A DNA stretch of 64,000 nt from positions 1 to 64,000 of the forward strand of contig NZ_JADEXD010000009.1 in the NCBI RefSeq assembly GCF_015207285.1. The letters are read 5' to 3'. The DNA is from Tychonema sp. LEGE 07203 (GTDB taxonomy: Bacteria > Cyanobacteriota > Cyanobacteriia > Cyanobacteriales > Microcoleaceae). Shown piece by piece: positions 1 to 64,000 of the stretch. The notes below the pieces were generated by a model. The model made no database searches, was not told the DNA's origin, and saw nothing but the letters and a program-made list of their open reading frames with translations. The number at the start of each line of letters is the position of its first letter. Position 1 is the stretch's first letter. Position numbers and translations under genes: made by a program.

Positions 1-85
1 TTGAGTTTTACCGCTTGATGACTTAGCTTTTCAGGCATTATAGAATTGCTAATACGTAAATGCCACGTTTTCTATAGTTGTCTTT

Positions 86-3000
86 TTGTCAAGTACAATT
101 TATACCAAATTAGATGAGCTTACCCTGGCTCACGATCGCATCCAGCAAGCAGCCTATTCCCTAATTCCCCCAGGCGAGAAGCAAGTCATTCACTGGCAAG
201 TCGGGCAACTGTTATTGCAAAATACACCGCCACATAACCTCAAACAAAATATTTTTGATATTGTCAATCAACTTAACTTAGGCATTGAAGCAGTTGATAT
301 TCAGTTAGAAAAAGATAAACTTGCTCAATTAAATCTGATTGCCGGTCAAAAAGCGAAGGCATCAGCAGCTTGGAAACCTACCTGGAATTACTTACAATTT
401 GGTATAAATTGCTTGAGTGCAGATAGTTGGCTTCGTAAGTATGACCTAACTTTGGCACTGTACGTGGAAACAGTAGAAGCTGCCATCTTGAGCAACCGCG
501 TTGAGGAAATGGAAAAATTGGCTGACATTGTGCTTCAACAAGCTACTTCATTGCTAGACAAAGTAAAAGTCTATGAAGTCAAAATTCAAGCTTATACAGC
601 ACGAAATAAACCTCTGGCAGCGATTGATACCGCACTTTCAGTATTAAAATTGTTGGGGATTCGCTTTCCCAAACAACCAACAAAATTAAATCTTTTTACG
701 GAACTGGTGAAAACCAAGTTAAGTTTAGCCGGCAAGCAAATTCAGGCTTTAATTGACCTCCCAGTGATGACAAACCCCGATAAGCTAGCAGCGATGCGTA
801 TTTTATCAACTGTAGTTTCTGCTGCCCATTTAGCCGCACCTGAACTGCTGCCGCTGATGGTGTTCAAACAGGTGAGATTATCAATTAAATATGGGAATAC
901 TTCTGTCTCTTCTTGTGCCTATGCTACTTACGGATTGATTCTGTCTGGAGAAAACGTAGGAGACATTGAGACTGGCTATCAATTTGGGCAACTTGCTCTT
1001 TTGTTGCTCGATAAGTTTAACACTAAAGAACTCAAAGCCCGAACAATATTTATTGTTAATTACTTTGTCAAACATTGGAAAGAGCATCTTAGGGAAACCT
1101 TAAATTCTTTGCAGAATGCTTACTCGATCGCCCTAGAAACTGGAGACTTAGAATATGCAGCTTATGCCGTTTGCGTATACTCCTACCATTCCTATGTATT
1201 GGGCAAGGAATTGCCAAAAGTTGAGTCAGATATGGCAATGTACAGTAATACGCTCAGCCAACTAAAGCAAGAAACATCATTTTACTACAACCAACTCAAT
1301 CGACAGGTTGTATTAAATTTGATGGGACAGGCTGCAGATAAGTGCCGTTTAGTTGGTGAAAGCTATGATGAAGTAAAAATGTTACCCCTGCATCAAGAGG
1401 CAAATGCTAAAAATATTTGTCGCTCTCTTTATTTTTACAAGCTATTTCTCTGCTATCTTTTTCAAGACTATCAGCAAGCTCTGGAAAATGTTACTTTAGC
1501 CGAAAAATATAGCGATAGTTCTGTAGGTACTATTCCTTTGTACCATTTCTACAATTCTTTGGTTTATCTGGCTATCTATTCTGAGGCATCCAAATCCGAG
1601 CAAAAACTCATCCTCCAGAAGGTGAAAGCCAACCAGAAAAAAATTAAAAAGTGGGCGCATTTTTCTCCGATGACTCACCTGCATAAATTCTATCTTGTGG
1701 AGGCAGAGCGATATCAAGTGTTGGGTGAAACCACTCTCGCTATAGACTATTACGATCGCGCTATTGCCTCAGCCAAAGAACACGAATACATCAACGAAGA
1801 GGCTTTGGCTAATGAATTGGCTGCCAAGTTTTACCTCGCTTGGGGAAAAGAGCAAGTTGCCGAAGTCTATATGAGCAATGCTTACTACTGCTATTTGCGC
1901 TGGGGTGCTACAGCGAAACTCACGGATTTGGAGCAAAAGTACCCGCAACTTTTAAAGCGTTTTATCACAGTCAGAAATTCCGATAAATCGCGCAGCAGCT
2001 TGTCGGAAAACTCTGACAGTTCTGCGGCCGAACTTCTGGATTTAGCAGCATTAATGAAAGCGTCTCAGGCAATTTCCAGCGAAATTGAACTCGATCAACT
2101 TCTCAAAACTTTGATGAGAACGCTGCTGGAATGCAGCGGTGCCCAAATTGGCTATCTCATTTTAGAATCTCAAGGACAATTGCTAGTCGAAGCATCAGGT
2201 GAAGCTACCTCCGATCGGGCGATCGTGTTGCCCTCGACTCCCATAGAAAACTGCCTGCCTTTATCGGTAATTAACTATGTTGAAAGAACTCAGGAAGGAT
2301 TGATTGAAACTAATGTCACCCGCGAAGGCAGGTTTACTCAAGATGCTTATATTAAAACCCAGCAACCTAAGTCAATTCTTTGCGCTCCTCTGCTGAATCA
2401 AGGGCAATTAATTGGGATTGTTTACTTAGAAAATAATTTAGCAGATGGCGTGTTTACTTCCGATCGCCTGCAACTAATTAAACTGCTGTCAACTCAGGCG
2501 GCGATCGCCCTTACCAACGCCAGACTCTATACCGAAGTGCGATCGACCCAAAATCGCCTGAATAAATTCCTCAATGCCATACCCCTGGGCATCTCGGTGC
2601 ACGACGCCAAAGGACAAATCATCTACACCAATCAACTTGCCCAGCAGTTGCTGAATATTCAAGATTTACCAAAAGCCGAAACCCAGCAACTATCAGAAAC
2701 CTACGGCGTTTATCGGGCAGGTACGGCGGAAATGTATCCAGTGGAACAGTTGCCCGTAGTGCGATCGCTTAGCGGAGAAAAAGCACAGGCGGATGACTTG
2801 GAACTGCACCGCAGCGAGGGGAGCATTTTCGTAGAATCAACCAGTACGCCAATTTTTGATGAGACGGGTAATGTAGAATATGCGATCGCAGCTTTTCAAG
2901 ATATTAGCGATCGCAAACAAGCCGAAAAAACCCTCATCGAAAACGTCCGCTTAGAACAAGAAATTAGCCATCGCAAAAAAACAGAAGCAGAACTCGAACA

Positions 3001-4498
3001 GGCCAAAGAAGCAGCCGTTGCAGCCAACCTCGCCAAAAGCACTTTCCTTGCCAACATGAGCCACGAATTGCGAACTCCCCTCAACGCCATTCTCGGTTTT
3101 TCTCAACTGATGGATGGAGATACAAACCTGTTAAGCGAACAAAAAGAAAACCTCAACATTATTCATCGCAGTGGCAATCATTTATTATCTCTAATCGATC
3201 GGGTACTTGACCTTTCCAAAGTCGAAGCCGGACGCATGACCCTATCTGAAAACAATTTAGATTTCCATCAATTTATAAGTGATATCAAAGATATGTTTGC
3301 TTTGAAAGCCAAAGTTCAAGGCTTGCAATTACGATTTGAATGTGCTGCCGGTGTTCCCAAATATATTTACGCTGACGAAGTTAAGTTGCGGCAAGTGCTG
3401 ATTAACTTAATCGGTAATGCTGTTAAGTTTACCCCTTCTGGCAGCGTGTCTTTAGAAGTAAAGAATCAAGTAAAAACACAACCAACCAACAACCAACAAA
3501 CAAGTATTACTTTTGAAATAAAAGACACGGGAGTTGGCATAGCAGCAGGCGAACTAAAACAACTGTTCCAACCCTTCGTGCAAACAGCATCAGGTCAAAA
3601 AGTGCAGCAAGGAACGGGATTGGGGCTGATGATTAGCCGTCAATTTATCCGCTTGATGGGAGGTGAAATAACTGTCATCAGTCGCGGCAAAGCTTTCACC
3701 CCTGGAATGCCTGTGAGGGAAGTATCCGAGGAGACAACGGCTACACCAAAATCTGGTACAACATTTCAATTTGATATTTCTGTGAGCATCGCTGATGGAA
3801 GCCAAATTCAAAACCAATCCTACCATCATCGCGTCATTGCCTTAGCGCCCAACCAACCGCAATATCGCATCTTAATAGTCGATGATAAAGATGACAATCG
3901 GCAACTGTTAATTAAACTCCTCAAACCTCTGGGTTTTGAAGTGCAAGAAGCAACTAACGGCATTGAAGCCCTGCAAATTTGGGATTCATACTCACCGCAC
4001 CTGATTTGGATGGATATGAGAATGCCCGTTATGGATGGTTACGAAGCAACAAGACAGATTAAAAGTACAACTAAAGGGAAAGCTACTGCTGTTATTGCTT
4101 TGACAGCTAGCGTGTGGGAAGAAGAAAAGGCAATTATTTTATCGGCTGGCTGCGATGATTTTGTGCGAAAACCTTTCCCCACAGAAGCCATCTTTGACAT
4201 CATGGCTAAACATTTGGGAGTCAGTTATATTTATGAGGAGCAAAAGCTATCGTCTTCGGCCGATGATGTGACGGGAGAACCCTTAAATTTAACAGATTTC
4301 TTAGCAACCATGTCACAAATATGGATTGTCAAATTGCATAAAGCAGCTCTTGAAGCGGATTCAGAATTAGTGTCTCAACTGCTTGAGGAAATTCCTGATT
4401 TCCAAGTTCTAGAACTTCAGACTTTCAGAGGTTGGCTGAATAAATTTCAGTTTGAGAAGATTCTCGATTTAACTGAACCCTTGGTTGGTGAATATTGA
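86..4498 (+). CDS. Truncated multisensor hybrid histidine kinase (TPR-like/GAF/PAS/HisKA/HATPase/REC)
   Basis: The 1470-residue product signals by His-Asp phosphotransfer. In order: a helical TPR-like region to about residue 620, a GAF domain (about 655-820), a PAS domain (about 821-945), HisKA with the phospho-accepting His near 993 in a SHELRTP motif, HATPase_c with a GNAVKF N-box (about 1105-1240), and a receiver with Asp near 1310 in WMDMRMP. It begins with a TTG and an AHDRIQQAAY motif that in full-length relatives, including the complete kinase at 40985-46498, follows a Ser/Thr kinase and an AAA-type ATPase. Both are absent here. An in-frame TAA lies at 50-52, and the upstream bases do not encode the missing ATPase in any frame. 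It may still act as a hybrid kinase, or be the decaying 3' half of a longer gene. The last 60 residues resemble a worn C-terminal extension. Confidence 0.8.
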   Translation: MSSTIYTKLDELTLAHDRIQQAAYSLIPPGEKQVIHWQVGQLLLQNTPPHNLKQNIFDIVNQLNLGIEAVDIQLEKDKLAQLNLIAGQKAKASAAWKPTWNYLQFGINCLSADSWLRKYDLTLALYVETVEAAILSNRVEEMEKLADIVLQQATSLLDKVKVYEVKIQAYTARNKPLAAIDTALSVLKLLGIRFPKQPTKLNLFTELVKTKLSLAGKQIQALIDLPVMTNPDKLAAMRILSTVVSAAHLAAPELLPLMVFKQVRLSIKYGNTSVSSCAYATYGLILSGENVGDIETGYQFGQLALLLLDKFNTKELKARTIFIVNYFVKHWKEHLRETLNSLQNAYSIALETGDLEYAAYAVCVYSYHSYVLGKELPKVESDMAMYSNTLSQLKQETSFYYNQLNRQVVLNLMGQAADKCRLVGESYDEVKMLPLHQEANAKNICRSLYFYKLFLCYLFQDYQQALENVTLAEKYSDSSVGTIPLYHFYNSLVYLAIYSEASKSEQKLILQKVKANQKKIKKWAHFSPMTHLHKFYLVEAERYQVLGETTLAIDYYDRAIASAKEHEYINEEALANELAAKFYLAWGKEQVAEVYMSNAYYCYLRWGATAKLTDLEQKYPQLLKRFITVRNSDKSRSSLSENSDSSAAELLDLAALMKASQAISSEIELDQLLKTLMRTLLECSGAQIGYLILESQGQLLVEASGEATSDRAIVLPSTPIENCLPLSVINYVERTQEGLIETNVTREGRFTQDAYIKTQQPKSILCAPLLNQGQLIGIVYLENNLADGVFTSDRLQLIKLLSTQAAIALTNARLYTEVRSTQNRLNKFLNAIPLGISVHDAKGQIIYTNQLAQQLLNIQDLPKAETQQLSETYGVYRAGTAEMYPVEQLPVVRSLSGEKAQADDLELHRSEGSIFVESTSTPIFDETGNVEYAIAAFQDISDRKQAEKTLIENVRLEQEISHRKKTEAELEQAKEAAVAANLAKSTFLANMSHELRTPLNAILGFSQLMDGDTNLLSEQKENLNIIHRSGNHLLSLIDRVLDLSKVEAGRMTLSENNLDFHQFISDIKDMFALKAKVQGLQLRFECAAGVPKYIYADEVKLRQVLINLIGNAVKFTPSGSVSLEVKNQVKTQPTNNQQTSITFEIKDTGVGIAAGELKQLFQPFVQTASGQKVQQGTGLGLMISRQFIRLMGGEITVISRGKAFTPGMPVREVSEETTATPKSGTTFQFDISVSIADGSQIQNQSYHHRVIALAPNQPQYRILIVDDKDDNRQLLIKLLKPLGFEVQEATNGIEALQIWDSYSPHLIWMDMRMPVMDGYEATRQIKSTTKGKATAVIALTASVWEEEKAIILSAGCDDFVRKPFPTEAIFDIMAKHLGVSYIYEEQKLSSSADDVTGEPLNLTDFLATMSQIWIVKLHKAALEADSELVSQLLEEIPDFQVLELQTFRGWLNKFQFEKILDLTEPLVGEY

Positions 4499-4941
4499 TA
4501 CAGCAGATTGCAGGTTTATCAAGTAAGGAATGAAAATTTAATAACTTAAGCGATTGCTCGTTACCAGGCTTGCTCGTTACTAGGAAGAGCCTGGTAATGC
4601 TTCTGGGGCTCCGAAGAGCCTCCTTTTATCTGGCAACTTACAGGAGAGAGGACTGTAGGAGGTGTTTAAGTTATTAAGTTTTCGCTCCTAAATTATCGTT
4701 CTATCCCCCGTAACCGCTCTCTTAAGAAGGGGAGGGACAAGAGTATTCAAAGTCTCCCTTCTTCAGGGGAATTTAGGGGGATATAAACTCAGTTAATATC
4801 AATTTCATAAAGTAGCGCTAGATATTACCCCCCCAACCCCCCTTATTAAGGGGGGGGCTAAGACTTCATCTGTAGCACATCTTTAAAAAAATGGTATAAA
4901 AATAGTAACGATTTCAACCGCCGAACGATTGTGGGGGTGAC
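4499..4941. repeat. Intergenic repeats, including GGGGGAT-type palindromes
   Basis: No gene is seen. At 4560-4660 there is a short duplicated stretch around GCTCGTTACCAGG and a GAAGAGCCT repeat. From about 4690 to 4862 lie two degenerate palindromes with C-runs and G-runs separated by TTAAGAAG/TTATTAAG. They resemble the element triplicated inside the TPR gene at 8846-9240. A TTTCATAAAGTAGCGCTA segment at 4801-4819 resembles the flanks of the array at 35.2-36.5 kb. Confidence 0.6.
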
Positions 4942-6114
4942 TTAATTCACTTCAATCATTGAGTTTACGGGCGACTGTTTTAACTTGGTAAGATCGCGGA
5001 TGGTAATTGAGCAACCGTCTCCCAATTTCACAGCAGTTACATAACAGCATTTGCCAATGTCATCCCTTTCTAGATGCACCTCTCCGGCAAGTGATTCTCC
5101 AGTCTCTACAACCTCTACTAATAACTCAAATAATTGTGGAATCAATCTATCGAGCAGTTTTTTCAGAACGGGTTCGCCCGCTAGTTCTGTGCGTTTTTTG
5201 CCTAACAGTCTGGCAAAGACAGGGTTAACTACCAAGCAGCGAAAATCTTCAATTTCTCCAGCAATATCCGCCCTCACCGCCTCCACTGCGGCTATTCCAT
5301 CCAGAGATGAGTTGAGCAAATTTGCCAAGAGGGCGCGAGATTGGTAGGCAATTTCTGCGGTTTGCTGGTGTCGATCGATCGCTTCTTGAAGCTGGCGTTT
5401 TTGGCGCTCAATAGTGAGGTGAGTTTCGAGCCGCACTAGCACTTCTTCCGGATCGAAAGGTTTAGAAATGTAGTCAACTCCTCCTACTTTAAAAGCTTTG
5501 ACTTTATCAAAAATTTGGTCGAGTGCGCTTAAAAAAATAATCGGAATTTCTGAGAAATTTTCATCATTTTTGAGGACTTCGCAGACTTGATAGCCGTCCA
5601 TGTCTGGCATTTTAATATCCAGCAATATAGCATCGGGGATATGATTGCGAACAGTCCTCAAGGCCATCGAACCATTGGTGACGCAGCGAACTTTATACCC
5701 GTGTTCAGTCAGAATTTCTGTGAGGAAATGCAGATTTTCTGGGATATCATCCACAATTAAAATGTTGCCGGGGGAATTTTCTAATTCATTGATGTCACTT
5801 TCTTGAGACTGATATACAAATTGGCGATCGCTTCGAGTAAAGGCACCAGCAGTTGTGCTGTTTTGCTTCTCTACCAGAGATCGGAAGTTATTTTTAGTAA
5901 CTTTTTTTCCGATTACGTGTGAAAGGCGCTGCCACAGGACGGCAGCTAAATCTTTGATATGTCCTATACTCAGGTACAAGCTGTCAGCAACAGCATTATA
6001 AGTTGTGTTTTCCCAAGCAGCTTTTAAGATTTCTTTTTCAAGCAAACTTAATGTTCTACTCGTCTTGGACTCTAAGGCTGATTCGATAAATTCTAGGGCT
6101 TCTTCAAAAGTCAT
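4942..6114 (-). CDS. Response regulator with N-terminal vMAP-type HTH domain and C-terminal PAS-like domain
   Basis: A start at the ATG complementary to 6112-6114 gives 390 residues opening with MTFEEALEFIE, a typical beginning for the cyanobacterial helix-turn-helix domain found on vWA-MoxR-associated and ATPase proteins. Residues 1-85 are that domain. Residues 117-235 are a receiver with the acidic pair at 122-123, phospho-acceptor Asp166 in LLDIKMP, and a KPFDPEEVL segment. A coiled linker (about 240-265) leads into a PAS-like module ending in TIRDLTKLK. The open frame extends 56 codons further upstream without any family likeness, so the shorter start is chosen. It lies tail to tail with the truncated hybrid kinase; partnership is plausible but not shown. 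Confidence 0.82.
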   Translation of the reverse strand: MTFEEALEFIESALESKTSRTLSLLEKEILKAAWENTTYNAVADSLYLSIGHIKDLAAVLWQRLSHVIGKKVTKNNFRSLVEKQNSTTAGAFTRSDRQFVYQSQESDINELENSPGNILIVDDIPENLHFLTEILTEHGYKVRCVTNGSMALRTVRNHIPDAILLDIKMPDMDGYQVCEVLKNDENFSEIPIIFLSALDQIFDKVKAFKVGGVDYISKPFDPEEVLVRLETHLTIERQKRQLQEAIDRHQQTAEIAYQSRALLANLLNSSLDGIAAVEAVRADIAGEIEDFRCLVVNPVFARLLGKKRTELAGEPVLKKLLDRLIPQLFELLVEVVETGESLAGEVHLERDDIGKCCYVTAVKLGDGCSITIRDLTKLKQSPVNSMIEVN

Positions 6115-6940
6115 GTACAAATCAATCTCATCGGGTAGTAAGCTTTTTCCAGTTTGGCACCCTAGCTTTGAGTTATGCACTGCAGTAAGTCGGAGAACTT
6201 TCTGATAACTATTATGACAGGCTGATTGACAATTACGATCCGGGCGATCGCCCCCGCTCCTCATTTTACCTTGTCGAAGCAAAAGTAGCGATCGCCCGCT
6301 TAATTCTTTTTGAGGGCGATCGGCTTAAATCCTTGTCAGCACAAGGCTTTTAAGTTGATTGTCACCCCCGTCAGCTCTTTGAGTTTGTTCGCATACATTT
6401 TTGCCCACCTCTTTCTTCACCAGTCCTGGACGCACTCCCACCAAAGAAACCGGGTTTTTTACCGAATCTGCGGGCTGCAACCTCTGTATTTTCGTAAAAA
6501 AACCCGGTTTCTGGGCCCCCATGCGTAAGCCCTATTCACATAACGATCCGAATGATCCGACTTTTCCGACTTTTCGATCCGACTTTTCCGACTTGCTTTA
6601 GGCCGATCGTCCAAACATACTATTGAATAGCATCCACCAAAAGACAGAGAAAAGTATCAGTCATGCTGTCGATCTGCTCTATCTAAAGATAGATAGTAAA
6701 ACCAGGGCGTCCGACTTTTCCGACTTTAAGATCCGACTTTTCCGACTGACAAGAGCAAGGTAGGGGAGCCATGCTAGAGACACGGAAAAGATGCAGCCTC
6801 AAAAAAGAGCAACTGAATCCAATCTTTATCCGCATAAATACTGAGACCACACTGAGCTAGATATTTCCGGGATTGGGGTGCAACGAAAAAAGTAACAGAA
6901 GAATCTTTCTTCACATCGATCTTTCACCATTTTTTAAGTC
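6115..6940. repeat. Intergenic region with CCGACTTTTCCGACT repeats and a dispersed AACCCGG hairpin element
   Basis: At about 6450-6515 a copy of the hairpin element amplified at 35.3-36.3 kb is recognisable: inverted AAACCGGGTTTT / AAAACCCGGTTT arms around a spacer with ACCGAATCTGC and GCAACCTCTGTAT. Four copies of GATCCGACTTTTCCGACT (one starting GTCC) follow near 6554, 6576, 6709 and 6730, upstream of the sigma-factor gene. No gene is supported here. Confidence 0.6.
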
Positions 6941-7855
6941 ATGTCCAATTCTCAATCCGTTATTGCAACAGACATTCGGTATTGTCCAGAAGATATAGAG
7001 AAAGCCTTTTGGCAGCTATGGCAGCAGAATCGAGATTATCTTTACCGTTGCTGTCTCAGGTGGATGGGGGGGAATCCTGTTGATGCCGAAGAAGTGCTCA
7101 GTCGCGCCATGCTCAAAGCTTTGGATAAATTGCCAGACTATGCCGAAAAAATCACCAACCTCCGAGCTTGGCTCACCCGCTTAACCCATAATCTATGTAT
7201 AGATATACACCGAGAACGCCGCCGGAAAGCAATGCAAATGGAGGATATTGAAGAAATAGCTGCTACAGGAAATTCAGCATTTATTTCGGGTTTGGACTCT
7301 CCCCAAGAGGCACTTCTGCATCATGAGTTGGGGAAATACATTCGCCGCGCTATTGATACTCTTCCTTCTCGATTACGCAATCCGTTTATCCTGCGTTACT
7401 GGCACCAGATTGCCTATCAAGATATTGCCCAACAACTTGCTCTCTCGCTCAATAACGTTTACAAGCGCATCCAACAGGCACGAGAAATTCTGCAAAAGCG
7501 TTTGAGCAGGTATTTGTCAGGGTTGGATGATGCTTTGTTAGATTCCTCCGAGTCGTCTAAAAAGGGGGACTTTGGCTCGATCGCGGATGAATTTACTGTA
7601 GGGGTAGTGCCCCCGTGCCTACCCCGTCAAGATTCTGGGGCGATCGCGGCTGGGGCGATCGCGGCTGGGACAGCCACGGCTGGGGCGATCGCGGCTGGGG
7701 CGATCGCGGGGGGATTGCCCCTACAATCCGATGAAACGATCGCCCCCATCCCTCAAAACATTGGCGAGACAATTAATTATCAAGTAACAGCAATATGTCT
7801 AGAAACACTACATTCCGGGTGGTATCCCTCACTCAGTCCTCTGGGGTGGAGTTGA
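6941..7855 (+). CDS. ECF-like sigma-70 family RNA polymerase sigma factor
   Basis: The first 190 residues contain sigma region 2 (about 25-105, with DAEEVLSRAMLKAL and NLRAWLTRLTHNLCIDIHRERRR) and region 4 (about 140-190, with LPSRLRNPFILRYW and DIAQQLALSLNNVYKRIQQARE as the DNA-binding helix pair). It should direct RNA polymerase to a small regulon. The tail after about residue 220 is unlike sigma factors: it is translated repeat DNA giving AIAAG units, and it runs 61 bp into the next gene. The original stop was probably lost when the repeat entered. No convincing Shine-Dalgarno sequence precedes the ATG. The overlap suggests co-transcription with the TPR protein. Confidence 0.8.
   Translation: MSNSQSVIATDIRYCPEDIEKAFWQLWQQNRDYLYRCCLRWMGGNPVDAEEVLSRAMLKALDKLPDYAEKITNLRAWLTRLTHNLCIDIHRERRRKAMQMEDIEEIAATGNSAFISGLDSPQEALLHHELGKYIRRAIDTLPSRLRNPFILRYWHQIAYQDIAQQLALSLNNVYKRIQQAREILQKRLSRYLSGLDDALLDSSESSKKGDFGSIADEFTVGVVPPCLPRQDSGAIAAGAIAAGTATAGAIAAGAIAGGLPLQSDETIAPIPQNIGETINYQVTAICLETLHSGWYPSLSPLGWS
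7598..7722. repeat. HIP1-bearing repeat inserted in the sigma-factor reading frame
   Basis: Four GGGGCGATCGCGG units, some extended by CT to 15 bp, are interrupted by one diverged unit (GGGACAGCCACGGCT). They are bracketed by inverted arms, GTAGGGGTAGTGCCCC on the left and GGGATTGCCCCTACA on the right. The block keeps the frame and encodes Ala-Ile-Ala-Ala-Gly repeats. Confidence 0.8.
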
Positions 7856-9816
7856 ATGCTTACCTGGTTGCAGACTCCAAGCCAACCCGACAAGAGCAGA
7901 AGCTGAAAACATTAAGCGAGTACGTGCAGCAGTATCCATCTGGGTGGAAGAAACGGTTGGAATTGGCGAATCTGCTGTATGAAATGGGTCATATCGAGCA
8001 GGCGGTTGAGGAATATCGCCAAGTAATAGACCGGCAGCAACCACCATCGATCGCCGTCCACTTGCAATTGGCGAAACTCTTGCAGCTTATGGGACGAGAG
8101 GTTGAGGCAGTAGCGGTTTATGAAAGTGCCTTGACCAATGCACGCAATGAGGCGACTCGGCAGCATATCAGCGGATCGATCGCACTCTGTAGAAATGACA
8201 CTCAGGTAGCGATACTCGCTTTTGAGTCGGCGGCTTCCCTAGAACCAGATAATGCGGCTCACTGGCTGGCGTTGGGGCAGGTGCAAAGGGGGAGAGGGGA
8301 TGCGGTTGCAGCTTTGCGATCGTTCGATGCCGTTTTGTCGCTGCACCCGGATGATGTTGTAGCGCTGATTGACAGCTACGACGCGAGTCAGGCGGTGGGG
8401 AATCTGCGCCAAGCGCAGCGCAGGTTGAGCAAAGTGCTAGAGGTGGCTCCGGGTGATTTTCGAGCGCTCAAACGACTGGCGGATACTCGTTGCCGGATGA
8501 GATTGGTATCGGGTGAGGAAGGCAAACAGACTAAAAAAATAATTAGTTCTTTGCTGCAACAGGCTCCTGATGCGGCGGATGCCCGCGAGTTGCTGGCCTA
8601 TTATCACCTATTCCGGGGGGAGTCGGCTAACGGGATTGGGGTGTTGGAACGGTTTACTGAGGAACACCCGAATCATCCGAGGGGTTGGTATTCCTATGGG
8701 CGGTGTTTGTTCCATACGGGGGAATATCAGAAAGCGGCTGAGGCGATGCTGAAAGCTTATCGTCTCTATCCCCAGGATTGTGAAATTTATCGGGCGTTGT
8801 GCGAGATTTTGCCTGCTGCGGGGATGACTTCTTCCCCAGCTTCTCTAGATCCCCCCCAGCCCCCCTTAAAAAGGGGGGAGCTAGAGGAGGCAAAGTCTTC
8901 TAATTGCACGGGGGGAACTCCTCTGGAAGTCCCCCTTGTTAAGGGGGATTTAGGGGGATCTAACCCTCGTCTCCCAGCTCCTCTCGATCCCCCCCAGCCC
9001 CCCTTAAAAAGGGGGGAGCTAGAGGAGGCAAAGCCTTCTAATTGCAAGGGGGGAACTCCTCTGGAAGTCCCCCTTGTTAAGGGGGATTTAGGGGGATCTA
9101 ACCGTCGTCTCCCAGCTCCTCTCGATCCCCCCCAGCCCCCCTTAACAAGGGGGGAGCTAGAGCAGGCAAAGTCTTCTAATTGCACGGGGGGAACTCCTCT
9201 GGAAGTCCCCCTTGTTAAGGGGGATTTAGGGCGATCGAACCCTGAAGTAACCCTGGCATCAATAGTAGAAGAGATGCTCGATCGTTTTCCCGATCGCTGG
9301 AATGTGTGGACGACGGCGGGGCGGGTGTTGGTGGAAAGTTTTCAGGAGATCGATCGGGGGTGTGGTGTCTCTGTGCGGGGGACGCAACTTGAACCGCAGT
9401 TACCGGAAGCTTGGTTTTGTCACGGGCGGGTGTTGGCGCTGGCTCTTAAACACCGGGAGGCGGTGGAGGCTTTGGCGCAAGGATGGCAGTTGTTACCAGA
9501 AGAGGGGGGTTATCTGCAATCTGTATCTGCTGCGGTGTGGCTGGGGGAGAGTTATCGAGTGTTGGGGGATGAGGTGGCGAGCCGGAAATGGTTGGAAAAG
9601 GCTTGTCAGTCCCGGGAATTGATGGAGTTTGACCCGGCGATGGCTGGTTACTGGCAAGGAAGAGCGTTGTTGGGGTTGGGGGATGTGAGGGAGGCAGTGG
9701 AGGCGTATCGAAGTGCGCTGAGTCGGCGGTTGCTCTACCCTTTTCGCGGTGAGGTTGAGGAGGCTGTGAAACGGTTGAAAGGTAAGAAGCGAAAGGGCGA
9801 TCGGGCTAAAGCGTAG
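7795..9816 (+). CDS. Tetratricopeptide-repeat protein with an in-frame triplicated repeat insertion
   Basis: The product has 673 residues. TPR helices fill about 40-345 (for example WLALGQVQRGRGDAVAALRSFDAVL) and resume at about 490-660 (AWFCHGRVLALALKHREAVEAL, GYWQGRALLGLGDVREAVEAYRSAL). Between them, about residues 350-482 are three tandem 46-residue copies rich in Pro and Gly (DPPQPPLKRGE ... PLVKGDLGG), encoded by intergenic-type repeat DNA. TPR proteins are protein-protein scaffolds; a role with the overlapping sigma factor, for instance as a partner or anti-sigma-like regulator, is only inferred from position. The start at 7795 overlaps the sigma frame and has no clear Shine-Dalgarno sequence, so the start is uncertain. 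Confidence 0.72.
   Translation: MSRNTTFRVVSLTQSSGVELNAYLVADSKPTRQEQKLKTLSEYVQQYPSGWKKRLELANLLYEMGHIEQAVEEYRQVIDRQQPPSIAVHLQLAKLLQLMGREVEAVAVYESALTNARNEATRQHISGSIALCRNDTQVAILAFESAASLEPDNAAHWLALGQVQRGRGDAVAALRSFDAVLSLHPDDVVALIDSYDASQAVGNLRQAQRRLSKVLEVAPGDFRALKRLADTRCRMRLVSGEEGKQTKKIISSLLQQAPDAADARELLAYYHLFRGESANGIGVLERFTEEHPNHPRGWYSYGRCLFHTGEYQKAAEAMLKAYRLYPQDCEIYRALCEILPAAGMTSSPASLDPPQPPLKRGELEEAKSSNCTGGTPLEVPLVKGDLGGSNPRLPAPLDPPQPPLKRGELEEAKPSNCKGGTPLEVPLVKGDLGGSNRRLPAPLDPPQPPLTRGELEQAKSSNCTGGTPLEVPLVKGDLGRSNPEVTLASIVEEMLDRFPDRWNVWTTAGRVLVESFQEIDRGCGVSVRGTQLEPQLPEAWFCHGRVLALALKHREAVEALAQGWQLLPEEGGYLQSVSAAVWLGESYRVLGDEVASRKWLEKACQSRELMEFDPAMAGYWQGRALLGLGDVREAVEAYRSALSRRLLYPFRGEVEEAVKRLKGKKRKGDRAKA
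8846..9240. repeat. Three tandem 138-bp copies of a G/C-run palindromic repeat inside the TPR gene
   Basis: Copies begin near 8848, 8986 and 9124, exactly 138 bp (46 codons) apart. Each holds two palindromes, a C7-AG-C6 run facing GGGGGGAG and CCCCCTTGTTAAGGGGGAT, and they differ by a few substitutions. Related degenerate copies lie at about 4690-4862. Confidence 0.9.
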
Positions 9817-10002
9817 AGCCTTGACTTCTTAGGGAAGTCGGGGATCTGAACCTCTCAGAGTGCATTGAGTTAGGAAAAAACAGCCTCTAACTCGAAAAAT
9901 TCAGAAATTGACCTCTGGATTCGTCTTATAGGTGTAGAGACAAAAATCAAGTTTCGTCTCGACTAAAAACCAAAATCAAACTAATCTAAAAAGAGGCTAA
10001 TT

Positions 10003-10029
10003 ATGATGCGTAGATGGCGCGGATTCTAG
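10003..10029 (+). CDS. Mini-ORF A: 8-residue peptide MMRRWRGF
   Basis: ATG ATG CGT AGA TGG CGC GGA TTC TAG lies 6 bases after AGAGG. The peptide is MMRRWRGF, or MRRWRGF from the second ATG. Support is the parallel structure in cassette B: same leader, same CTAATT spacer, same position, a stop after 6-8 codons, and an Arg-plus-aromatic composition although the coding bases have diverged. Possible readings are a tiny precursor peptide, a signalling peptide, or a leader peptide for attenuation; it contains R-W-R, an Arg-X-Arg motif. Chance cannot be excluded at this length. No relative is known to me. Confidence 0.45.
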   Translation: MMRRWRGF

Positions 10030-10084
10030 AACCAATATTTTAATCAGCAGAACTACATTTGTAAGCTGATTAAATGTGATTGAA

Positions 10085-10120
10085 AGATGTAGGGTGGGCC
10101 TTCCCACCCTACATCTTTTG
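10085..10120 (+). terminator. Hairpin followed by TTTT after mini-ORF A
   Basis: AGATGTAGGGTGGG pairs perfectly with CCCACCCTACATCT around a CCTT loop (10085-10116), followed by TTTT, as in an intrinsic terminator. The GTAGGGTGGG core is also a common dispersed cyanobacterial palindrome, with another copy near 51211. Confidence 0.65.
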
Positions 10121-10181
10121 TTGCCGACCTTAATTCAATGACAAAATCTGGTGTGATTGGAAATTAGAGTTCTTGTGCTGA

Positions 10182-10434
10182 GGGTGCATTTATCTAGGAA
10201 AAAACAGCCCCTAACTCGAAAAATTCAGAAAATGACCTCTGGATTCGTCTTATAGGTGTAGAGACAAAAATAAATTTTATCAAGACATAAATTTCCAATT
10301 AAACTAATTTTAAAAAAGGCTAATTATGCGTTTTCGATACTTCTAAAATCAACTAATCAATCATCAAACTTACATTGGTAAGCTGCTCAAATGTGATTGA
10401 AAATCCACCTAGGGTGGGCAATGCCCACCCTACT
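10182..10434 (+). other. Mini-ORF cassette B
   Basis: This is the second copy of the cassette. The leader block (10198-10270) matches cassette A at almost every base. It is followed by a diverged AT-rich stretch, AAAAGG-CTAATT-ATG, a 6-codon ORF, a CTTAC-ATTG-GTAAG stem, the conserved AAATGTGATTGAAA, and a TAGGGTGGGC/GCCCACCCTA hairpin at 10410-10432 without a following T-run. Confidence 0.7.
10326..10346 (+). CDS. Mini-ORF B: 6-residue peptide MRFRYF
   Basis: ATG CGT TTT CGA TAC TTC TAA, 6 bases after an AAAAGG Shine-Dalgarno-like sequence. It shares start context, stop distance and composition (Arg plus aromatics, R-F-R motif) with mini-ORF A, while codons and residues differ. The start of an ABC exporter gene lies 158 bp downstream, so export of a product or control of the exporter are both reasonable ideas. 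Very short ORFs of this type escape normal gene calling; their reality rests on the duplicated architecture. Confidence 0.45.
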   Translation: MRFRYF

Positions 10435-10503
10435 TAGTAAGTATCTATCAAGATTATAACTGTAAAAGTATAAATCGTGCCCGCAGACAAACTCCCATAA
10501 CTC

Positions 10504-12171
10504 ATGGAACTTATTTGGTTCTTTAAAACCCTCAACAAATACATTGCCTCCTACAAATGGCAATTCATTTTACTCTTTACCTGCCTGATATTCGACGCAG
10601 CATTTGATTCAATCTTCCGAGCCAGCTTAAAATTTATCATCGATGCCGCCATCGTTCCCCAAAACTATAGTCTTCTGGTTCTAATCCTGTCATTGCTAGT
10701 CGTCGGAGCAATTCTATATGCCTGCATCGGCTTGCTAGGAATTTTCCTAGGAGCGCGTTTGGGAATTTTAATCACCAACAATATCCGATACTCTCTATTC
10801 GAGCATCTCCAAAGCCTTTCAATGGAGTTTTTTGGGCGACGTTCAGCCGGGGATATAGTCAATTGTCTCATCGCCGATGTCCAAAAGGTGGAAAATGGTG
10901 TAATTACAATGGGGCTGACAGTCGTTGTGTTAGAACTGTCTAACTTCCTATTTTCTCTGGTTTTCCTCTTCCTCCTCAACTGGCAATTAGCCCTGCTCAG
11001 TTTAATCGGTTTAACCATCTGCACCATTGCCCCAGCAAAAATTGCCAGCCTTGCCACCGAAGTCGGCTATAAGTTGCTGCAAAAAGAAGGACAGATTGCC
11101 AGCGTCGTCGAAGAGAATATCCTCTCGCAAACCGTTGTCAAGATATTCGGGCTGGAGAACCAAATGACTGAGGATTTTTCCACCGATTTGAATGACTTAA
11201 AACAGGTTTATGTCCGCGCAACCTTTCTCTCCTACTTAGTGCAGAAAGTCCCCATGATTGGTTTTGTCATGACGCAGCTTATCGTTTTAAGTATCGGTGC
11301 AGTGATGACCTACAGGAATATAATTTCTGTAGGGACTCTTACCTCATTTCAAGTTTTAATGGTAGGTTTGAATCTCAATATTCTTGGTTTAACTTCGTCA
11401 ATCCCGGCATTTATAGATGGAGTGGCAGGGCTGCAACGCATCAGCGATATATTATCAGAAACTCCGGCGATTCAGAATGCACCGGATGCGATTGATTTAC
11501 CTCACTTTTCCAGTGATATTAACTTTGACGATGTTACCTTTAGCTACTCCCAAGATAGAGGTGGAGTTAAAAATCTATCCCTAAAGATTCGCCAAGGAGA
11601 CTTCGCGGTATTTGTCGGTGAAAGTGGAGCAGGCAAAAGTACAATTGTCAACTTGCTAACGCGATTTTACGACCCGGATAAAGGACGCATTCTGTTTGAT
11701 GGCATTGATTTACGTCATGCAACAGTACGCTCCCTCCGTTCTCAAATTGGACTGGTTTCTCAGGATGTAATTCTCTTTAATTGCTCGGTGCGAGAAAACA
11801 TCCGCATGGGCTATCTAGAAGCCACTGACGAACAAGTCGAAGCCGCAGCCAAAGCCGCCGAGATTCACAAATTTATTTTGTCCTTACCCCAAGGCTACGA
11901 CACACCTGTGGGTGACAGGGGCGGACAGTTATCAGGGGGACAACGGCAAAGAATCGCCTTAGCTAGAGCCTTGGTAAGAAATCCAGCAATTCTGATTCTA
12001 GATGAAGCCACATCCGCCCTTGACCCCGCCACAGAAGCCGAAATCCTCGCCACCATCAAGCGCATTAGCAAAGAACGCACCGTGATTTTCATCACCCACC
12101 GCATAGCTAATGCATTGCTTGCGGATGTCACTTACGTGATGGAAAACGGCAGCTTGGTTGTTAGCGGTTGA
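10504..12171 (+). CDS. ABC exporter (fused membrane and ATPase domains)
   Basis: The 555-residue half-transporter is of the MsbA/lipid-drug-peptide exporter type. About residues 1-310 hold six membrane helices, with a Q-loop-facing segment FFGRRSAGDIVN. The ATPase domain starts near 335 with Walker A GESGAGKS (about 373), signature LSGGQ and Walker B LILDEATSALD, followed by the switch His in THR. There is no C39 peptidase domain. It ends at VMENGSLVVSG, some 25-35 residues shorter than usual, so the last helix may be missing. It follows the two mini-ORF cassettes and precedes a methyltransferase by 43 bp, suggesting one functional unit. The substrate is unknown. Confidence 0.88.
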   Translation: MELIWFFKTLNKYIASYKWQFILLFTCLIFDAAFDSIFRASLKFIIDAAIVPQNYSLLVLILSLLVVGAILYACIGLLGIFLGARLGILITNNIRYSLFEHLQSLSMEFFGRRSAGDIVNCLIADVQKVENGVITMGLTVVVLELSNFLFSLVFLFLLNWQLALLSLIGLTICTIAPAKIASLATEVGYKLLQKEGQIASVVEENILSQTVVKIFGLENQMTEDFSTDLNDLKQVYVRATFLSYLVQKVPMIGFVMTQLIVLSIGAVMTYRNIISVGTLTSFQVLMVGLNLNILGLTSSIPAFIDGVAGLQRISDILSETPAIQNAPDAIDLPHFSSDINFDDVTFSYSQDRGGVKNLSLKIRQGDFAVFVGESGAGKSTIVNLLTRFYDPDKGRILFDGIDLRHATVRSLRSQIGLVSQDVILFNCSVRENIRMGYLEATDEQVEAAAKAAEIHKFILSLPQGYDTPVGDRGGQLSGGQRQRIALARALVRNPAILILDEATSALDPATEAEILATIKRISKERTVIFITHRIANALLADVTYVMENGSLVVSG

Positions 12172-12214
12172 CACACAGATTTGACCTGTACTGAACATTT
12201 TGGAGTTAAAAATT

Positions 12215-13075
12215 ATGACCGATACAAATGATTACAAATGGCTAATTCCCTCTTCTCACAACCTAGGCTCGAAATCACTTGAAGAAGAGAAAGCTCTCTG
12301 GGATAAAAACCACGAAGATTATACCAACACCTCTTTCAGCCTCACCCAAGACCCCAAAATCTGCAAAAACTTAATCCGTCCAGAGTGTTCTCCCGGCTAT
12401 GATATTCCCAACTCGCCTGATATCAAAGTCCTAATTCCCGGTTGCGGCTCGGAAATTTATCTTCAGAAAACCTTACTAGAATTTTGCCCCCAAATTGGAC
12501 AAATCTACTGTACCGATTTTTCCAAAACAGCCATTGAAAAAGCACAAGCAGACTGGAGAAAAGCAGATGGAGATTCCCGACTCAACAATCGGCAAATCGT
12601 GTTTGAGGAAGTTGACTCCACGCGAATCACCGAACACAAACCTGAGTGGAACGAGAAATTTGATTACGTCCTACTCGCAAATTCCGTGGTTTCCAGTGAG
12701 GATAAAACCAACCGCGAGATGATTCGGGAATTTGGTAAAGTTCTCAAGCCCGGTGGCAAGATATACGGATATTTCCCAACCACGTTATGCTTCTTAGAAA
12801 TTGCCTATTTTAGTCGCAAACACGCTCACTGTGTTACAGAGGGATTTATCGATGTCTACGGCAATAAAGTTTGGGACGCTGAGTGGCAAGAGGCCCAGAT
12901 TTATTACACTCCCTTGCGGTTAAATCGCATTTTTAAAGAAGCGGGATTAAAACAACTCTGTTTGGAGATGCAGTTTTTGGACTATGAGCCTTTTGTTTCC
13001 ATGTTTAAAGAGATGATCGAGCATGACGACCCGGATATTTTTCTCTGGCATCTTCTAGCCCGGTATGAAAAATAG
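12215..13075 (+). CDS. Class I SAM-dependent methyltransferase
   Basis: The product has 286 residues. A Rossmann fold is indicated by motif I VLIPGCGSE (about residue 75), an acidic strand-2 end in IYCTDFSKTAIEKAQ, DYVLLANSVV (motif IV region), and KPGGKIYGYFPT (post-motif). A GGAG centred about 11 bases before the ATG supports this start over an in-frame TTG 15 bases earlier. It follows the ABC exporter closely and is likely co-transcribed. Candidate substrates are a peptide, a small metabolite or RNA; nothing in the sequence decides. It does not look like an Erm-type rRNA dimethylase. Confidence 0.82.
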   Translation: MTDTNDYKWLIPSSHNLGSKSLEEEKALWDKNHEDYTNTSFSLTQDPKICKNLIRPECSPGYDIPNSPDIKVLIPGCGSEIYLQKTLLEFCPQIGQIYCTDFSKTAIEKAQADWRKADGDSRLNNRQIVFEEVDSTRITEHKPEWNEKFDYVLLANSVVSSEDKTNREMIREFGKVLKPGGKIYGYFPTTLCFLEIAYFSRKHAHCVTEGFIDVYGNKVWDAEWQEAQIYYTPLRLNRIFKEAGLKQLCLEMQFLDYEPFVSMFKEMIEHDDPDIFLWHLLARYEK

Positions 13076-13453
13076 GACTTATACCAAATCCGGGTAACAT
13101 ACCCCCCTTTAGGGGCGGTTGAAACCAGGTTTGCACAAACTTTCGTCGGCCTCGGCCGAATGGTTCGTAAAGAATCTCCAAAACCCGGATTTGGTATTAC
13201 GCACTTGGGCGAAGCATCTCGCGAGATGCTTTGTTTCACTTTTTAAAACGGATGCGACCGCATTTAGGTTGATTTTATTATGCAATAATTGCTTCTTCAA
13301 AATAGTTAAAAAACATGGTTTGTGGCTCCTAAATATATATTTCAATTAAGTTGTAAATCAGTAAAAACAGACTTTTCCAACATAGTTAACAGACATGATG
13401 AATTGCTCTTGAAGATAGGTTTTGCTGATTTTTGTGACTACTAAAGCTCGCGC
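13076..13453. other. Intergenic region, no gene seen
   Basis: It holds fragments of dispersed repeats: a GGCGGTTGAAACC palindrome half near 13112, an AAACCCGGATTTGGTAT segment near 13180, and a CATCTCGCGAGATG palindrome near 13217. Short open frames on both strands here look like noise. Confidence 0.5.
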
Positions 13454-14277
13454 TTGGGTATAAGTGCCTGCCGATCGCTCTCCAGCTACTTGATTGTTTC
13501 CCAACTACGCTTCAACTATGTGGCTATTAGCTGTTTCGAGCAGGCCGCTAGCATCATCCTAAAAAAAATCAATATTCAGTTTTCTAAAGATTATCATCTC
13601 GGCATAGCGCTGTATAAATTAGGTTTTTTACAGTCGATAGTTTCAGTAACTACTCGCATTGTCAATAATGTGAATTCTGATTATTGTTTGAGCGGTCTTT
13701 ACAGTATATTAGGTGTTTCTTACCGGATTTTAGGCGATATTAATCAAGCCATAGAATGCCACAAAATTTCAGAAATAAAATCAATTAAATGTTTGCAAAA
13801 TCTCGCTAAAAGTAGCGAAGAAGAAAATGGCAAACAAGCTAATCTGGAATTTTGGAAAGTTAATGCTGCGATTAATATAGGTTTTTGTAAAATAGAACTG
13901 TGGGAATTAGACGCAGCTATGGAGATATTTGTCAAGCTCAAAAAATCGAGGGAGGAAATCGGGATTAACGGTTGTGCGATCGATGTCGGGTTCGCTTTCC
14001 TCAACTCCTGTGTCGGAGTCAAAAAAGAAGGGGAGAATTTGACACAGCCCTGCAGCACCTAGCTGAAGCAACCCAAATACTCGATCGCTCCAACAAATTA
14101 AACCGAGCCGAAGCTTGCTATCAACTAGCTCTGACAGAACAATAACTTGGTAACACCGATAGAGCCCAAGAAAAATTCGATCGCACTATTAAACTGTTCA
14201 GCCCAATGAATGCAAGCAAGAAAATAGAAAAAGTACAGTTAGCTGCCACCAAAAAACCAGAAAAAATCCCTAATTAA
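13454..14277 (+). pseudogene. Decayed TPR protein (frameshift plus nonsense)
   Basis: The first part (13454 to about 14030) encodes helical repeats such as LYSILGVSYRILGDINQAIECHKISE. Near 14020-14035, beside A/G runs, the frame breaks; the next frame continues with FDTALQHLAEATQILDRSNK and RAEACYQLALTEQ, hits TAA at 14143-14145, then goes on in the same frame with LGNTDRAQEKFDRTIKLFSP to a stop at 14275-14277. Two independent lesions in an otherwise continuous TPR-like sequence indicate a pseudogene. The 5' end is also unclear. Confidence 0.75.
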
Positions 14278-14340
14278 TCGATCGACAAATCAAAAAAAAA
14301 GATACAATAAACTCAAACCACAACCATCAAATTTTTAGAC

Positions 14341-14694
14341 ATGAAACTCAAACGATTGGGACACGTAGCCGTCTGCGTGCAAGACATCGAGAAATCTGCT
14401 GAATTCTACCGAAATTTGGGAATGGAGTTAGTCTGGAAAGATCCAGACTGGGCTTATTTGAAAGCAGGAGAGGACGGACTGGCGCTGTTGAGTCCGAGTT
14501 ACGACCAAGCAGGGCCGCATTTTGGCTTTGTGTTTGACGATCGCACTGAAATGGAATCCGCCTACGAACAGCTTAAATCCGAAGGTGTTTCCGTCACCCA
14601 CATTCACGAACACCGCGACGGTACAGCGTCTTTTTACGGCAGAGACCCCGACGGTAACGGTTTTGAGTATCTTTACGAACCGGCCAAAGGATGA
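14341..14694 (+). CDS. VOC (glyoxalase/dioxygenase-fold) family protein
   Basis: The 117 residues form one vicinal-oxygen-chelate unit: an opening KRLGHVAVCVQDIEKSAEFYRNLGM, a middle strand with DWAYLKAGEDGLALL and HFGFVFDD, and a closing HEHRDGTASFYGRDPDGNGFEYLYEP. His in the opening strand and Glu in FEYLYEP are typical metal ligands. Relatives include lactoylglutathione lyase-like proteins, but the substrate cannot be read from the sequence. It stands alone between a pseudogene and rodA. Confidence 0.85.
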   Translation: MKLKRLGHVAVCVQDIEKSAEFYRNLGMELVWKDPDWAYLKAGEDGLALLSPSYDQAGPHFGFVFDDRTEMESAYEQLKSEGVSVTHIHEHRDGTASFYGRDPDGNGFEYLYEPAKG

Positions 14695-14906
14695 TTTTAG
14701 GGCTTGGGGGGCGATCGGACTGACATCCCCGTCAGGCGTGCAGTCCGGCGCACCCTAAAGATCGGCGTGTCCGCGCGCTCCTAGCCCGTTGCTGACGGCC
14801 CGGAACCTCCGTACAACTGGCCGAATAAAGCGACATACTCGCAGAACTTACTCCTACAGTATCCTGTAAGCTCAGAATCTGAAGGATATCCCCAGCTTCC
14901 GAAAAT

Positions 14907-14947
14907 CGGCTCCATAATCTAAAATCTAAAATCTAAAATCTAAAATC
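14907..14947. repeat. AATCTAAAAT tandem decamer
   Basis: About four copies of AATCTAAAAT lie directly upstream of rodA. The same motif recurs in the AT-rich repeat family near 18.4, 21.4 and 27.4 kb. Confidence 0.7.
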
Positions 14948-14950
14948 CTC

Positions 14951-16210
14951 ATGTTGCAGAGAATACAAGGCAGAAACCGCTGGAAATCCATCTTCAAACC
15001 CTGGGAAGAAACAGACCCTTGGCTGTTTTTGACCTGCATCGGCCTCACCATCTTCGGCGGAATCATGATCCGCAGCGTCGAAATCAACCAGGGGCTGATC
15101 GACTGGTGGCGGCACTGGGTAACTGGCGCAGTCGGTTTGTTCCTAGCCATCATCATTTCCCGCTGCCGCTACGACGTACTCATTCAGTGGAAATGGCCGA
15201 TTTACATCATCATTAATTTGTCACTGATCGCAGTTCGATTTATCGGTACTACAGGACTCGGTGCCCAGCGGTGGATCAATATCGGCGGCTTTTACCTGCA
15301 ACCGTCAGAATTTGCCAAAGTAGGAATGATTGTCACTTTAGCAGCTCTGTTGCACGACAAAACTGTCCCCACCGTCAGGGATATGTTGAGGATGCTGGCG
15401 ATTGTGGCAGTACCCTGGGGATTGATCTTTGCCGAACCAAATTTAGGTACTTCCCTGGTGTTTGGCGCGATTACAATGGGGATGTTTTACTGGGGTAATG
15501 TCAATCCCGGCTGGCTGATACTACTGTTCTCTCCTCTAATCTCGGTTCTCCTAAATAACCTGTCTACACCGATTTGGGTAGCTTGGATAGTCGTTGCGGG
15601 TATAATCGCTTGGCGATCGCTACCTTGGCCCTGGTTGGGGACTTTCGCTGCTGTGCTGGTAAACGTGGTTTCTGGACAAGTCGGACATTTTTTTTGGGGC
15701 GTGCTCAAGGACTATCAAAAAATGCGCCTGACAGGGTTTTTAAACCCAGAGAAAGACCCTTTAGGCAGCGGATATCACTTGATTCAATCTCGGATTGCGA
15801 TCGGAGCCGGGGAACTCAAAGGCAGAGGTTTGTTTCAGGGAACGCAAACTCAGCTTAACTTTATTCCCGAACAGCATACAGACTTTATTTTTTCAGCGAT
15901 TGGCGAAGAATTGGGCTTTATTGGCTGCATTTGCGTGCTGTTGGCGTTCTGGGTAATTTGTTTCCGGTTGGTAACGATCGCTCAAACTGCCAACGACAAT
16001 TTTGGTTCATTGCTGGCGATCGGCGTACTGTCAATGTTAATTTTTCAGGTATTCGTAAATATTGGGATGAACATCGGCTTAGCCCCGGTAACGGGAATTC
16101 CGCTACCTTTCCTGAGTTACGGGAATGCGTCGCTGCTGAGTAACTTTCTCGCACTGGGACTGGTGGAGTCGGTAGCCAACCAGCGACAGCGCAAGAAGCG
16201 TTGGAATTAG
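14951..16210 (+). CDS. rodA: Rod-shape-determining protein RodA (SEDS glycosyltransferase)
   Basis: This 419-residue SEDS-family polytopic membrane protein polymerises lipid II glycan during cell elongation with a class B PBP partner. Hallmarks are GLGAQRWINIGGFYLQPSEFAK after the fourth helix region, the GSGYHLIQSRIAIGAGELKGRG loop, PEQHTDFIFSAIGEE, and GIPLPFLSYGNASLL at the C-terminus, which is R/K-rich after the last helix. Length fits RodA better than FtsW. The start is preceded by an AT-rich AATCTAAAAT tandem repeat rather than a clear Shine-Dalgarno sequence. Confidence 0.93.
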   Translation: MLQRIQGRNRWKSIFKPWEETDPWLFLTCIGLTIFGGIMIRSVEINQGLIDWWRHWVTGAVGLFLAIIISRCRYDVLIQWKWPIYIIINLSLIAVRFIGTTGLGAQRWINIGGFYLQPSEFAKVGMIVTLAALLHDKTVPTVRDMLRMLAIVAVPWGLIFAEPNLGTSLVFGAITMGMFYWGNVNPGWLILLFSPLISVLLNNLSTPIWVAWIVVAGIIAWRSLPWPWLGTFAAVLVNVVSGQVGHFFWGVLKDYQKMRLTGFLNPEKDPLGSGYHLIQSRIAIGAGELKGRGLFQGTQTQLNFIPEQHTDFIFSAIGEELGFIGCICVLLAFWVICFRLVTIAQTANDNFGSLLAIGVLSMLIFQVFVNIGMNIGLAPVTGIPLPFLSYGNASLLSNFLALGLVESVANQRQRKKRWN

Positions 16211-16242
16211 ATATAGGATTTCAAGCTCTCCTATGAGGTGAT

Positions 16243-16330
16243 GTCGGGCATGGGGCCTAAAAGCATCGGGCCTAAAAGCATCGGGCATGGGGCCTAAAAG
16301 CATCGGGCATGGGGGATGGGGCATGGGGCA
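16243..16330. repeat. GGGCATGGGGCCTAAAAGCATC short tandem repeat
   Basis: Units built from GGGC(ATGGGGCC)TAAAAGCATC repeat four times between the convergent rodA and rhomboid genes, then grade into GGGGCAT repeats. Confidence 0.7.
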
Positions 16331-16384
16331 TACCTCACAACGATCTCGAAACAACGATCTCGAACCGCTATAATTGCTATTATT

Positions 16385-16978
16385 TTAGTTTTTTATTGCC
16401 CGTTTTTTTCGGCCCAAAAGTTGAGCTGCTAATACCCCTCCGACAAACCCAAAGAAATGCCCTTGCCAGGAAATTCCCGGCTGCTGCGGCAAAACTCCCC
16501 AAATTAAACTGCCGTAGAGCAAACCGACAATTAAAGATACCAAAATAGAGGTAAAGCTGCGTTCAAAATAGCCCCGCAGCAGCAAAAAGCCAAAGTAACC
16601 AAAAATTAATCCGCTGGCACCAATGTGAACGGAATTGGACGCGCCTGTCAGCCAAACGCCGAATCCGCTGACGAGCACAGTGACGGCACTCACGATGAAA
16701 AAGTCGCTGATTTCTCGCAGCATTATCAACCAACCAAATGTCACAAACGGGAGGGTATTGGCTGCTAAGTGAGCAAAACTGCCGTGCAGAAAAGGCATGA
16801 AGAGGATGCCTTCAAGCCCTTGGATGCTGCGGGGGCGGACTCCGTAGGCATTCAGCGCGCCTCGGAATAGGAATACATCGACAATTTCGATAATCCAGAG
16901 GAGGGAGACGAAGCCGCCGAGAATGGCGGCGTGGCTTTGCAATTCGCGGGTGATAGCTTTGCTTTCTGGGTGGCTCAT
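16385..16978 (-). CDS. Rhomboid-family intramembrane serine protease
   Basis: The start at the ATG complementary to 16976-16978 gives 197 residues; the open frame extends 26 codons further without family likeness. Six membrane helices are visible. The HGSFAHLAANTLPFV segment carries the conserved His/Asn of the second helix region, GASGLIFGYFGF supplies the catalytic Ser of the GxSx motif, and GHFFGFVGG the catalytic His. It probably cleaves membrane proteins within the bilayer. Its target is unknown, and it is convergent with rodA. Confidence 0.9.
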   Translation of the reverse strand: MSHPESKAITRELQSHAAILGGFVSLLWIIEIVDVFLFRGALNAYGVRPRSIQGLEGILFMPFLHGSFAHLAANTLPFVTFGWLIMLREISDFFIVSAVTVLVSGFGVWLTGASNSVHIGASGLIFGYFGFLLLRGYFERSFTSILVSLIVGLLYGSLIWGVLPQQPGISWQGHFFGFVGGVLAAQLLGRKKRAIKN

Positions 16979-17448
16979 GGGTTGTGAGGGCGGTGATATT
17001 CGGTTATTTATAATTGTAGGAGTTGTTTGCCGATCGCGCGAAGCGACACTTGGCACTAGCTTTCAGGGTTTTTGCAGTCGAGCTTATTTAAAACTATTAT
17101 AACTTTGATTTGAAATTCCGCATTTTCACCTATAGAATAATTCACCTTAATGCGTCAGAATGATAAAAGAACAGCAGGAGGAGAGTTAACCAAAGGTTGA
17201 AGTTAGAACGTATAAGGCAGAGTTTTTACCCCATAGGTAAATTCTAGGGCTGGCAATGAGGACACTTTGGCGATCGCACACTGTCTATAAAAACTCAGGA
17301 ACTACTTGTCTCGGTTCTAGTCATTAATTAAAGAACTTTCATCCGGTAAAGCAAAACGAGCTGCTGTAGGTACTTATTGTAGACAAAATCCAGTACAAGC
17401 TCTACAAAGAGTTCTTGGCACCTCGTTCTAAAAGAGGAGAAGAGCAAT
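16979..17448. other. Intergenic region, no gene seen
   Basis: This divergent region between the rhomboid gene and the Mo-nitrogenase-domain gene must hold both promoters. No repeat or RNA gene was recognised. Confidence 0.4.
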
Positions 17449-17826
17449 ATGAACGTATTTGAGCAAAAATTACCCCAGAGAATTCTGCCAATTTGGGTAT
17501 GGCATCGCAAAGAAGAAATTACTGTTACTGTCGCTACAATTTCTCAGCCTTACAGTAAAAAGCCGCGCTTTGATTTGTTACATCCGCTGAAAGAGTGGAT
17601 CGAGAACACGGAAATTAAGAGTCAAAAATTTGCTCGATTTTTGTGTAAGTATATTCCGTCGCAGTGTCCGTTTGAGCGGGAAGTCAAAGTTGGCGATCGC
17701 ACTTTATTTTCCATTCCGCCGTTGTGCAAGTTAAATCCGCTTTACGAGCAAGTGGTTGGGATTCGTTTTCGGGCTTTGTGTTATTTGGCTGACGAGTGCG
17801 GCGTGGATGTGACAACCTATTGTTAA
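17449..17826 (+). CDS. Stand-alone Mo-dependent nitrogenase C-terminal-domain protein
   Basis: The 125 residues match the small cyanobacterial family named for the C-terminal domain of Mo-dependent nitrogenase. The signature is HPLKEWIENTEIKSQKFARFLCKYIPSQCPFER, then IPPLCKLNPLYEQVVGIRFRALCYLADECG. Several Cys (about 78, 84, 101, 115, 120 and the C-terminal residue) could bind metal or form disulfides. AGAGGAGAAG lies 8-17 bases before the ATG. The family is common outside nif clusters and no nif genes occur here, so a nitrogenase role should not be assumed. Confidence 0.8.
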   Translation: MNVFEQKLPQRILPIWVWHRKEEITVTVATISQPYSKKPRFDLLHPLKEWIENTEIKSQKFARFLCKYIPSQCPFEREVKVGDRTLFSIPPLCKLNPLYEQVVGIRFRALCYLADECGVDVTTYC

Positions 17827-18249
17827 TTTTCCAAATTTTTAATTTCTAACTCTTTTTTTCGCCCTCCTTTCTCTTTATTGGGGAGGGTTTTTGATTTTCA
17901 GATTATTCGGCGGTTAAAACCGCTACTACACAAGCACAAGTTCGGCGGTTGAAACCGCTCCTTATCAAACAAAGTCTGCCTTCGCAGACTAAGAGAGCGC
18001 GATCGCATTTAAATACTAAAGAGAGCGAATTATATCAAATCTTCTCTTCATCGGAATAGTAAATTCACTGTTAACAGTTAACAGTTGACAGTTAACAATT
18101 AACAGTTAACAGTTAACAGTTAACAGTTGACAGTTAACATCATGTATGAGTGCAACCGGAATTGGTATTACTCGTTGTTGGAGAAAGAGTTTGCCGTTTT
18201 TATGAGAAAAACATTGATTCAACCGCCTTAAACCCCCTGTTACACAGAC
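17827..18249. repeat. Intergenic repeats: GGCGGTTGAAACCGC palindromes and TTAACAGT heptamers
   Basis: GGCGGTTAAAACCGC (17911) and GGCGGTTGAAACCGC (17944) are two copies of a dispersed palindrome. At about 18065-18140 there are some ten TTAACAG/TTGACAG heptamers. No gene is supported. Confidence 0.65.
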
Positions 18250-18366
18250 AGGCTGAGCATGATTAAACACGCCGCAGGCACCTTGTTTTACCCAGTCTGC
18301 AGTCAAAAACCAGATCGACGAATAAGCCCAGAAAAAACCGGCCAAACCCCATCCGAGAGGAATCAT
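18250..18366 (-). pseudogene. Possible C-terminal remnant of a P-type cation ATPase
   Basis: About 38 codons read PLGWGLAGFFWAYSSIWFLTADWVKQG and a following FNHAQP. The pattern resembles the last membrane helix and tail of plasma-membrane-type P-ATPases (GWxLAxFVWxYALxWFLxxDxVK). Nothing upstream continues the protein; an AT-rich repeat begins within a few bases. The assignment rests on one short helix and is tentative. Confidence 0.35.
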
Positions 18367-18480
18367 TCGATTTTAGAGTTGAGATTTTGGATGCAAGGAT
18401 TTACCCCACGGATCGAGGATCGGGCTTGAGGATTTTAGATTTTGGATTGATTCCACGGAGCAATCCGGGGGATTATACCA
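18364..18480 (-). repeat. AT-rich repeat family, copy 1 (inverted)
   Basis: Read on the minus strand it contains ATTGCTCCGTGG, GGGGTAAATCCTTGCATCC and AAAATCTCAA.TCTAAAATCGAATGA, matching copy 2 at 21340-21466 in the opposite orientation. Confidence 0.75.
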
Positions 18481-18665
18481 CCTTTGAAATTCGCTTGTCA
18501 GAAAAAAGAATTAGAGGAGGTAAGAATAGTCTTGAATCTAGAAAAGTGATTGACTTTTGATAGTTTCAAGGCTTATTCCTTGCACCTCATTCACTTTTTA
18601 TCCCTCTCAATCCATTGAGTTATCTAGGTTTTTGGTTAAATCAGCAAGCCCTAATTACGAATTAT

Positions 18666-19805
18666 TTAATAGCGCAGGATCGCAGCGATCGCTTTATGTT
18701 CAGGTACATCTTCCTGTTCTACGGCGTAAACCGTTCCCCCATTGGTTAGGGTATGTAGTGCCGCTAGATCGAGCAAATCTTCGTCGCCTGTTTCCTGTTG
18801 AGCATGAATCTGAATGGAATTCGCTTCTGGATTGAATACTCCCCAAACGTTTTTATTAATAGGCACAAACAAGGTTTCAACACGCTGGAAATAAGCGGCA
18901 GTTACGACTTTTTCGATAGTATTAGCCGTTTGTTCGCTACCTTGTAGTTCCTCGTAATGGGAAATTTTTGATATTTTGGCGAGATCGAAATAGGGTTGTG
19001 CAATCTGCCAAGCCTGGGTATGCAGTTCTTCCAAAGTCAAAGTTTCTGGATTACCAGGGATACCATCAGGTAGCAAATGGGCATAAGTATTTGCCTCGTG
19101 ATAAATCGGCAATAGATAATCAACTCCTGCCAAAATTAGCGGTGCTTGCTGGTTTTTGAAGAAAGACTCTAAACCGCTGTTAACTTGGCGAAAGTAACGC
19201 AATAAATCATTTTTCTGATCTTCGTTTCCGGCTCCTTGTCCGTGAAAAATCGCACTATTGCCTTTTGATGAGGCTGTATGTGCTTGGAGGCTTTTTTGGG
19301 GATCGTCGTACTGCAAGGCTGCTGCGATGTTGGTGGGTACATCTGTTAACTCAACTTCATCCAAGTGATAACGGGTTCCTTGAAATAACCGCACTTGGTT
19401 TTGGCTCAAGGCTAGAACAGAAAACGTCCCATCCCCTGACATTAGTTGCAGTAGTGGTTTGATGTGGAAGCGATCGCCCACTACCGTTAATTCAGGGAAA
19501 GCGATCGGCAAACAGTAGTAGCGGAACTGATTGGGAGATAGAAAAATTGCCAGTCCATCGCTTTGATGTTGCCAGAAGTCATAGGTATCTAGCTCATGAA
19601 TGGGTTGCAGCAACTCTTTGGCATCCTGCTCGCGCAGTCCCATCGCCAGCAATTTTTCGACCGCTTGTCGAACCAAATTCTTTAACCGAATCGGATTTTG
19701 CTTGGTTTCGACTCCTAAACGCTCCATTGGCGCATAGATCGAGATACAGGTCGAGTTTGATGCTGTAGTTAAAGCGGTCAATTCATCAACAGTGAATAAG
19801 TTCAT
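18666..19805 (-). CDS. baeRF3-type release-factor-like protein
   Basis: The 379-residue soluble protein is of the bacterial relatives of archaeo-eukaryotic release factor 1 (baeRF). Recognisable parts are an N-terminal sensor-like half (CISIYAPMER to GDGTFSVLALSQNQVRLFQGTRYHL), a central GNSAIFHGQGAGNEDQKNDLLRYFRQVNSGLESF helix with LILAGVDYLLPIYHEAN, and a C-terminal half with VETLFVPINKNVWGVFN, DLLDLAALHTLTNGGTVYAVEQ. Such proteins are thought to act on stalled or hibernating ribosomes. It heads a minus-strand block with other translation- and redox-stress genes; a second eRF1-like protein is at 21496-21900. Confidence 0.8.
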   Translation of the reverse strand: MNLFTVDELTALTTASNSTCISIYAPMERLGVETKQNPIRLKNLVRQAVEKLLAMGLREQDAKELLQPIHELDTYDFWQHQSDGLAIFLSPNQFRYYCLPIAFPELTVVGDRFHIKPLLQLMSGDGTFSVLALSQNQVRLFQGTRYHLDEVELTDVPTNIAAALQYDDPQKSLQAHTASSKGNSAIFHGQGAGNEDQKNDLLRYFRQVNSGLESFFKNQQAPLILAGVDYLLPIYHEANTYAHLLPDGIPGNPETLTLEELHTQAWQIAQPYFDLAKISKISHYEELQGSEQTANTIEKVVTAAYFQRVETLFVPINKNVWGVFNPEANSIQIHAQQETGDEDLLDLAALHTLTNGGTVYAVEQEDVPEHKAIAAILRY

Positions 19806-19853
19806 GATGTACTTCTCAGTAATTTTTTCGATCGAGTTTGTATCAGGTTTTAA

Positions 19854-20384
19854 TCAATGGCCAATCAGGGTTTGCCATTCCTGAATTGCAGTAGAGGGAA
19901 CAGATAAGCTGACGGATTCACCGTCGATGGTTGGTAATGTCATTTGCAGGGGAATCTCCGCTTGTAACTGAGGTAGGGCAAGCTGAATGTCATATTCTGC
20001 GACATTCGCTGGGGCTGGTGTGTCCTGAGAAATTTCGCTAGAAATATCCTTGGCGGTTAGAGTTTCGCCCATAGATGTTGTCAAGGTAAGCGGTTGAGTG
20101 CGATCGAATTCCACCGCACCAGGAAAGCCCACGACGCGCAGAGAGATACTAGAACTACCTTCGGGATGGATGCGCTTAAAGGCGATCGCCTGCCAGGATT
20201 TTCCGTTTTGATCTTGCAAGGTTTGTCGGGATTGGTAGAGCATTTGCCCTGGATATTCTTCGATTTGCGTCAAATATGCAAAAGCGGGTAAGGGACTCCA
20301 GACAACCAGTGAAACGCAGATTAAAGCAGCTAGCAGCCAGCGCAGCGGGTAAATTTTCAACCCGTTAAAGCAGATAGAGTTCAT
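19854..20384 (-). CDS. DUF3122-family secreted protein
   Basis: The start at the ATG complementary to 20382-20384 follows AAGAGGAT at good spacing and gives 176 residues. An N-terminal hydrophobic segment (WLLAALICVSLVVWSPLPAFA) is a signal peptide with an AFA cleavage site. The mature part, with ALRQI-like YLTQIEEYPGQMLYQSRQTLQDQNGKSWQAIAFKR and VVGFPGAVEFDRTQPL, fits the cyanobacterial DUF3122 family, of unknown function. It lies between the baeRF and rhodanese genes on the same strand. Confidence 0.75.
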   Translation of the reverse strand: MNSICFNGLKIYPLRWLLAALICVSLVVWSPLPAFAYLTQIEEYPGQMLYQSRQTLQDQNGKSWQAIAFKRIHPEGSSSISLRVVGFPGAVEFDRTQPLTLTTSMGETLTAKDISSEISQDTPAPANVAEYDIQLALPQLQAEIPLQMTLPTIDGESVSLSVPSTAIQEWQTLIGH

Positions 20385-20446
20385 CACAAAAATCCTCTTA
20401 AAGTAAGTTAAAAGCTTTGGCAATTGCAGAGTAAAAATTCGGAATT

Positions 20447-20968
20447 TTAACTAGAAGCGATCGCTTCTCCTGCGGTTTTCCAACCTGCAAAGCTAGGTGG
20501 AAACCCCTGGACATTATCATAACCCAATAAGTGCAGTGTCATTACTCCCATTGCCGCTCGATAACCGGCGGAACAATACAGCACTACAGGGCGATCCTGC
20601 GGAATTTGCTCCAGATTCTGCGCCAGGGTTTGGAGGGGAATATTGATGGCATCAGGTATATGTCCAGACTTATACTCAGAGGGCTCTCGCACATCCACCA
20701 ACAGGGTTTGAGGGTTCTTTAATTGTTTTTTTAACCCTTCGACATTGGCGATCGTGTAATAGCCTGCTGGAATCGATGTCAGAAAGCGATCGATTGTTGA
20801 TTCCAGATTTACGGTTTTTTCAGACATTGCTTGCATCTTTTCTTGAAAGATTGGTTCATTTTCTACGATAGTTGCTGCGAGGATCGGGTTTTGCCCAATG
20901 CCAACCAAAAAACAAAAACATAGTGCAAAACCCAGCAATATCGTCTGAATTGATTTCTTAAAGCTCAT
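20447..20968 (-). CDS. Secreted single-domain rhodanese
   Basis: The 173 residues begin with a signal peptide or anchor (TILLGFALCFCFLVGIGQNPILA). Residues about 60-170 form a rhodanese domain: LLVDVREPSEYKSGHIPDAINIPL, the active-site loop CSAGYRA with the catalytic Cys, and GYDNVQGFPPSFAGW. It should transfer sulfane sulfur or act as a periplasmic or lumenal redox or signalling domain. GGAG is positioned 9-12 bases before the ATG. Confidence 0.88.
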   Translation of the reverse strand: MSFKKSIQTILLGFALCFCFLVGIGQNPILAATIVENEPIFQEKMQAMSEKTVNLESTIDRFLTSIPAGYYTIANVEGLKKQLKNPQTLLVDVREPSEYKSGHIPDAINIPLQTLAQNLEQIPQDRPVVLYCSAGYRAAMGVMTLHLLGYDNVQGFPPSFAGWKTAGEAIASS

Positions 20969-21046
20969 AGATTTCTCCGGAAATGGATTTTCTCGATATC
21001 ACTTCATCCTCAAACCCACCAGGGCTTTTCTCCAGTGCGGAGATCG

Positions 21047-21205
21047 TTATTTCGTCCAAGGTGAGATCAAAATGCTGTTATCGATCGCCACAACCCGGAC
21101 AATCTTCAGCGGTAGAGGAGCCGGGCCGCGCACCACCGTCTCATCAGGAGCATAGCCGGAACCATGACAGGGACATTGAAATTGCCGATCCATTGGATTC
21201 CAGGG
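21047..21205 (-). pseudogene. C-terminal remnant of a Rieske iron-sulfur protein
   Basis: On the minus strand 52 codons read PWNPMDRQFQCPCHGSGYAPD, then VVRGPAPLPLKIVRVVAID and SPWTK before TAA. CPCHGSGY is the second cluster-binding motif of cytochrome b6f-type Rieske proteins and PWNPMD the usual residues before it. The first motif (CTHLGC), the membrane anchor and the start are gone: just upstream, NDLLSF replaces them and leads to no Rieske-like sequence. It is a gene fragment. Confidence 0.75.
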
Positions 21206-21339
21206 AAAGGAAAGTAAATCATTTTTTCACACCCGATCGGAATTATTCGCTTTCTTTTTCGGCGTTTCTACAAGCACAGAAATCTGGAGCAAACTTAGCC
21301 CAATAATTTTGATTGAGGCGTTGACAAGCAAATTTCAAA

Positions 21340-21466
21340 GGTAGTACCCGCCACGCGATCGATCCACCGAATCAATCAAAAATCTCAAATCTAAAATTCT
21401 CAAGCCCCCGAATTGCTCCGTGGGGTAAATCCTTGCATCCAAAATCTCAAATCTAAAATCGAATGA
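21340..21466 (+). repeat. AT-rich repeat family, copy 2
   Basis: It contains ACCCGCCACG, CAAAAATCTCAAATCTAAAAT, ATTGCTCCGTGGGG, TAAATCCTTGCATCC and AAAATCGAATGA. It is inverted relative to copy 1 and in the same orientation as copy 3 near 27.36-27.48 kb. Confidence 0.75.
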
Positions 21467-21495
21467 CTGCGTGGGTTCTCCATTACAGCCGATCG

Positions 21496-21900
21496 CTACT
21501 TTGTAAAGTGCTGTCGATTCTTCGCAGCAATCTGAGAATCAGTCATTTTGTCAACTGTTTCAATACCTACAACACCGGCACTGAGGTCATTTTCTTCAAA
21601 GCTTTTTTTGAGTTTATTTTTTTCCTCACCCGGCCCAAATATCAGAATAGATTCTGCATCACGAATGTACGCCATAACCTCATCGTAGTAAATATTGAGT
21701 TCTCCTGTGAAAGTTCTCTGGCGGCTCTTATCAGCGGGAATCTGACGTGATTTATAAATGCCCTTAAGAGGTGAATCACCAGAACGCCGAGGTTGTTTGT
21801 CTGCCTCAAAAATCATCTCTTTTATCTCTTCTCCTTTCTCTGCAATCACCATGACAGTAGCTTTCCTATGGTCAATCCACAGCCAGACTTTTGTTTTTAT
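21496..21900 (-). CDS. Small eRF1-like (host-attachment/translational machinery type) protein with apparent ATA start
   Basis: From the first ATG (21852) there are 118 residues with FTGELNIYYDEVMAYIRDAESILIFGPGEEKNKLKKSFEE and VVGIETVDKMTDSQIAAK, matching the family of short bacterial proteins related to the eRF1 fold that normally begin M-K-x-x-x-V-W-I-D-H-R-K-A. Here KTKVWLWIDHRKATV is encoded in frame upstream of that ATG, preceded by ATA at the expected start position, 6 bases after AAAGGAG, with TAA immediately before it. Either the start mutated to ATA or the protein is made from ATA or a shorter form. It probably acts on stressed ribosomes, as its baeRF neighbour may. Confidence 0.65.
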   Translation of the reverse strand: MKTKVWLWIDHRKATVMVIAEKGEEIKEMIFEADKQPRRSGDSPLKGIYKSRQIPADKSRQRTFTGELNIYYDEVMAYIRDAESILIFGPGEEKNKLKKSFEENDLSAGVVGIETVDKMTDSQIAAKNRQHFTK

Positions 21901-22639
21901 TTATATCTCCTTTGTTAATGAGTTCCACCTAATATGTACTGGGCAAAATTTCGCATTTTCAAATTCTGTATTTTTGATTGGATTAGGCACGGAAGCAAAC
22001 GATCTTTGACAATAATTTTGCTTGTGCTAATGGGTTTAAGTAAATACACTTCACCCTTGAAGTTCAATTATTATTGGGCAAAGCTTGTTAAAGAACAAGT
22101 TGAAGTGATTAATATGGCGATTGTTTTGCCACTCCAATGTAGTTTATTATATTAATATGCTACCCTTTATAATTGGCGAGGGTATCTTTCCTAAGGAATA
22201 GTTTTTATAAAAGCAGAGTTGTATTTAATTTGCGGGTCTTAGCAAGTTATTGGTTTAAACCTCTTCCCGCTCGGGCTTGAACCTCAGTTCGCAGTGCGTA
22301 AATCTCTGTTTGTAGAGCTTGATAGGTTCGCTATATTTCATAAGCTGTTGCGGCATTTAAACTATATGTCAAAAAACTATAAAACAATGCGTGGGGAGTA
22401 GGGGTTGGGCAGGAGAGCTCGCCCTGAATATGCAATGTTTATTTGCGCGACAGCTTACCGCATTTGATGCTTGTGTAAGGTATCAACTATTTAAAAGTAA
22501 CTTTCGAGCAGATCGGATCGTACTAACCGCCGGTCGTGGTGCGATCGGCAATGAATTTGAATCGATTTCCAAACAACCAGAGAGATTGTGTCAATAGCTT
22601 GTGAAGATTCGGACACGATCGCTTTTGCATTAACGCTTT
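21901..22639. other. Non-coding stretch, no gene supported
   Basis: Short open frames exist on both strands but none has family likeness or a good start. A minus-strand segment near 22260-22330 reads like a coiled-coil scrap (YQALQTEIYALRTEVQARAG) with stops around it. Confidence 0.4.
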
Positions 22640-23020
22640 TCATCCATTTGGTGTACAAGTTTGACTCATAATGGAGCGATCGTTCTTGAACACCTCTAAA
22701 GTCCCCTTCCCTTGACGATCTCCTTTACCACCAAGCACTTGATATTTATAGTTGCCATTCTTAAACTTATAAACTAGAGACGATCCTGTATCCTCTCTAG
22801 TTCCCTTACCCAAACTCAAATTACCTTGAGGACTTGTAGAACGGTAGAGAAGTTCGCCCGAATCATACCTTTTCCAAACATTAACATTGTATCCACCTTG
22901 GCACTTCAAACTGAGTACCAAGTCAGCAGTAGAGTCAGCCGAGGCTGGTAAGACGAGATAAGTTGAAACACCAGTCATCAAACCAAGCAGTAATGCAAAT
23001 CGCTTCAGTAGTGTTTTCAT
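22640..23020 (-). CDS. Small secreted hypothetical protein
   Basis: The ATG complementary to 23018-23020, after AAGAGAAA, gives 126 residues. A signal peptide (MKTLLKRFALLLGLMTGVST to ASA) is followed by a basic beta-rich domain with two Cys (CQGGYNVNVW and QTCTPNG) that could form a disulfide joining the ends. No family was recognised. It is 77 bp downstream of the CbpM-like gene on the same strand and may belong to that transcript. Confidence 0.65.
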   Translation of the reverse strand: MKTLLKRFALLLGLMTGVSTYLVLPASADSTADLVLSLKCQGGYNVNVWKRYDSGELLYRSTSPQGNLSLGKGTREDTGSSLVYKFKNGNYKYQVLGGKGDRQGKGTLEVFKNDRSIMSQTCTPNG

Positions 23021-23097
23021 AGTTTCTCTTGTAGTTTTGAGTGTTCGGTTTTCTACCCTCATCTTGACTTTGAGCATTCATTGGCGCGACAAATACC

Positions 23098-23409
23098 TCA
23101 TAAGGTACTTGATGGATGAGACTGATACGCCCTAAGTTGTGCTCGTAATTGGGCAATTTCTTGAGCCATATCTAACACCATTGCGGCTCCGACTAAGTTC
23201 AGTCCCAAGTCTTGACGCAACCGCTGAATCTGAGCAATTCTAGCAATCTCGCGGGAATGCAGCAGGTCGCCGATTGGTTCGATCACACCTAATTCAACAT
23301 AAATTTTCACTAGGGTAATTGAAGTTTCAGTTACCGATGCAGCATATTCAAAGGTGTAGAGTTGTTCGCCTTCGGGTGAAACCACAATTTTTGAAAGACT
23401 AAAGCTCAT
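23098..23409 (-). CDS. CbpM-like MerR-type chaperone modulator
   Basis: The 103 residues include a MerR-like helix pair ([26 protein letters not shown]) and a coiled C-terminus ([20 protein letters not shown] to [16 protein letters not shown]). This architecture and its 4-bp ATGA overlap with the upstream CbpA-like gene fit CbpM, which binds the J-domain co-chaperone and restrains it. The overlap implies translational coupling. Confidence 0.82.
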
Positions 23410-24380
23410 AACTTAATTTCCTCTAACTGAGTACGCGGGTTAAAACTCGTATTTGCCTGGATTTTTTCGTAGCATTCTTGCTCGATCGCACTTAAGTCTT
23501 TCGGCGTGACAATTTGAAGTTTAGCTAATAAGTCACCTCGTCCTCCTTTTTGCAATGTCCAACCTTTGCCGCGCAGTCTTAATGATTGTCCCGATCGCAC
23601 TCCTTTAGGCACTTTCATTGTAACGCTACCATCGGGAGTTGGCACTCTGATTTCTGCCCCCAAAACGGCTTCATCGGGGCGAATTGGAATGTCACAAACT
23701 ATGTCATCACCCTCGAATCGAAAGAAGGAATGGGGCAAAATCTCGATCGTTAAATACAAATCGCCGCGCTGTTGAGAGAATGGACTAGGACGACCTTTAC
23801 CTTTGATTCTAATTCGACTACCGGGTTTTGCGCCTGCGGGAATGCGGACGTTGATTGTTTCATCGTCAAGTTGTAGCCGTTTCTGGACACCGTGAAATGC
23901 TTCCGAAAATGTGAGTGCGATCGCGGCTTCGGTATCCGGCGCGGGCGCTTGAGAACGAAATCCGTCCCCAAAATCATTAAAACCATTGGTCGCAGTTTGA
24001 TAGTTCTGGGTTCTACGTTTCGATCCACCTTTCATTCCCCCCAGCAAATCGTTGATAAATGAATCAAAGTCGTCGTAGCGATCGAAGTCTTCCGCCGAAA
24101 CATTAGTTCCTCTAGGAGTTGGCGCTTCAGTGTATCCCGGCTGATTCCAATATTGACCAAAGCGATCGTACTTTTGCCGGTTCTCTGGATCGGAAAGTAC
24201 CTCATTTGCTTCGTTCAAGTCTTTGAATTTTGCCTCTGCATCTTTATCCCCAGGATTGAGGTCAGGATGGTACTTGCGGGCCAGTTTGCGGTAAGCCCGT
24301 TTGATTTCTTCAGGAGTTGCTGTTTTGCTCACTCCCAGAATGGTGTAATAGTCTTTAAAATCCGTTGCCGTTGGCATCAC
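23406..24380 (-). CDS. cbpA: CbpA-type DnaJ co-chaperone
   Basis: The product has 324 residues. The J-domain (about 10-75) has the HPD motif in [17 protein letters not shown], followed by a G/F-type linker with YDRFGQYWN, and two DnaJ C-terminal beta-domains ([43 protein letters not shown]). The Cys-rich zinc finger of DnaJ is absent, as in CbpA. It delivers clients to DnaK under stress. An ATG is present at both codons 1 and 2; either could start the protein. Confidence 0.9.
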
Positions 24381-24504
24381 TGACCTCTCAATATGTAATG
24401 CTGTTATCTGAAATACTATCTGAAATTCTACTAAAAACGATCGTTCATCTAAACTTAATTTTAATTCAAAAATATGACTTATAAACTAGGTGGGAGTTGT
24501 CACT

Positions 24505-24523
24505 GCTCCAGAAATTCTGGAGC
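24505..24523. promoter_or_regulatory. Perfect 19-bp palindrome upstream of cbpA
   Basis: GCTCCAGAA-A-TTCTGGAGC lies in the gap between the hibernation-factor gene and cbpA, about 125 bp before the cbpA start. It could be an operator or a transcript hairpin; it lacks a T-run on either side and is not a CIRCE element. Confidence 0.35.
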
Positions 24524-24607
24524 GTGAATTGTTCATTATTTTGTCCTAGTTTTTCCAGAGTCCCTTACTTGTTTTCATCTCTGACTCCGGGGAAAATTTA
24601 TTGACTG

Positions 24608-24958
24608 TTAGCTAGACAGAGGCGGGTCAGTTCTCTGATTTTCTTGGTGGTGCAGCCGTCCGAGAGTGCTATCGATCAATCTGGTCAATTTATCGGCAGC
24701 CCCGTCCACAGCTTGGTCTAAGGTCGCTGCCTGATGTGTTACCGCGAGGGGTTGGAGTCCTTTGAGGCGGGCTTCGATCATGCAGCGCATATCGTTATCG
24801 CCGCCCTTCTTGTCGCTGTTCTCATCGCTCAGGTGAACATCAACGTGAGTGATGCGATCGCCGAATCGGTCTAAGGTATCCTTGATTGTAGATTCGACCT
24901 GTTGCGCGATCGCCTCGTTGCCTTCGATATTGCTGTCGGTGTTGATCTGAACTTGCAT
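24608..24958 (-). CDS. HPF/RaiA-type ribosome-associated protein
   Basis: The ATG complementary to 24956-24958 is preceded by AAAGGAT and gives 116 residues starting MQVQINTDSNIEGNEAIAQQ. DRFGDRITHVDVHLSDENSDKKGGDNDMRCMIEARLKGLQPLAV fits the beta-alpha-beta-beta-beta-alpha fold of hibernation-promoting factors, which dock in the 30S decoding region and silence ribosomes in stationary or stress states. It is the short form without a C-terminal dimerisation domain. A fragment of a second copy lies near 27243-27342. Confidence 0.85.
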   Translation of the reverse strand: MQVQINTDSNIEGNEAIAQQVESTIKDTLDRFGDRITHVDVHLSDENSDKKGGDNDMRCMIEARLKGLQPLAVTHQAATLDQAVDGAADKLTRLIDSTLGRLHHQENQRTDPPLSS

Positions 24959-25021
24959 ATCTTTATCCTTTGCTAATATTGACACTCCTCATCGGCGGAG
25001 TAATCCTACTCAACTCGACAA

Positions 25022-25477
25022 CTACTGGCTGCTAACGCCATCAGTCATTCGTCCACTCATCTCACTCGGATGAATCCGGTAAAGCGCCATGACTTCTGGG
25101 CGGCCCCAGGCATCAATCCAGGTTCGATTAATCGCAGGCGAAAGTGTTGGATTTTCCGCTTTGACAAACTGCATTACGCGATCGAACTCTTGTTTGTCTG
25201 TAATGTGTTCGGCTCGCCCCATCACAATAACGCTGCGCCAATGCTGTAGGTTTTGGACATCTTCAACTTGCAAACAGACTTCTGGATTGGCATCCATATA
25301 CTTAGTCTTCATCCCCACCGTGGTGAAGATATAAATATCTGGGTTGTCGAAATAATAGTGCATAGGCACAACATAGGGATGTCCTTCACTGGCACAACCT
25401 AAGTGCCCGTGTCCTACCTTTTCCAAGAGAGCGTGGATCTCTTTTGTACTCATTTCATCAATATCTAACACAGTCAT
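25022..25477 (-). CDS. Pyridoxamine 5'-phosphate oxidase-family flavin-binding protein
   Basis: The 151-residue split-barrel protein contains GHGHLGCASEGHPYVVPMHYYFDNPDIYIFTTVGMKTKYMDANPEVCLQVED and WRSVIVMGRAEHI, typical of the FMN/F420/haem-binding PNPOx-like superfamily rather than true PdxH. The ATG complementary to 25475-25477 is preferred; an in-frame TTG 12 bases earlier abuts the upstream stop, and AAGGAGA lies between them. It follows the alternative oxidase gene by only a few bases, so the two are probably one operon. Confidence 0.82.
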   Translation of the reverse strand: MTVLDIDEMSTKEIHALLEKVGHGHLGCASEGHPYVVPMHYYFDNPDIYIFTTVGMKTKYMDANPEVCLQVEDVQNLQHWRSVIVMGRAEHITDKQEFDRVMQFVKAENPTLSPAINRTWIDAWGRPEVMALYRIHPSEMSGRMTDGVSSQ

Positions 25478-25489
25478 TCTCCTTGACAA

Positions 25490-26236
25490 TTAAGATAGTT
25501 TAGCGGGTTCTTTTTCTGCTTCCTGTATAATTTTGGCGGATTGTAACTCAATCGCGGTTCTTACCGATTCTGGAAATACAGGACGATTCTCGGTGTGGGG
25601 GCTTTGGAATGTATCTTGAGCTTCAGGTTGTTGACACGCAATCATCGTCTTAACGTGTTCTAATTCATCTTCGCGAACGGCAACAAAGACATCGTAGAGA
25701 TTCTCGATCTTAGGACGGCGAAATGCTTCAGGATGCGTCGTCTGAAATTCATCGAACATATACAAGTCGCCATCCAGATAGTAGTTAATTGCCACTTGTG
25801 GGGCAGGCATTTGTTTGAGTTCTTCACCGTGTTCTTTGAGAAACAGATCGTAGGTGTGGTAGGCGTGTTCTTCGATTTGTTGCATGAAGTTGTAGGCAGC
25901 ACGGGGGTTGATCGTATAGACCAAAACAATTATCCAGTAATAAATTAATCCTCCGATCCGGGCAAGGTAGCGATCGTACCAATGGTCATTGCCACCGAGG
26001 GATTCAGCAATCAGCAGATGGTGCAGTTCATTCCAAGACTCGGCAAAATGTACCTTTAACCAGTCATATTTACGCCACCAGCCCATCGTTTCGTAGAGGT
26101 GTAAAACCGAGGTGAAAGCAAAATAGGGTACACGAGCAACGGTTTCCAGTACAAAAAACCGAGCAAAGGCGCGATCGCGACCCCGATAAAAGTTATTCAA
26201 CAAAGCTTCCAAAAAATTAACGAGCAGTCGAATCAT
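25490..26236 (-). CDS. Alternative oxidase / plastid-terminal-oxidase-like di-iron quinol oxidase
   Basis: The product has 248 residues. All four helix motifs that supply di-iron ligands are present in order: LETVARVPYF, NELHHLLIAESLGG, EEHAYHTYD and DELEHVKTM. The protein oxidises plastoquinol and reduces oxygen to water without pumping protons, relieving over-reduction of the photosynthetic chain; it is an interfacial membrane protein. It leads a probable operon with the PNPOx-family gene and lies among translation-stress genes, fitting a stress-survival role. Confidence 0.92.
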   Translation of the reverse strand: MIRLLVNFLEALLNNFYRGRDRAFARFFVLETVARVPYFAFTSVLHLYETMGWWRKYDWLKVHFAESWNELHHLLIAESLGGNDHWYDRYLARIGGLIYYWIIVLVYTINPRAAYNFMQQIEEHAYHTYDLFLKEHGEELKQMPAPQVAINYYLDGDLYMFDEFQTTHPEAFRRPKIENLYDVFVAVREDELEHVKTMIACQQPEAQDTFQSPHTENRPVFPESVRTAIELQSAKIIQEAEKEPAKLS

Positions 26237-26308
26237 GATGTTTAGTGTCCTAATTTTTTTGAACGATGTCTTGCACGAGCTAGAGTGAATGCGTCTAGGT
26301 CAATATTC

Positions 26309-26545
26309 TCAAACAATCTCTCGATCTTCGAGCGTCAGCACGCCTTGTCCTTCAATCACGTTCAATGTTGCATTTCGAGGATTAGTATGTTCTGCAATGG
26401 TCGATTCTGCCGCCAGAGACATCAGCATATAGCGGCAGTTTCCATCTTCTAGCAGAACCTTACTTTTAGTTCCATGCTGGAGATACTCAATGATGTCCGC
26501 CCAAGGAATTTTGGTTGTATTCAATGACAGTATGGTTGTAGTCAT
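26309..26545 (-). pseudogene. Truncated cupin-domain protein
   Basis: The 78 residues open like a small cupin that senses or stores ligands: RYMLMSLAAESTIAEHTNPRNATLNVIEGQGVLTLEDREIV, with the H/E residues of the first cupin motif. It stops by TGA at the point where the second motif (metal-binding His) should follow, and no continuation is seen downstream. It is therefore a 3'-truncated gene unless the half-domain is used as such. Confidence 0.6.
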
Positions 26546-26608
26546 GGGATTATTCCTTTATTGCATAGAGATTAATGAGAACGACAAAGACACTTATGGA
26601 TTGAGTGT

Positions 26609-27100
26609 CTATATTGAATTATGGAAAGACAATTTGGGCGATCGGTGGATGTCCCAGAAAAAGATAGGCAGCCGCTCGCAGCACACTTTCTGAGTAGAGG
26701 ATTTTTTGAATTTCCAGGCCGCAGGTTTTGCGGTGGCGTTGTCAACTGTAATTTCCCCTTGCAGACCAAAGTTGCTATTGGTTAGATAGTGACGATCGTC
26801 ATCGTGCATTGCTTCACAGATGAAACTGTAGATGGGATTAAGACCCAAAGTTATGTCGTAATTTTCGGCGGACACCCAGAGATGACCTTGCTAGATATCG
26901 GCAAACATCTCTGCGACATTGCTATAGCGATCGTACCATGAAAATTGTAGATTTAGGGGGATACTCTGAAACTCACCCCAGAGACAATCACACTGTTCTG
27001 CGAGTGTTGCATCATAAATTTCGGCAGGGTCGCCTTCCAGGTATACTTTGGCAAGTATTTCGACTTTGGAAGCTGTTGTGTTTCCTTGAATAGATGTCAT
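26609..27100 (-). pseudogene. Unrecognised protein interrupted by an in-frame TAG
   Basis: An ATG at 27100 opens 69 codons (MTSIQGNTTASKVEILAKVY to NVAEMFADI), then TAG at 26891-26893, then the same frame continues for about 90 codons (SAENYDITLGLNPIYSFICEAMHDDDRHYLTNSNFGL). Continuity of the frame points to a single nonsense mutation. No family was recognised. It lies between the cupin fragment and the HPF fragment, in the decayed tail of the stress block. Confidence 0.55.
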
Positions 27101-27242
27101 ATTATTTATTTCCTGTTTTTTGATAACTCTGATTTCGAGCTTTATTGATTGCTTTCAAATGCTGCCTTTGCTTGCACAAGCCCTTGATACTTTTCTTCGA
27201 TGACTGTTGGGTATTTAAGGTTCAGTTCTTTTAAATGGATGG

Positions 27243-27342
27243 AACAGTGAGCTGAACATCAACGTGAGTGATGCGATCGCTGAATCGGCCCAGGCTCTCT
27301 TCCACTACACCACTAACCTGAGTAGCTAGTGCTTCTTGACCG
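27243..27342 (-). pseudogene. Fragment of a second HPF/RaiA gene
   Basis: Minus-strand codons read GQEALATQVSGVVEESLGRFSDRITHVDVQLT. This aligns residue for residue with GNEAIAQQVESTIKDTLDRFGDRITHVDVHLS in the intact gene at 24608-24958. No start codon and no downstream half remain. Confidence 0.75.
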
Positions 27343-27356
27343 TGCGAATTTCTCCT

Positions 27357-27482
27357 GTGATACCCGCCACGTAATTTATCCGTGAAATCGGGAGTATCTG
27401 GAATCGAAAATCCTCAAGAAAGAGAATTTATCCGTGAAATCAATCGGGAGCATCTGGAATCTAAAATCTCAAATCGAATGAC
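27357..27482 (+). repeat. AT-rich repeat family, copy 3
   Basis: It contains ACCCGCCACG, two ATTTATCCGTGAAATC repeats, AATCCTCAAG and AAAATCTCAAATCGAATGAC, sharing its start and end motifs with copy 2 at 21340-21466 in the same orientation. Confidence 0.65.
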
Positions 27483-27579
27483 CTTCGATGTTATGGCTGG
27501 TATGGATTTGGATTTGCAGGATGTTCTCCTGTTGTAATTGTGATTGGCTTCATATCTAGATGGAATGACCGAATAATTA

Positions 27580-29348
27580 CTAGGGCGTCGGTTCAGTAAA
27601 AAGAGTTGACAGAACCAGACAACTATGATAAGTGAAGTAAGAACCCGGTTAAATTCTAACAAGTTTTGAGAAGAAACCTTATGCGTCCTCCTACATGGGC
27701 TCCTCCTGTTGAACTATCAGCCTCAGAAGAGGTGATTATCAAGGGTATCATTCATAGCAAAACTATTTACATTTCTCAGGCTCAATCGTCTCGATATATT
27801 TAATGATGAGTTCCAAGAAGAACTCGCTACAATTTTCAAAAACAGTACAGTTGGGTATAGTCCAGTACCCCCAGCACAACTTGCTTTGGCGACTATTCTT
27901 CAAGCGTACCTAGGAATTTCTGATGATGAAGTGATTGAAGAAATGAGTCGTGGATAAACGCTGGCAGTTAGTTTTGGATTGTTTGGAGTGCAAAAAAACT
28001 CCATTCTGTAAAGCCACCTTGGTGAGATTCAAAAAGGCTTTAATCAAAAAGGAACTTGACCAGCGTTTAATTGACCGGACTGTAGAAATCGCTAAAGAAA
28101 AAGGTGGATTTGGCTCATCTCAACTAAGAGTGGCATTAGATGCCTCTCCGTTATGGGGAGCAGCTAAAGTAGAAGATACCTATAACCTATTGGGTCATGC
28201 TCTTCGTAAGGCCGTGAGTGTGATAGCTGCCCAGCAGGGGAGGGGGCTGGCAGAAATTGCGGATGAATTGGGTACTTCAATTGTTAGTGGTTCCAGCTTG
28301 AAAACTGCATTAGACTTAAACTGGGATGACCCAAGAGAGCGTCAAAACGCGCTTTCAATTATCCTAAGCAGCTTAAATTCCGTAGAGGAATGGATGCAAT
28401 CTCAGTCTGAGCATGATGAATTTGAAGTACCACAATCGACTCTAGTTGTTGCGCGAGTCATTGAATTTCAAAATGTAACCTTAGACTCTCTCTTGAGTTC
28501 CTATTCTCAGTAAAGGGGTGGCAAAAGACCGGCGCATTTCTATTGAATACCCCGATATGCGACATGGAAGGAAAAGCAGCTCTCAGAAAATAAATGGATA
28601 TAAACGCCACGTTCTCAAAGATTTAGATATAGGCGTAATTCGGGCTGTGGCTTTGACGAAAGCGAATACTCCCGAATCTGCTGCTACAGTTGACATTTCC
28701 AGAGAATTAAAATTCCCACATACTCAGCTATCTGAGTTACATATTGACCGCGCTTATTTATCTAGTCACTGGGTGACTGAGCGCTCTGAAAACTTAAAGA
28801 TATTTTGTAAGTCGTGGCCGGTTATAAATTTTGGTCGTTTTGATAAAAATGCTTTTTTTTTGATTGGGATCGTCATTGAATTAGCTGTCCCAATCAAGTA
28901 AGTATCCCCTTGGAAGTGGGAAAAGTTGTTCATTTTCCTCAGCATGAATGTGCAATTTGTTCAAAGAGAGAAAGCTGCACGGAGAGAAAGCTGCACGAAC
29001 AGTCAAAAAGGACGGAGTGTATCGATTCATTCTGATGAATCGTTAATGCAAGAGTTACGCGCAGGTCAATCCACTGCTATTGGTCGCGCTCAACTCAGAC
29101 AACGCACTAAAGTTGAACAGGCTCTGGCTCATATTGGTCATTGGCAGGGGAACCGTGCCCGTTATATTGGACTGCGTAAAAATCTCTTCGATCTCCGCCG
29201 AGTGGCTGTTGTCCATAACCTTCATGTCGTTGCTCGAATGGATCGGGTTCTGCTCTCCTGAACGGGAGTGCAGAGCAGAACTTATTGACAAGCTAACTAC
29301 ATACACTCTCCTTTTTTGTCAACTCCTGATACTGTACCGACGCCCTAG
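27580..29348 (+). mobile_element. IS1182-type insertion sequence, degraded, with terminal inverted repeats
   Basis: Left end GGGCGTCGGTtCAGTaaa.AGAGTTGACAgAA and the inverted right end GGCGTCGGTaCAGTatc.GGAGTTGACAaAA match closely. Each is bordered by CTAG (27580-27583 and 29345-29348), consistent with a 4-bp palindromic target. Total length is about 1.77 kb with one transposase frame inside. Confidence 0.85.
27681..29261 (+). pseudogene. IS1182-family transposase, multiply frameshifted
   Basis: The coding sequence starts MRPPTWAPPVELSASEEVII at 27681 and breaks near 27780. It resumes with RLNRLDIFNDEFQEELATIFK to DDEVIEEMSRG, then DKRWQLVLDCLECKKTPFCKA (27950-28510), VAKDRRISIEYPDMRHGRKS with LHIDRAYLSSHWV (28518-28810), and the C-terminal EQALAHIGHWQGNRARYIGLRKNLFDLRR (to 29261). 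The order and motifs are those of IS1182 DDE transposases. At least three frameshifts or deletions mean it is inactive. Confidence 0.85.
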
Positions 29349-29446
29349 CACTTGGGGCGGCGCTAAGATGAATGATTGCCATGCTGGATCTTGGCTCAAA
29401 GGCGGCTTGGCAGAATCTTTTTTAATTTGGACACGAACAAACGGTT

Positions 29447-32400
29447 TTATGTCAACTCTGAATCTAAGTTTTCAGTTTTGGGTGTGAACAGAAGATACAG
29501 GCAAGGAATAATCACCAACGCAATCAGCGTCGCGGCAAGCAAGCCGAAGATAATGGCACCACACAACGGCATCCAGGTTGGATCGCTTAACGCGAGCGGA
29601 ATCAATCCAATGATGGTAGTGATGCTAGTTGTAAGAACCGGACGGAGACGATCGGCAGCGCCTCGTGCGGCTGCTTGTTTGACCTTCATCCCGTCTTGCT
29701 GATAGCTATTCATCGTATCGACCATGACGATCGCATCATTTACCACAATTCCAACCAGCGCAATCACGCCGATAAAAGCAGTAAACGAAAACGGAATGCC
29801 CACAAGAAAGAAGCCGCCAACGGTGCCAATGAGAGCAAATGGAATTGCCAGTAGAATGATAAACGGCTGTCGAAATGAGCCGAGTTGCAGTACCAATACA
29901 GCAAAGACTAAGAAAACAGCAATTCCCAACGCTTGACCGGCTGAACCGAAAGTTTCTGCTTGATCTGCGGTTTCGCCCCCAAAGCTGTAGTTATAGCCCT
30001 GTGACCACGATCGCTTCATTTCTTGTAGCTTCGGTTCCAAATCTGCCAGAATCTCACCGACTGTACGATTTTCGTTCTTCGCCAGCACGGTTGCTGTCCG
30101 TTGTCCGCCGCGTCGCGTGACTAAAAGCGGTGCTTCTGCCTGAACTGTATCTACAACCGCCCCGGCTGGAATCACTTGCTTATCCGAGTTGTTGGTAAAG
30201 AATCGGACTGCAAGCAGTTCATCGCGGCGGGTGGGGCCACCGACTCTGCCGTTTCGAGATGCCCAAGCGGTACTGAGACGGATTTCTAGGTCTTCTTGAT
30301 TGCCGCCGATCGCATAGTCTCCCACATCAATCGATCGGGTGTAATACTGTGCCTGCGATGCCAGTTCGTCTTCACTCAGGTTGTAGAACGAAAGCGCCTC
30401 ACGTTTGGGAATCAGTCTGAGATCTTGTTCTAGAGCGCCTAAGTTATCGCGCACGTCGGTTGTACCCGCAACTTGCCTCAGTGCCATCTGCACTTCTTGG
30501 GAGACTTGCCGCAGTTCGCTCAGATCGCTACCCGTAATCTCGATCTGAATCGGGTCGCCACTTTGCCCCGATTGTTGAGCATTAAGAACCAGCGTTGCAC
30601 CGGGATATTGGCGAATTGCGGTTTGTAGCTGATTGCGGAGTGTATCCAGATATTCAAACGAGATTCGATCGCGCTTGTCTTTCGGCACGAGGATGCCTGA
30701 AAATCCGAGCAGGTAGCTGCCTTCACCCGGCTGTAGTTCGCCAGAAGCGACTAAATTACTGCGTTGCCCCACATACTTAATGACGCTCTCAATGTTCTGC
30801 TTTTCGCGCAGTATTTTACCAAAGTCATCGGCAACTCGTTGAGAGACATCCAGCGTGGTTGTGGGGGGCATCTCGATATTGACGCTAAAGTTGCGCTGGT
30901 CGCTTTGGGGAAAGAACTCGATCGGAATACGGCTGAACGTTGACATGACGCAGAAGAAAACAACGATCGTCCCTATCACCCACATCCAAGCAATCTTTTT
31001 ATTTTTAACGGTGTGATTGATGCTCCAGCGCGCCCAGCGATCGGAAGCGACTTCGCTCATGCGATCGACGCGAGATTTCTTTTCAACGCCTTTGACATTG
31101 CCCAACAGATAGCGAGAGAGGGGAACATCAATTAGAATCGCGATCGTAAAACTCAAGATCAAGCAAATAATTGCTGTATAAGGCAGCAGTTGAATAAACT
31201 TGCCTAACGTACCGCTAATGGTTAAGAGAGGGAACAATGCCAAAATTGTCGTTAGCTGTCCCGAAAAAGCAGCAGGCGCATAGGTTTTGACGGTCTTCAA
31301 AGCGGCTCGATCGAAGCTCAAACCTTGAGCAAAGATGAACTCGTGCATCCCTTCCATCATCAGGATGAACACATCAACTAGAATGCCCAATGCCAGCACC
31401 ATCCCAATCAGCACCATGTTGTTTAGCGTTTGTCCGGTTAGCCACAGGACTGCTAATGTTCCTAAAAACGTCAAGGGAATCGAAAGTCCAGCAATCAAAG
31501 CTTCACGCCAGGACAGAGCGACGAATAGAATGGCAAACACTGCTGCCATTGACTGCAACGCATTGGTAAATAAATTGCCCAACTGTTCCCAAATAATGTC
31601 TGCTTCGTTAGCGATAATGCTGTACTCTAATCCGCTCACCCAAACATTGGGATCTTTCTTAATTTGCTCCATTGCAGCGAGAACGCGATCGATTACCTCG
31701 ATCGAATCCTGTCCCGGCACTTTTTTGATGCCGACGCTAACAACAGGCTGATAGTCTTTGCCCTCTGTGCTGATGAAGGCGCGGGTTTGTTCTTGCTCTA
31801 GTTCTCGATCGACCGTGGCAAGTTCTTCGAGGCGTACCACTCGTCCTTCTAGCCGCGTGATGGGAAGTTCCCGCAAATCTTTGAGATCCCGAAATCGACC
31901 ATAAAAGCGCACTTGCGACCCGATCGCATCACTTTCGATCGCGGCTAAGGGTACATCTCGATTCGCATTGCGAATTTCAGTCGCAACCGTGGTGGGTGAA
32001 ATGCCCAGATTCGCCAAGCGAAACGGGTCCATCTGAATACTGACTACCTCTTCACGAGCACCGCCGAGATTGACTTCGCTCACTCCTGCCACTCGTTCTA
32101 AACGATCTTGAATCGCTTTAGCCGCTTGAGAAATTACCGTCGGGTCAATGTTGCCGAACAGTGCCAGCGTCAGAATTGGGGCATCATTCACCGAAGACTG
32201 CCTGACTACAGGCTGCTCGGCGTTCGCGGGGAGTTCTGCTTCTGCTTGAGAAACGGCTTGGCGTAATTCCTGGACTGCCTTGTCTGGATCGGCTTGTGAG
32301 TTGAACTCCACACTGATGACAGAGTAGCCCGTATAGGAAGCACTCTGAATTTTGCTGACGTTTTCGACCGAAGTGATTTCGGTTTCTATTTTGCTCGTAA

Positions 32401-32683
32401 CCTGTTGCTCGATCGTTTGAGGATCGGCACCGCCCCAGGTCGTCGTCACGCTGGCAACCGCGATATCGATATCAGGGTTGGACTGCTTCGTCATGGAGAA
32501 ATAGCCTAACACGCCACCGACCACCATCAGCAGACTGAGTAAAATGGCAAAAATCGTGTTGAGAATAAAAAATCGAGCCACACCGGAAGGCTTTTTGGAG
32601 GTGGGAGGTTGAGGATCGCTCTGAGGCTGATGACCGTTTGGGTCAGCGCGATCGACCTCTGATAAAGGTTTGAGTTCGCTCAT
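29447..32683 (-). CDS. RND efflux pump permease (HAE-1/AcrB-like)
   Basis: The 1078-residue inner-membrane transporter has the duplicated RND layout: first helix about 32-54, a large periplasmic loop, helices around 370-560, a second loop, and helices around 900-1070 with GIVVNDAIVMVDTMN. Proton-driven, it exports drugs or toxic compounds with the adjacent adaptor, whose stop codon is 2 bp upstream of this start. No outer-membrane channel gene is in the window, so a TolC-like protein elsewhere is presumably used. Confidence 0.93.
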   Translation of the reverse strand: MSELKPLSEVDRADPNGHQPQSDPQPPTSKKPSGVARFFILNTIFAILLSLLMVVGGVLGYFSMTKQSNPDIDIAVASVTTTWGGADPQTIEQQVTSKIETEITSVENVSKIQSASYTGYSVISVEFNSQADPDKAVQELRQAVSQAEAELPANAEQPVVRQSSVNDAPILTLALFGNIDPTVISQAAKAIQDRLERVAGVSEVNLGGAREEVVSIQMDPFRLANLGISPTTVATEIRNANRDVPLAAIESDAIGSQVRFYGRFRDLKDLRELPITRLEGRVVRLEELATVDRELEQEQTRAFISTEGKDYQPVVSVGIKKVPGQDSIEVIDRVLAAMEQIKKDPNVWVSGLEYSIIANEADIIWEQLGNLFTNALQSMAAVFAILFVALSWREALIAGLSIPLTFLGTLAVLWLTGQTLNNMVLIGMVLALGILVDVFILMMEGMHEFIFAQGLSFDRAALKTVKTYAPAAFSGQLTTILALFPLLTISGTLGKFIQLLPYTAIICLILSFTIAILIDVPLSRYLLGNVKGVEKKSRVDRMSEVASDRWARWSINHTVKNKKIAWMWVIGTIVVFFCVMSTFSRIPIEFFPQSDQRNFSVNIEMPPTTTLDVSQRVADDFGKILREKQNIESVIKYVGQRSNLVASGELQPGEGSYLLGFSGILVPKDKRDRISFEYLDTLRNQLQTAIRQYPGATLVLNAQQSGQSGDPIQIEITGSDLSELRQVSQEVQMALRQVAGTTDVRDNLGALEQDLRLIPKREALSFYNLSEDELASQAQYYTRSIDVGDYAIGGNQEDLEIRLSTAWASRNGRVGGPTRRDELLAVRFFTNNSDKQVIPAGAVVDTVQAEAPLLVTRRGGQRTATVLAKNENRTVGEILADLEPKLQEMKRSWSQGYNYSFGGETADQAETFGSAGQALGIAVFLVFAVLVLQLGSFRQPFIILLAIPFALIGTVGGFFLVGIPFSFTAFIGVIALVGIVVNDAIVMVDTMNSYQQDGMKVKQAAARGAADRLRPVLTTSITTIIGLIPLALSDPTWMPLCGAIIFGLLAATLIALVIIPCLYLLFTPKTENLDSELT

Positions 32684-32685
32684 GA

Positions 32686-34278
32686 CTACTTTTGATTCCC
32701 TTCAACGACCTGAACTGACGCGCCGTTAACGAGGCGATTTTGTCCCTCAGTGACTACTAAATCTCCGGCTGCAACCCCTTCTTTAATTTCTTGCTCAGCA
32801 ATTCCGGTAATGCCTAGCTCGACCTGTCGCTGTTCGACCACCCCCTTTTGAGCGACAACAAACACGTAGGGAACCCGATCGCGCCGCACGATCGCATTTA
32901 GGGGAACAACAACAGCATCAGAATTTTCTGCGATCGCAATCCACGTTAAGACCTGTTCGCCATGCCGTACAGCATTGGTTGTCGTCGGATTCAGCCGAAT
33001 TTTGGCTTCGATCGCGCGTCCACCCGGACTAATTGCCGGATTTACTGCAAAGACTTCACCCTTGGCGCGGGCATTCGCCGTTAGAGCTTCGCTACCGCTA
33101 GTTTGGGGTGAAGCCGTCGCCAGGGCGGATTTTGAAGCCACGAGAGCCTCTTGCCCCGATCGTACTCGTTCGCCATTCGTCCCCGGCAACTCAACCTGCA
33201 CTTCGTAGCGGTTCGGATCGATGATCACCATTGGAATCCGCTCTAAGATACCCTGATAGTCGCCGCCAAGTTGAGAGCTGACAGATTGCGGCGTAAAATA
33301 TTCCCCTTCTGAGATGTTGAGGTAGGCAACAATGCCATCGAAAGGAGCCACAATGCTGGCTTTTTCAAGGGCAACTTTGGTTTGCCAAAGGCTGGCTCGG
33401 GCGGTCTTAATGCTAGATTGCTTTGCCTGCGCCTGTTTTCGTGCCGCGCTCACCTGTGCCTGTGCCGATAACACCTGTTGCTGTGCCGATTCTATCCCCG
33501 CACGCGCCGTTTGAATCTGGGTTTCAGCTTCAGTCAAGGTGTTTCGGCGTTGGTCAAGCTCTATTTGAGGGGCAGCCCCTTGATTGACCAAATAGCTGTA
33601 GCGATCGACATTCGTTGCTGCGAGCTTGCGACCGGATTGTGCATTTCGCAGTCGCGCTTGCGCTTCCTGTACCTGAGTGCGGGCTTGCGCGACTTGTGCC
33701 TGAACTCCTGCAATGTCTGCCATTGCCGCCGCTTGCTGTTGCTGTGCTTCCGAAACAGCAGCTTCGGCTTGACGCACATCTGCGACTAAGTTGCGATCGT
33801 CCACACGGGCAAGCAGTTCGCCCTTCGTGACGGGATCGCCTTCGCGGAGTCTGCGTCCATCCCGATTCGCAATGTACGTGACATCGCCTTCGGTGTTAAA
33901 CGTCATGTGCTGATATTTGACGGCTGTGACAGTTCCTTCACTAGAAATCCAAGCGCGAATGGGTTCTTGTTTTGCGGCAACGGTTCGCACCGATAACGCC
34001 GCCGTTTCGGTGACGGCGGCAGGTTCATTGCCTCGAAAACGAGCGACTGTAACTCCTCCGATCGCCACGACGAATCCCAGCACTGGCAGCAGCCACCAGT
34101 ATTTTGCGATCGCCGATTTCTTTTTCTGGGAAGGGAGTTCAGTTTTAGCAGTTCGATCGAGGCTTCCGATCGTGTCTGAAGCGAGTTCAGCAGGTTTCTG
34201 CTCGACAGTCACGATCGTGACTTCAGGCCCAGATGAGCTTGGAGGTGATGGAATAGGAGGTTTATCTTGGAAGGTCAT
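32686..34278 (-). CDS. RND efflux periplasmic adaptor (membrane fusion protein)
   Basis: The product has 530 residues. One N-terminal membrane segment (YWWLLPVLGFVVAIGGVTVA, about 59-78) is followed by a barrel-sandwich lipoyl half, and an unusually long Ala/Gln-rich coiled hairpin (about 170-310, QAEAAVSEAQQQQAAAMADI onwards). The lipoyl return (ASIVAPFDGIVAYLNISEGEYF) and beta-barrel domains ending ITGIAEQEIKEGVAAGDLVVTEGQ follow. It couples the permease to an outer-membrane channel and is co-transcribed with it (2-bp gap). Confidence 0.92.
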   Translation of the reverse strand: MTFQDKPPIPSPPSSSGPEVTIVTVEQKPAELASDTIGSLDRTAKTELPSQKKKSAIAKYWWLLPVLGFVVAIGGVTVARFRGNEPAAVTETAALSVRTVAAKQEPIRAWISSEGTVTAVKYQHMTFNTEGDVTYIANRDGRRLREGDPVTKGELLARVDDRNLVADVRQAEAAVSEAQQQQAAAMADIAGVQAQVAQARTQVQEAQARLRNAQSGRKLAATNVDRYSYLVNQGAAPQIELDQRRNTLTEAETQIQTARAGIESAQQQVLSAQAQVSAARKQAQAKQSSIKTARASLWQTKVALEKASIVAPFDGIVAYLNISEGEYFTPQSVSSQLGGDYQGILERIPMVIIDPNRYEVQVELPGTNGERVRSGQEALVASKSALATASPQTSGSEALTANARAKGEVFAVNPAISPGGRAIEAKIRLNPTTTNAVRHGEQVLTWIAIAENSDAVVVPLNAIVRRDRVPYVFVVAQKGVVEQRQVELGITGIAEQEIKEGVAAGDLVVTEGQNRLVNGASVQVVEGNQK

Positions 34279-34391
34279 GAGGTAGATACCAGAGGATGAA
34301 TGGAAAACGAATTGTTAAAAAATCTGTTAGTTTGGTATGGCTTGTTTGTCGTTTGGAAGGATTACTTTAATATTTCAGTAATCAAAAAGTA

Positions 34392-35060
34392 TTAACGCTT
34401 AGTGTTAGATGAACGCCCCATTCCGTGTTCTAATACGCGAATCAAGTCATCAAAAACTCGTTCAACGACCTGCATATTCAACTCAGGCACTCCAGCTTCC
34501 GTCAGTTGCTCTGAGTTCAAGCTCAGTCGTTGAGGAATGAAGTCCCGCAAGCCGTCTGCCAGCGCACTGATGATGAAGGCAGCAAAATCTGGATCGATAC
34601 CAGGATCGATATCTCCTCGATCGATTCCTTGCTTTACCAGGCGGTGAACGTACATCAGAGAAACGGATTGAGTTCGCTTTAACACTTCATCTCGGAAGGG
34701 CACATCGCCATAAACGGCACGATTGATAATTTGACTCAAGGCTGGGTGAGACAAGTCAAACTGAGCGCTTTCTCGAAATAGCCAGCGCAAGTAAGGAAAG
34801 AATTCCATCTCCAATTCCGGAGGCTTGGCCTGTTGCAGAAAGTCAATCTTCTGCTGGTGGGCGAGATCGACTAGGTATAGATAGAGGTCTTTCTTATCCT
34901 CAAAGTATTGATAGAAGCTGCCTTTGGCAATCTTTGCCTGCTTCACGATGTTGGAAATGGAGGCAATTTTATAGTCGTGGCTAGCGAATTGGGCGATCGC
35001 CAACTTCACAATGGTTTGGCGCTTCGCTTCAGGTAAATTAAAAAAAGTTTGGGTTGGCAT
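34392..35060 (-). CDS. TetR/AcrR-family transcriptional repressor
   Basis: The ATG complementary to 35058-35060 gives 222 residues. The N-terminal HTH (about 10-55) reads KRQTIVKLAIAQFASHDYKIASISNIVKQAKIAKGSFYQYFEDKKDLYLYL, and the rest is a helical ligand-binding dimer domain. It is divergent in function from, but on the same strand as, the RND genes 114 bp downstream, whose expression it probably controls. The perfect palindrome at 35086-35115 sits 26 bp before its own start, so self-repression is expected. Confidence 0.9.
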   Translation of the reverse strand: MPTQTFFNLPEAKRQTIVKLAIAQFASHDYKIASISNIVKQAKIAKGSFYQYFEDKKDLYLYLVDLAHQQKIDFLQQAKPPELEMEFFPYLRWLFRESAQFDLSHPALSQIINRAVYGDVPFRDEVLKRTQSVSLMYVHRLVKQGIDRGDIDPGIDPDFAAFIISALADGLRDFIPQRLSLNSEQLTEAGVPELNMQVVERVFDDLIRVLEHGMGRSSNTKR

Positions 35061-35085
35061 TAGCAGCAACAACAAAGGTTTTTTG

Positions 35086-35115
35086 TGACCAATCGGTCAT
35101 GTGACCGATTGGTCA
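35086..35115. promoter_or_regulatory. TetR-type operator palindrome
   Basis: TGACCAATCGGTCA-TG-TGACCGATTGGTCA is a perfect 14+2+14 inverted repeat just upstream of the repressor gene; each arm contains the shorter palindrome-like ACCAATCGGT. Size, symmetry and position match a TetR-family operator. Confidence 0.85.
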
Positions 35116-35166
35116 TAGTTTAGAGCAAAACCTTCACGCTGTCAAATCAAGCGGCGGGCGATCGAC

Positions 35167-35268
35167 TGATACCAATTTCATGAAGTGCCGCTACAAATAC
35201 GAGTTCTGCTTTATAAAGTTCGATGTCTAAAACAAAAATACTAGCTGCAGCACTGGTTTATGAAATTA
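35167..35268 (+). repeat. Left flanking direct repeat of the hairpin array
   Basis: About 100 bp (GATACCAATTTCATGAAGTGCCG to CACTGGTTTATGAAATTA), about 85% like the copy at 36352-36452 on the other side of the array. Confidence 0.8.
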
Positions 35269-35330
35269 ATATTAGATACTTCTCATTGCTTGAAAATTTT
35301 GTTGTGATGAGTCTTTCAGTCGGTTTCAAC

Positions 35331-36255
35331 TGAGATGTTGCGTGGCAAAAACCGGGTTTATGACCGCAGATTTAGGATCGCAACCTATATTTTTTGTTCA
35401 GAAACCCGGTTTTTAAGAGTTTCACGGGTGCTCTTATGTCGGTTTGAGATGTTGCGTGGCAAAAACCGGGTTTATGACCGCAGATTTAGCCTCACAACCT
35501 ATATTTCTCGTTCAGAAACCCGGTTTTTAAGAGTTTCGCGACACGGTGCTCTTATGTCGGTTTCAACTGAGATGTTGCGTGGCAAAAACCGGGTTTATGA
35601 CCGCAGATTTAGGATCGCAACCTATATTTCTCGTTCAGAAACCCGGTTTTTAAGAGTTTCGCGACACGGTGCTCTTATGTCGGTTTCAACTGAGATGTTG
35701 CGTGGCAAAAACCGGGTTTATGACCGCAGATTTAGGATCGCACCTATATTTCTCGTTCAGAAACCCGGTTTTTAAGAGTTTCGCGACACGGTGGCAAAAA
35801 CCGGGTTTCTGACCGCAGATTTAGCCTCACAACCTATATTTCTCGTTCAGAAACCCGGTTTTTAAGAGTTTCGCGACACGGTGCTCTTCTGTCGGTTTCA
35901 ACTGAGATGTTGCGTGGCAAAAACCGGGTTTCTGACCGCAGATTTAGGATCGCAACCTATATTTCTCGTTCATAAACCCGGTTTTTAAGAGTTTCGCGAC
36001 ACGGTGCTCTTCTGTCGGTTTCAACTGAGATGTTGCGTGGCAAAAACCGGGTTTCTGACCGCAGATTTAGCCTCACAACCTATATTTCTCGTTCATAAAC
36101 CCGGTTTTTAAGAGTTTCGCGACACGGTGCTCTTCTGTCGGTTTCAACTGAGATATTGCACGGGGGCAAAAACCGGGTTTCTGACCGCAGATTTAGCCTC
36201 ACAACCTATATTTCTCGTTCATAAACCCGGTTTTTAAGAGTTTCGCGAAGGGTGC
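35331..36255. repeat. Eight-copy tandem array of a ~122-bp hairpin unit
   Basis: Units begin at TGGCAAAAACCGGGTTT near 35343, 35457, 35580, 35703, 35792, 35915, 36038 and 36165. Each has inverted arms AAAAACCGGGTTT / AAACCCGGTTTTT around GACCGCAGATTTAG, a two-way variable patch (GATCGCAACC or CCTCACAACC), CTATATTTCTCGTTC, then a linker AAGAGTTTCGCGACACGGTGC and TCGGTTTCAACTGAGATGTTG. One unit is short (89 bp). The open frame running through it is not considered a gene. Confidence 0.92.
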
Positions 36256-36351
36256 TCTTCTGTCGGTTTCAACCGAATGCAAGCTCTCTCGACGGGGGTT
36301 GAAACGAACGGCGGACTTTTGGGTCGGCGCGAGAATTTTCGCTAAACTACC

Positions 36352-36452
36352 GATACTAATTTCACAAAGTGCCGATACAAATGCAAATTTTGCTTTATAA
36401 ATTTCGATGTCTAAAACCAAAAGACTAACTGTAGCACTGGTTTATGAAATCG
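36352..36452 (+). repeat. Right flanking direct repeat of the hairpin array
   Basis: GATACTAATTTCACAAAGTGCCG to CACTGGTTTATGAAATCGG, the partner of 35167-35268. Confidence 0.8.
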
Positions 36453-36483
36453 GTATAAGTCCTGTCCCATTTACTAAGCAGAT

Positions 36484-36673
36484 ATGTTTACTATGTTGCA
36501 AGAAAAATGTCTCAAGCCGTGGACTGTAGTTCGATCGCTCCCGAATGTGGAAAAGGTGGTTTTGGGTCAGTTTCGCCCTGGGGTAGGATGCAGGCGGTAA
36601 CTGGCAAATTCTCAAACGCATGATTCCGGTCGATCGGTTGAATGTTGTTTTAGATCCGGTAGTTCCAGCGTAA
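36484..36673 (+). pseudogene. Possible small hypothetical gene, frameshifted
   Basis: An ATG at 36493 opens LQEKCLKPWTVVRSLPNVEKVVLGQFRPG; the frame then closes, but another frame continues GGNWQILKRMIPVDRLNVVLDPVVPA to a TAA at 36671-36673. Together they look like one small decayed protein. No family was recognised and chance is not excluded. Confidence 0.3.
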
Positions 36674-36728
36674 TGTCGCTGCTAAATTGATGTGCTGCGA
36701 TCGCCCGATCGGGCGATCGCCAATTAAA

Positions 36729-37265
36729 TTACTGTGCTAGAGTGTGGCGAATTTCAGTAACTTGGTCGGCAACATCCAAAAATGCGGCCGGCATCGAAGG
36801 CCCTGTCAAAATAATATCCAAATCCTGGGGTTTGCTATCAATTAATGCCAGCACTTCTGCTTCAGGAATTAAGCCTAAATTCACCGCTAAACTCAACTCG
36901 TCGAGAATAACTAAGGCGTAACGGCCCTGGCGCACGGTATTTTGAACGTACTCCCACAATTGTTTGACCGATCGCATTTCGATCTCATCTAAATCTGCCT
37001 TGTCAATGCAGCGGGGCAAATCGCACCGCACCCAATCTAAATTCTGCCCCAACCGCACGGGATGTTGATGCCCTTGATTGATTCCCCCTTTGAGGAACTG
37101 TACCGCCAACACGGGCGATCCCTGTCCTGCGATTCTGAGAGCTCCAGCCATGACACTGGTAAAAAAGCAGCGGTGCGGGCCTGTAAAAACTTGCACCAGC
37201 CCTTCAACTGTGTGGGGCAAGCTGTGGGTTAAATTGATTGTAGGGGTTTGTAACTGAGCAACCAT
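36729..37265 (-). CDS. CobO/BtuR-like P-loop protein with altered Walker A
   Basis: The 178 residues follow the cob(I)alamin adenosyltransferase (CobO/BtuR) pattern: VEGLVQVFTGPHRCFFTSVMAGALRIAGQGSPVLAVQFLKGG, RYALVILDELSLAVNLGLI, and LDIILTGPSMPAAFLDVADQVTEI. In true enzymes the loop reads TGxGKGKTT; here it is TGPHRCFFTS, so the ATP-binding Lys and Thr are missing. It may have lost adenosyltransferase activity or bind nucleotide differently. It stands alone with a likely start at 37265. Confidence 0.7.
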   Translation of the reverse strand: MVAQLQTPTINLTHSLPHTVEGLVQVFTGPHRCFFTSVMAGALRIAGQGSPVLAVQFLKGGINQGHQHPVRLGQNLDWVRCDLPRCIDKADLDEIEMRSVKQLWEYVQNTVRQGRYALVILDELSLAVNLGLIPEAEVLALIDSKPQDLDIILTGPSMPAAFLDVADQVTEIRHTLAQ

Positions 37266-37619
37266 AGGGCAATTTCAATTAGTAACTAAGTCTTGACGGC
37301 GGCTCCGGTCTTGGGATCGATCGAGCCTGCTTAACAATATATAGTGTACTTGGCCGATCGCACATCGGATCGAACGCTAAATGTACAATTAGTCAAAAGC
37401 TAGTGGCAGTCGCAGCCGCAGTCGTTTGTGAGCTTTTTTCAACTCGATCGATCGCTGACGCACAAACAGGTTTTTTGCTCAACTACGGCCGGGATCGCCA
37501 GAGGGATACGGTTATAGGGCGAAAAACCCGGTCGGTGGCAGTTTTGGTGAGTCTAGGATTGTCAAAAAAAGGTAAACATCGCGTAGAATTTGAATGTCGC
37601 GGCACTAGGAGCAAGCAGT
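37266..37619. other. Intergenic region between divergent genes
   Basis: It must hold promoters for the CobO-like gene and adk. A scrap of the AACCCGG hairpin element (GGTTTTTTGCTCAA to GAAAAACCCGG) lies at 37467-37528. No gene is supported. Confidence 0.4.
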
Positions 37620-38174
37620 GTGAGATTGGTGATTCTGGGAGGGCCAGGAGCGGGAAAGGGAACTCAGGCACAACAACTGTGCAGCAATTTGAGCATCCCT
37701 TTGCTGGCATTAGGGGACATTCTGCGGGCCGAAATCGCAGCTAAAACAGACTTGGGCAAGTTGGCGGTGCCTTATGTGGAATCGGGCGATTTAGTTCCTG
37801 ATGAAATTTTGATTAAGTTTATCGGCCGCCGGCTGTTGCTGTGGGATGTCTTTAATGGCTGGGTGTTGGAGGGCTATCCGCGAACGGCTTTTCAAGCTGA
37901 GGAGTTGGATTTTTTATTAGATGGTTTGGCGCAAGAGCTAGATTGGGCAGTTTGGCTGAGGGTGCCCAATGAGGTTTTGTTGAGCCGATCGATCGAGCGC
38001 GATCGCTCGGACGACGAGCCAGAAATTTTACAGCGCCGGCTCGATTTGTTCGAGGAACGCACTATTCCTATTTTAGAGTATTACGAATATCGCCACAAAC
38101 TGTTAACTGTCAACGGCGACCAATCGCCCGAACAAGTGCAGCAAGATATTCTAAAAATTGTCAGCAGTCAGTAG
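37620..38174 (+). CDS. adk: Adenylate kinase (short form)
   Basis: It catalyses ATP + AMP = 2 ADP. The GTG at 37620 is preferred over a TTG 30 bases earlier because AGGAG stands 8 bases before it and the product then begins MRLVILGGPGAGKGTQAQQL, as the family does. Further motifs are the AMP-binding GDILRAEI, VLEGYPRTAFQAEEL, and the short lid with RDRSDDEPEILQRRLDLFEE. Length is 184 residues, without the long zinc lid. Its stop is followed at once by a heptamer array. Confidence 0.9.
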   Translation: MRLVILGGPGAGKGTQAQQLCSNLSIPLLALGDILRAEIAAKTDLGKLAVPYVESGDLVPDEILIKFIGRRLLLWDVFNGWVLEGYPRTAFQAEELDFLLDGLAQELDWAVWLRVPNEVLLSRSIERDRSDDEPEILQRRLDLFEERTIPILEYYEYRHKLLTVNGDQSPEQVQQDILKIVSSQ

Positions 38175-38489
38175 TCAGTAGTCAGCAGTCAGCAGTCAGC
38201 AGTCAGCAGTCAGCAGTCAGCAGTCAGCAGTCAGCAGTCAGTAGTCAGTAGTCAGCAGTCAGTAGTCAGTAGTCAGTAGTCAGTAGTCAGCAGTCAGCAG
38301 TCAGCAGTCAGCAGTCAGCAGTCAGTAGTCAGTAGTCAGTAGTCAGTAGTCAGTAGTCAGCAGTCAGTAGTCAGCAGTCAATAGTCAGTAGTCAGTAGTC
38401 AGTAGTCAGTAGTCAGCAGTCAATAGTCAGTAGTCAGCAGTCAGTAGTCAGTAGTCAGTAGTCAGTAGTCAGTAGTCAGTAGTCAGTAG
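38160..38489. repeat. GTCAGCA/GTCAGTA heptanucleotide array (~47 units)
   Basis: An unbroken 7-bp tandem array starts at the last codons of adk. Units alternate irregularly between C and T at the sixth base (with rare CAATA variants). Cyanobacterial short tandemly repeated (STRR-type) heptamers are known; this one is unusually long. Confidence 0.95.
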
Positions 38490-38511
38490 CTGTTATTTTT
38501 TGATTGTTACC

Positions 38512-38651
38512 AATAACAAGTAACGAATAACAAATAACAAATAACAAATAACAAACAACAAATAACAAACAACCAACAACAAATAACAAACAACAAATAA
38601 CAAACAACAAATAACAAACAACCAACAACAAATAACAAATAACAAATAACT
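38512..38651. repeat. AAATAAC/AAACAAC heptanucleotide array (~20 units)
   Basis: A second, different 7-bp array, separated from the first by about 20 bp, ends 2 bp before the rph start codon and forms the presumed 5' untranslated region of rph. Confidence 0.95.
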
Positions 38652-38652
38652 T

Positions 38653-39366
38653 ATGTCCACAAAACGTGCAGATGGCAGACAGCCAAATCAACTTCGTCCG
38701 ATTAGTTTCGATCGCGAATTTACGAAATTTGCCAGCGCCTCGGTGCTCGCAAAAAGCGGCGATACTCAGGTACTGTGCAGCGTTACAATCAAGCCGGGAG
38801 TGCCTAGGTTTCTGGAGAATACCGGAAAAGGCTGGCTGACTGCGGAGTACCGGATGTTACCGGGTTCTACGCCGCAGCGGCAAGAACGGGAATTTATGAA
38901 GTTATCGGGACGCACTCAAGAGATTCAGCGGTTGATTGGCCGCAGTTTGCGATCGTGCTTGGATATGCAGCTTTTGGGCGAACGCACGATACTTGTCGAT
39001 GCGGATGTTTTGCAAGCTGATGCGGGGACTCGCACGACTTCAATTAATGGCGGGTTTGTGGCTGTGGCTGATGCTTTGAATAAGTTGGTGCAAAAAGGTG
39101 ATTTGGGGCAGTCTCCTTTAATTCGCCAAGTGGCGGCCGTGTCTGTGGGACTTTGGGAAAATGAGCTATTTTTAGATTTGAATTATCTTGAAGACGTGGC
39201 GGCAGAAATTGATTGTAATGTGGTAATGAATGGAGATTTGAATATCATCGAAATTCAGGGAACTGCGGAAGAGGGAAGTTTTAGTCGCAGTCAGTTAAAT
39301 CAAATTTTGGATTTGGCAGAAACTGGGATTCAGGAATTGTTGGAGGCTCAGCGGCAAGCTTTTTAA
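38653..39366 (+). CDS. rph: Ribonuclease PH
   Basis: The 237-residue phosphorolytic exoribonuclease trims tRNA 3' ends. The family signature is intact: [88 protein letters not shown] and [17 protein letters not shown], ending in the usual [16 protein letters not shown]. The ATG lies directly after the AAATAAC heptamer array, so it has no clear Shine-Dalgarno sequence; the array may set its translation rate. Confidence 0.95.
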
Positions 39367-39406
39367 CTTGGTTAATTTTAACCTCGTGATTGCCGACATT
39401 AATCAT

Positions 39407-39769
39407 TCATTCATCCCGATCGAACTCAGCTAAGATGTTACGAATCTCATTAGGACTAATATCTTCTCTGTCTGATTTAGCATAAATTGTTAATAGCAGT
39501 AGGCTAGTCGGTGATTCAACTTGATAGATCAGTCGATAACCAGCGCTTTTCCCTTTTTGGATATTGCTATTTCTGACTCTCACCTTCAAGATGACATAAT
39601 TTTCACCCATTCCGGGGATGCGATCGCCAGTAAAATTACCCCCTTGGAATTGTTCAATAATTGGCTGAGTATCTAACCTGATATTGCGATATTTTTTTGA
39701 TAATTCACGCAAATTCCGTTTGTACTCAGGCGTTAAATCAATCTGTACGAAAGGCATTTCATTCGACAT
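39407..39769 (-). CDS. RelE/ParE-type toxin
   Basis: The 120 residues have the RelE-fold pattern: an opening FVQIDLTPEYKRNLRELSKKYRNI, GDRIPGMGENYVILKVRVRNSNIQKGKSAGYRLIYQV, and a closing LLLLTIYAKSDREDISPNEI. Such toxins cut mRNA in the ribosome or inhibit gyrase. Its start overlaps the end of the preceding antitoxin-like gene by 11 bp, the usual arrangement of a type II pair. Confidence 0.8.
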   Translation of the reverse strand: MSNEMPFVQIDLTPEYKRNLRELSKKYRNIRLDTQPIIEQFQGGNFTGDRIPGMGENYVILKVRVRNSNIQKGKSAGYRLIYQVESPTSLLLLTIYAKSDREDISPNEIRNILAEFDRDE

Positions 39770-40013
39770 CTATTCCCTCCCACATTTCCGAAAGGGGGAT
39801 GCGCTGTCCGGCTTTTGCTTGCTGTAATGCTCTCCTGAGACTTGCTTTCACTTCGGCAATGGGAGTATCATCAGGATCGATTTCGGTTTCCTCTGTTACT
39901 TCGGGAAAAAGTACGATCACTCGCACGCGGCTGGGAGGGAAGTCTTCGATCGCGCGATCGAGAAATAATTGACCTTTTTCATCCAGGGTTCCCGTTACTT
40001 CAACAGCTTTCAT
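39759..40013 (-). CDS. Antitoxin partner of the RelE-type toxin
   Basis: The 84-residue acidic protein (KAVEVTGTLDEKGQLFLDRAIEDFPPSRVRVIVLFPEVTE) has a short N-terminal beta strand region and a charged tail (ASLRRALQQAKAGQRIPLSEMWEGIDVE) likely to wrap the toxin. This N-terminal sequence is common in cyanobacterial antitoxins. AGGAGAAAC lies before its start. Translation is coupled to the toxin by overlap. Confidence 0.78.
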   Translation of the reverse strand: MKAVEVTGTLDEKGQLFLDRAIEDFPPSRVRVIVLFPEVTEETEIDPDDTPIAEVKASLRRALQQAKAGQRIPLSEMWEGIDVE

Positions 40014-40169
40014 CTGTTTCTCCTGAAGGTATTTCTTACCAATTATATCACTTCATATAAGGGTTTAACAAAGTTGATAGTTTAGAGCGATCGCCCTTCA
40101 TCAATCCCCGCGCAGGAAAGCCAATCTTCCTGTTATCCTAGAAACAGACTTCATTACCCGATCGCAATT

Positions 40170-40726
40170 ATGGTTGCCTTACCCGATCGCCCATCGATCG
40201 GCGCAGAAGAATACCTGACTTGGGAACCCACCCAAGAAGAACGCTACGAATATTGGGATGGCGAAGTAGTCGCCATTAGCGGTGCAACCCGCGATCGCAA
40301 TCGGATTTGCGTCAACTTCTTCAAGCTATTAGATCGTAGCCTTAATCTGCCCTACGAAATTTACATCTTAGCTGTGAAACTACGAGTAGAATTAGGGCAA
40401 GATTATTTTTATTCTGATGTTATGGTAACTTGCGACGAGCGCGATAACGATCCGCAATTAGTGCAATTTCCTTCCTTGATTGTCGAAGTTTGATCGCCCT
40501 CCACAGAAGCAGCGGATCGCGGCACCAAATTTGCTAAATACCGACAATTTTCCACGCTGCAAGAGTATGTTTTAGTGCAAGTTCAACAGCCCGGAGTAGA
40601 ACTGTTTCGGCGCAATCAACAGAGTCAGTGGGTGCTCTCGGAGTATGGTTTGGGCGATTCTTTGCTACTTGAATCGGTGGGTGTGGAAATTGCGATCGCA
40701 GATTTATACCGCCAAGTACAATTTTC

Positions 40727-40730
<4 letters not shown>
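40170..40730 (+). pseudogene. Uma2-family endonuclease gene with in-frame TGA
   Basis: Residues 1-107 show the cyanobacterial Uma2 (PD-(D/E)XK) start: SIGAEEYLTWEPTQEERYEYWDGEVVAISGATRDRN, LRVELGQDYFYSDVMVTCDE and PSLIVEV. TGA at 40491-40493 takes the place of the Leu normally found before SPSTE; the same frame then continues SPSTEAADRGTKFAKYRQFSTLQEYVLV to TAG at 40728-40730, completing the fold. A single T-to-G change (TTA to TGA) explains it. The final codons lie in a dispersed repeat. Confidence 0.8.
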
Positions 40731-40872
<142 letters not shown>

Positions 40873-40889
40873 CCCGGTATCCAACGGAA

Positions 40890-40972
40890 ATTCACCCACT
40901 ATTCACCCACTATTCACCCACTATTCACCCAATATTGGCCGGATAATTCACCCAATATTCACCCACTATTCC
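40890..40972. repeat. ATTCACCCACT short tandem repeat
   Basis: Six or seven 11-bp units, some ATTCACCCAAT, lie just 3' of the large kinase gene. Confidence 0.8.
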
Positions 40973-40984
40973 CCCTTTCTTTCT

Positions 40985-43900
40985 CTACACAACTTGCCGC
41001 GGGGCGATCGGAATCTCAATCACAAACTCCGTACCCTCTCCCGGTGCAGAAACGCAAGTCAAATTTCCGCCGTGAGAACTAACAACAATCGAGTGAGAAA
41101 TAGACAGCCCCAAACCAGTACCAGAGCCCACCGCCTTAGTAGTAAAAAACGGATCGAATATCTTGTGCAGCACCTCAGTGCTCATCCCCGGGCCGCTGTC
41201 AGCAATTTTAATTATTGCCGAATTCCTGTCTGTCACCTCCGTAGAAATTGTAATAGCAGGCTCTTTCTCAGAGCTTTTCGGGCAATCCCTCGCCAAGAGG
41301 AGCGCATCTATCGCATTTGTCAAAATATTCATAAATACCTGATTCAACTGCGACGCATAACAAGTAATTAACGGCAGTTGGCTGTAATTTTTAATCACCT
41401 CAATTCCCAAACGTCCGCCCTCTTTCCTCAAGCGCGGTTGCAACAGCATCACCGTACTGTCAATACCTTCATGGATATCAACCGACTTCATTTGTGCTTC
41501 GTCGAGGCGCGAGAAATTCCGCAAGCTCAACACAATATCCCGGATTCTTTCCGCTCCCACTTTCATCGAATCCAGCAGCTTTTGCAAATCTTCGCTCAAA
41601 AATTCCAGTTCAATTGTTTCTATTTCCTCCAGGATTTCATCAGCCGGTTCGGGATAGTTCTGCTGGTAAAGCTGGATTAATTTCAGCAAATCTTTCACGT
41701 ATTCGCTAGCCGGATTTAGATTGCCGTAGATGAAACTTACAGGATTATTAATTTCGTGAGCTACGCCAGCAACCATTTGCCCCAAACTAGACATCTTTTC
41801 AGTTTGAATTAATTGAGCTTGAGTGAGTTTTAGCTCGCGCAAAGTTTGTTCTAAACGCTCGTTCTTTTCATTTAACTCCTGCGTCCGCTCTTGCACTTTC
41901 TGCTCCACCGAATTGTAAAGCAGGGCATTGTCTAAAGAAATTGCAACTTGAGAAGAAAGCAGTCTTAAAACTTCCAATCTGTGGGCATTAAACGCTCCAA
42001 TAGTCAAGTTATTTTCTAGATAAAGAATGCCGATTAATTTGCGCTGATTGATTATCGGCGTACACAAAAGAGATTTGAGCTGGTGTTTTGCCACGTAAGG
42101 ATCTGCCGTAAATCGCCCCTCAGCCGCCGCATTGCTCAACACCACATCCGAGCGAGTTCTTTCCACAAAATTAATCACCGTCACAGGTAAATCCTGAGAT
42201 TCTTCAACAGGCGTAAATTGCAGCACCGCTACATCTTCAGCAACTACTGACGCTCTCGCTGAAATTAACAGTTTTTCATCTCTAACTAAGATTAAAAAAC
42301 CGGATTGTGCGCCCGCATTTTCCAGCGATATTCTCATCAAAGAAGCCAGCAACTTGTCTAAGACAATTTCGCTGGAAATCGCCAGAGATGCTTTCATTAC
42401 AGTTGCCAAATCCAGCACTCTCGCATCGCTGCCAGTCGAAGTATGAATAGTTGTTGTAGTTTGACTGTTGTTAAAACTTCCGTGGAGCGGGGTCATTTCT
42501 CGCAACTGCGGATACTTCTGTTCTAAATCTTCAACTTTGCGGACAGCGCCCCAGCGCAAGTAGCAGGAGTGAGCTTCGCGCAAATGAATTTTGGCATATT
42601 GATACTTACCTTTACTCAACCAAAACTTGGCTGCTAGTTCATTCGCCAGCGCTTCATTTTGGACAAACTCGCTGTCTTGGGCTAAATTGATAGAAACATC
42701 GTAAAGTTCTACAGCTTCTGAATCTTTCTTGGAAATTCTAGCTATTTCGGCTTGTACTAACAAATACTTGTGCAAAAAATTTTCGCGACAGTTGTCAGCC
42801 CAAATTTTCATCTGTTTTTGATTGGCTTCTAACTTTTTCAAGTATTGTTTTTGCTTTTCTTTTGAAACATTGGGAAAAACTGCGGCTAAAACTAGAGAAA
42901 AGAAAAAGTTCCATTCGGTAGCGGGTATTGCTGCAGTAATAAAAGATAGCTGCTTTTCTACTTCCAAAGCTAGTTGCAGCGCTTCGTTGAAGTTGCCGTA
43001 CCAGTACATTACCTGGCATTTGCGAATCTGATAAAGGCAAAGCGAGTACAAATTTTGATGGGCTTTACAGTTGTGTACGTATTCAGCTTCGCTGATATCT
43101 TCGCTTTCAAATACAAACTTTTCAGGAGTGAGTTGGCTCAAGTTGCGGAGGATTAACTCTACCCCTAATAATGTATCGGTTACGAGCTGATTTTTGGTTT
43201 TTTGGCTGAACTGCAAATACCTGCTGGTGTCTGCTAGAATTAGCGAAATTTCTTTGCCTTGAAAAAAGTAATTGGCTATGCGGTTGGACAGAATATAACC
43301 GGCGTATTCTAAATCTCCTGATTCTAAGGCAGCTTGATATCCTTCATTGCTGATTGCGTGGGAATCTTTGATATGGTTGAACCAGTAATAAAAAAGACTT
43401 ACCAGGGACGAACAAGCTCTGCATTTCAAGCCGATGTTTCCGGATTTTTCGCTCAAGTTCAGCGACAGCATGGCAAATTGATAAGCTTCTTTGTACTCTC
43501 CCGAAACAGCGTTTAAGAACATACCGTAGCCGGCGTAGCAGAGAGATGCTTCGGGAACTAAACCGTAGGTGAGAGAGAGATTGACTCCTTTTAGTACGCT
43601 GACTTTCCACAATTCTGGATTGTTGAGGTAAGCGGATGTTAATAAGTTTGTGATTAATTTGACGGCAACTTTTTTGTCTGGTACTGTCATTTCTGGTGCG
43701 TCAATCAAGGAAGCTATTTCTATTCCTGCTAAACTTTTTTTGGCGGCGGCAAATTCTTCGGAGATGACTTTGTTCAGCCCGTCTAACGGCAAGTCAATTC
43801 CCAGCAAGTTCAAAGCTTGGATTCCGGCTTTAACGGCTTCTTCGTACTTGGCTCGGAGGGTGTACTGCACGATCAGCAGGTTGTAAATTTCTACCTTTTC

Positions 43901-46498
43901 TAAGGGCGATCGCGCTTTTTCCAAAGTTATGTTGATAAATTCTTCTGAATGCTCGAAATAGCCGTTTAGATACTCAACATTTGCCCGCTCCATGTGCAGA
44001 GCAAAGGCTAAGTCGTAGTGGAAATCCCAAATATCGTCCGTCAAACCGTCCATACCTGCGGTCAAATACTGCAAGGCTGCAACATAAGCGGTGGCATCTT
44101 TGGCTCTGCGGGCGGCATCTAAATTCAGCGTTGCCAGTTCAATTAGTTCTCGTTCGTCTCTAATTAGCGATCGAGCTACATTCAAGTGATCGACTAATTC
44201 AAAAATTCTGTCAGCGCGATACTCAGCCGGAGTGTTTTCGAGGATTTGCCTGCCTATTTTCAGGTGAACTGCCTTTTTTTGCGAGTCGTCGATCAGAGCG
44301 TAAGCGGCTTGCTGCACGCGATCGTGCAAAAATTTATAATTGAGAATTAACAGCGGAAACATCACGTAATCTAGGGACTTGCTTTCCAATTCCGAAGTTG
44401 GCAGGATCAGCCCCGACTTGATTGCCGGCAGTAACTGCGAAAAAGTTTCCGACGCTTCTTTCTCATTAATTAAAGAAAGAGTATTTAAATCAAATTCGTT
44501 GCCCAAACAAGCCACCAAACGCAAAACCTGCTGCGTTGGAGTCGGCAGTTTTCTCAATTTTTGTACCATCAAATCTACTACATTGTCAGTGATAGCGCAC
44601 TGCTCAATTTGAGTCATATCCCAATGCCAGCCGCCCTTGCTACCCGACTGTGGCGGGTGAAAAACCAGCAGATTTTCTTGATACAATGTTTGGAGAAATT
44701 GATTGACAAAAAAAGGATTGCCGTCTGTTTTGCTGACAACCAGTTCAGCTAAAGATTTGACAGATTCGCGATCGCTGTGCAAAGTTTCGGCAATCAAATG
44801 AGTGATGTTTTCCACTCCCAGCGGCGACAAAGCAATCTCATTAATGATGGCTTCCTGATTTCGCAGCGCCTCCACAGTCATCATTAAAGGATGGGTGGGA
44901 CTGACTTCATTATCCCGATAAGCGCCGATTAAAAACAGATATTGTGTCGCTTCATCTGTCATCATCAATTCGATCAGCTTGAGAGTCGCAGAATCTGCCC
45001 ACTGCAAATCGTCGAGAAAAATCACCAGCGGGTGTTCGGGCTGACAAAATACGCGAATGAAATTTTGAAAGACTAAATTAAAGCGGTTAAAAGATTCTGT
45101 CGGCCCCAATTCAGCTACGGGAGACTGAGCTCCGACAATTAGTTCAACTTCGGGAATTACATCAATAATAATTTGCCCGTTTTGACCGAAAGAAGTGCGG
45201 AGTTTTTCGCGCCAAACTGACAATTGAGCTTCGCTTTCAGTTAACAGTTGCCGAACTAATTCCGAAAAAGCGCTGACAACGGCAGAGTAAGGAATAGTCC
45301 GCTTGTACTGGTCAAATTTTCCCCAAATAAAATAGCCGCGCCTGCGGGTAATGGGTTTGTCTAAAATCTTCACCATTGCAGATTTGCCAATGCCGGAATA
45401 ACCTGCAATCAGCATCATCTCGCTGCGGGATTTGTGATGTCCTCTCGCCAGCACTGACAGGGCGCTTTCTTTTTTCGATTTGAGTTCTTTCTTGATGACA
45501 GAAATTTGCGACTGATCGAGGCGGTGAGCTCGATTATTTGTTGCTGCTACCCGTTCAAAAGCTGCTAGAAGAGTTTCAACTTCTCGCTGTCTGCCGTAAA
45601 GTTTTTGAGGAATTTGAAATTTGTCGGAAATATCTTGGCTGCCTAGAGCAAACTCAAAAATAATTCCGGATGTTTGCAACTGAAACAAACAGGATTCCAA
45701 ATCGGCTTTGAGTCCCCAAGCACTTTGATAGCGATCCTCGGCGGTTTTTGCTAACAATTTCATCAGAATATCTGAAACAGCTTTAGGAATTTCTGGTGAA
45801 AGTTCAGCCAGAGGTACTGGTTGTTTGGCGATGTGACAGTGAACTAACTCCATCGGATCGGTAGTGGGAAAAGGGAGCTGTCCTGATAGGATTTCATAGA
45901 AGGTGACGCCGAGGGAATAAAAGTCGGTGCGGTAATCGATTACTCGGTTCATTCTGCCGGTTTGTTCCGGCGACATATAAGCTAAAGTGCCTTCTAAAAA
46001 ATTAGGATCTTTATTGGCAACCTCTTCTAGGTTGGATGCTGTTGAAATGCTAAAATCTATAAGTTTAACTTGTCCGGTAGCAGGATTAAAAACTATATTA
46101 GAGGGATTGATATCTTTATGAATCACATTTCTGGCGTGAATTTCTCCTAAGGTTTCAGCAACTTTGATGGCTGTCGTTAAAAATCCTAAAATTGTAAATT
46201 TTTGGGAAGCCATAAAGATTTTCAAAGATTCGCCGCCAAAATCTTCTAAAATCATTGCCAGACTATTTCTAACCTGCTGCAACTTGTATACTTTAACTAC
46301 TCCGTCCAGGACGTTTAAGTTGGCCGTAATTTCATATTCGCGCTTGTATCTATTCAGTTCTTCTGGTGTAGGATAGTCTTCTTTGATAAGTTTGATAATA
46401 ACAGGTTGGTTGTCTTGCTCGTTGCGGCCGCGATAAACGAGGGAAGTGCTGCTTTCATAAATGAGAGCGAGAACTGCAACGCCGGGAATTGCCATCAT
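40985..46498 (-). CDS. Giant multisensor Ser/Thr kinase - AAA ATPase - GAF - histidine kinase
   Basis: The product has 1837 residues. An N-terminal protein kinase (about 1-270) has the catalytic loop IHKDINPSNIVF (HKD for HRD) and LIDFSIST for DFG. An AAA-type ATPase (about 310-620) has Walker A AGYSGIGKS and Walker B VIFLDDLQWAD. A long helical TPR-like region (about 750-1330) and a GAF domain (about 1360-1530) follow. The histidine kinase has the coiled LNEKNERLEQTLRELK, HEINNPVSFIYG (phospho-His) and an ATPase with GTGLGLSIS. There is no receiver, so it should phosphorylate a separate regulator. It is the intact form of the architecture truncated at 86-4498. Related proteins in cyanobacteria link stress or metabolite sensing to two-component output. 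Confidence 0.92.
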   Translation of the reverse strand: MMAIPGVAVLALIYESSTSLVYRGRNEQDNQPVIIKLIKEDYPTPEELNRYKREYEITANLNVLDGVVKVYKLQQVRNSLAMILEDFGGESLKIFMASQKFTILGFLTTAIKVAETLGEIHARNVIHKDINPSNIVFNPATGQVKLIDFSISTASNLEEVANKDPNFLEGTLAYMSPEQTGRMNRVIDYRTDFYSLGVTFYEILSGQLPFPTTDPMELVHCHIAKQPVPLAELSPEIPKAVSDILMKLLAKTAEDRYQSAWGLKADLESCLFQLQTSGIIFEFALGSQDISDKFQIPQKLYGRQREVETLLAAFERVAATNNRAHRLDQSQISVIKKELKSKKESALSVLARGHHKSRSEMMLIAGYSGIGKSAMVKILDKPITRRRGYFIWGKFDQYKRTIPYSAVVSAFSELVRQLLTESEAQLSVWREKLRTSFGQNGQIIIDVIPEVELIVGAQSPVAELGPTESFNRFNLVFQNFIRVFCQPEHPLVIFLDDLQWADSATLKLIELMMTDEATQYLFLIGAYRDNEVSPTHPLMMTVEALRNQEAIINEIALSPLGVENITHLIAETLHSDRESVKSLAELVVSKTDGNPFFVNQFLQTLYQENLLVFHPPQSGSKGGWHWDMTQIEQCAITDNVVDLMVQKLRKLPTPTQQVLRLVACLGNEFDLNTLSLINEKEASETFSQLLPAIKSGLILPTSELESKSLDYVMFPLLILNYKFLHDRVQQAAYALIDDSQKKAVHLKIGRQILENTPAEYRADRIFELVDHLNVARSLIRDERELIELATLNLDAARRAKDATAYVAALQYLTAGMDGLTDDIWDFHYDLAFALHMERANVEYLNGYFEHSEEFINITLEKARSPLEKVEIYNLLIVQYTLRAKYEEAVKAGIQALNLLGIDLPLDGLNKVISEEFAAAKKSLAGIEIASLIDAPEMTVPDKKVAVKLITNLLTSAYLNNPELWKVSVLKGVNLSLTYGLVPEASLCYAGYGMFLNAVSGEYKEAYQFAMLSLNLSEKSGNIGLKCRACSSLVSLFYYWFNHIKDSHAISNEGYQAALESGDLEYAGYILSNRIANYFFQGKEISLILADTSRYLQFSQKTKNQLVTDTLLGVELILRNLSQLTPEKFVFESEDISEAEYVHNCKAHQNLYSLCLYQIRKCQVMYWYGNFNEALQLALEVEKQLSFITAAIPATEWNFFFSLVLAAVFPNVSKEKQKQYLKKLEANQKQMKIWADNCRENFLHKYLLVQAEIARISKKDSEAVELYDVSINLAQDSEFVQNEALANELAAKFWLSKGKYQYAKIHLREAHSCYLRWGAVRKVEDLEQKYPQLREMTPLHGSFNNSQTTTTIHTSTGSDARVLDLATVMKASLAISSEIVLDKLLASLMRISLENAGAQSGFLILVRDEKLLISARASVVAEDVAVLQFTPVEESQDLPVTVINFVERTRSDVVLSNAAAEGRFTADPYVAKHQLKSLLCTPIINQRKLIGILYLENNLTIGAFNAHRLEVLRLLSSQVAISLDNALLYNSVEQKVQERTQELNEKNERLEQTLRELKLTQAQLIQTEKMSSLGQMVAGVAHEINNPVSFIYGNLNPASEYVKDLLKLIQLYQQNYPEPADEILEEIETIELEFLSEDLQKLLDSMKVGAERIRDIVLSLRNFSRLDEAQMKSVDIHEGIDSTVMLLQPRLRKEGGRLGIEVIKNYSQLPLITCYASQLNQVFMNILTNAIDALLLARDCPKSSEKEPAITISTEVTDRNSAIIKIADSGPGMSTEVLHKIFDPFFTTKAVGSGTGLGLSISHSIVVSSHGGNLTCVSAPGEGTEFVIEIPIAPRQVV

Positions 46499-46956
46499 AG
46501 TTGGCTTCTCTCAAATTAGGTGTGCTTGGTCAATACTACAGGACTTACTACGCGCGGCGGGCTAGAAACCCGGTTTTTTAGTTGCTAGTCGTTGACAAAC
46601 CCCAGATTTTTTTGTATGAACCGGGTTTTTTTCGTAAATCCTATGTTATCCTTCATTATCGCTCAAGAGCTATCTTTTGGGGTGTGTGGGAAGACACGCC
46701 TTGACAGTACAGATTTGCTGACAAAAGCGCGCTGGGCTTTTGTCAGCTCAGCAGTTAGGCGAACAACAGCACAAATAGAGGATTTGTGCAAGGATTTGGT
46801 AGGCTGTTGCGGGTTTAAATTGGTTGATAGTCGATCGCGCGGCTGACAAAAAACAATCTCAGCTTTTAGGAGACAGGGCGGTTGAAACTGCCCTGCGAGT
46901 CAAACTCTCGCCCCAGGAGTGCGAGTTGAGTAACGGGCGCTGAAAATTAGGTTGTT
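46499..46956. repeat. Intergenic region with inverted AACCCGG arms and GGCGGTTGAAACTGCC palindromes
   Basis: GAAACCCGGTTTTTT (46567) faces GAACCGGGTTTTTTTCG (46618), the hairpin family of 6.4 and 35.3 kb. Two GGCGGTTGAAACTGCC palindromes lie near 46878 and 46964, the second inside the KTSC gene's 3' end. No gene is supported. Confidence 0.55.
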
Positions 46957-47436
46957 TTATTTTGGCGGTTGAAACTGCCGCCTGCATTTTGCACTCTCGT
47001 CATCTACGCGCTGGCTCGAATAATAACCTTTAATCTCGGAGTTAAAAAATCTGCCTGTAGAATCAGTATCTTGCAGAGATTCCCAAATTTCCGGTTCTAC
47101 GTCGCTGTATTGATAGATTGAGCCGCTGCTAAATTCTATTTGCAAAACTTGCTCTTGTTGGTTGTATCCGATCGCTCTAGCCATTTGGGAATCTACGGAC
47201 ATCATAGCAATTGGTTCGCCGCAGGGAGCAATTTCTGGTGATTCAATAGCGCCATTGAGTTCGGTGGAATCTGTATTGGCGATGAAATCAACCATTTGCA
47301 GGCCGTGCATTGCAGCTTCGGGTGCGGCTATTTCGATAAATTCGATTTCTTGCCCGCGATCGATCGACAGTCCTAACTGGCCGTTAGAGTGACCGACTGC
47401 TAAGACGCTGCTCAAGTCAATTTTGGATAGTTTCAT
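46957..47436 (-). CDS. KTSC-domain protein, 5' end joined to an IS200/IS605 element
   Basis: The ATG complementary to 47434-47436 gives 159 residues. The first half (MKLSKIDLSSVLAVGHSNGQ) is cyanobacterial; the C-terminal part carries a KTSC domain (ARAIGYNQQEQVLQIEFSSGSIYQYSDVEPEIWESLQ to GRFFNSEIKGYY), a short fold of unknown role. An IS605-type right end lies only about 7 bp upstream, and the tnpB frame reads through without a stop into this gene. Its original promoter and ribosome site have probably been displaced. Confidence 0.75.
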   Translation of the reverse strand: MKLSKIDLSSVLAVGHSNGQLGLSIDRGQEIEFIEIAAPEAAMHGLQMVDFIANTDSTELNGAIESPEIAPCGEPIAMMSVDSQMARAIGYNQQEQVLQIEFSSGSIYQYSDVEPEIWESLQDTDSTGRFFNSEIKGYYSSQRVDDESAKCRRQFQPPK

Positions 47437-48729
47437 GGGATTTTTGATACTCCCCAGCCCTTTCATAGACGGGGATTCTTGAAGAGTCCAGATACGAACT
47501 TTCAAAGGCGAAATCAAAGCGCCTCTACTGACTCTTTTAAGGCATAACCCTAAAGTTGCCGCTACTTTTCGCAAAATATTTCCAGCACCGTTGCAATCAG
47601 CGTTAATTTTGCTTCCGTCTTTTGAGCAATACAGTCCGCGGTTGATACGCTTTCCTGATTCTTTCCACCCTTCAGTTTTTTCACCGAACTTAGGTAGTTC
47701 ATCCTCATCTAAAAAACTCGCCTTACTTGTATAGCTCTCTTCAGTTTCGACAAACCGGATGCCATATTGTTCACAAAGCCCAGAAATCCTATCCTTCAAT
47801 CGAGCGGTAGGGATTTGCACAAATTTTTGATTGGTCTTGCTACCAAGATTTATCTCTTGGCGCATTCCCTTGTTCCAACCAAAAACGATTGTACCTATTT
47901 TGTTTTCTAGGCAATGATTCAATACTAATCTAGCTGCTTTGTTGACAGCATCTCTCGTTTGTCTATTTCGTTTTTCCGTAATTTTTGCCAATCGCTTAGA
48001 CCAAAAACCTTGAGGTTTATGCTCTTTTATTGATGCAATCCGCTTATTATACCATTGGTTTAATGATTTCAGATGCCGTCCATCCACGATAAAACTTGTT
48101 CCCACATTGGAAACACAAGTTAACCAATTATTCAATCCTGGATCGATACCCAGAACTTTACTAGCATCTAATTCCATCACTGTGAGCTGAAGTTGGTAGA
48201 CAAACTCGACATAAAACTGCCCATTTCTTGGCAAAATGCGAATCTCTCTAATTTTCTTGTAGTCTAGGTTGGACGGCATTGGTAAATAGAATTCACTAAT
48301 TCCAAACCATAGTTTAACCTTGCTTCCCAATGGAAATCTCAGTTGCCCATTTTTTAGCTTTACGTCTGCCCTTGGAAACGTCACAAGTTTCAAGCTGTTT
48401 TTGCGATATTTCGGCAGCTTTGGGTGTTGTGTTACCGTGCCAATTGAAATTCCCTTGAGCAATCCAATGTACGATTTAAAAGACTCTGCAACGCTGGTTA
48501 AAGTTTGTTGAGCAACATGGGAATATAGTGCTTTAAAATGAAGGTTCTCTTTGAATAATTTGTGCAAATCGTACTTACCAGGAATTTTCCCAGTCTTAAA
48601 ATACAACTGACGAGAATAGTAAGTCCCGCAGTTGGCTAGCTTATTCGACTCTTCGCATACAAATTCTAGGACGCTTCTTAACTCTCGGTCGGGACTGATT
48701 AGGTTTTGCTGGCATCCATAACTAGACAT
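47437..48729 (-). CDS. tnpB: TnpB of an IS200/IS605 element, in frame with the downstream KTSC gene
   Basis: The start at the ATG complementary to 48727-48729 overlaps the tnpA stop by 8 bp. Conserved parts are LPKYRKNSLKLVTFPRA, the RuvC-I motif LGIDPGLNNWLTCVSN, TRDAVNKAARLVLNHCLENKIGTIVFGWNKGMRQE, ETEESYTSKASFLDED, and the final NADCNGAGNILRK Asp motif. The middle position reads FGWNK rather than VVEDL, and there is no CxxC zinc ribbon, as in one cyanobacterial subgroup. TnpB proteins are RNA-guided nucleases; guide RNA would come from the right end. No stop precedes the KTSC frame, so the full open frame is 590 residues to 46957. Confidence 0.82.
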
Positions 48730-49245
48730 TTTTTTGATTCTCAATATACTGCTTGATTACCGAAATAGGCGCACCGCCAACAGTCGTAATAAAGTAGCTA
48801 TTAGTCCACAACGTTGGTAATCGACTTTTTAGCCACGGAAATTCTTGACGAAGATATCGAGAGGAACGTCCTTTCATGTACCGAATCTGTTTAGCAATCC
48901 CAAACTGAGGATCGCATTCGACTAATAGATGGACAGGATCTGGCATTACTTCCATTTCGATTAATTCACTGTTAAACTCAGTGGCAACTTCTAACAGTAT
49001 TTCCTTTAAACGGGTATCGACACCCTCTACTAAAACCTTTCGACGATATTTCGGACACCACACAATATGGTATTTACACGAGTCAACAACATTTTTATTC
49101 GATTTGTAATTGACGCTCATAGTATAACTATACAGCGCGAACCTATATACTACATTAACTTTGTATTAACATTTGTTGAATATTGAAGGCGGTTGAAACC
49201 GCAGCCGACTTCCGTGTCTAAAGCCAGGGGCTTGCGTCTCGCTCT
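47443..49245 (-). mobile_element. IS200/IS605-type insertion sequence (tnpA + tnpB)
   Basis: A right end with a GAATCCCCGTC/GGGCTGGGGAGTATCAA-like foldback lies at about 47443-47475, and tnpB and tnpA are on the minus strand in the order tnpA-tnpB. The left end is less certain; hairpin-forming CAAGCCCCTGGCTTTAGAC around 49212-49232 may belong to it. Such elements move as single-stranded circles and make no target duplication. Confidence 0.75.
48722..49120 (-). CDS. tnpA: TnpA, Y1 HUH transposase of IS200/IS605
   Basis: The 132 residues include YHIVWCPKYRRKVLV, MPDPVHLLVECDP (the HUH-type region, here H-L-L) and TNSYFITTVGGAPISVIKQYIENQ with the catalytic Tyr in IKQYIENQ. It cuts and rejoins single-stranded ends during peel-and-paste transposition. 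It appears intact and overlaps tnpB by 8 bp. Confidence 0.88.
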   Translation of the reverse strand: MSVNYKSNKNVVDSCKYHIVWCPKYRRKVLVEGVDTRLKEILLEVATEFNSELIEMEVMPDPVHLLVECDPQFGIAKQIRYMKGRSSRYLRQEFPWLKSRLPTLWTNSYFITTVGGAPISVIKQYIENQKNV

Positions 49246-49674
49246 TCGGTCAAGGATTTGTTTTAGGTCAATATTTCCCCTTATAAAACAAGTTTCGCGA
49301 CAGAGGAAATAGTGGATTAATTAATAGTGTATTGTATGTTGTTTAAAAAGTCAATAATAGAGTTTGGCGAAAATTATTGTAGCAATCTAGGTGTCAGGTG
49401 CGGCTGGGGTATCTTAGGTTAATAAGATGTGTCCGGTTCTTAACGAAACTTGACAATACATTAAGAATTATTGCCATAAAACAAAGGTAAAATTGTGGGA
49501 AGGGCGAGTAAAATCCCAGCCAGCAAAAGCGTTTGAGGATTTTTCTCATCTGTAAATCTTCAGAAAGTTATTATTTCTAAAGGATTCATCCGGTGAGAAA
49601 ATCGGAAACAACCTTAAAATTTAGCAGTAATCGCCCGATCGGGCAAATCTCAACCAACATCAGGAAAAATACCT
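49246..49674 (+). promoter_or_regulatory. chlB upstream region
   Basis: No gene is seen. TTGACA at 49450-49455 with an AT-rich stretch 17-19 bases on (around CATAAA, 49475) could be a promoter, followed by a ~200-base untranslated leader. This is a pattern guess only. Confidence 0.3.
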
Positions 49675-51201
49675 ATGAAATTGGCTTATTGGATGTATGC
49701 AGGCCCAGCCCACATCGGCACTTTGCGCGTGGCCACTTCTTTCAAAAACGTCCACGCCATCATGCACGCACCGATTGGAGACGACTATTTTAACGTCATG
49801 CGTTCCATGCTGGAGAGGGAACGGGATTTCACTCCGGTAACTACTAGCGTGGTTGACAGACACGTACTGGCGCGGGGTTCGCAGGAACGGGTGGTGGACA
49901 ATATCACCCGCAAAGACAGAGAAGAACACCCAGATTTAATCGTCTTGACTCCGACTTGCACCTCCAGCATTCTGCAAGAAGATTTGGAAAATTTCGTGGA
50001 GCGAGCTCAATTGGATGCCAAAGGCGATGTCTTGCTGGCGGATGTCAACCATTACCGCGTTAACGAATTGCAAGCTGCCGATCGCACTTTAGATCAAATC
50101 GTCCAATTTTACATTAACAAAGCTCGCAAAAAAGGCGATTTAGTAGAAGCCAAAAGCGAAAAACCATCTGTCAACATTATCGGGATGTCTACGCTGGGTT
50201 TTCACAACCAGCACGACTGCACCGAGTTGAAGCGTTTGATGGCAGATTTGGGAATTGAAGTTAACGAAGTTATTCCCGAAGGTGCTTCGGTTCATAATTT
50301 AAAAAGACTGCCGCGGGCTTGGTTTAACTTGGTTCCTTATCGGGAATTGGGGATGATGGCCGGGGAGTATTTGCAAAAAGAATTCGGTACGCCGATGGTG
50401 GATATTACGCCGATGGGTGTGGTGGAAACTGCGCGCTGCATTCGCAAGATTCAGCAAGTGTTGAATGCTCAAGGTGCGGATGTTGATTATGAAGATTTTA
50501 TTGACCGACAAACGCGGTTTGTGTCTCAGGCTGCTTGGTTCTCAAGGTCGATCGACTGCCAAAACTTAACCGGCAAAAAAGCCGTCGTATTTGGCGATAA
50601 TACGCACGCTGCGGCGATGACGAAGATTTTGGCTCGCGAGATGGGAATCCACGTTGTCTGGGCTGGAACGTACTGCAAACACGATGCTGACTGGTTCCGG
50701 GAACAGGTTAGCGAGTATTGCGATGAAGTGCTGGTGACGGACGATCACGGGCAAATTGGGGATGCGATCGCCAAAGCCGAACCTTCCGCAATTTTCGGCA
50801 CGCAGATGGAACGCCACGTAGGCAAGCGGTTGGATATTCCCTGCGGTGTAATTGCTGCACCGATTCACGTCCAAAATTTCCCGATCGGCTACAAGCCATT
50901 TTTGGGTTATGAAGGCACGAATCAGTGCGTAGATTTGGTCTACAATTCCTTTACTTTGGGAATGGAAGACCACTTGCTGGAAATTTTCGGCGGCCACGAT
51001 ACTAAGGAAGTGATTACCAAGGGTATTTCGGCTGACTCTGATATGGGTTGGACGAAGGATGGACAAGCTGAGTTGAACAAAATCCCTGGTTTTGTCCGGG
51101 GTAAGGTGAAGCGGAATACTGAGAAGTTCGCGCGCGATCGGGGGATTGATAAGATTACCGTTGAGGTGCTTTACGCAGCGAAGGAATCTGTCGGCGCGTA
51201 G
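49675..51201 (+). CDS. chlB: Light-independent protochlorophyllide reductase subunit B
   Basis: The 508-residue ChlB, with ChlN, forms the catalytic component that reduces protochlorophyllide in the dark using electrons from ChlL. The N-terminus [20 protein letters not shown] is fully conserved. Asp36 in APIGDDYF is the unusual aspartate ligand of the NB [4Fe-4S] cluster, with Cys ligands later in [14 protein letters not shown] and related positions. [18 protein letters not shown] and the C-terminal [22 protein letters not shown] complete the pattern. chlN and chlL are not adjacent. Oxygen sensitivity of the enzyme makes low-oxygen or dark expression likely. Confidence 0.97.
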
Positions 51202-51202
51202 G

Positions 51203-51240
51203 TTATTGGTAGGGTGGGCAAATGCCCACCTCACTTAGTA
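51203..51240. repeat. GTAGGGTGGGCA-type palindrome
   Basis: GGTAGGGTGGGC-AAAT-GCCCACCTCACTT matches the hairpin cores after the mini-ORFs at 10.1 and 10.4 kb. It lies just after chlB and may serve as its terminator. Confidence 0.55.
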
Positions 51241-51284
51241 AAATAGAAATGCACTGTCACTTTTCAAACAGAGAAAAGTTCTTT

Positions 51285-51506
51285 ATGGCTAATTCTGTTG
51301 CTTTCCAGACCGCGATCGAATATGTAGAATCTCTGGCAATTGAAGAGCAAGATTTGTTAATTGAATTAATTCAGAAACGGCGAATTGAAAATCGGCGAGG
51401 GGAAATTGCTAGCAACGCAAGAGAGGTGTTGAGTGCTTTAAAAGCCGGCACAGCAAAGCGAGGCAACCTTGCACAGTTAAAAGCTGATTTACTGGATGAA
51501 GAATGA
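51285..51506 (+). CDS. Antitoxin-like protein of a YafQ-type pair
   Basis: The ATG at 51285 follows GAGAAAAG and gives 73 residues: MANSVAFQTAIEYVESLAIEEQDLLIELIQKRRIENRRGEIASN, a helical sequence frequent in cyanobacterial antitoxins, with a basic and then acidic C-terminal tail. It overlaps the downstream toxin gene by 4 bp (ATGA), implying translational coupling. Confidence 0.78.
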   Translation: MANSVAFQTAIEYVESLAIEEQDLLIELIQKRRIENRRGEIASNAREVLSALKAGTAKRGNLAQLKADLLDEE

Positions 51507-51787
51507 AAACTCAAGTTTGGAACAACAGTTTTAAACGGGCTTTTAAACGGGTTATCAAGAGAAATCCGCAATTAGCTGAGAAAATATTTTCGGTTTTGGA
51601 GTTGTTAGTAAACGATCCATTTTCTCCTTCATTGAAGGCACATAAACTGCGGGGGCAATTAGAAGGGCTTTGGGCTTGTTGGGTTGAGTCCGATTGCCGA
51701 ATTATCTATACTTTTGAGCAAGATAATGAAACGCAAGAGGAATTGATCGTCTTGATTGATATTGGGACGCATGATGAAGTATATTAA
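51503..51787 (+). CDS. YafQ/RelE-like mRNA interferase toxin
   Basis: The 94 residues begin MKTQVWNNSFKRAFKRVIKRNP, with LEGLWACWVESDCRIIYTFEQD and LIDIGTHDEVY at the end; the late His matches the YafQ/RelE superfamily catalytic strand. It is predicted to cut mRNA at the ribosome, neutralised by the upstream 73-residue partner. Confidence 0.85.
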   Translation: MKTQVWNNSFKRAFKRVIKRNPQLAEKIFSVLELLVNDPFSPSLKAHKLRGQLEGLWACWVESDCRIIYTFEQDNETQEELIVLIDIGTHDEVY

Positions 51788-51823
51788 GTAACGATCGCCC
51801 TTTTTAAACCAAGTGCGATCGGC

Positions 51824-52258
51824 TTAACCCGGCACTTGCACTAACCGCCTGACATCTTCTCCCAGTCGAGTAAAGTCCTTGGGGTTAAGAGTCAACAACA
51901 CATCCACACTTGCTTTCAGTGCAGCTTGAGCAATTAACCCATCGTAAATCCCTCCCCCTGGTAGGTTTAAACTGACCATTTTGCTTAATGTTGCTTGGTA
52001 ATCCTCAGCAGTCAGAACAACCTGATTAAAACTACTCAAATTCTCTACAATTAACCGCTGTGCTAACCGAGGATTAATCTGAGGTTGACGAGGAATGCGA
52101 GTGAGTACGGAGTAAAGTTCAGCTATAGTATGAGTTGAGACAAATCCGTCAATTTCCCGCGATCGAACTCGCTCCAACCAAGATAAGCTTTGAGAGTGAC
52201 TGGGACGATCTTCTATCAACGCTGCTATCAGAACGGATGTATCAAATAAAACGTTCAT
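51824..52258 (-). CDS. PIN-domain toxin (VapC-like)
   Basis: The ATG complementary to 52256-52258 gives 144 residues. PIN nuclease acids are visible: Asp in MNVLFDTSVLIAAL, Glu in STHTIAELYSVLTRIP, Asp in GGGIYDGLIAQAALKA and the late LLTLNPKDFTRLG. It probably cleaves a specific RNA. Its start is only 2 bp from the stop of the upstream antitoxin-like gene. Confidence 0.88.
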   Translation of the reverse strand: MNVLFDTSVLIAALIEDRPSHSQSLSWLERVRSREIDGFVSTHTIAELYSVLTRIPRQPQINPRLAQRLIVENLSSFNQVVLTAEDYQATLSKMVSLNLPGGGIYDGLIAQAALKASVDVLLTLNPKDFTRLGEDVRRLVQVPG

Positions 52259-52260
52259 TT

Positions 52261-52557
52261 TTAGATAAACTTCCCGATTCTTTCTTCGCGCATATCGGGA
52301 ATAATTGTAGCCCAATTAATCAGTTCTTGGTTTTTTATTAATGATGCTTTGACGACTAAAACTCCACCAACATAATGAACCTCGCACTCTTCATCTATAT
52401 TTGCTGGTTCGGTGTTGCCAGTTTCATCTGGCGGCAAAGCTACTTCCTGCTTGCTCCGCTGCCATAACAGGAAATCAGCAAAGTTGAGGATTTCTTGCAG
52501 TTCGATTTCCGAGAAATTTTTCAGTTTGTCAACAATTTGTTCTTGGATAGGCATCAC
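52261..52557 (-). CDS. Antitoxin-like partner of the PIN toxin
   Basis: The 98-residue protein opens IQEQIVDKLKNFSEIELQEILNFADFLLWQ, a helical start common to antitoxin/DUF2281-type proteins, then an acidic linker and VHYVGGVLVVKASLIKNQE. The two adjacent Met codons leave the exact start open. Tight spacing with the PIN gene supports a type II toxin-antitoxin operon. Confidence 0.72.
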   Translation of the reverse strand: MMPIQEQIVDKLKNFSEIELQEILNFADFLLWQRSKQEVALPPDETGNTEPANIDEECEVHYVGGVLVVKASLIKNQELINWATIIPDMREERIGKFI

Positions 52558-52685
52558 GGCTATTTTTCCTTGCTTAACACGACCGCTAGATTCAGTTTAA
52601 CACTCTTGTGGGAGCGATCGCCCTTCTCAAACATAGGATTAATTGCCAAATTTTTGCAGGCTTGAAGCGAACATAATAATTGGAT

Positions 52686-53171
52686 TTATTGGGTGCGATT
52701 AGATGGCGGTTGTTTCGGTTCGATTTGCTTGATGCGATCGCGTAAAATCTGCAACTGCCGCTGATTAGCTTGGACTGTATCTGTCAGAGTCTTGAATTCG
52801 TCTGGCACTTCTTCTCGGAAGGTTTGTAGTTGGTCTTTCTGGCGCTGCAACTGAGTTTCCATCTGTTTGAGTTGTTCGAGTATTTTGGCATTGGTTGCCG
52901 TTGCTTGTTCCGTGTCGCGCCGCATAATTTGTTCTTGAACGAGCAGGCGGTAGGCAAACCAGCCCGAAATCCCAATTGCCAGTAAAATGGCGATCGCCAG
53001 ACCCATGACAAGGGTTTGAAGTAACCCGCGGATTTGATTGACCCGCCTGTAGAGTTCTTCAACGCTAACCTTGAGGTTGAGGTGTTGCTCCTGAAGCATT
53101 TCTAGAGAAAGTTCCCGATCCGTGCTGGTTCGATCGGGGGGGTTGGATTCAGAGGGGGATGGGGTATTCAT
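52686..53171 (-). CDS. Membrane-anchored coiled-coil hypothetical protein
   Basis: Of 161 residues, the first 50 are polar with LNLKVSVEELYRRVNQIRGL, then comes one membrane helix (TLVMGLAIAILLAIGISGWFAYRLL, about 55-79), then a Gln/Lys/Glu-rich coiled coil (LKQMETQLQRQKDQLQTF to NQRQLQILRDRIKQIE). No catalytic motif is present. It sits 72 bp downstream of two MscS genes on the same strand, so it might assist or regulate them; this is inference. Confidence 0.7.
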   Translation of the reverse strand: MNTPSPSESNPPDRTSTDRELSLEMLQEQHLNLKVSVEELYRRVNQIRGLLQTLVMGLAIAILLAIGISGWFAYRLLVQEQIMRRDTEQATATNAKILEQLKQMETQLQRQKDQLQTFREEVPDEFKTLTDTVQANQRQLQILRDRIKQIEPKQPPSNRTQ

Positions 53172-53243
53172 TCGATCTGCGGGGAAGTAACGGCTTCAAA
53201 CTAAATCTCGACTTAGACTCTGAAAATCAATACAGTATGGTTG

Positions 53244-54368
53244 CTAGAGAGACATCGGTGAATCAATGTAAATCGTGGGTTCTGGAACAATGAATCTAAG
53301 ATTTTGGACAGCTAGTTTTTTGGCAAGCGCCTGATTGGCTAACTCCAGAAGTCGCTTGCGTAGTTCTAGCGAGTTTTCACTCGGACTGGTAATGAAAAAG
53401 AACACTCGGGCGCGGGTTGCTGAGGCATTCTCGACTTCTTCATACTGTACTCGCGTACTGGCTTTATCAAAGCCCCAAAAAAATCGACTTTCCTGCTCAA
53501 TTGTTTGAGTGACGAGGGCTTGTTCGTCCTTTTTCAGGCATTTGGCAAAGTCCAAACACAGCATCGCCATAATCTTTTTACCCCGGCTCACGTTTTCAAT
53601 ATTTTTGCTAGCCATCGTCGAATTCGGCACGATCATCATTGTATTTTGAGCAACAATCCGAATTTTGGTCGATCGCAAACCAATAGACTCGACTCGACCA
53701 TATATATCTTCACTGTAGGGATTAAAGTTAACTCGGATGTATTCTCCACAAATATAAGGGCGATCGAGATATAATTCTAGAGTGCCGAACAGCCGTCCGA
53801 GGGCTTGCTGGGCTGCAAAGGCGATCGCCACACCGCCAATCCCCAAGCTGGCTCCGAGAGTCACCAAATTAATCCGCAGTCCGATGGCAAAAACCACCAC
53901 AGCCATGATAACGATTAGAACATAGATCAGAGTCTCAAAAATGAGTACAACTTCATTAACTTTTCCAAACCATCGATGCACTAAACCGATCACCGACCGA
54001 TGGATGACTTGGTGAGCAATTTTAGATGCAAACCAGCCAATCCCAACAGACAATACTGAATACACAAAAATACTGATAAAGTTATAAAGATCCTCGTACT
54101 TGATGAGTAAAGTCAATCCAATTGCGATCGCCAGAAACGTCCCGGTTAATGAGAGTGATGTCTGAAACGACTCTAGCGCTCGATGGTAAGCAGTCTGACC
54201 GTTAATTATGCCGAATGACTCAAGTAACTGGAGTCCCTGACGAATGAGCTGAAGCAAAAAGCGCCCAGCAAACGGCGAGACAATCACGATCAGGCAAAAC
54301 AGCCCTAACCTCGCCATCAGTTCCAAGACATATTGAAGTATTTCTGATTCGATTGGCATCACTTCCAA
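53244..54368 (-). CDS. MscS-family mechanosensitive channel (1)
   Basis: The 374 residues have four or five N-terminal membrane helices and the pore-lining helix region LVTLGASLGIGGVAIAFAAQQALG with the Gly/Ala packing of TM3. The beta domain follows (YIRVNFNPYSEDIYGRVESIGLRSTKIRI, MMIVPNSTMASKNIENVSR) and then the alpha/beta vestibule. It opens under membrane tension to release osmolytes. A second Met at codon 4 is an alternative start. It is 30 bp downstream of a paralogue on the same strand. Confidence 0.9.
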   Translation of the reverse strand: MEVMPIESEILQYVLELMARLGLFCLIVIVSPFAGRFLLQLIRQGLQLLESFGIINGQTAYHRALESFQTSLSLTGTFLAIAIGLTLLIKYEDLYNFISIFVYSVLSVGIGWFASKIAHQVIHRSVIGLVHRWFGKVNEVVLIFETLIYVLIVIMAVVVFAIGLRINLVTLGASLGIGGVAIAFAAQQALGRLFGTLELYLDRPYICGEYIRVNFNPYSEDIYGRVESIGLRSTKIRIVAQNTMMIVPNSTMASKNIENVSRGKKIMAMLCLDFAKCLKKDEQALVTQTIEQESRFFWGFDKASTRVQYEEVENASATRARVFFFITSPSENSLELRKRLLELANQALAKKLAVQNLRFIVPEPTIYIDSPMSL

Positions 54369-54397
54369 AATTCGCTTTCGTAACGCTAACTATAGTA

Positions 54398-55537
54398 TTA
54401 AATATTCATGGGCTGACTGACATCAACAATACTCTCTTTAATGTCAAAATTAATTCCATAGTCTTGCAGTCGTTTGATGATATTTTCCCGAGCCATCCCC
54501 AGCAGACCTTTGCGTAATTCCATAGATGTCTCCGTTGCCCCTAAAATAAAGAAAATGACCTGTGCCTGCGGGTAGTATTGACCGGATTCATCGGCGATAT
54601 CTTGAAATTTGACCTGGGTGAGTTGACGATCTATTCCCAGAATATCACGGGTGCTGTCCAACAGAAGCTGCTGGAGCAGTGCTTTTTCCTCTTCCGATAT
54701 CGCTCTCAAAAAGGTAAGAGTAACCATCGAAATTAGCCGCCGCGCATTGCTCAGGTTTTCAATACTAATCTGTGCTAAGTTACTGTTGGGAACCACCATC
54801 AGAGTATTTTTGCCAGACAGGCGAATTTTGGTAGAACGCCACCCGATCGACTCAACCCTACCGAGAGTTCGATCGGGCAAATGGATATAATCACCAACGG
54901 TAAAAGGACGATCGATGTAGAGAACAACACTCCAGAGAATTTGCTCGATAACTTTTTGGGAGGCAAAAGCGATCGCAAATCCTCCCACTCCCAAACTAGC
55001 GACTAAACCGATTACATTAAATTGATGAGCTTGGGCAAAGCAAAAGACAATAATCAGAACAATGAAAACCTTGGTCAAAAACTTGCCAAGTGCGATCAGT
55101 TCAGTATTAATTTTGCTATCATCTTCTAATGCAGTTCCCAGCAAATACCGATCGAAGAATTCTTCAAAGAGCTTGAATCCTAGCCAGGTGGTACTGAGCG
55201 CTAACAGGAAGCTCAAGGGAAATTCCAAGAATACTAGCCAGGATGGTGTGGGAATAGCCAAAACCATCAGATCGATAACTGTGGCAACTACAACCCAAAT
55301 TAACCAACCCTGAAATGGCTCAATCAGCGTCTGAAAAATATCTTTAGACTCCACCGAATCAAACTGATGAACAAGCGAATCCAGGATTTTTGGAAGTTTC
55401 ACATAGGAAATCCCCCTAATCAGGATAATCATTAACAGAGAAATTATACTCAGCAGCACCATCACAATTGCAGTGCTGGTGACGGTATCCGGTAACTCGA
55501 CATTCAAGCCTAACACTGCCAGTGCGCGATCGAACAT
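54398..55537 (-). CDS. MscS-family mechanosensitive channel (2)
   Basis: The 379 residues are paralogous to the neighbouring channel. TM3 is VIGLVASLGVGGFAIAFASQKVIEQ; the beta domain reads FTVGDYIHLPDRTLGRVESIGWRSTKIRLSGKNTLMVVPNSNLAQISIENLS. N-terminal helices are at about 20-45, 75-95, 100-125 and 150-170. Tandem MscS genes suggest graded osmotic protection or a heteromeric channel. Confidence 0.9.
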   Translation of the reverse strand: MFDRALAVLGLNVELPDTVTSTAIVMVLLSIISLLMIILIRGISYVKLPKILDSLVHQFDSVESKDIFQTLIEPFQGWLIWVVVATVIDLMVLAIPTPSWLVFLEFPLSFLLALSTTWLGFKLFEEFFDRYLLGTALEDDSKINTELIALGKFLTKVFIVLIIVFCFAQAHQFNVIGLVASLGVGGFAIAFASQKVIEQILWSVVLYIDRPFTVGDYIHLPDRTLGRVESIGWRSTKIRLSGKNTLMVVPNSNLAQISIENLSNARRLISMVTLTFLRAISEEEKALLQQLLLDSTRDILGIDRQLTQVKFQDIADESGQYYPQAQVIFFILGATETSMELRKGLLGMARENIIKRLQDYGINFDIKESIVDVSQPMNI

Positions 55538-55738
55538 AGGCTACCTCTAAAACCCAATAAGTTGAGATCGATTACAGGACAGTCAATCCGCTTACTGCGG
55601 GCGAATGCTATTCACTCCTACCAGAATTTGTCCTAACTTCTGTGCACGCAAGCTATATCTTACATTCCAGAGCCGAGTTTGCATAAGAATTAGGAGGAAT
55701 CAGAGCAAGATCCCTTTTCCAACAAAGTGCGATCGGCC

Positions 55739-56356
55739 TCACTCCTCATTTTGACTATCTTCTTGCTCAACTTGCTCAAAATTAACTTGTTCGTAAACAT
55801 CAGATAGAGGAATTTCTAGCTCGAAGGAATTAAACACTAAAGCTGTATCTTCCTCGTCATACTCGCTATACAACCATTTTTTATTCTCGGTTTTAGAATA
55901 CTGCTCAACATTAATTTGTGTTTGGTCAATCAGAATATATTCTCGAAAACTAGGAATAGTTTTGTACAATTTAAACTTGTCACCTCTATCGTAATTTTTA
56001 GTAGACTTTGATAAAACTTCCACAATCACTTGAGGGTTGGTAATCATGTCTGTGCGATTGTTGTGGTATTCAGGTTTTCCCAAAATTACCATTACGTCGG
56101 GATAAGTATAAAGTCGCACTTTTGGAACCCACAGACGCACATCACCGATGAAGATACGGTAATTTTGTTTTTTGAGAGCCAGACTCAAAGCAATGTACAA
56201 ATTGCCAGCGATTTGATTGTGATTGGTAGATCCGACTGTCATAGGAATGATTTCCCCGTCGAGATATTCACTTTTGTACTCTGCTGTTTCTTCCAGTGCT
56301 AAATATTGCTCCTCTGTGAAGTAACGTTGCTCAGTTGTTTGCAATGTGGCTGTCAT
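55739..56356 (-). CDS. Uma2-family endonuclease-like protein
   Basis: The complete 205-residue Uma2 (PD-(D/E)XK fold) protein contains RYFTEEQYLALEETAEYKSEYLDGEIIPMTVGSTNHN, IGDVRLWVPKVRLYTYPDVMVILGKPE, PQVIVEVLSKSTKNYDRGDKFKLYKTIPSFREYILIDQ. The E, D and ExK-like positions are in place. The family is hugely expanded in cyanobacteria; its biological role is unsettled. The acidic tail (QVNFEQVEQEDSQNEE) is typical. Confidence 0.88.
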   Translation of the reverse strand: MTATLQTTEQRYFTEEQYLALEETAEYKSEYLDGEIIPMTVGSTNHNQIAGNLYIALSLALKKQNYRIFIGDVRLWVPKVRLYTYPDVMVILGKPEYHNNRTDMITNPQVIVEVLSKSTKNYDRGDKFKLYKTIPSFREYILIDQTQINVEQYSKTENKKWLYSEYDEEDTALVFNSFELEIPLSDVYEQVNFEQVEQEDSQNEE

Positions 56357-56451
56357 TAAAATATTCTCCCACTAGAATGTTGAACAAATACTTTTTTGAA
56401 TGCGGCCGCTCGCTTAAATGATAACGCACATTCCCAACCAAGCGATCGCCC

Positions 56452-56766
56452 TTATTCCTCTTTGTTCTCTTCAATCTCATTTCCTGGCTCGTTTTCTGCC
56501 GCAAAATCTACTTTTCTATTGATATCTACAAGCAGCACTTCTACTTGAAATAAATTAAAAACTAGCGCCGCATCCTCCTCATCGTACTGAGGGTACGACC
56601 GCAGCTTGTTTGCCAACTTACAATACTGTTCTACATAAACCTGAGATCGGTTAATCATAATATACTCTTGCAATATCGGAATTGTTTGATAAAATTTAAA
56701 TTTACCGCTGCGATCGTAAGTTTTTGTAGAGTTCGATAAAACTTCAATAATCAATTGCCAATTCAT
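56452..56766 (-). pseudogene. 5'-truncated Uma2-family gene
   Basis: The 104 codons correspond to the C-terminal half of the neighbour at 55739-56356: WQLIIEVLSNSTKTYDRSGKFKFYQTIPILQEYIMINRSQVYVEQY, then EDAALVFNLFQVEVLL and an acidic tail. The N-terminal half with the first catalytic residues is missing and no trace remains upstream. It is a remnant of a tandem duplication. Confidence 0.75.
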
Positions 56767-56874
56767 CTTACCTCAATATCTAAGATCCCAAATGGGTTCT
56801 CTACAAAACCTTCATGAGAAGCTGACGTGATAACTTATCTCAAGACATTACCTTAATAGGGTAGAATTAAAAGT

Positions 56875-57789
56875 ATGACAGATTCATCCTTAAACCCATT
56901 TCCCATCGAAAAGCTTGACGATTTGATTCGTCCTTTTATTGTTCCACCAGAACAAAAGATTTCTCTTGCCAAAGACTATGACCCAGCCTACAAAGCCGAT
57001 CGCCTCAAAAAGTCGAAAGCTAAAGGTCAATTAAAGGAAGGTATTGAGGCGTTAGCTGAATATCAGGATATTCTCTATGCCCAAAACACCCATGCTGTGC
57101 TCATCATCTTTCAGGCAATGGATGCGGCTGGTAAAGACAGTACCATCAAGCACGTTATGTCTGGGATTAATCCTCAAGGATGTCAAGTGCATAGCTTTAA
57201 AGCTCCATCTACGGAAGAGTTAAATCATGACTATTTGTGGCGATGTTCTAAGGCTTTACCCGAAAGAGGAAAAATTGGAATTTTTAATCGCTCTTATTAC
57301 GAAGAAGTTTTAGTAACAAGAGTGCATCCAGAAATCCTAGAGCAGCGACCGCTCCCTGTTAGCATAACTGATACTGATATTTGGAAGCGCCGCTTTGAAG
57401 AAATCAACAACTTCGAGAAGCATCTGGTCAATAACGGGACGATCGTCCTCAAGTTTTTCCTCAATGTATCCAAAGAGGAGCAGAAAGAACGTTTTCTAGA
57501 ACGGATTAATCGCCCTGAAAAGAATTGGAAATTTTCTGTGAATGATGCGAAAGAGCGTGCTTTTTGGGATGACTATATGGCTGTCTATGAGGATATGTTC
57601 AATCACACGAGTACAAAATATGCTCCTTGGTACATTATCCCCGCCGATCGCAAATGGTTTACTCGTCTGGTTGTGGCGGGCATCATTTACACGCAGTTAA
57701 AGGAACTGAATCTCAAGTATCCTACGCTCAGTAAAGAGCAATATCAAGAACTTTTAACTGCGAAGAAAATTCTGGAAAGCCAGAAATAA
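56875..57789 (+). CDS. ppk2: Polyphosphate kinase 2 family protein
   Basis: The 304 residues contain Walker A in [33 protein letters not shown], the PPK2 lid and Walker B region [57 protein letters not shown], and [23 protein letters not shown]. It phosphorylates nucleotides (ADP/GDP, or AMP in class III) using polyphosphate. The class cannot be decided from sequence alone. It lies between Uma2 and IS sequences, near other stress genes. Confidence 0.92.
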
Positions 57790-57958
57790 GGATGAAAATT
57801 GGTTGATATTAGCCTCAAGATTCACAGTTCTGTGATTTCACAGTCTAACGGTTGAGATGACCTGGGGCGAAACCACCGCCAAGCCCACTAGAATTTAACG
57901 GACAAGCTAACAAACAAAGTTGCTGTTTCGCCCTCACGTCCGTTGAATTGTGGCAGTC

Positions 57959-58448
57959 CTAAACAAGTAATGACAAATTGTAATGATGGATAAAATACCA
58001 AATCGCACCGATGTGATTATTTAACGACTTGGAAAAAGATAAGGTCTTTCGTACCAAACGAAACACCCGTTGTCGGAGAGTGTTATTGAAGCGCTCGATC
58101 TAACTCGTTTTACCCGTCTCTTGGACGACCGCCTGATGTCGCGCGGCTGGGTAACACCTTCGAGTAAGCCGCCCAGAAATCCCTGTAGGCGACGGCACAT
58201 TGTCGATAGACTGGCGGTAAGGATTTCCATAATTCTTTCTAAGACGGCAGAGTCTCTTGCCCCAATGTAAACCCCGACAATTTCACGAGTCTTAACCTCT
58301 AAGGCTAACCAGATCCACTGTTTATTGCTTTTATGGTCTACAAACGACCATAATTCATCACATTGAAACACTCACGCTTTCCCTTTTTTTTGATGACACC
58401 TGTACGGTTCGGGGCAAAGAGAGCGTATTTCCGGTTAACATAAGTAGC
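57959..58448 (-). pseudogene. IS1-family transposase remnant
   Basis: Minus-strand codons give ANRKYALFAPNRTGVIKKK-like and DELWSFVDHKSNKQWIWLALEVKTREIVGVYIGARD. After frameshifts come LPPVYRQCAVAYRDFWAAY and, past a TAG, IERFNNTLRQRVFRLVRKTLSFSKSLNNHIG to TAG at 57959-57961. This is the insB half of IS1. The insA part is missing because the IS630 element begins exactly at 58449. The remnant has at least two frame breaks and one nonsense codon. Confidence 0.82.
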
Positions 58449-59517
58449 TAGACAAAGTTAATTACATAGTTTTCTCCAAATTCTTTCAGGATTTTTTCCA
58501 CAGATGTAACAAAAGTTCCCCAACTCTTGTAAGCAGATATCTCAATCCATTCATACTTAATAAACAGCCCTAAAATTTTAATTAAATTTAATTCAGGAGA
58601 GTAACAAGGCAACTCAAAAAGAGTAATATTCCGTTGTTTCCACTCTTCAACTTTGTCAACAATAGCATCACTCCTGTGAATAGAAGCTCGATCTGTGACA
58701 ATCACCGTTGGCTTATGTCCTGCGGGAAAAAAGCATCAATACAACCAATAACCACATCTGAATTAATACTTTGAGATGAAATATAACTTTCAAGATGGTT
58801 ATTTCGATTCATGATTCCTAGTACCTTCATTCGCTGACTGCGACGACTAGGAATTGTCAAATATTCTCCTATGTCCTGCCAGCCATAGGGGACACAAGGA
58901 ATCAAACAAAATCCCGTTTCGTCCAAGTAATATAAATCAATTATACCCCGATCGTCCAATTGCTTTAATTCTTCTAATTGCGCCTTTTTATCTTGATATT
59001 CCTGGGCTGGAGGCTTTCGGGCAACTCCTTTACGAAGGAGATACCAACTCATATTTAGCCTTTTTAGTATTCTTGGAATTTTTTTTATAGTCGGACTTAT
59101 CCCAGGTTTTTTGAAGCTTTTGGCTAACATTTTTTGATTGCCTTGGTTTTTGCTTGTTCCACTCTTTTATTTAAGGTTTTTGTAAAGAGTCAAATAGTGA
59201 TTTACTAGCTATTTTTGGTTTATTATAAAGTCCTATCATTCCTTCTAATTCCCACCTATTGAACCAGTTATAGAGTGTCTTATAACTTATTCTGAAAATA
59301 TTCATTAACTCTAGTTTTTTACTTTTTGCGAAGCTAATATGAGGCAATGTGCACGCGGACGTACTTGATGATGTCGGCTTTGGCGATGAATTCGAGTCGA
59401 GCAATTTAGACGAAAGAGGATTGGTTTCCCAGATAAACATCCTAGGAAATTTTAATTAACTCATAATTTTGCCTGGAATATCATTCTACCATGTATTTGT
59501 GTAATTAATTCTGTCTA
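58449..59517 (-). mobile_element. IS630-type insertion sequence, degraded, with inverted ends
   Basis: Left end TAGACAaAgTTAATTACAtA (58449 on) and inverted right end TAGACAgAaTTAATTACAcA (to 59517) match at 17 of 20 positions and begin with the TA target expected for IS630/Tc1 elements. Length is about 1.07 kb. It abuts and truncates the IS1 remnant. Confidence 0.85.
58451..59440 (-). pseudogene. IS630-family transposase in three frames
   Basis: In transcription order: 59440-59171 gives the HTH part (MNIFRISYKTLYNWFNRWELEGMIGLYNK). 59130-58702 gives the DDE start (KKIPRILKRLNMSWYLLRKGVARKPPA, DLYYLDETGFCLIPCVPYGWQ). 58705-58448 gives VTDRASIHRSDAIVDKVEEW and ELPCYSPELNLIKILGLFIKYEW. Some IS630 elements use one programmed shift, but here there are two breaks, and SPELN-LIK replaces the usual SPELNPIE, losing the catalytic Glu. 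It is probably inactive. Confidence 0.82.
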
Positions 59518-59715
59518 ACTACTTAGGTCTGTAGAGAATGCAACAACGCTGCACTTGACAGATAGGTCTTTGGTAGATATGATATGACTGTACAGTCACA
59601 TAGCTGAATAGTCACCTTACTCAAGCACTTCTCATTCTAGTCCTACAAGGCAATTCTTTATCTGCCACTAACGCGACTGCATAACGCATCAAAGACATTT
59701 CACAAGGTAACAATC

Positions 59716-60390
59716 ATGGCTAATATCAAACGCTTCATCAAAGCAATTAAAGACTATTACACATCCGGACAGACTGGAGACATCGCCTTTCTCAAATTTG
59801 AAGTTTTTGGGATGAGTGCCAATCCCGCTATTGTGGCTCAAATGCAAGACCTTGCAGGCTACTATCCCAGCATCGATCTCGAGCAACTTCGCCAGCTTCC
59901 TGAAGGCACCTTGGGCTATGAGTATGCCCAACATATGTTAAAAAACGGGATTCAACCGTTAGAAATCAGCGACGATTTGCAGGCAGAAGCCGATCGCAAT
60001 CCATTCGCGCTGCGCTACACCGTCACCCATGACATCTTTCATGTGTTGCTGGGGTTTGACACCTGTTATGCAGGCGAAATGGGTGTAGCAGCATTTACGA
60101 TCGCCCAAGACTACAGCAAGCTTTTCAACGCATTTGGGCCCGTGATGACGCATATATATCCACTGATTTTTCGCGCTCAAAGTCAGCAAATGCGCGCCAA
60201 TATTCGCAGAGGCCAAGCCCTCGGCAAACAGGCAGAATGCTTGGTGAGCTATCGGTTTGAAGAAGACTGGGCGCGTCCAATCGCTGATATTCGCGCTGAG
60301 TTAGGGCTGATTTTGAAAGAGAGCGAATTGGCAGGCACACAAACTGGAAATGCAGCTAAAGGTCAAACTCAACAAACAATCGCCGCTTGA
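59716..60390 (+). CDS. COQ4-like protein (1)
   Basis: The 224 residues contain LPEGTLGYEYAQHMLKNGIQPLEI followed by HDIFHVLLGFDTCYAGE, an exact HDxxH(x11)E motif, which binds zinc in COQ4. COQ4 is a scaffold and decarboxylating hydroxylase of ubiquinone synthesis in mitochondria and some proteobacteria; cyanobacteria use plastoquinone, so the role here is open. About 60-65% of residues match the next gene, 47 bp downstream. AAGGT stands about 8 bases before the ATG. Confidence 0.82.
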   Translation: MANIKRFIKAIKDYYTSGQTGDIAFLKFEVFGMSANPAIVAQMQDLAGYYPSIDLEQLRQLPEGTLGYEYAQHMLKNGIQPLEISDDLQAEADRNPFALRYTVTHDIFHVLLGFDTCYAGEMGVAAFTIAQDYSKLFNAFGPVMTHIYPLIFRAQSQQMRANIRRGQALGKQAECLVSYRFEEDWARPIADIRAELGLILKESELAGTQTGNAAKGQTQQTIAA

Positions 60391-60437
60391 ATCCGAGCAA
60401 TTGTTCCCACCTATAAACACTATAAAAGGTTATCATC

Positions 60438-61112
60438 ATGGCAACCATCAACCGCTTCATCAAAGCAATTAAAGATTACTTCACAAAAGGAGAAACCGGA
60501 GACGCTGCGCTGCTCGAATCTGAACTGTACGGATGGGGGACAAATCCTGACCTGCTGGTGCAACTGCAGGACGTTTCAGGTTACTATCCCAAGATTGATT
60601 TAGCACAACTTAGTGAACTTCCTGAAGGCACATTGGGCTATGAGTACGCCCAGCATATGCACAAAAACGGGATTCAGCCGTTAGAAATCAGCGACGATTT
60701 GCGGATAGAAGCCGAGCGTCATCCGTTCGCGCTGAGATACACCGTTACTCACGACATCTTTCATATTTTGCTGGGGTTTGATACCAGCTATCCCGGTGAA
60801 GCGGGCGTGTTCGGGTTTACTGTCGGACAGAACTACACTAAAGCCTTGAATCTGGTTTACCCCTTAATCAAGTTGATTTTTTTGATGCTCAGGCCGATGC
60901 AAGCTCAGGCGATTTTTGCTAGTGCCCGCAGAGGTAAGGAACTGGGTGAGCAGGCAACTTGTTTACTGACTTATCGGTTTGAGGAAAATTGGACACGTCC
61001 CATTGCAGACATCCGGGCTGAGTTAGGGCTGATTTTAAAAGACGAGCAGCTTGAAAAACAACAAAATAAAGCAACCGACAAAGTTCTATCTCAAGAAGGC
61101 GTTGCCATTTAA
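60438..61112 (+). CDS. COQ4-like protein (2), tandem paralogue
   Basis: The same length (224) and layout as its neighbour: INRFIKAIKDYFTKGETGDAAL, LPEGTLGYEYAQHMHKNGIQPLEI, and HDIFHILLGFDTSYPGE keep the HDxxH(x11)E zinc motif. The most divergent part is about 145-185, a hydrophobic segment (LVYPLIKLIFLMLRPMQAQA) that may contact the membrane or quinone. The pair arose by tandem duplication and is probably co-transcribed. AAAGG lies before the start. Confidence 0.82.
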   Translation: MATINRFIKAIKDYFTKGETGDAALLESELYGWGTNPDLLVQLQDVSGYYPKIDLAQLSELPEGTLGYEYAQHMHKNGIQPLEISDDLRIEAERHPFALRYTVTHDIFHILLGFDTSYPGEAGVFGFTVGQNYTKALNLVYPLIKLIFLMLRPMQAQAIFASARRGKELGEQATCLLTYRFEENWTRPIADIRAELGLILKDEQLEKQQNKATDKVLSQEGVAI

Positions 61113-61172
61113 CACTCTAAAATCAACTACGTAAAAACACCATAACCACAACTTAAATAAGGGAGACATCTG

Positions 61173-61472
61173 ATGATTGAGTACAGAAATAACCCCAACA
61201 ACAACATTGTCGAACTCACGGTTGAAGGCAAAATTACCGAAGCAGATTTTGAGCGAGTCGTTACTTAGATGAAGGCTGATATTGAAAAGCACGGCAAGCT
61301 GAGGCTGCTGGAAGAAATTCGTAGTTTTGAGGGCATAGATCCGATTACTCTCTGGAAAGATGCTCAGTTTCGACTCAACCATGTAGCCGACTTCACTTAC
61401 GCTGCGGTTGTCGCAGGCGCTGAATGGATACTTCGGACTTTCTTCCCTCGATCCTCAAAATTCATCCGTTAA
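61173..61472 (+). pseudogene. SpoIIAA/STAS-like protein with in-frame TAG and lost 3' end
   Basis: Starting at ATG 61173 after GGGAGA, the frame reads IEYRNNPNNNIVELTVEGKI and ADFERVVT, then TAG (61266-61268), then MKADIEKHGKLRLLEEIRSFEGIDP and WKDAQFRLNHVADFTYAAVVAGAEW, typical of SpoIIAA-like proteins. After that the usual C-terminal helices are replaced by unrelated residues and a stop. Both a nonsense mutation and a 3' truncation have occurred. It follows the COQ4-like pair by 60 bp. Confidence 0.78.
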
Positions 61473-61508
61473 ATCCCCGATAAAATCCCTTGCCCAACTT
61501 CCTTCTGA

Positions 61509-63005
61509 CTACAAATCTCGGCGCGACAGCAGAAACCAAATCCCGCCCAAACCTAAAACACCGCACAAAACCCCACCTTCCCACCCAAAAACAGTTCCTC
61601 CCGGCAAATGTCCGGGCATTGCCTTAGAAGTAAAATTCAATTCAGAATAGTATACCCACTCACCGTTAACCCGCCAGCCCACCCGATCGCCAAACTTCTC
61701 CCAAACCGTAGCATCATAAACACCAGGCTTTCCCCCCGACTTTAGCCACAAACCCTTTTGCACAGAAAAGCCGAACCTGCGGTGACTGTGCCGAACCCAA
61801 AGTTGGTCAATCGTCTCCAAATCCTTAGCGGGAAACTTCCTAATATCTTCCTCGCTCAAATAACCCCTTGAAACTTGCTGCATCACCTCCAGCATTTTCA
61901 CAGAAGTTTCCTGATCCGCACCCCGCCATTTTTTAGCAACTAGCAGCCTTTCCAACTCAGAATAATCAATACCTTTTTCCGACTCTAAATTCACAGAAAC
62001 TAGCGGAGTATCAGTCACAGGCTGAGTCGGTACAGAAGGACTCAGAACAGTTGCCTGCTGCAACTTTTCGGGCCCTGAGAGAACAATAGGAGGTTTGATA
62101 ACTTCCAAAACTTCCGCAGCAGACTTATAGCGGTCTTTGACATATTCCTGAATCAACTTATCCAAAATCTGACTTAAATCCTGGCCGATCTTTGTGCCTT
62201 TCGGCAAAGCCTCCCTCCACAGCCACCGACCTTCGAGCGGGTCGTAAAGGTCATCGTGAATGTCCCCGTAGATATCCAAATAAGGCATAACAGAAGTCAG
62301 CAAGCGAATGCAAGTCACCCCTAGACTGTAAAGGTCACTAGCAGGAACAGCCCTACCGTGACGCTGTTCTAGAGCCGCGTAGCCGGGAGTTCCCAACTTA
62401 GTTCCTGTTTTGGTCGGAGCCTCAGCTACTACCTGTTTGGAAACCCCAAAATCTATCAGCACCAATTTGCGATCGCGATTGCGCCGGATCACATTCTCAG
62501 GCTTAATATCCCGGTGAATTACATTGCGATCGTGAACAAAACTCAGCAAAGGCAATAAATCTAAAAGCAGTTCCCTCGTTTTAGTCTCGCTATAAGCACC
62601 ATACTTTGCTAGCTCATCCTTTAAATTATTGCCATCAATAAACTCTTGCACCAAATACAAGCGCCCATCTTCCTCGAAATAAGAAATCAACTGAGGAATT
62701 TGCGGGTGTTTCAGTTCGTAAAGCCGTCTTGCCTCTTGTTCAAAAAGTCGAACATATTTTTTGAAATGAGCAGGCTTTTTCTGAAATTCTTGAGGCGGCG
62801 ACAACTGTTTTATAACGCACAATTCCTCAAATTTTCCATGATTTACAGCTCTAAAAGTTCTGCCAAATCCCCCATCGCGCAGCGGTTCAGTAGCTGCATA
62901 AAGGTCTTTTAGCAGCAGCTTAGAACCACAGTTAAGACAATACTTTGTGCCTGGTGGGTTCTGACGCTTGTCTCTTGGGCAATCGAGATTAAGGCAGTAT
63001 GTCAT
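61509..63005 (-). CDS. Zinc-ribbon Ser/Thr protein kinase with C-terminal GUN4 domain
   Basis: The product has 498 residues. A four-Cys ribbon (CLNLDCP ... CLNCGSKL, residues 4-27) precedes a complete protein kinase (about 35-300). The kinase has GGFGRTFRAV, Lys in CVIKQL, catalytic IHRDIKPENVI and LIDFGVSKQ. A linker with VLSPSVPTQP leads to a GUN4 domain (about 348-465: YSELERLLVAKKWRGADQET, FPAKDLETIDQLWVRHSHRRFGFSVQKGLW), then one C-terminal membrane helix (GGVLCGVLGLGGIWFLL). GUN4 binds porphyrins and stimulates Mg-chelatase; here it may let the kinase sense tetrapyrroles at a membrane. Confidence 0.93.
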   Translation of the reverse strand: MTYCLNLDCPRDKRQNPPGTKYCLNCGSKLLLKDLYAATEPLRDGGFGRTFRAVNHGKFEELCVIKQLSPPQEFQKKPAHFKKYVRLFEQEARRLYELKHPQIPQLISYFEEDGRLYLVQEFIDGNNLKDELAKYGAYSETKTRELLLDLLPLLSFVHDRNVIHRDIKPENVIRRNRDRKLVLIDFGVSKQVVAEAPTKTGTKLGTPGYAALEQRHGRAVPASDLYSLGVTCIRLLTSVMPYLDIYGDIHDDLYDPLEGRWLWREALPKGTKIGQDLSQILDKLIQEYVKDRYKSAAEVLEVIKPPIVLSGPEKLQQATVLSPSVPTQPVTDTPLVSVNLESEKGIDYSELERLLVAKKWRGADQETSVKMLEVMQQVSRGYLSEEDIRKFPAKDLETIDQLWVRHSHRRFGFSVQKGLWLKSGGKPGVYDATVWEKFGDRVGWRVNGEWVYYSELNFTSKAMPGHLPGGTVFGWEGGVLCGVLGLGGIWFLLSRRDL

Positions 63006-63643
63006 ATATTAAAAAAAATGCGAACAAAATTATACTCACGGTGTCATTTTATTCAAGAGTCCGATCGCGAGTTGGTTTTTGTGGAGGTGAGATCCGGAAC
63101 TTTAGTACAGCGGCAGCCACCGTCGCGCTCGGGAGAGCTCTCGCCAGACTGCCCCTGAGCAAGTATAACTCTCTTGAGGGTTTGACCTCAAACTCGAAAT
63201 CCAAATCTAACCCTAAACCTCGATCGGCAATACATTTGATTTCGCGCTCAAACAGCCAGCAGATTCAACAAAAATAATAATTTATTGCCGAGCCAGTTAG
63301 TTCTGCAACGGCGAAAAAAAAAACTTAGGATTCTGGCTGAGATATAATTTTATTGCCAGAGAGAAGCAAGCTAACCCGAGGTGTGGCAGCCCTCAAGTTC
63401 GCGCCAGCGAAGCTATCCCTCTCTCGAATCAACCTCAATTTTTACCAGTATAAAATTTTACCAAACCCAGGCAAAATCAACAATCGAAAACTCCCCAGAT
63501 ATCCTCAGATTCAAATAAATATTAGCTTGCTCGATCGCAATCAGAGCGCGAGCGCGAGAATGAGCCAGTTTTCCTTGTTGCTTTTTTTCAGTTATTGCCA
63601 GTGACATTTATTTGCGATCGGTCTACTTAATTAGGAACTGCCA
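63006..63643. other. Non-coding stretch, no gene supported
   Basis: A 250-base open frame at 63353-63604 has no family likeness. Near its end (63594-63608 and 63639-63650) the segment TGCCAGTGACA occurs twice, the second copy containing the GTG start of the next gene. Confidence 0.4.
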
Positions 63644-64000
63644 GTGACACCCAAACTACCGCCATCTAAAACTCCCGCAACCCGCAAAAAATCAGCAAAA
63701 GTACCCTGGTTCGAGCGGTTAATGGCACTGGTCGCCATCGGAAATTTAAGTCTAGTGTTATTTGACATAACTTACATACCGTGGCGTGATTTTTACTTCC
63801 GGCAACTACCAGTTATTACCAAAATATACGACCCATTTAAAGGAATTAAACCCAACCGAGACACTAAAAAATATCTAAAAACCTTAGAAGAATTAAAAAT
63901 TCAAGTAGTGCAAACAGGCCTGCAATCTCCCCAAGTAGCAGCCAAATTGCAGGAAATCAACAATCTGAGCGCCAACACGATCGACGAAGATCCGTTTCGA
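63644..64000 (+). CDS. Unidentified membrane protein, 3' end outside the window
   Basis: A GTG at 63644, with TTAGGA 8-13 bases before it, opens 119 codons without a stop to the window edge. After a basic Pro/Lys start there is one probable membrane helix (FERLMALVAIGNLSLVLFDITYI), then RDFYFRQLPVITKIYDPFKGIKPNRDT and a charged helical region (LKTLEELKIQVVQTGLQSP). It resembles conserved cyanobacterial membrane proteins of unknown function; I cannot name the family. Confidence 0.75.
   Translation, partial: MTPKLPPSKTPATRKKSAKVPWFERLMALVAIGNLSLVLFDITYIPWRDFYFRQLPVITKIYDPFKGIKPNRDTKKYLKTLEELKIQVVQTGLQSPQVAAKLQEINNLSANTIDEDPFR

What the first reader, a model, noticed from the sequence alone, without database searches (positions are those of the whole stretch)
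9859..10434. Duplicated cassettes encoding 6-8 residue Arg/aromatic peptides ahead of an ABC exporter and methyltransferase
Two ~320-bp cassettes share an almost identical ~95-bp leader, the same AGG-CTAATT-ATG start context, and a conserved AAATGTGATTGAAA plus hairpin after the stop. Between them the ORFs differ in sequence yet encode the same kind of peptide: MMRRWRGF and MRFRYF. Conserved context with a variable core is how precursor-peptide families look. Tiny precursors exist: biarylitide genes encode the pentapeptide MRYYH. The exporter and SAM methyltransferase that follow would suit maturation and export. No P450, radical-SAM or other cyclising enzyme is present next to them, so a RiPP reading remains a hypothesis.
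Basis: partly seen in the sequence, partly recalled or inferred. Interest (0 to 1): 0.85.

Follow-up and report, generated by a model that had tools for sequence, protein, structure and literature searches.

The report
Tiny cationic-aromatic peptide genes with exporter
Some cyanobacteria appear to carry genes only 18 to 36 bases long that would make 5- to 11-residue peptides of arginine and aromatic amino acids next to a matching exporter and methyltransferase, which would be a new family of ribosome-made mini-peptides; no product has been observed yet.

Summary
In detail: two cassettes (9854-10126, 10178-10440) encode MMRRWRGF and MRFRYF. The shared leader is not peptide-specific. It is a promoter-like block (P1) found across cyanobacteria before many unrelated genes, including three ECF sigma homologues, and is probably the promoter of the ECF sigma encoded just upstream. 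The mini-ORFs still look real. I found nine more: MRFGRPF, MRRFY, MRFRRGF, MFKVRIW, MWRPIRFF (P1-driven) and MLRGF, MRRFWRF, MFFFFWRRW, MLLYYWRFWRF (other contexts). All 11 end in F, W or Y; none of their 69 residues after Met is D, E, N, Q, S, T, H or C (33% in background mini-ORFs); all six Arg codons occur. Between related cassettes flanks are up to 92% identical, ORFs 24-61%. The exporters beside them form one clade (support 99/98): 9 of 10 have a mini-ORF, 9 of 10 the methyltransferase; 0 of 7 outside have either. Best reading: leaderless, hypervariable ribosomal mini-peptides, exported by a dedicated ABC exporter, probably methylated and antagonistic. Translation, export and activity are inferred. 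Rivals: exported signal peptide; regulatory leader or ribosome-acting minigene.

The parts
6710..6779 (+). P2 block (TCCGACTTTTCCGACT repeats, CTGACA ... CATGCTAGAG), promoter-like, ahead of the sigma gene
   Evidence: same block ahead of sigma (L035), of the exporter (L033, L034, L068, L143, L148), of mini-ORF+exporter (L149) and of mini-ORF+sigma (L066)
6941..7855 (+). ECF sigma factor (304 aa)
   Evidence: Pfam Sigma70_r2/r4_2; NCBIfam TIGR02937 sigma70-ECF 86.5 bits against cut-off 42.9
7795..9816 (+). TPR-repeat protein (673 aa); its frame overlaps the sigma gene by 61 nt
   Evidence: the pair is conserved in G008, G012, G195, D3b, G010 and L066
9854..9954 (+). leader of cassette 1; holds P1 element AACTC...CGTCT at 9889-9926
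10003..10029 (+). mini-ORF 1, MMRRWRGF (or MRRWRGF from the second ATG, 10006)
10072..10118 (+). AAATGTGATTGAAA tail and hairpin after mini-ORF 1
10178..10278 (+). leader of cassette 2; P1 element at 10213-10250
10326..10346 (+). mini-ORF 2, MRFRYF
10389..10432 (+). tail and hairpin after mini-ORF 2
10504..12171 (+). ABC exporter (555 aa, membrane and ATPase domains fused, no peptidase domain in the Pfam scan)
   Evidence: Pfam ABC_membrane + ABC_tran; clade of mini-ORF-linked exporters
12200..13075 (+). class I SAM methyltransferase (first ATG at 12215)
   Evidence: Pfam Methyltransf_12/25/11; model pLDDT 75, pTM 0.80; structural matches to methyltransferases, best RebM Z 18.0

Best explanation
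The mini-ORFs are genuine genes of 15 to 33 coding bases plus stop. Each makes, without leader peptide, a short cationic-aromatic peptide that keeps its N-terminal (formyl-)Met and ends in an aromatic residue. In the window and its close relatives they are transcribed from P1, a promoter recognised by the adjacent ECF sigma factor together with the TPR protein; the same regulon drives other small cargo proteins. The peptide is carried out by the dedicated ABC exporter and, at all but one exporter locus, is a substrate of the methyltransferase. The likely role is antagonism at membranes: short Arg/aromatic peptides are a known synthetic antimicrobial type. Shown here by sequence: the ORF family, conservation of start, stop and residue class, hypervariability against conserved flanks, linkage to one exporter clade. 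Inferred: sigma-P1 recognition, translation, export, methylation, activity.
For: (1) Eleven mini-ORFs in ten genomes or contigs. (2) Upstream of 11 exporters, 10 of 19 Shine-Dalgarno-preceded ATG mini-ORFs of 4-12 aa (nested starts merged) have the signature; in all DNA then held, members excluded, 9 of 374 do, one of these being the L066 member recognised afterwards. (3) Against 384 background mini-ORFs: C-terminal aromatic 11 of 11 (background 12.2%); small residue at position 2 in 0 of 11 (40%); D/E/N/Q/S/T/H/C in 0 of 69 residues (33%); mean R+F+W+Y 0.79 against 0.18, reached by 0 of 200,000 random sets. (4) All six Arg codons and both Phe codons are used (ten of the 11 ORFs): residue class is kept, not DNA. 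(5) D3b against G195: flanks 84% and 92%, ORF 48%; window cassette 1 against UBA9251: upstream 61%, downstream 92%, ORF 24%. (6) Exporter tree: one clade of ten, 99/98, 9 with mini-ORF; none of 7 outside exporters has a signature mini-ORF in 1500 nt upstream; G095 has one exporter of each kind. (7) Methyltransferase beside 9 of 10 inside, 0 of 7 outside in the stretches held; its relatives in G003 and G189 adjoin NRPS and MFS genes. (8) P1 precedes sigma homologues (35-42% identical) in L042, L059, L087, and 29 of 54 P1 stretches hold a sigma or TPR homologue. (9) Among all R/W peptides up to 7 residues the shortest active have 4-5 (PMC8140080, abstract).
Against: No expression, ribosome or mass-spectrometry data. 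The tests were made after the pattern was seen, and four of the 11 (MLRGF, MRRFWRF, MFFFFWRRW, MLLYYWRFWRF) were picked by eye or by composition; the seven P1-driven ones were fixed by position and all conform. MLRGF has only one Arg and one aromatic. G005 (Tychonema LEGE 06208) keeps exporter and methyltransferase but no signature mini-ORF. G193 has a mini-ORF and exporter but no methyltransferase in 12 kb. The L066 member lies ahead of sigma-TPR on a 3.9-kb contig with no exporter in view. The fold does not tell the methyltransferase's substrate. One peptide, MRFRYF, fits the loose biarylitide search rule (5-8 residues, aromatic at 3 and 5).
Confidence: 0.6

Rival explanations
1. Signal peptide. 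The mini-peptide is exported, returns to the cytoplasm and binds the TPR protein, which controls the ECF sigma factor; P1 then amplifies its own signal. This would be a peptide quorum-sensing circuit like Gram-positive RRNPP systems (RRNPP recalled, not looked up), with sequence variation giving strain specificity.
For: Lengths of 5-11 residues; sigma and TPR genes adjoin the mini-ORF in the window, G008, G012, D3b, G195 and L066, and a TPR end is seen in UBA9251; P1 drives both mini-ORFs and sigma homologues.
Against: Sigma-TPR also stands beside a sister-clade exporter with ATP-grasp genes instead of a mini-ORF (G010). At G216 and G193 no sigma or TPR homologue is seen, at G095 only a weak TPR match (40% over 131 aa, about 8 kb away) (the G216 contig is cut near the mini-ORF). 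P1 drives many other cargo genes. The peptides are very hydrophobic and cationic for a freely diffusing signal (judgement).
Confidence: 0.15
2. Regulatory leader or ribosome-acting minigene. Translation of the mini-ORF, not an exported product, matters: either stalling controls a downstream terminator, as the hexapeptide MsrDL (MYLIFM) controls msrD, or the minigene peptide acts on its own ribosome as short macrolide-resistance peptides do (the latter recalled).
For: MsrDL shows that a six-codon ORF before an ABC-protein gene can be an attenuator (PMC10314930, passages). A hairpin follows both window mini-ORFs, the first with a CTTTTG tail. Four of 11 peptides carry an R-x-R or K-x-R pattern. 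In the window, G095, G216 and G193 no other gene was recognised between the last mini-ORF and the exporter (G216 has a run of N there).
Against: In G008, G012, D3b, G195 and UBA9251 another P1 cargo gene lies between mini-ORF and exporter, and P2 sits directly before the exporter in G008, D3b and UBA9251. The next gene differs from locus to locus. Stalling depends on particular residues, while these are hypervariable. No + strand terminator is called in the window cassettes.
Confidence: 0.15
3. Non-coding: the cassettes are duplicated promoter and repeat DNA or a small RNA, and the ORFs are accidents.
For: Leader and hairpin are elements found elsewhere. P1 alone does not imply a mini-ORF: 80 of 86 copies are not followed by one.
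Against:: class-conserved residues in unrelated DNA contexts, use of all Arg codons, linkage to one exporter clade apart from one degenerate copy. No Rfam family reaches its gathering score.
Confidence: 0.07

Closest known systems
Biarylitides (bytA, MxYxY/H pentapeptides)
   Same: 18-bp precursor genes, two-residue leader at most, Met start, aromatic residues, several copies in some strains, missed by gene callers (PMC13417212, passages)
   Different: No P450 in the ten scanned neighbours; motif MxYxY/H absent (only MRFRYF has aromatics at 3 and 5); Arg-rich; dedicated ABC exporter clade and methyltransferase
Microcin C (mccA, mostly 7-residue precursors)
   Same: Heptapeptide-sized gene, formyl-Met matters, sequence not conserved, exporter in the minimal gene set (PMC6495379, passages)
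   Different: Universal C-terminal Asn there, C-terminal aromatic here; no adenylating enzyme of the MccB kind in the ten scanned neighbours
Synthetic short Arg/Trp antimicrobial peptides (RRWWRF type)
   Same: Length and Arg plus aromatic composition; MRRFWRF and MLLYYWRFWRF are near look-alikes (PMC8140080 abstract; PMC2937036 search listing only)
   Different: Those are synthetic; here they would be gene-encoded with export machinery
MsrDL attenuator hexapeptide
   Same: Six-codon ORF upstream of an ABC-protein gene
   Different: Defined arrest sequence acting on one downstream gene; here variable sequences, in five loci separated from the exporter by another P1 gene
Sister exporters with ATP-grasp (Ddl-type) ligase genes
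   Same: 63-69% identical exporter; sigma homologue nearby in G010, G031 and G075
   Different: ATP-grasp genes in five of the seven (G010, G031, G075, G095b, G339), a GNAT gene in the Nostoc plasmid, nothing recognised in G199; no mini-ORF or methyltransferase. An amidinotransferase in G075 is my reading of a protein whose only Pfam hit is below cut-off (ADI, E 0.00058)

Membership tests
Biarylitide RiPPs | precursor motif MxYxY/H (reported variant with W at position 3) | tested here: not met
   none of 11 peptides has Y or W at position 3 with an aromatic or H at 5; MRFRYF has F3 and Y5, so it meets only the loose search rule; motif from PMC13417212 passages
Biarylitide RiPPs | cross-linking P450 next to the precursor | tested here: not met
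   no P450 among the ten neighbours scanned by Pfam; the rest of the genome was not scanned, and distant P450s are reported for that family
Microcin C-like | C-terminal Asn | tested here: not met
   11 of 11 end in F, W or Y
Microcin C-like | MccB (ThiF-like) adenylating enzyme in the cluster | tested here: not met
   none among the ten neighbours scanned; rest of genome not scanned
RiPP in general | ribosomally made precursor | tested here: inconclusive
   coding signature strong; translation itself not testable here
RiPP in general | enzymatic post-translational modification | not testable with these tools
   methyltransferase beside 9 of 10 exporters of the clade, but its substrate is unknown
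Attenuator leader peptide | mini-ORF co-transcribed with the gene it controls, with a terminator between | tested here: inconclusive
   against it in five exporter loci with another P1 gene between; possible by layout in the window, G095, G216 and G193
RRNPP-like peptide signalling | cytoplasmic TPR receptor binding the peptide | not testable with these tools
   a TPR gene or its end is beside the mini-ORF in seven of ten loci; binding not testable
ECF sigma factors | regions 2 and 4 only, ECF model | tested here: met
Class I SAM methyltransferases | Rossmann-like fold with SAM site | tested here: met
   the LIPxxGS stretch is invariant in 11 of 11 aligned homologues

The most novel reading that the evidence does not exclude
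A categorically new class of natural product: unleadered, essentially uncrosslinked ribosomal mini-peptides, the direct translation products of genes down to 18 bp, diversified under selection and exported by a dedicated ABC exporter whose sister lineages probably carry enzyme-made small peptides; possibly doubling as the signal that switches on the ECF sigma regulon producing them.
Probability: 0.3. Interest if true: 0.93.

Novelty: new variant of a known kind. Interest (0 to 1): 0.82.

Why it matters
Genes of 5 to 11 codons are invisible to annotation. If translated, these would stand beside the 18-bp biarylitide genes, called the smallest known genes (PMC13417212, passages), but in cyanobacteria and without the P450 hallmark. 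They would be gene-encoded counterparts of synthetic Arg/Trp antimicrobials, with a natural library of variants and an exporter. The P1 element also opens a cyanobacterial ECF-sigma regulon of fast-changing cargo genes to direct study.

Tried and rejected
A first P1 pattern was mis-spaced by me and found nothing; corrected and rerun. Rfam gave no family (one listed hit, 21.5 bits against 50). Solved structures: only weak matches to the methyltransferase (best E 0.014); the exporter resembles many ABCB/MsbA-type exporters, which names no substrate. Viral contigs: no relative of the exporter. Plasmids: no methyltransferase; one exporter, Nostoc commune HK-02 plasmid4, 64%, with a GNAT gene and no signature mini-ORF. 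The class-wide methyltransferase search (E 1e-20) added nothing (1 of 388, the window's own genome); the families of G195, G193, G199 and G216 added no new locus. G199 (exporter 72%) has no mini-ORF. G005 looks degenerate: P1 and a Shine-Dalgarno but no signature mini-ORF. Of the nine background mini-ORFs with the signature, L066 became a member; MQRSW (L155) and MFYRF (L132) lie inside larger frames; the other six were not looked at further. The structure match list holds many methyltransferases within 2 Z of each other, so no substrate is named. Paper searches for a description of such cyanobacterial mini-genes listed none: (listings; open-access PMC library, no preprints).

Full report
1. 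What is there. The window belongs to a cyanobacterium held as G000 (6.6 Mb). The gene order is ECF sigma factor (6941-7855), overlapping TPR protein (7795-9816), cassette 1 (MMRRWRGF), cassette 2 (MRFRYF), ABC exporter (10504-12171), methyltransferase (12200-13075).

2. The leader is a promoter element. Searching the cassette in 59 relatives gave matches in 15, mostly to the leader alone. Reading them showed the same block before quite different genes. A pattern for its core, AACTC..AAAATTC...AA.........RRA..YGTCT, occurs in 54 stretches of the genome collection, 52 of them cyanobacterial (Nostoc, Planktothrix, Okeania, Prochloron and others; the two others, L082 and L092, look like chance), and, with up to one mismatch, in 16 of 61 same-family genomes against none for the reversed-pattern control. 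In G000 the two cassettes are the only copies found. Among 86 distinct copies then held, the genes that follow include small proteins with signal-like starts (my reading), beta/gamma-crystallin and C2-domain proteins, a PatG-type subtilase (L043), and in L042, L059 and L087 homologues of the window's sigma factor, 35-42% identical. 29 of the 54 stretches contain a homologue of the sigma (21) or TPR (23) protein. The CGTCT core resembles ECF -10 elements (recalled). I infer that P1 is the promoter of this ECF sigma family.

3. The mini-ORFs are a family. Only 6 of the 86 P1 copies are followed by a mini-ORF with a Shine-Dalgarno site: the two of the window, MRFGRPF (G008, = L086), MRRFY (G012), MRFRRGF (Laspinema D3b, = G207), MFKVRIW (UBA9251). 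Searching the methyltransferase (11 of 388 genomes of the order at E 1e-20) and the exporter (15 of 388 at E 1e-170) gave MWRPIRFF (G195, P1-driven), MLRGF (G095), MRRFWRF (G216) and MFFFFWRRW (G193). The stretches of G095, G216 and G193 hold no P1 with up to four mismatches, so there the mini-ORF sits in different surrounding DNA. A background scan then turned up MLLYYWRFWRF directly ahead of sigma-TPR in a Coleofasciculus contig (L066). In G095 and L066 the mini-ORF follows a second promoter-like block, P2, which elsewhere precedes the sigma gene or the exporter.

4. Tests. Upstream of 11 exporters, 10 of 19 Shine-Dalgarno-preceded mini-ORFs have a C-terminal aromatic, at least half R/K/F/W/Y and at least one R/K; the nine others do not. 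In all DNA then held, members excluded, 9 of 374 do, one of them the L066 member. For 11 members against 384 background ORFs: C-terminal aromatic 11 of 11 against 12.2%; position 2 small 0 of 11 against 40%; D/E/N/Q/S/T/H/C 0 of 69 residues against 33%; mean R+F+W+Y 0.794 against 0.179, not reached in 200,000 resamplings. These are after-the-fact tests, the background includes ORFs inside genes, and four members were chosen partly by look; the seven P1-driven ones were fixed by position and all conform. A large second residue means methionine aminopeptidase should leave Met in place (recalled rule). Arg is coded by all six codons (CGT 7, CGC 1, CGA 1, CGG 2, AGA 9, AGG 1) and Phe by both (ten ORFs, L066 not included). 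Between related cassettes the flanks are conserved and the ORF is not (up, down, ORF): D3b/G195 84, 92, 48%; G008/D3b 89, 70, 61; the two window cassettes 80, 72, 33; window cassette 1/UBA9251 61, 92, 24. Conserved start, stop and class with a variable core is how diversifying peptides look.

5. Linkage. A tree of 17 exporters puts all mini-ORF-linked ones in one clade of ten (99/98); nine have the mini-ORF, the tenth is G005, whose cassette is degenerate. None of the seven outside has a signature mini-ORF in the 1500 nt upstream. Five of the seven adjoin ATP-grasp ligase genes (G010, G031, G075, G095b, G339), the Nostoc plasmid a GNAT gene; for G199 I recognised nothing. G095 carries one exporter of each kind. 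The methyltransferase accompanies 9 of 10 in the clade and 0 of 7 outside, in the stretches held. Its relatives in G003 and G189 adjoin NRPS genes and an MFS transporter gene, so the family seems to work with peptide products. The fold is a class I methyltransferase (model pLDDT 75, pTM 0.80, 11-row alignment), best match RebM (Z 18.0, 205 aligned, rmsd 3.4) with 49 further entries down to Z 16.2: no substrate follows.

6. Mechanism. Most likely: sigma-TPR activity opens P1; the mini-ORF is translated from a good Shine-Dalgarno; the (formyl-)Met-cationic-aromatic peptide is methylated and exported. Its composition matches short synthetic Arg/aromatic antimicrobials, for which activity begins at 4-5 residues (PMC8140080, abstract and outline). 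Steps from transcription onward are inferred. The strongest point against the leader rival is that in five loci another P1 gene separates the mini-ORF from the exporter; against the signal rival, that sigma-TPR also stands beside an exporter without a mini-ORF (G010).

7. Known or new. It is not filed as a biarylitide (no MxYxY/H, no P450 in ten scanned neighbours; only MRFRYF fits the loose aromatic-at-3-and-5 rule) nor as a microcin C (no C-terminal Asn, no MccB among the scanned neighbours). Cyanobacterial sigma factors fused to TPR_MalT are described (PMC11119718, passages), but here the TPR protein is a separate gene. My searches listed nothing describing these mini-genes; the library is open-access only.

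Noticed in passing
window 9889-9926 and 10213-10250; L042-L095: P1, a conserved promoter-like element across cyanobacteria before fast-changing cargo genes (beta/gamma-crystallin, C2-domain, small proteins) and ECF sigma homologues; looks like an undescribed ECF-sigma regulon.
   Followed up: partly
L043 3238-5247 (similar starts in L065, L105, L123): P1 stands before a subtilase with PatG_D and PatG_C domains, the kind of protease/macrocyclase found in cyanobactin pathways: a peptide-maturation enzyme under the same promoter type.
   Followed up: partly
window 6710-6779; L033, L034, L035, L066, L068, L143, L148, L149: P2 block with TCCGACTTTTCCGACT repeats and CATGATAGA ahead of sigma, exporter or mini-ORF genes; links the sigma and exporter operons.
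   Followed up: partly
window 8835-9243: 138-bp tandem repeat, 3 copies, inside the TPR coding frame, adding Pro-rich repeats.
   Followed up: no
window 38160-38489 and 38512-38650: Long heptanucleotide arrays (GTCAGTA x47, AATAACA x20).
   Followed up: no
window 35319-36273: Large 123-bp tandem array with longer-period versions.
   Followed up: no
L158, L159, L160, L161, L038: Sister exporters clustered with Ddl-like ATP-grasp ligases, in G010 also a FeeM-like GNAT: probably an uncharacterised small-peptide natural product pathway.
   Followed up: partly
L036 and L137: The methyltransferase family next to NRPS and MFS genes in G003 and G189.
   Followed up: partly
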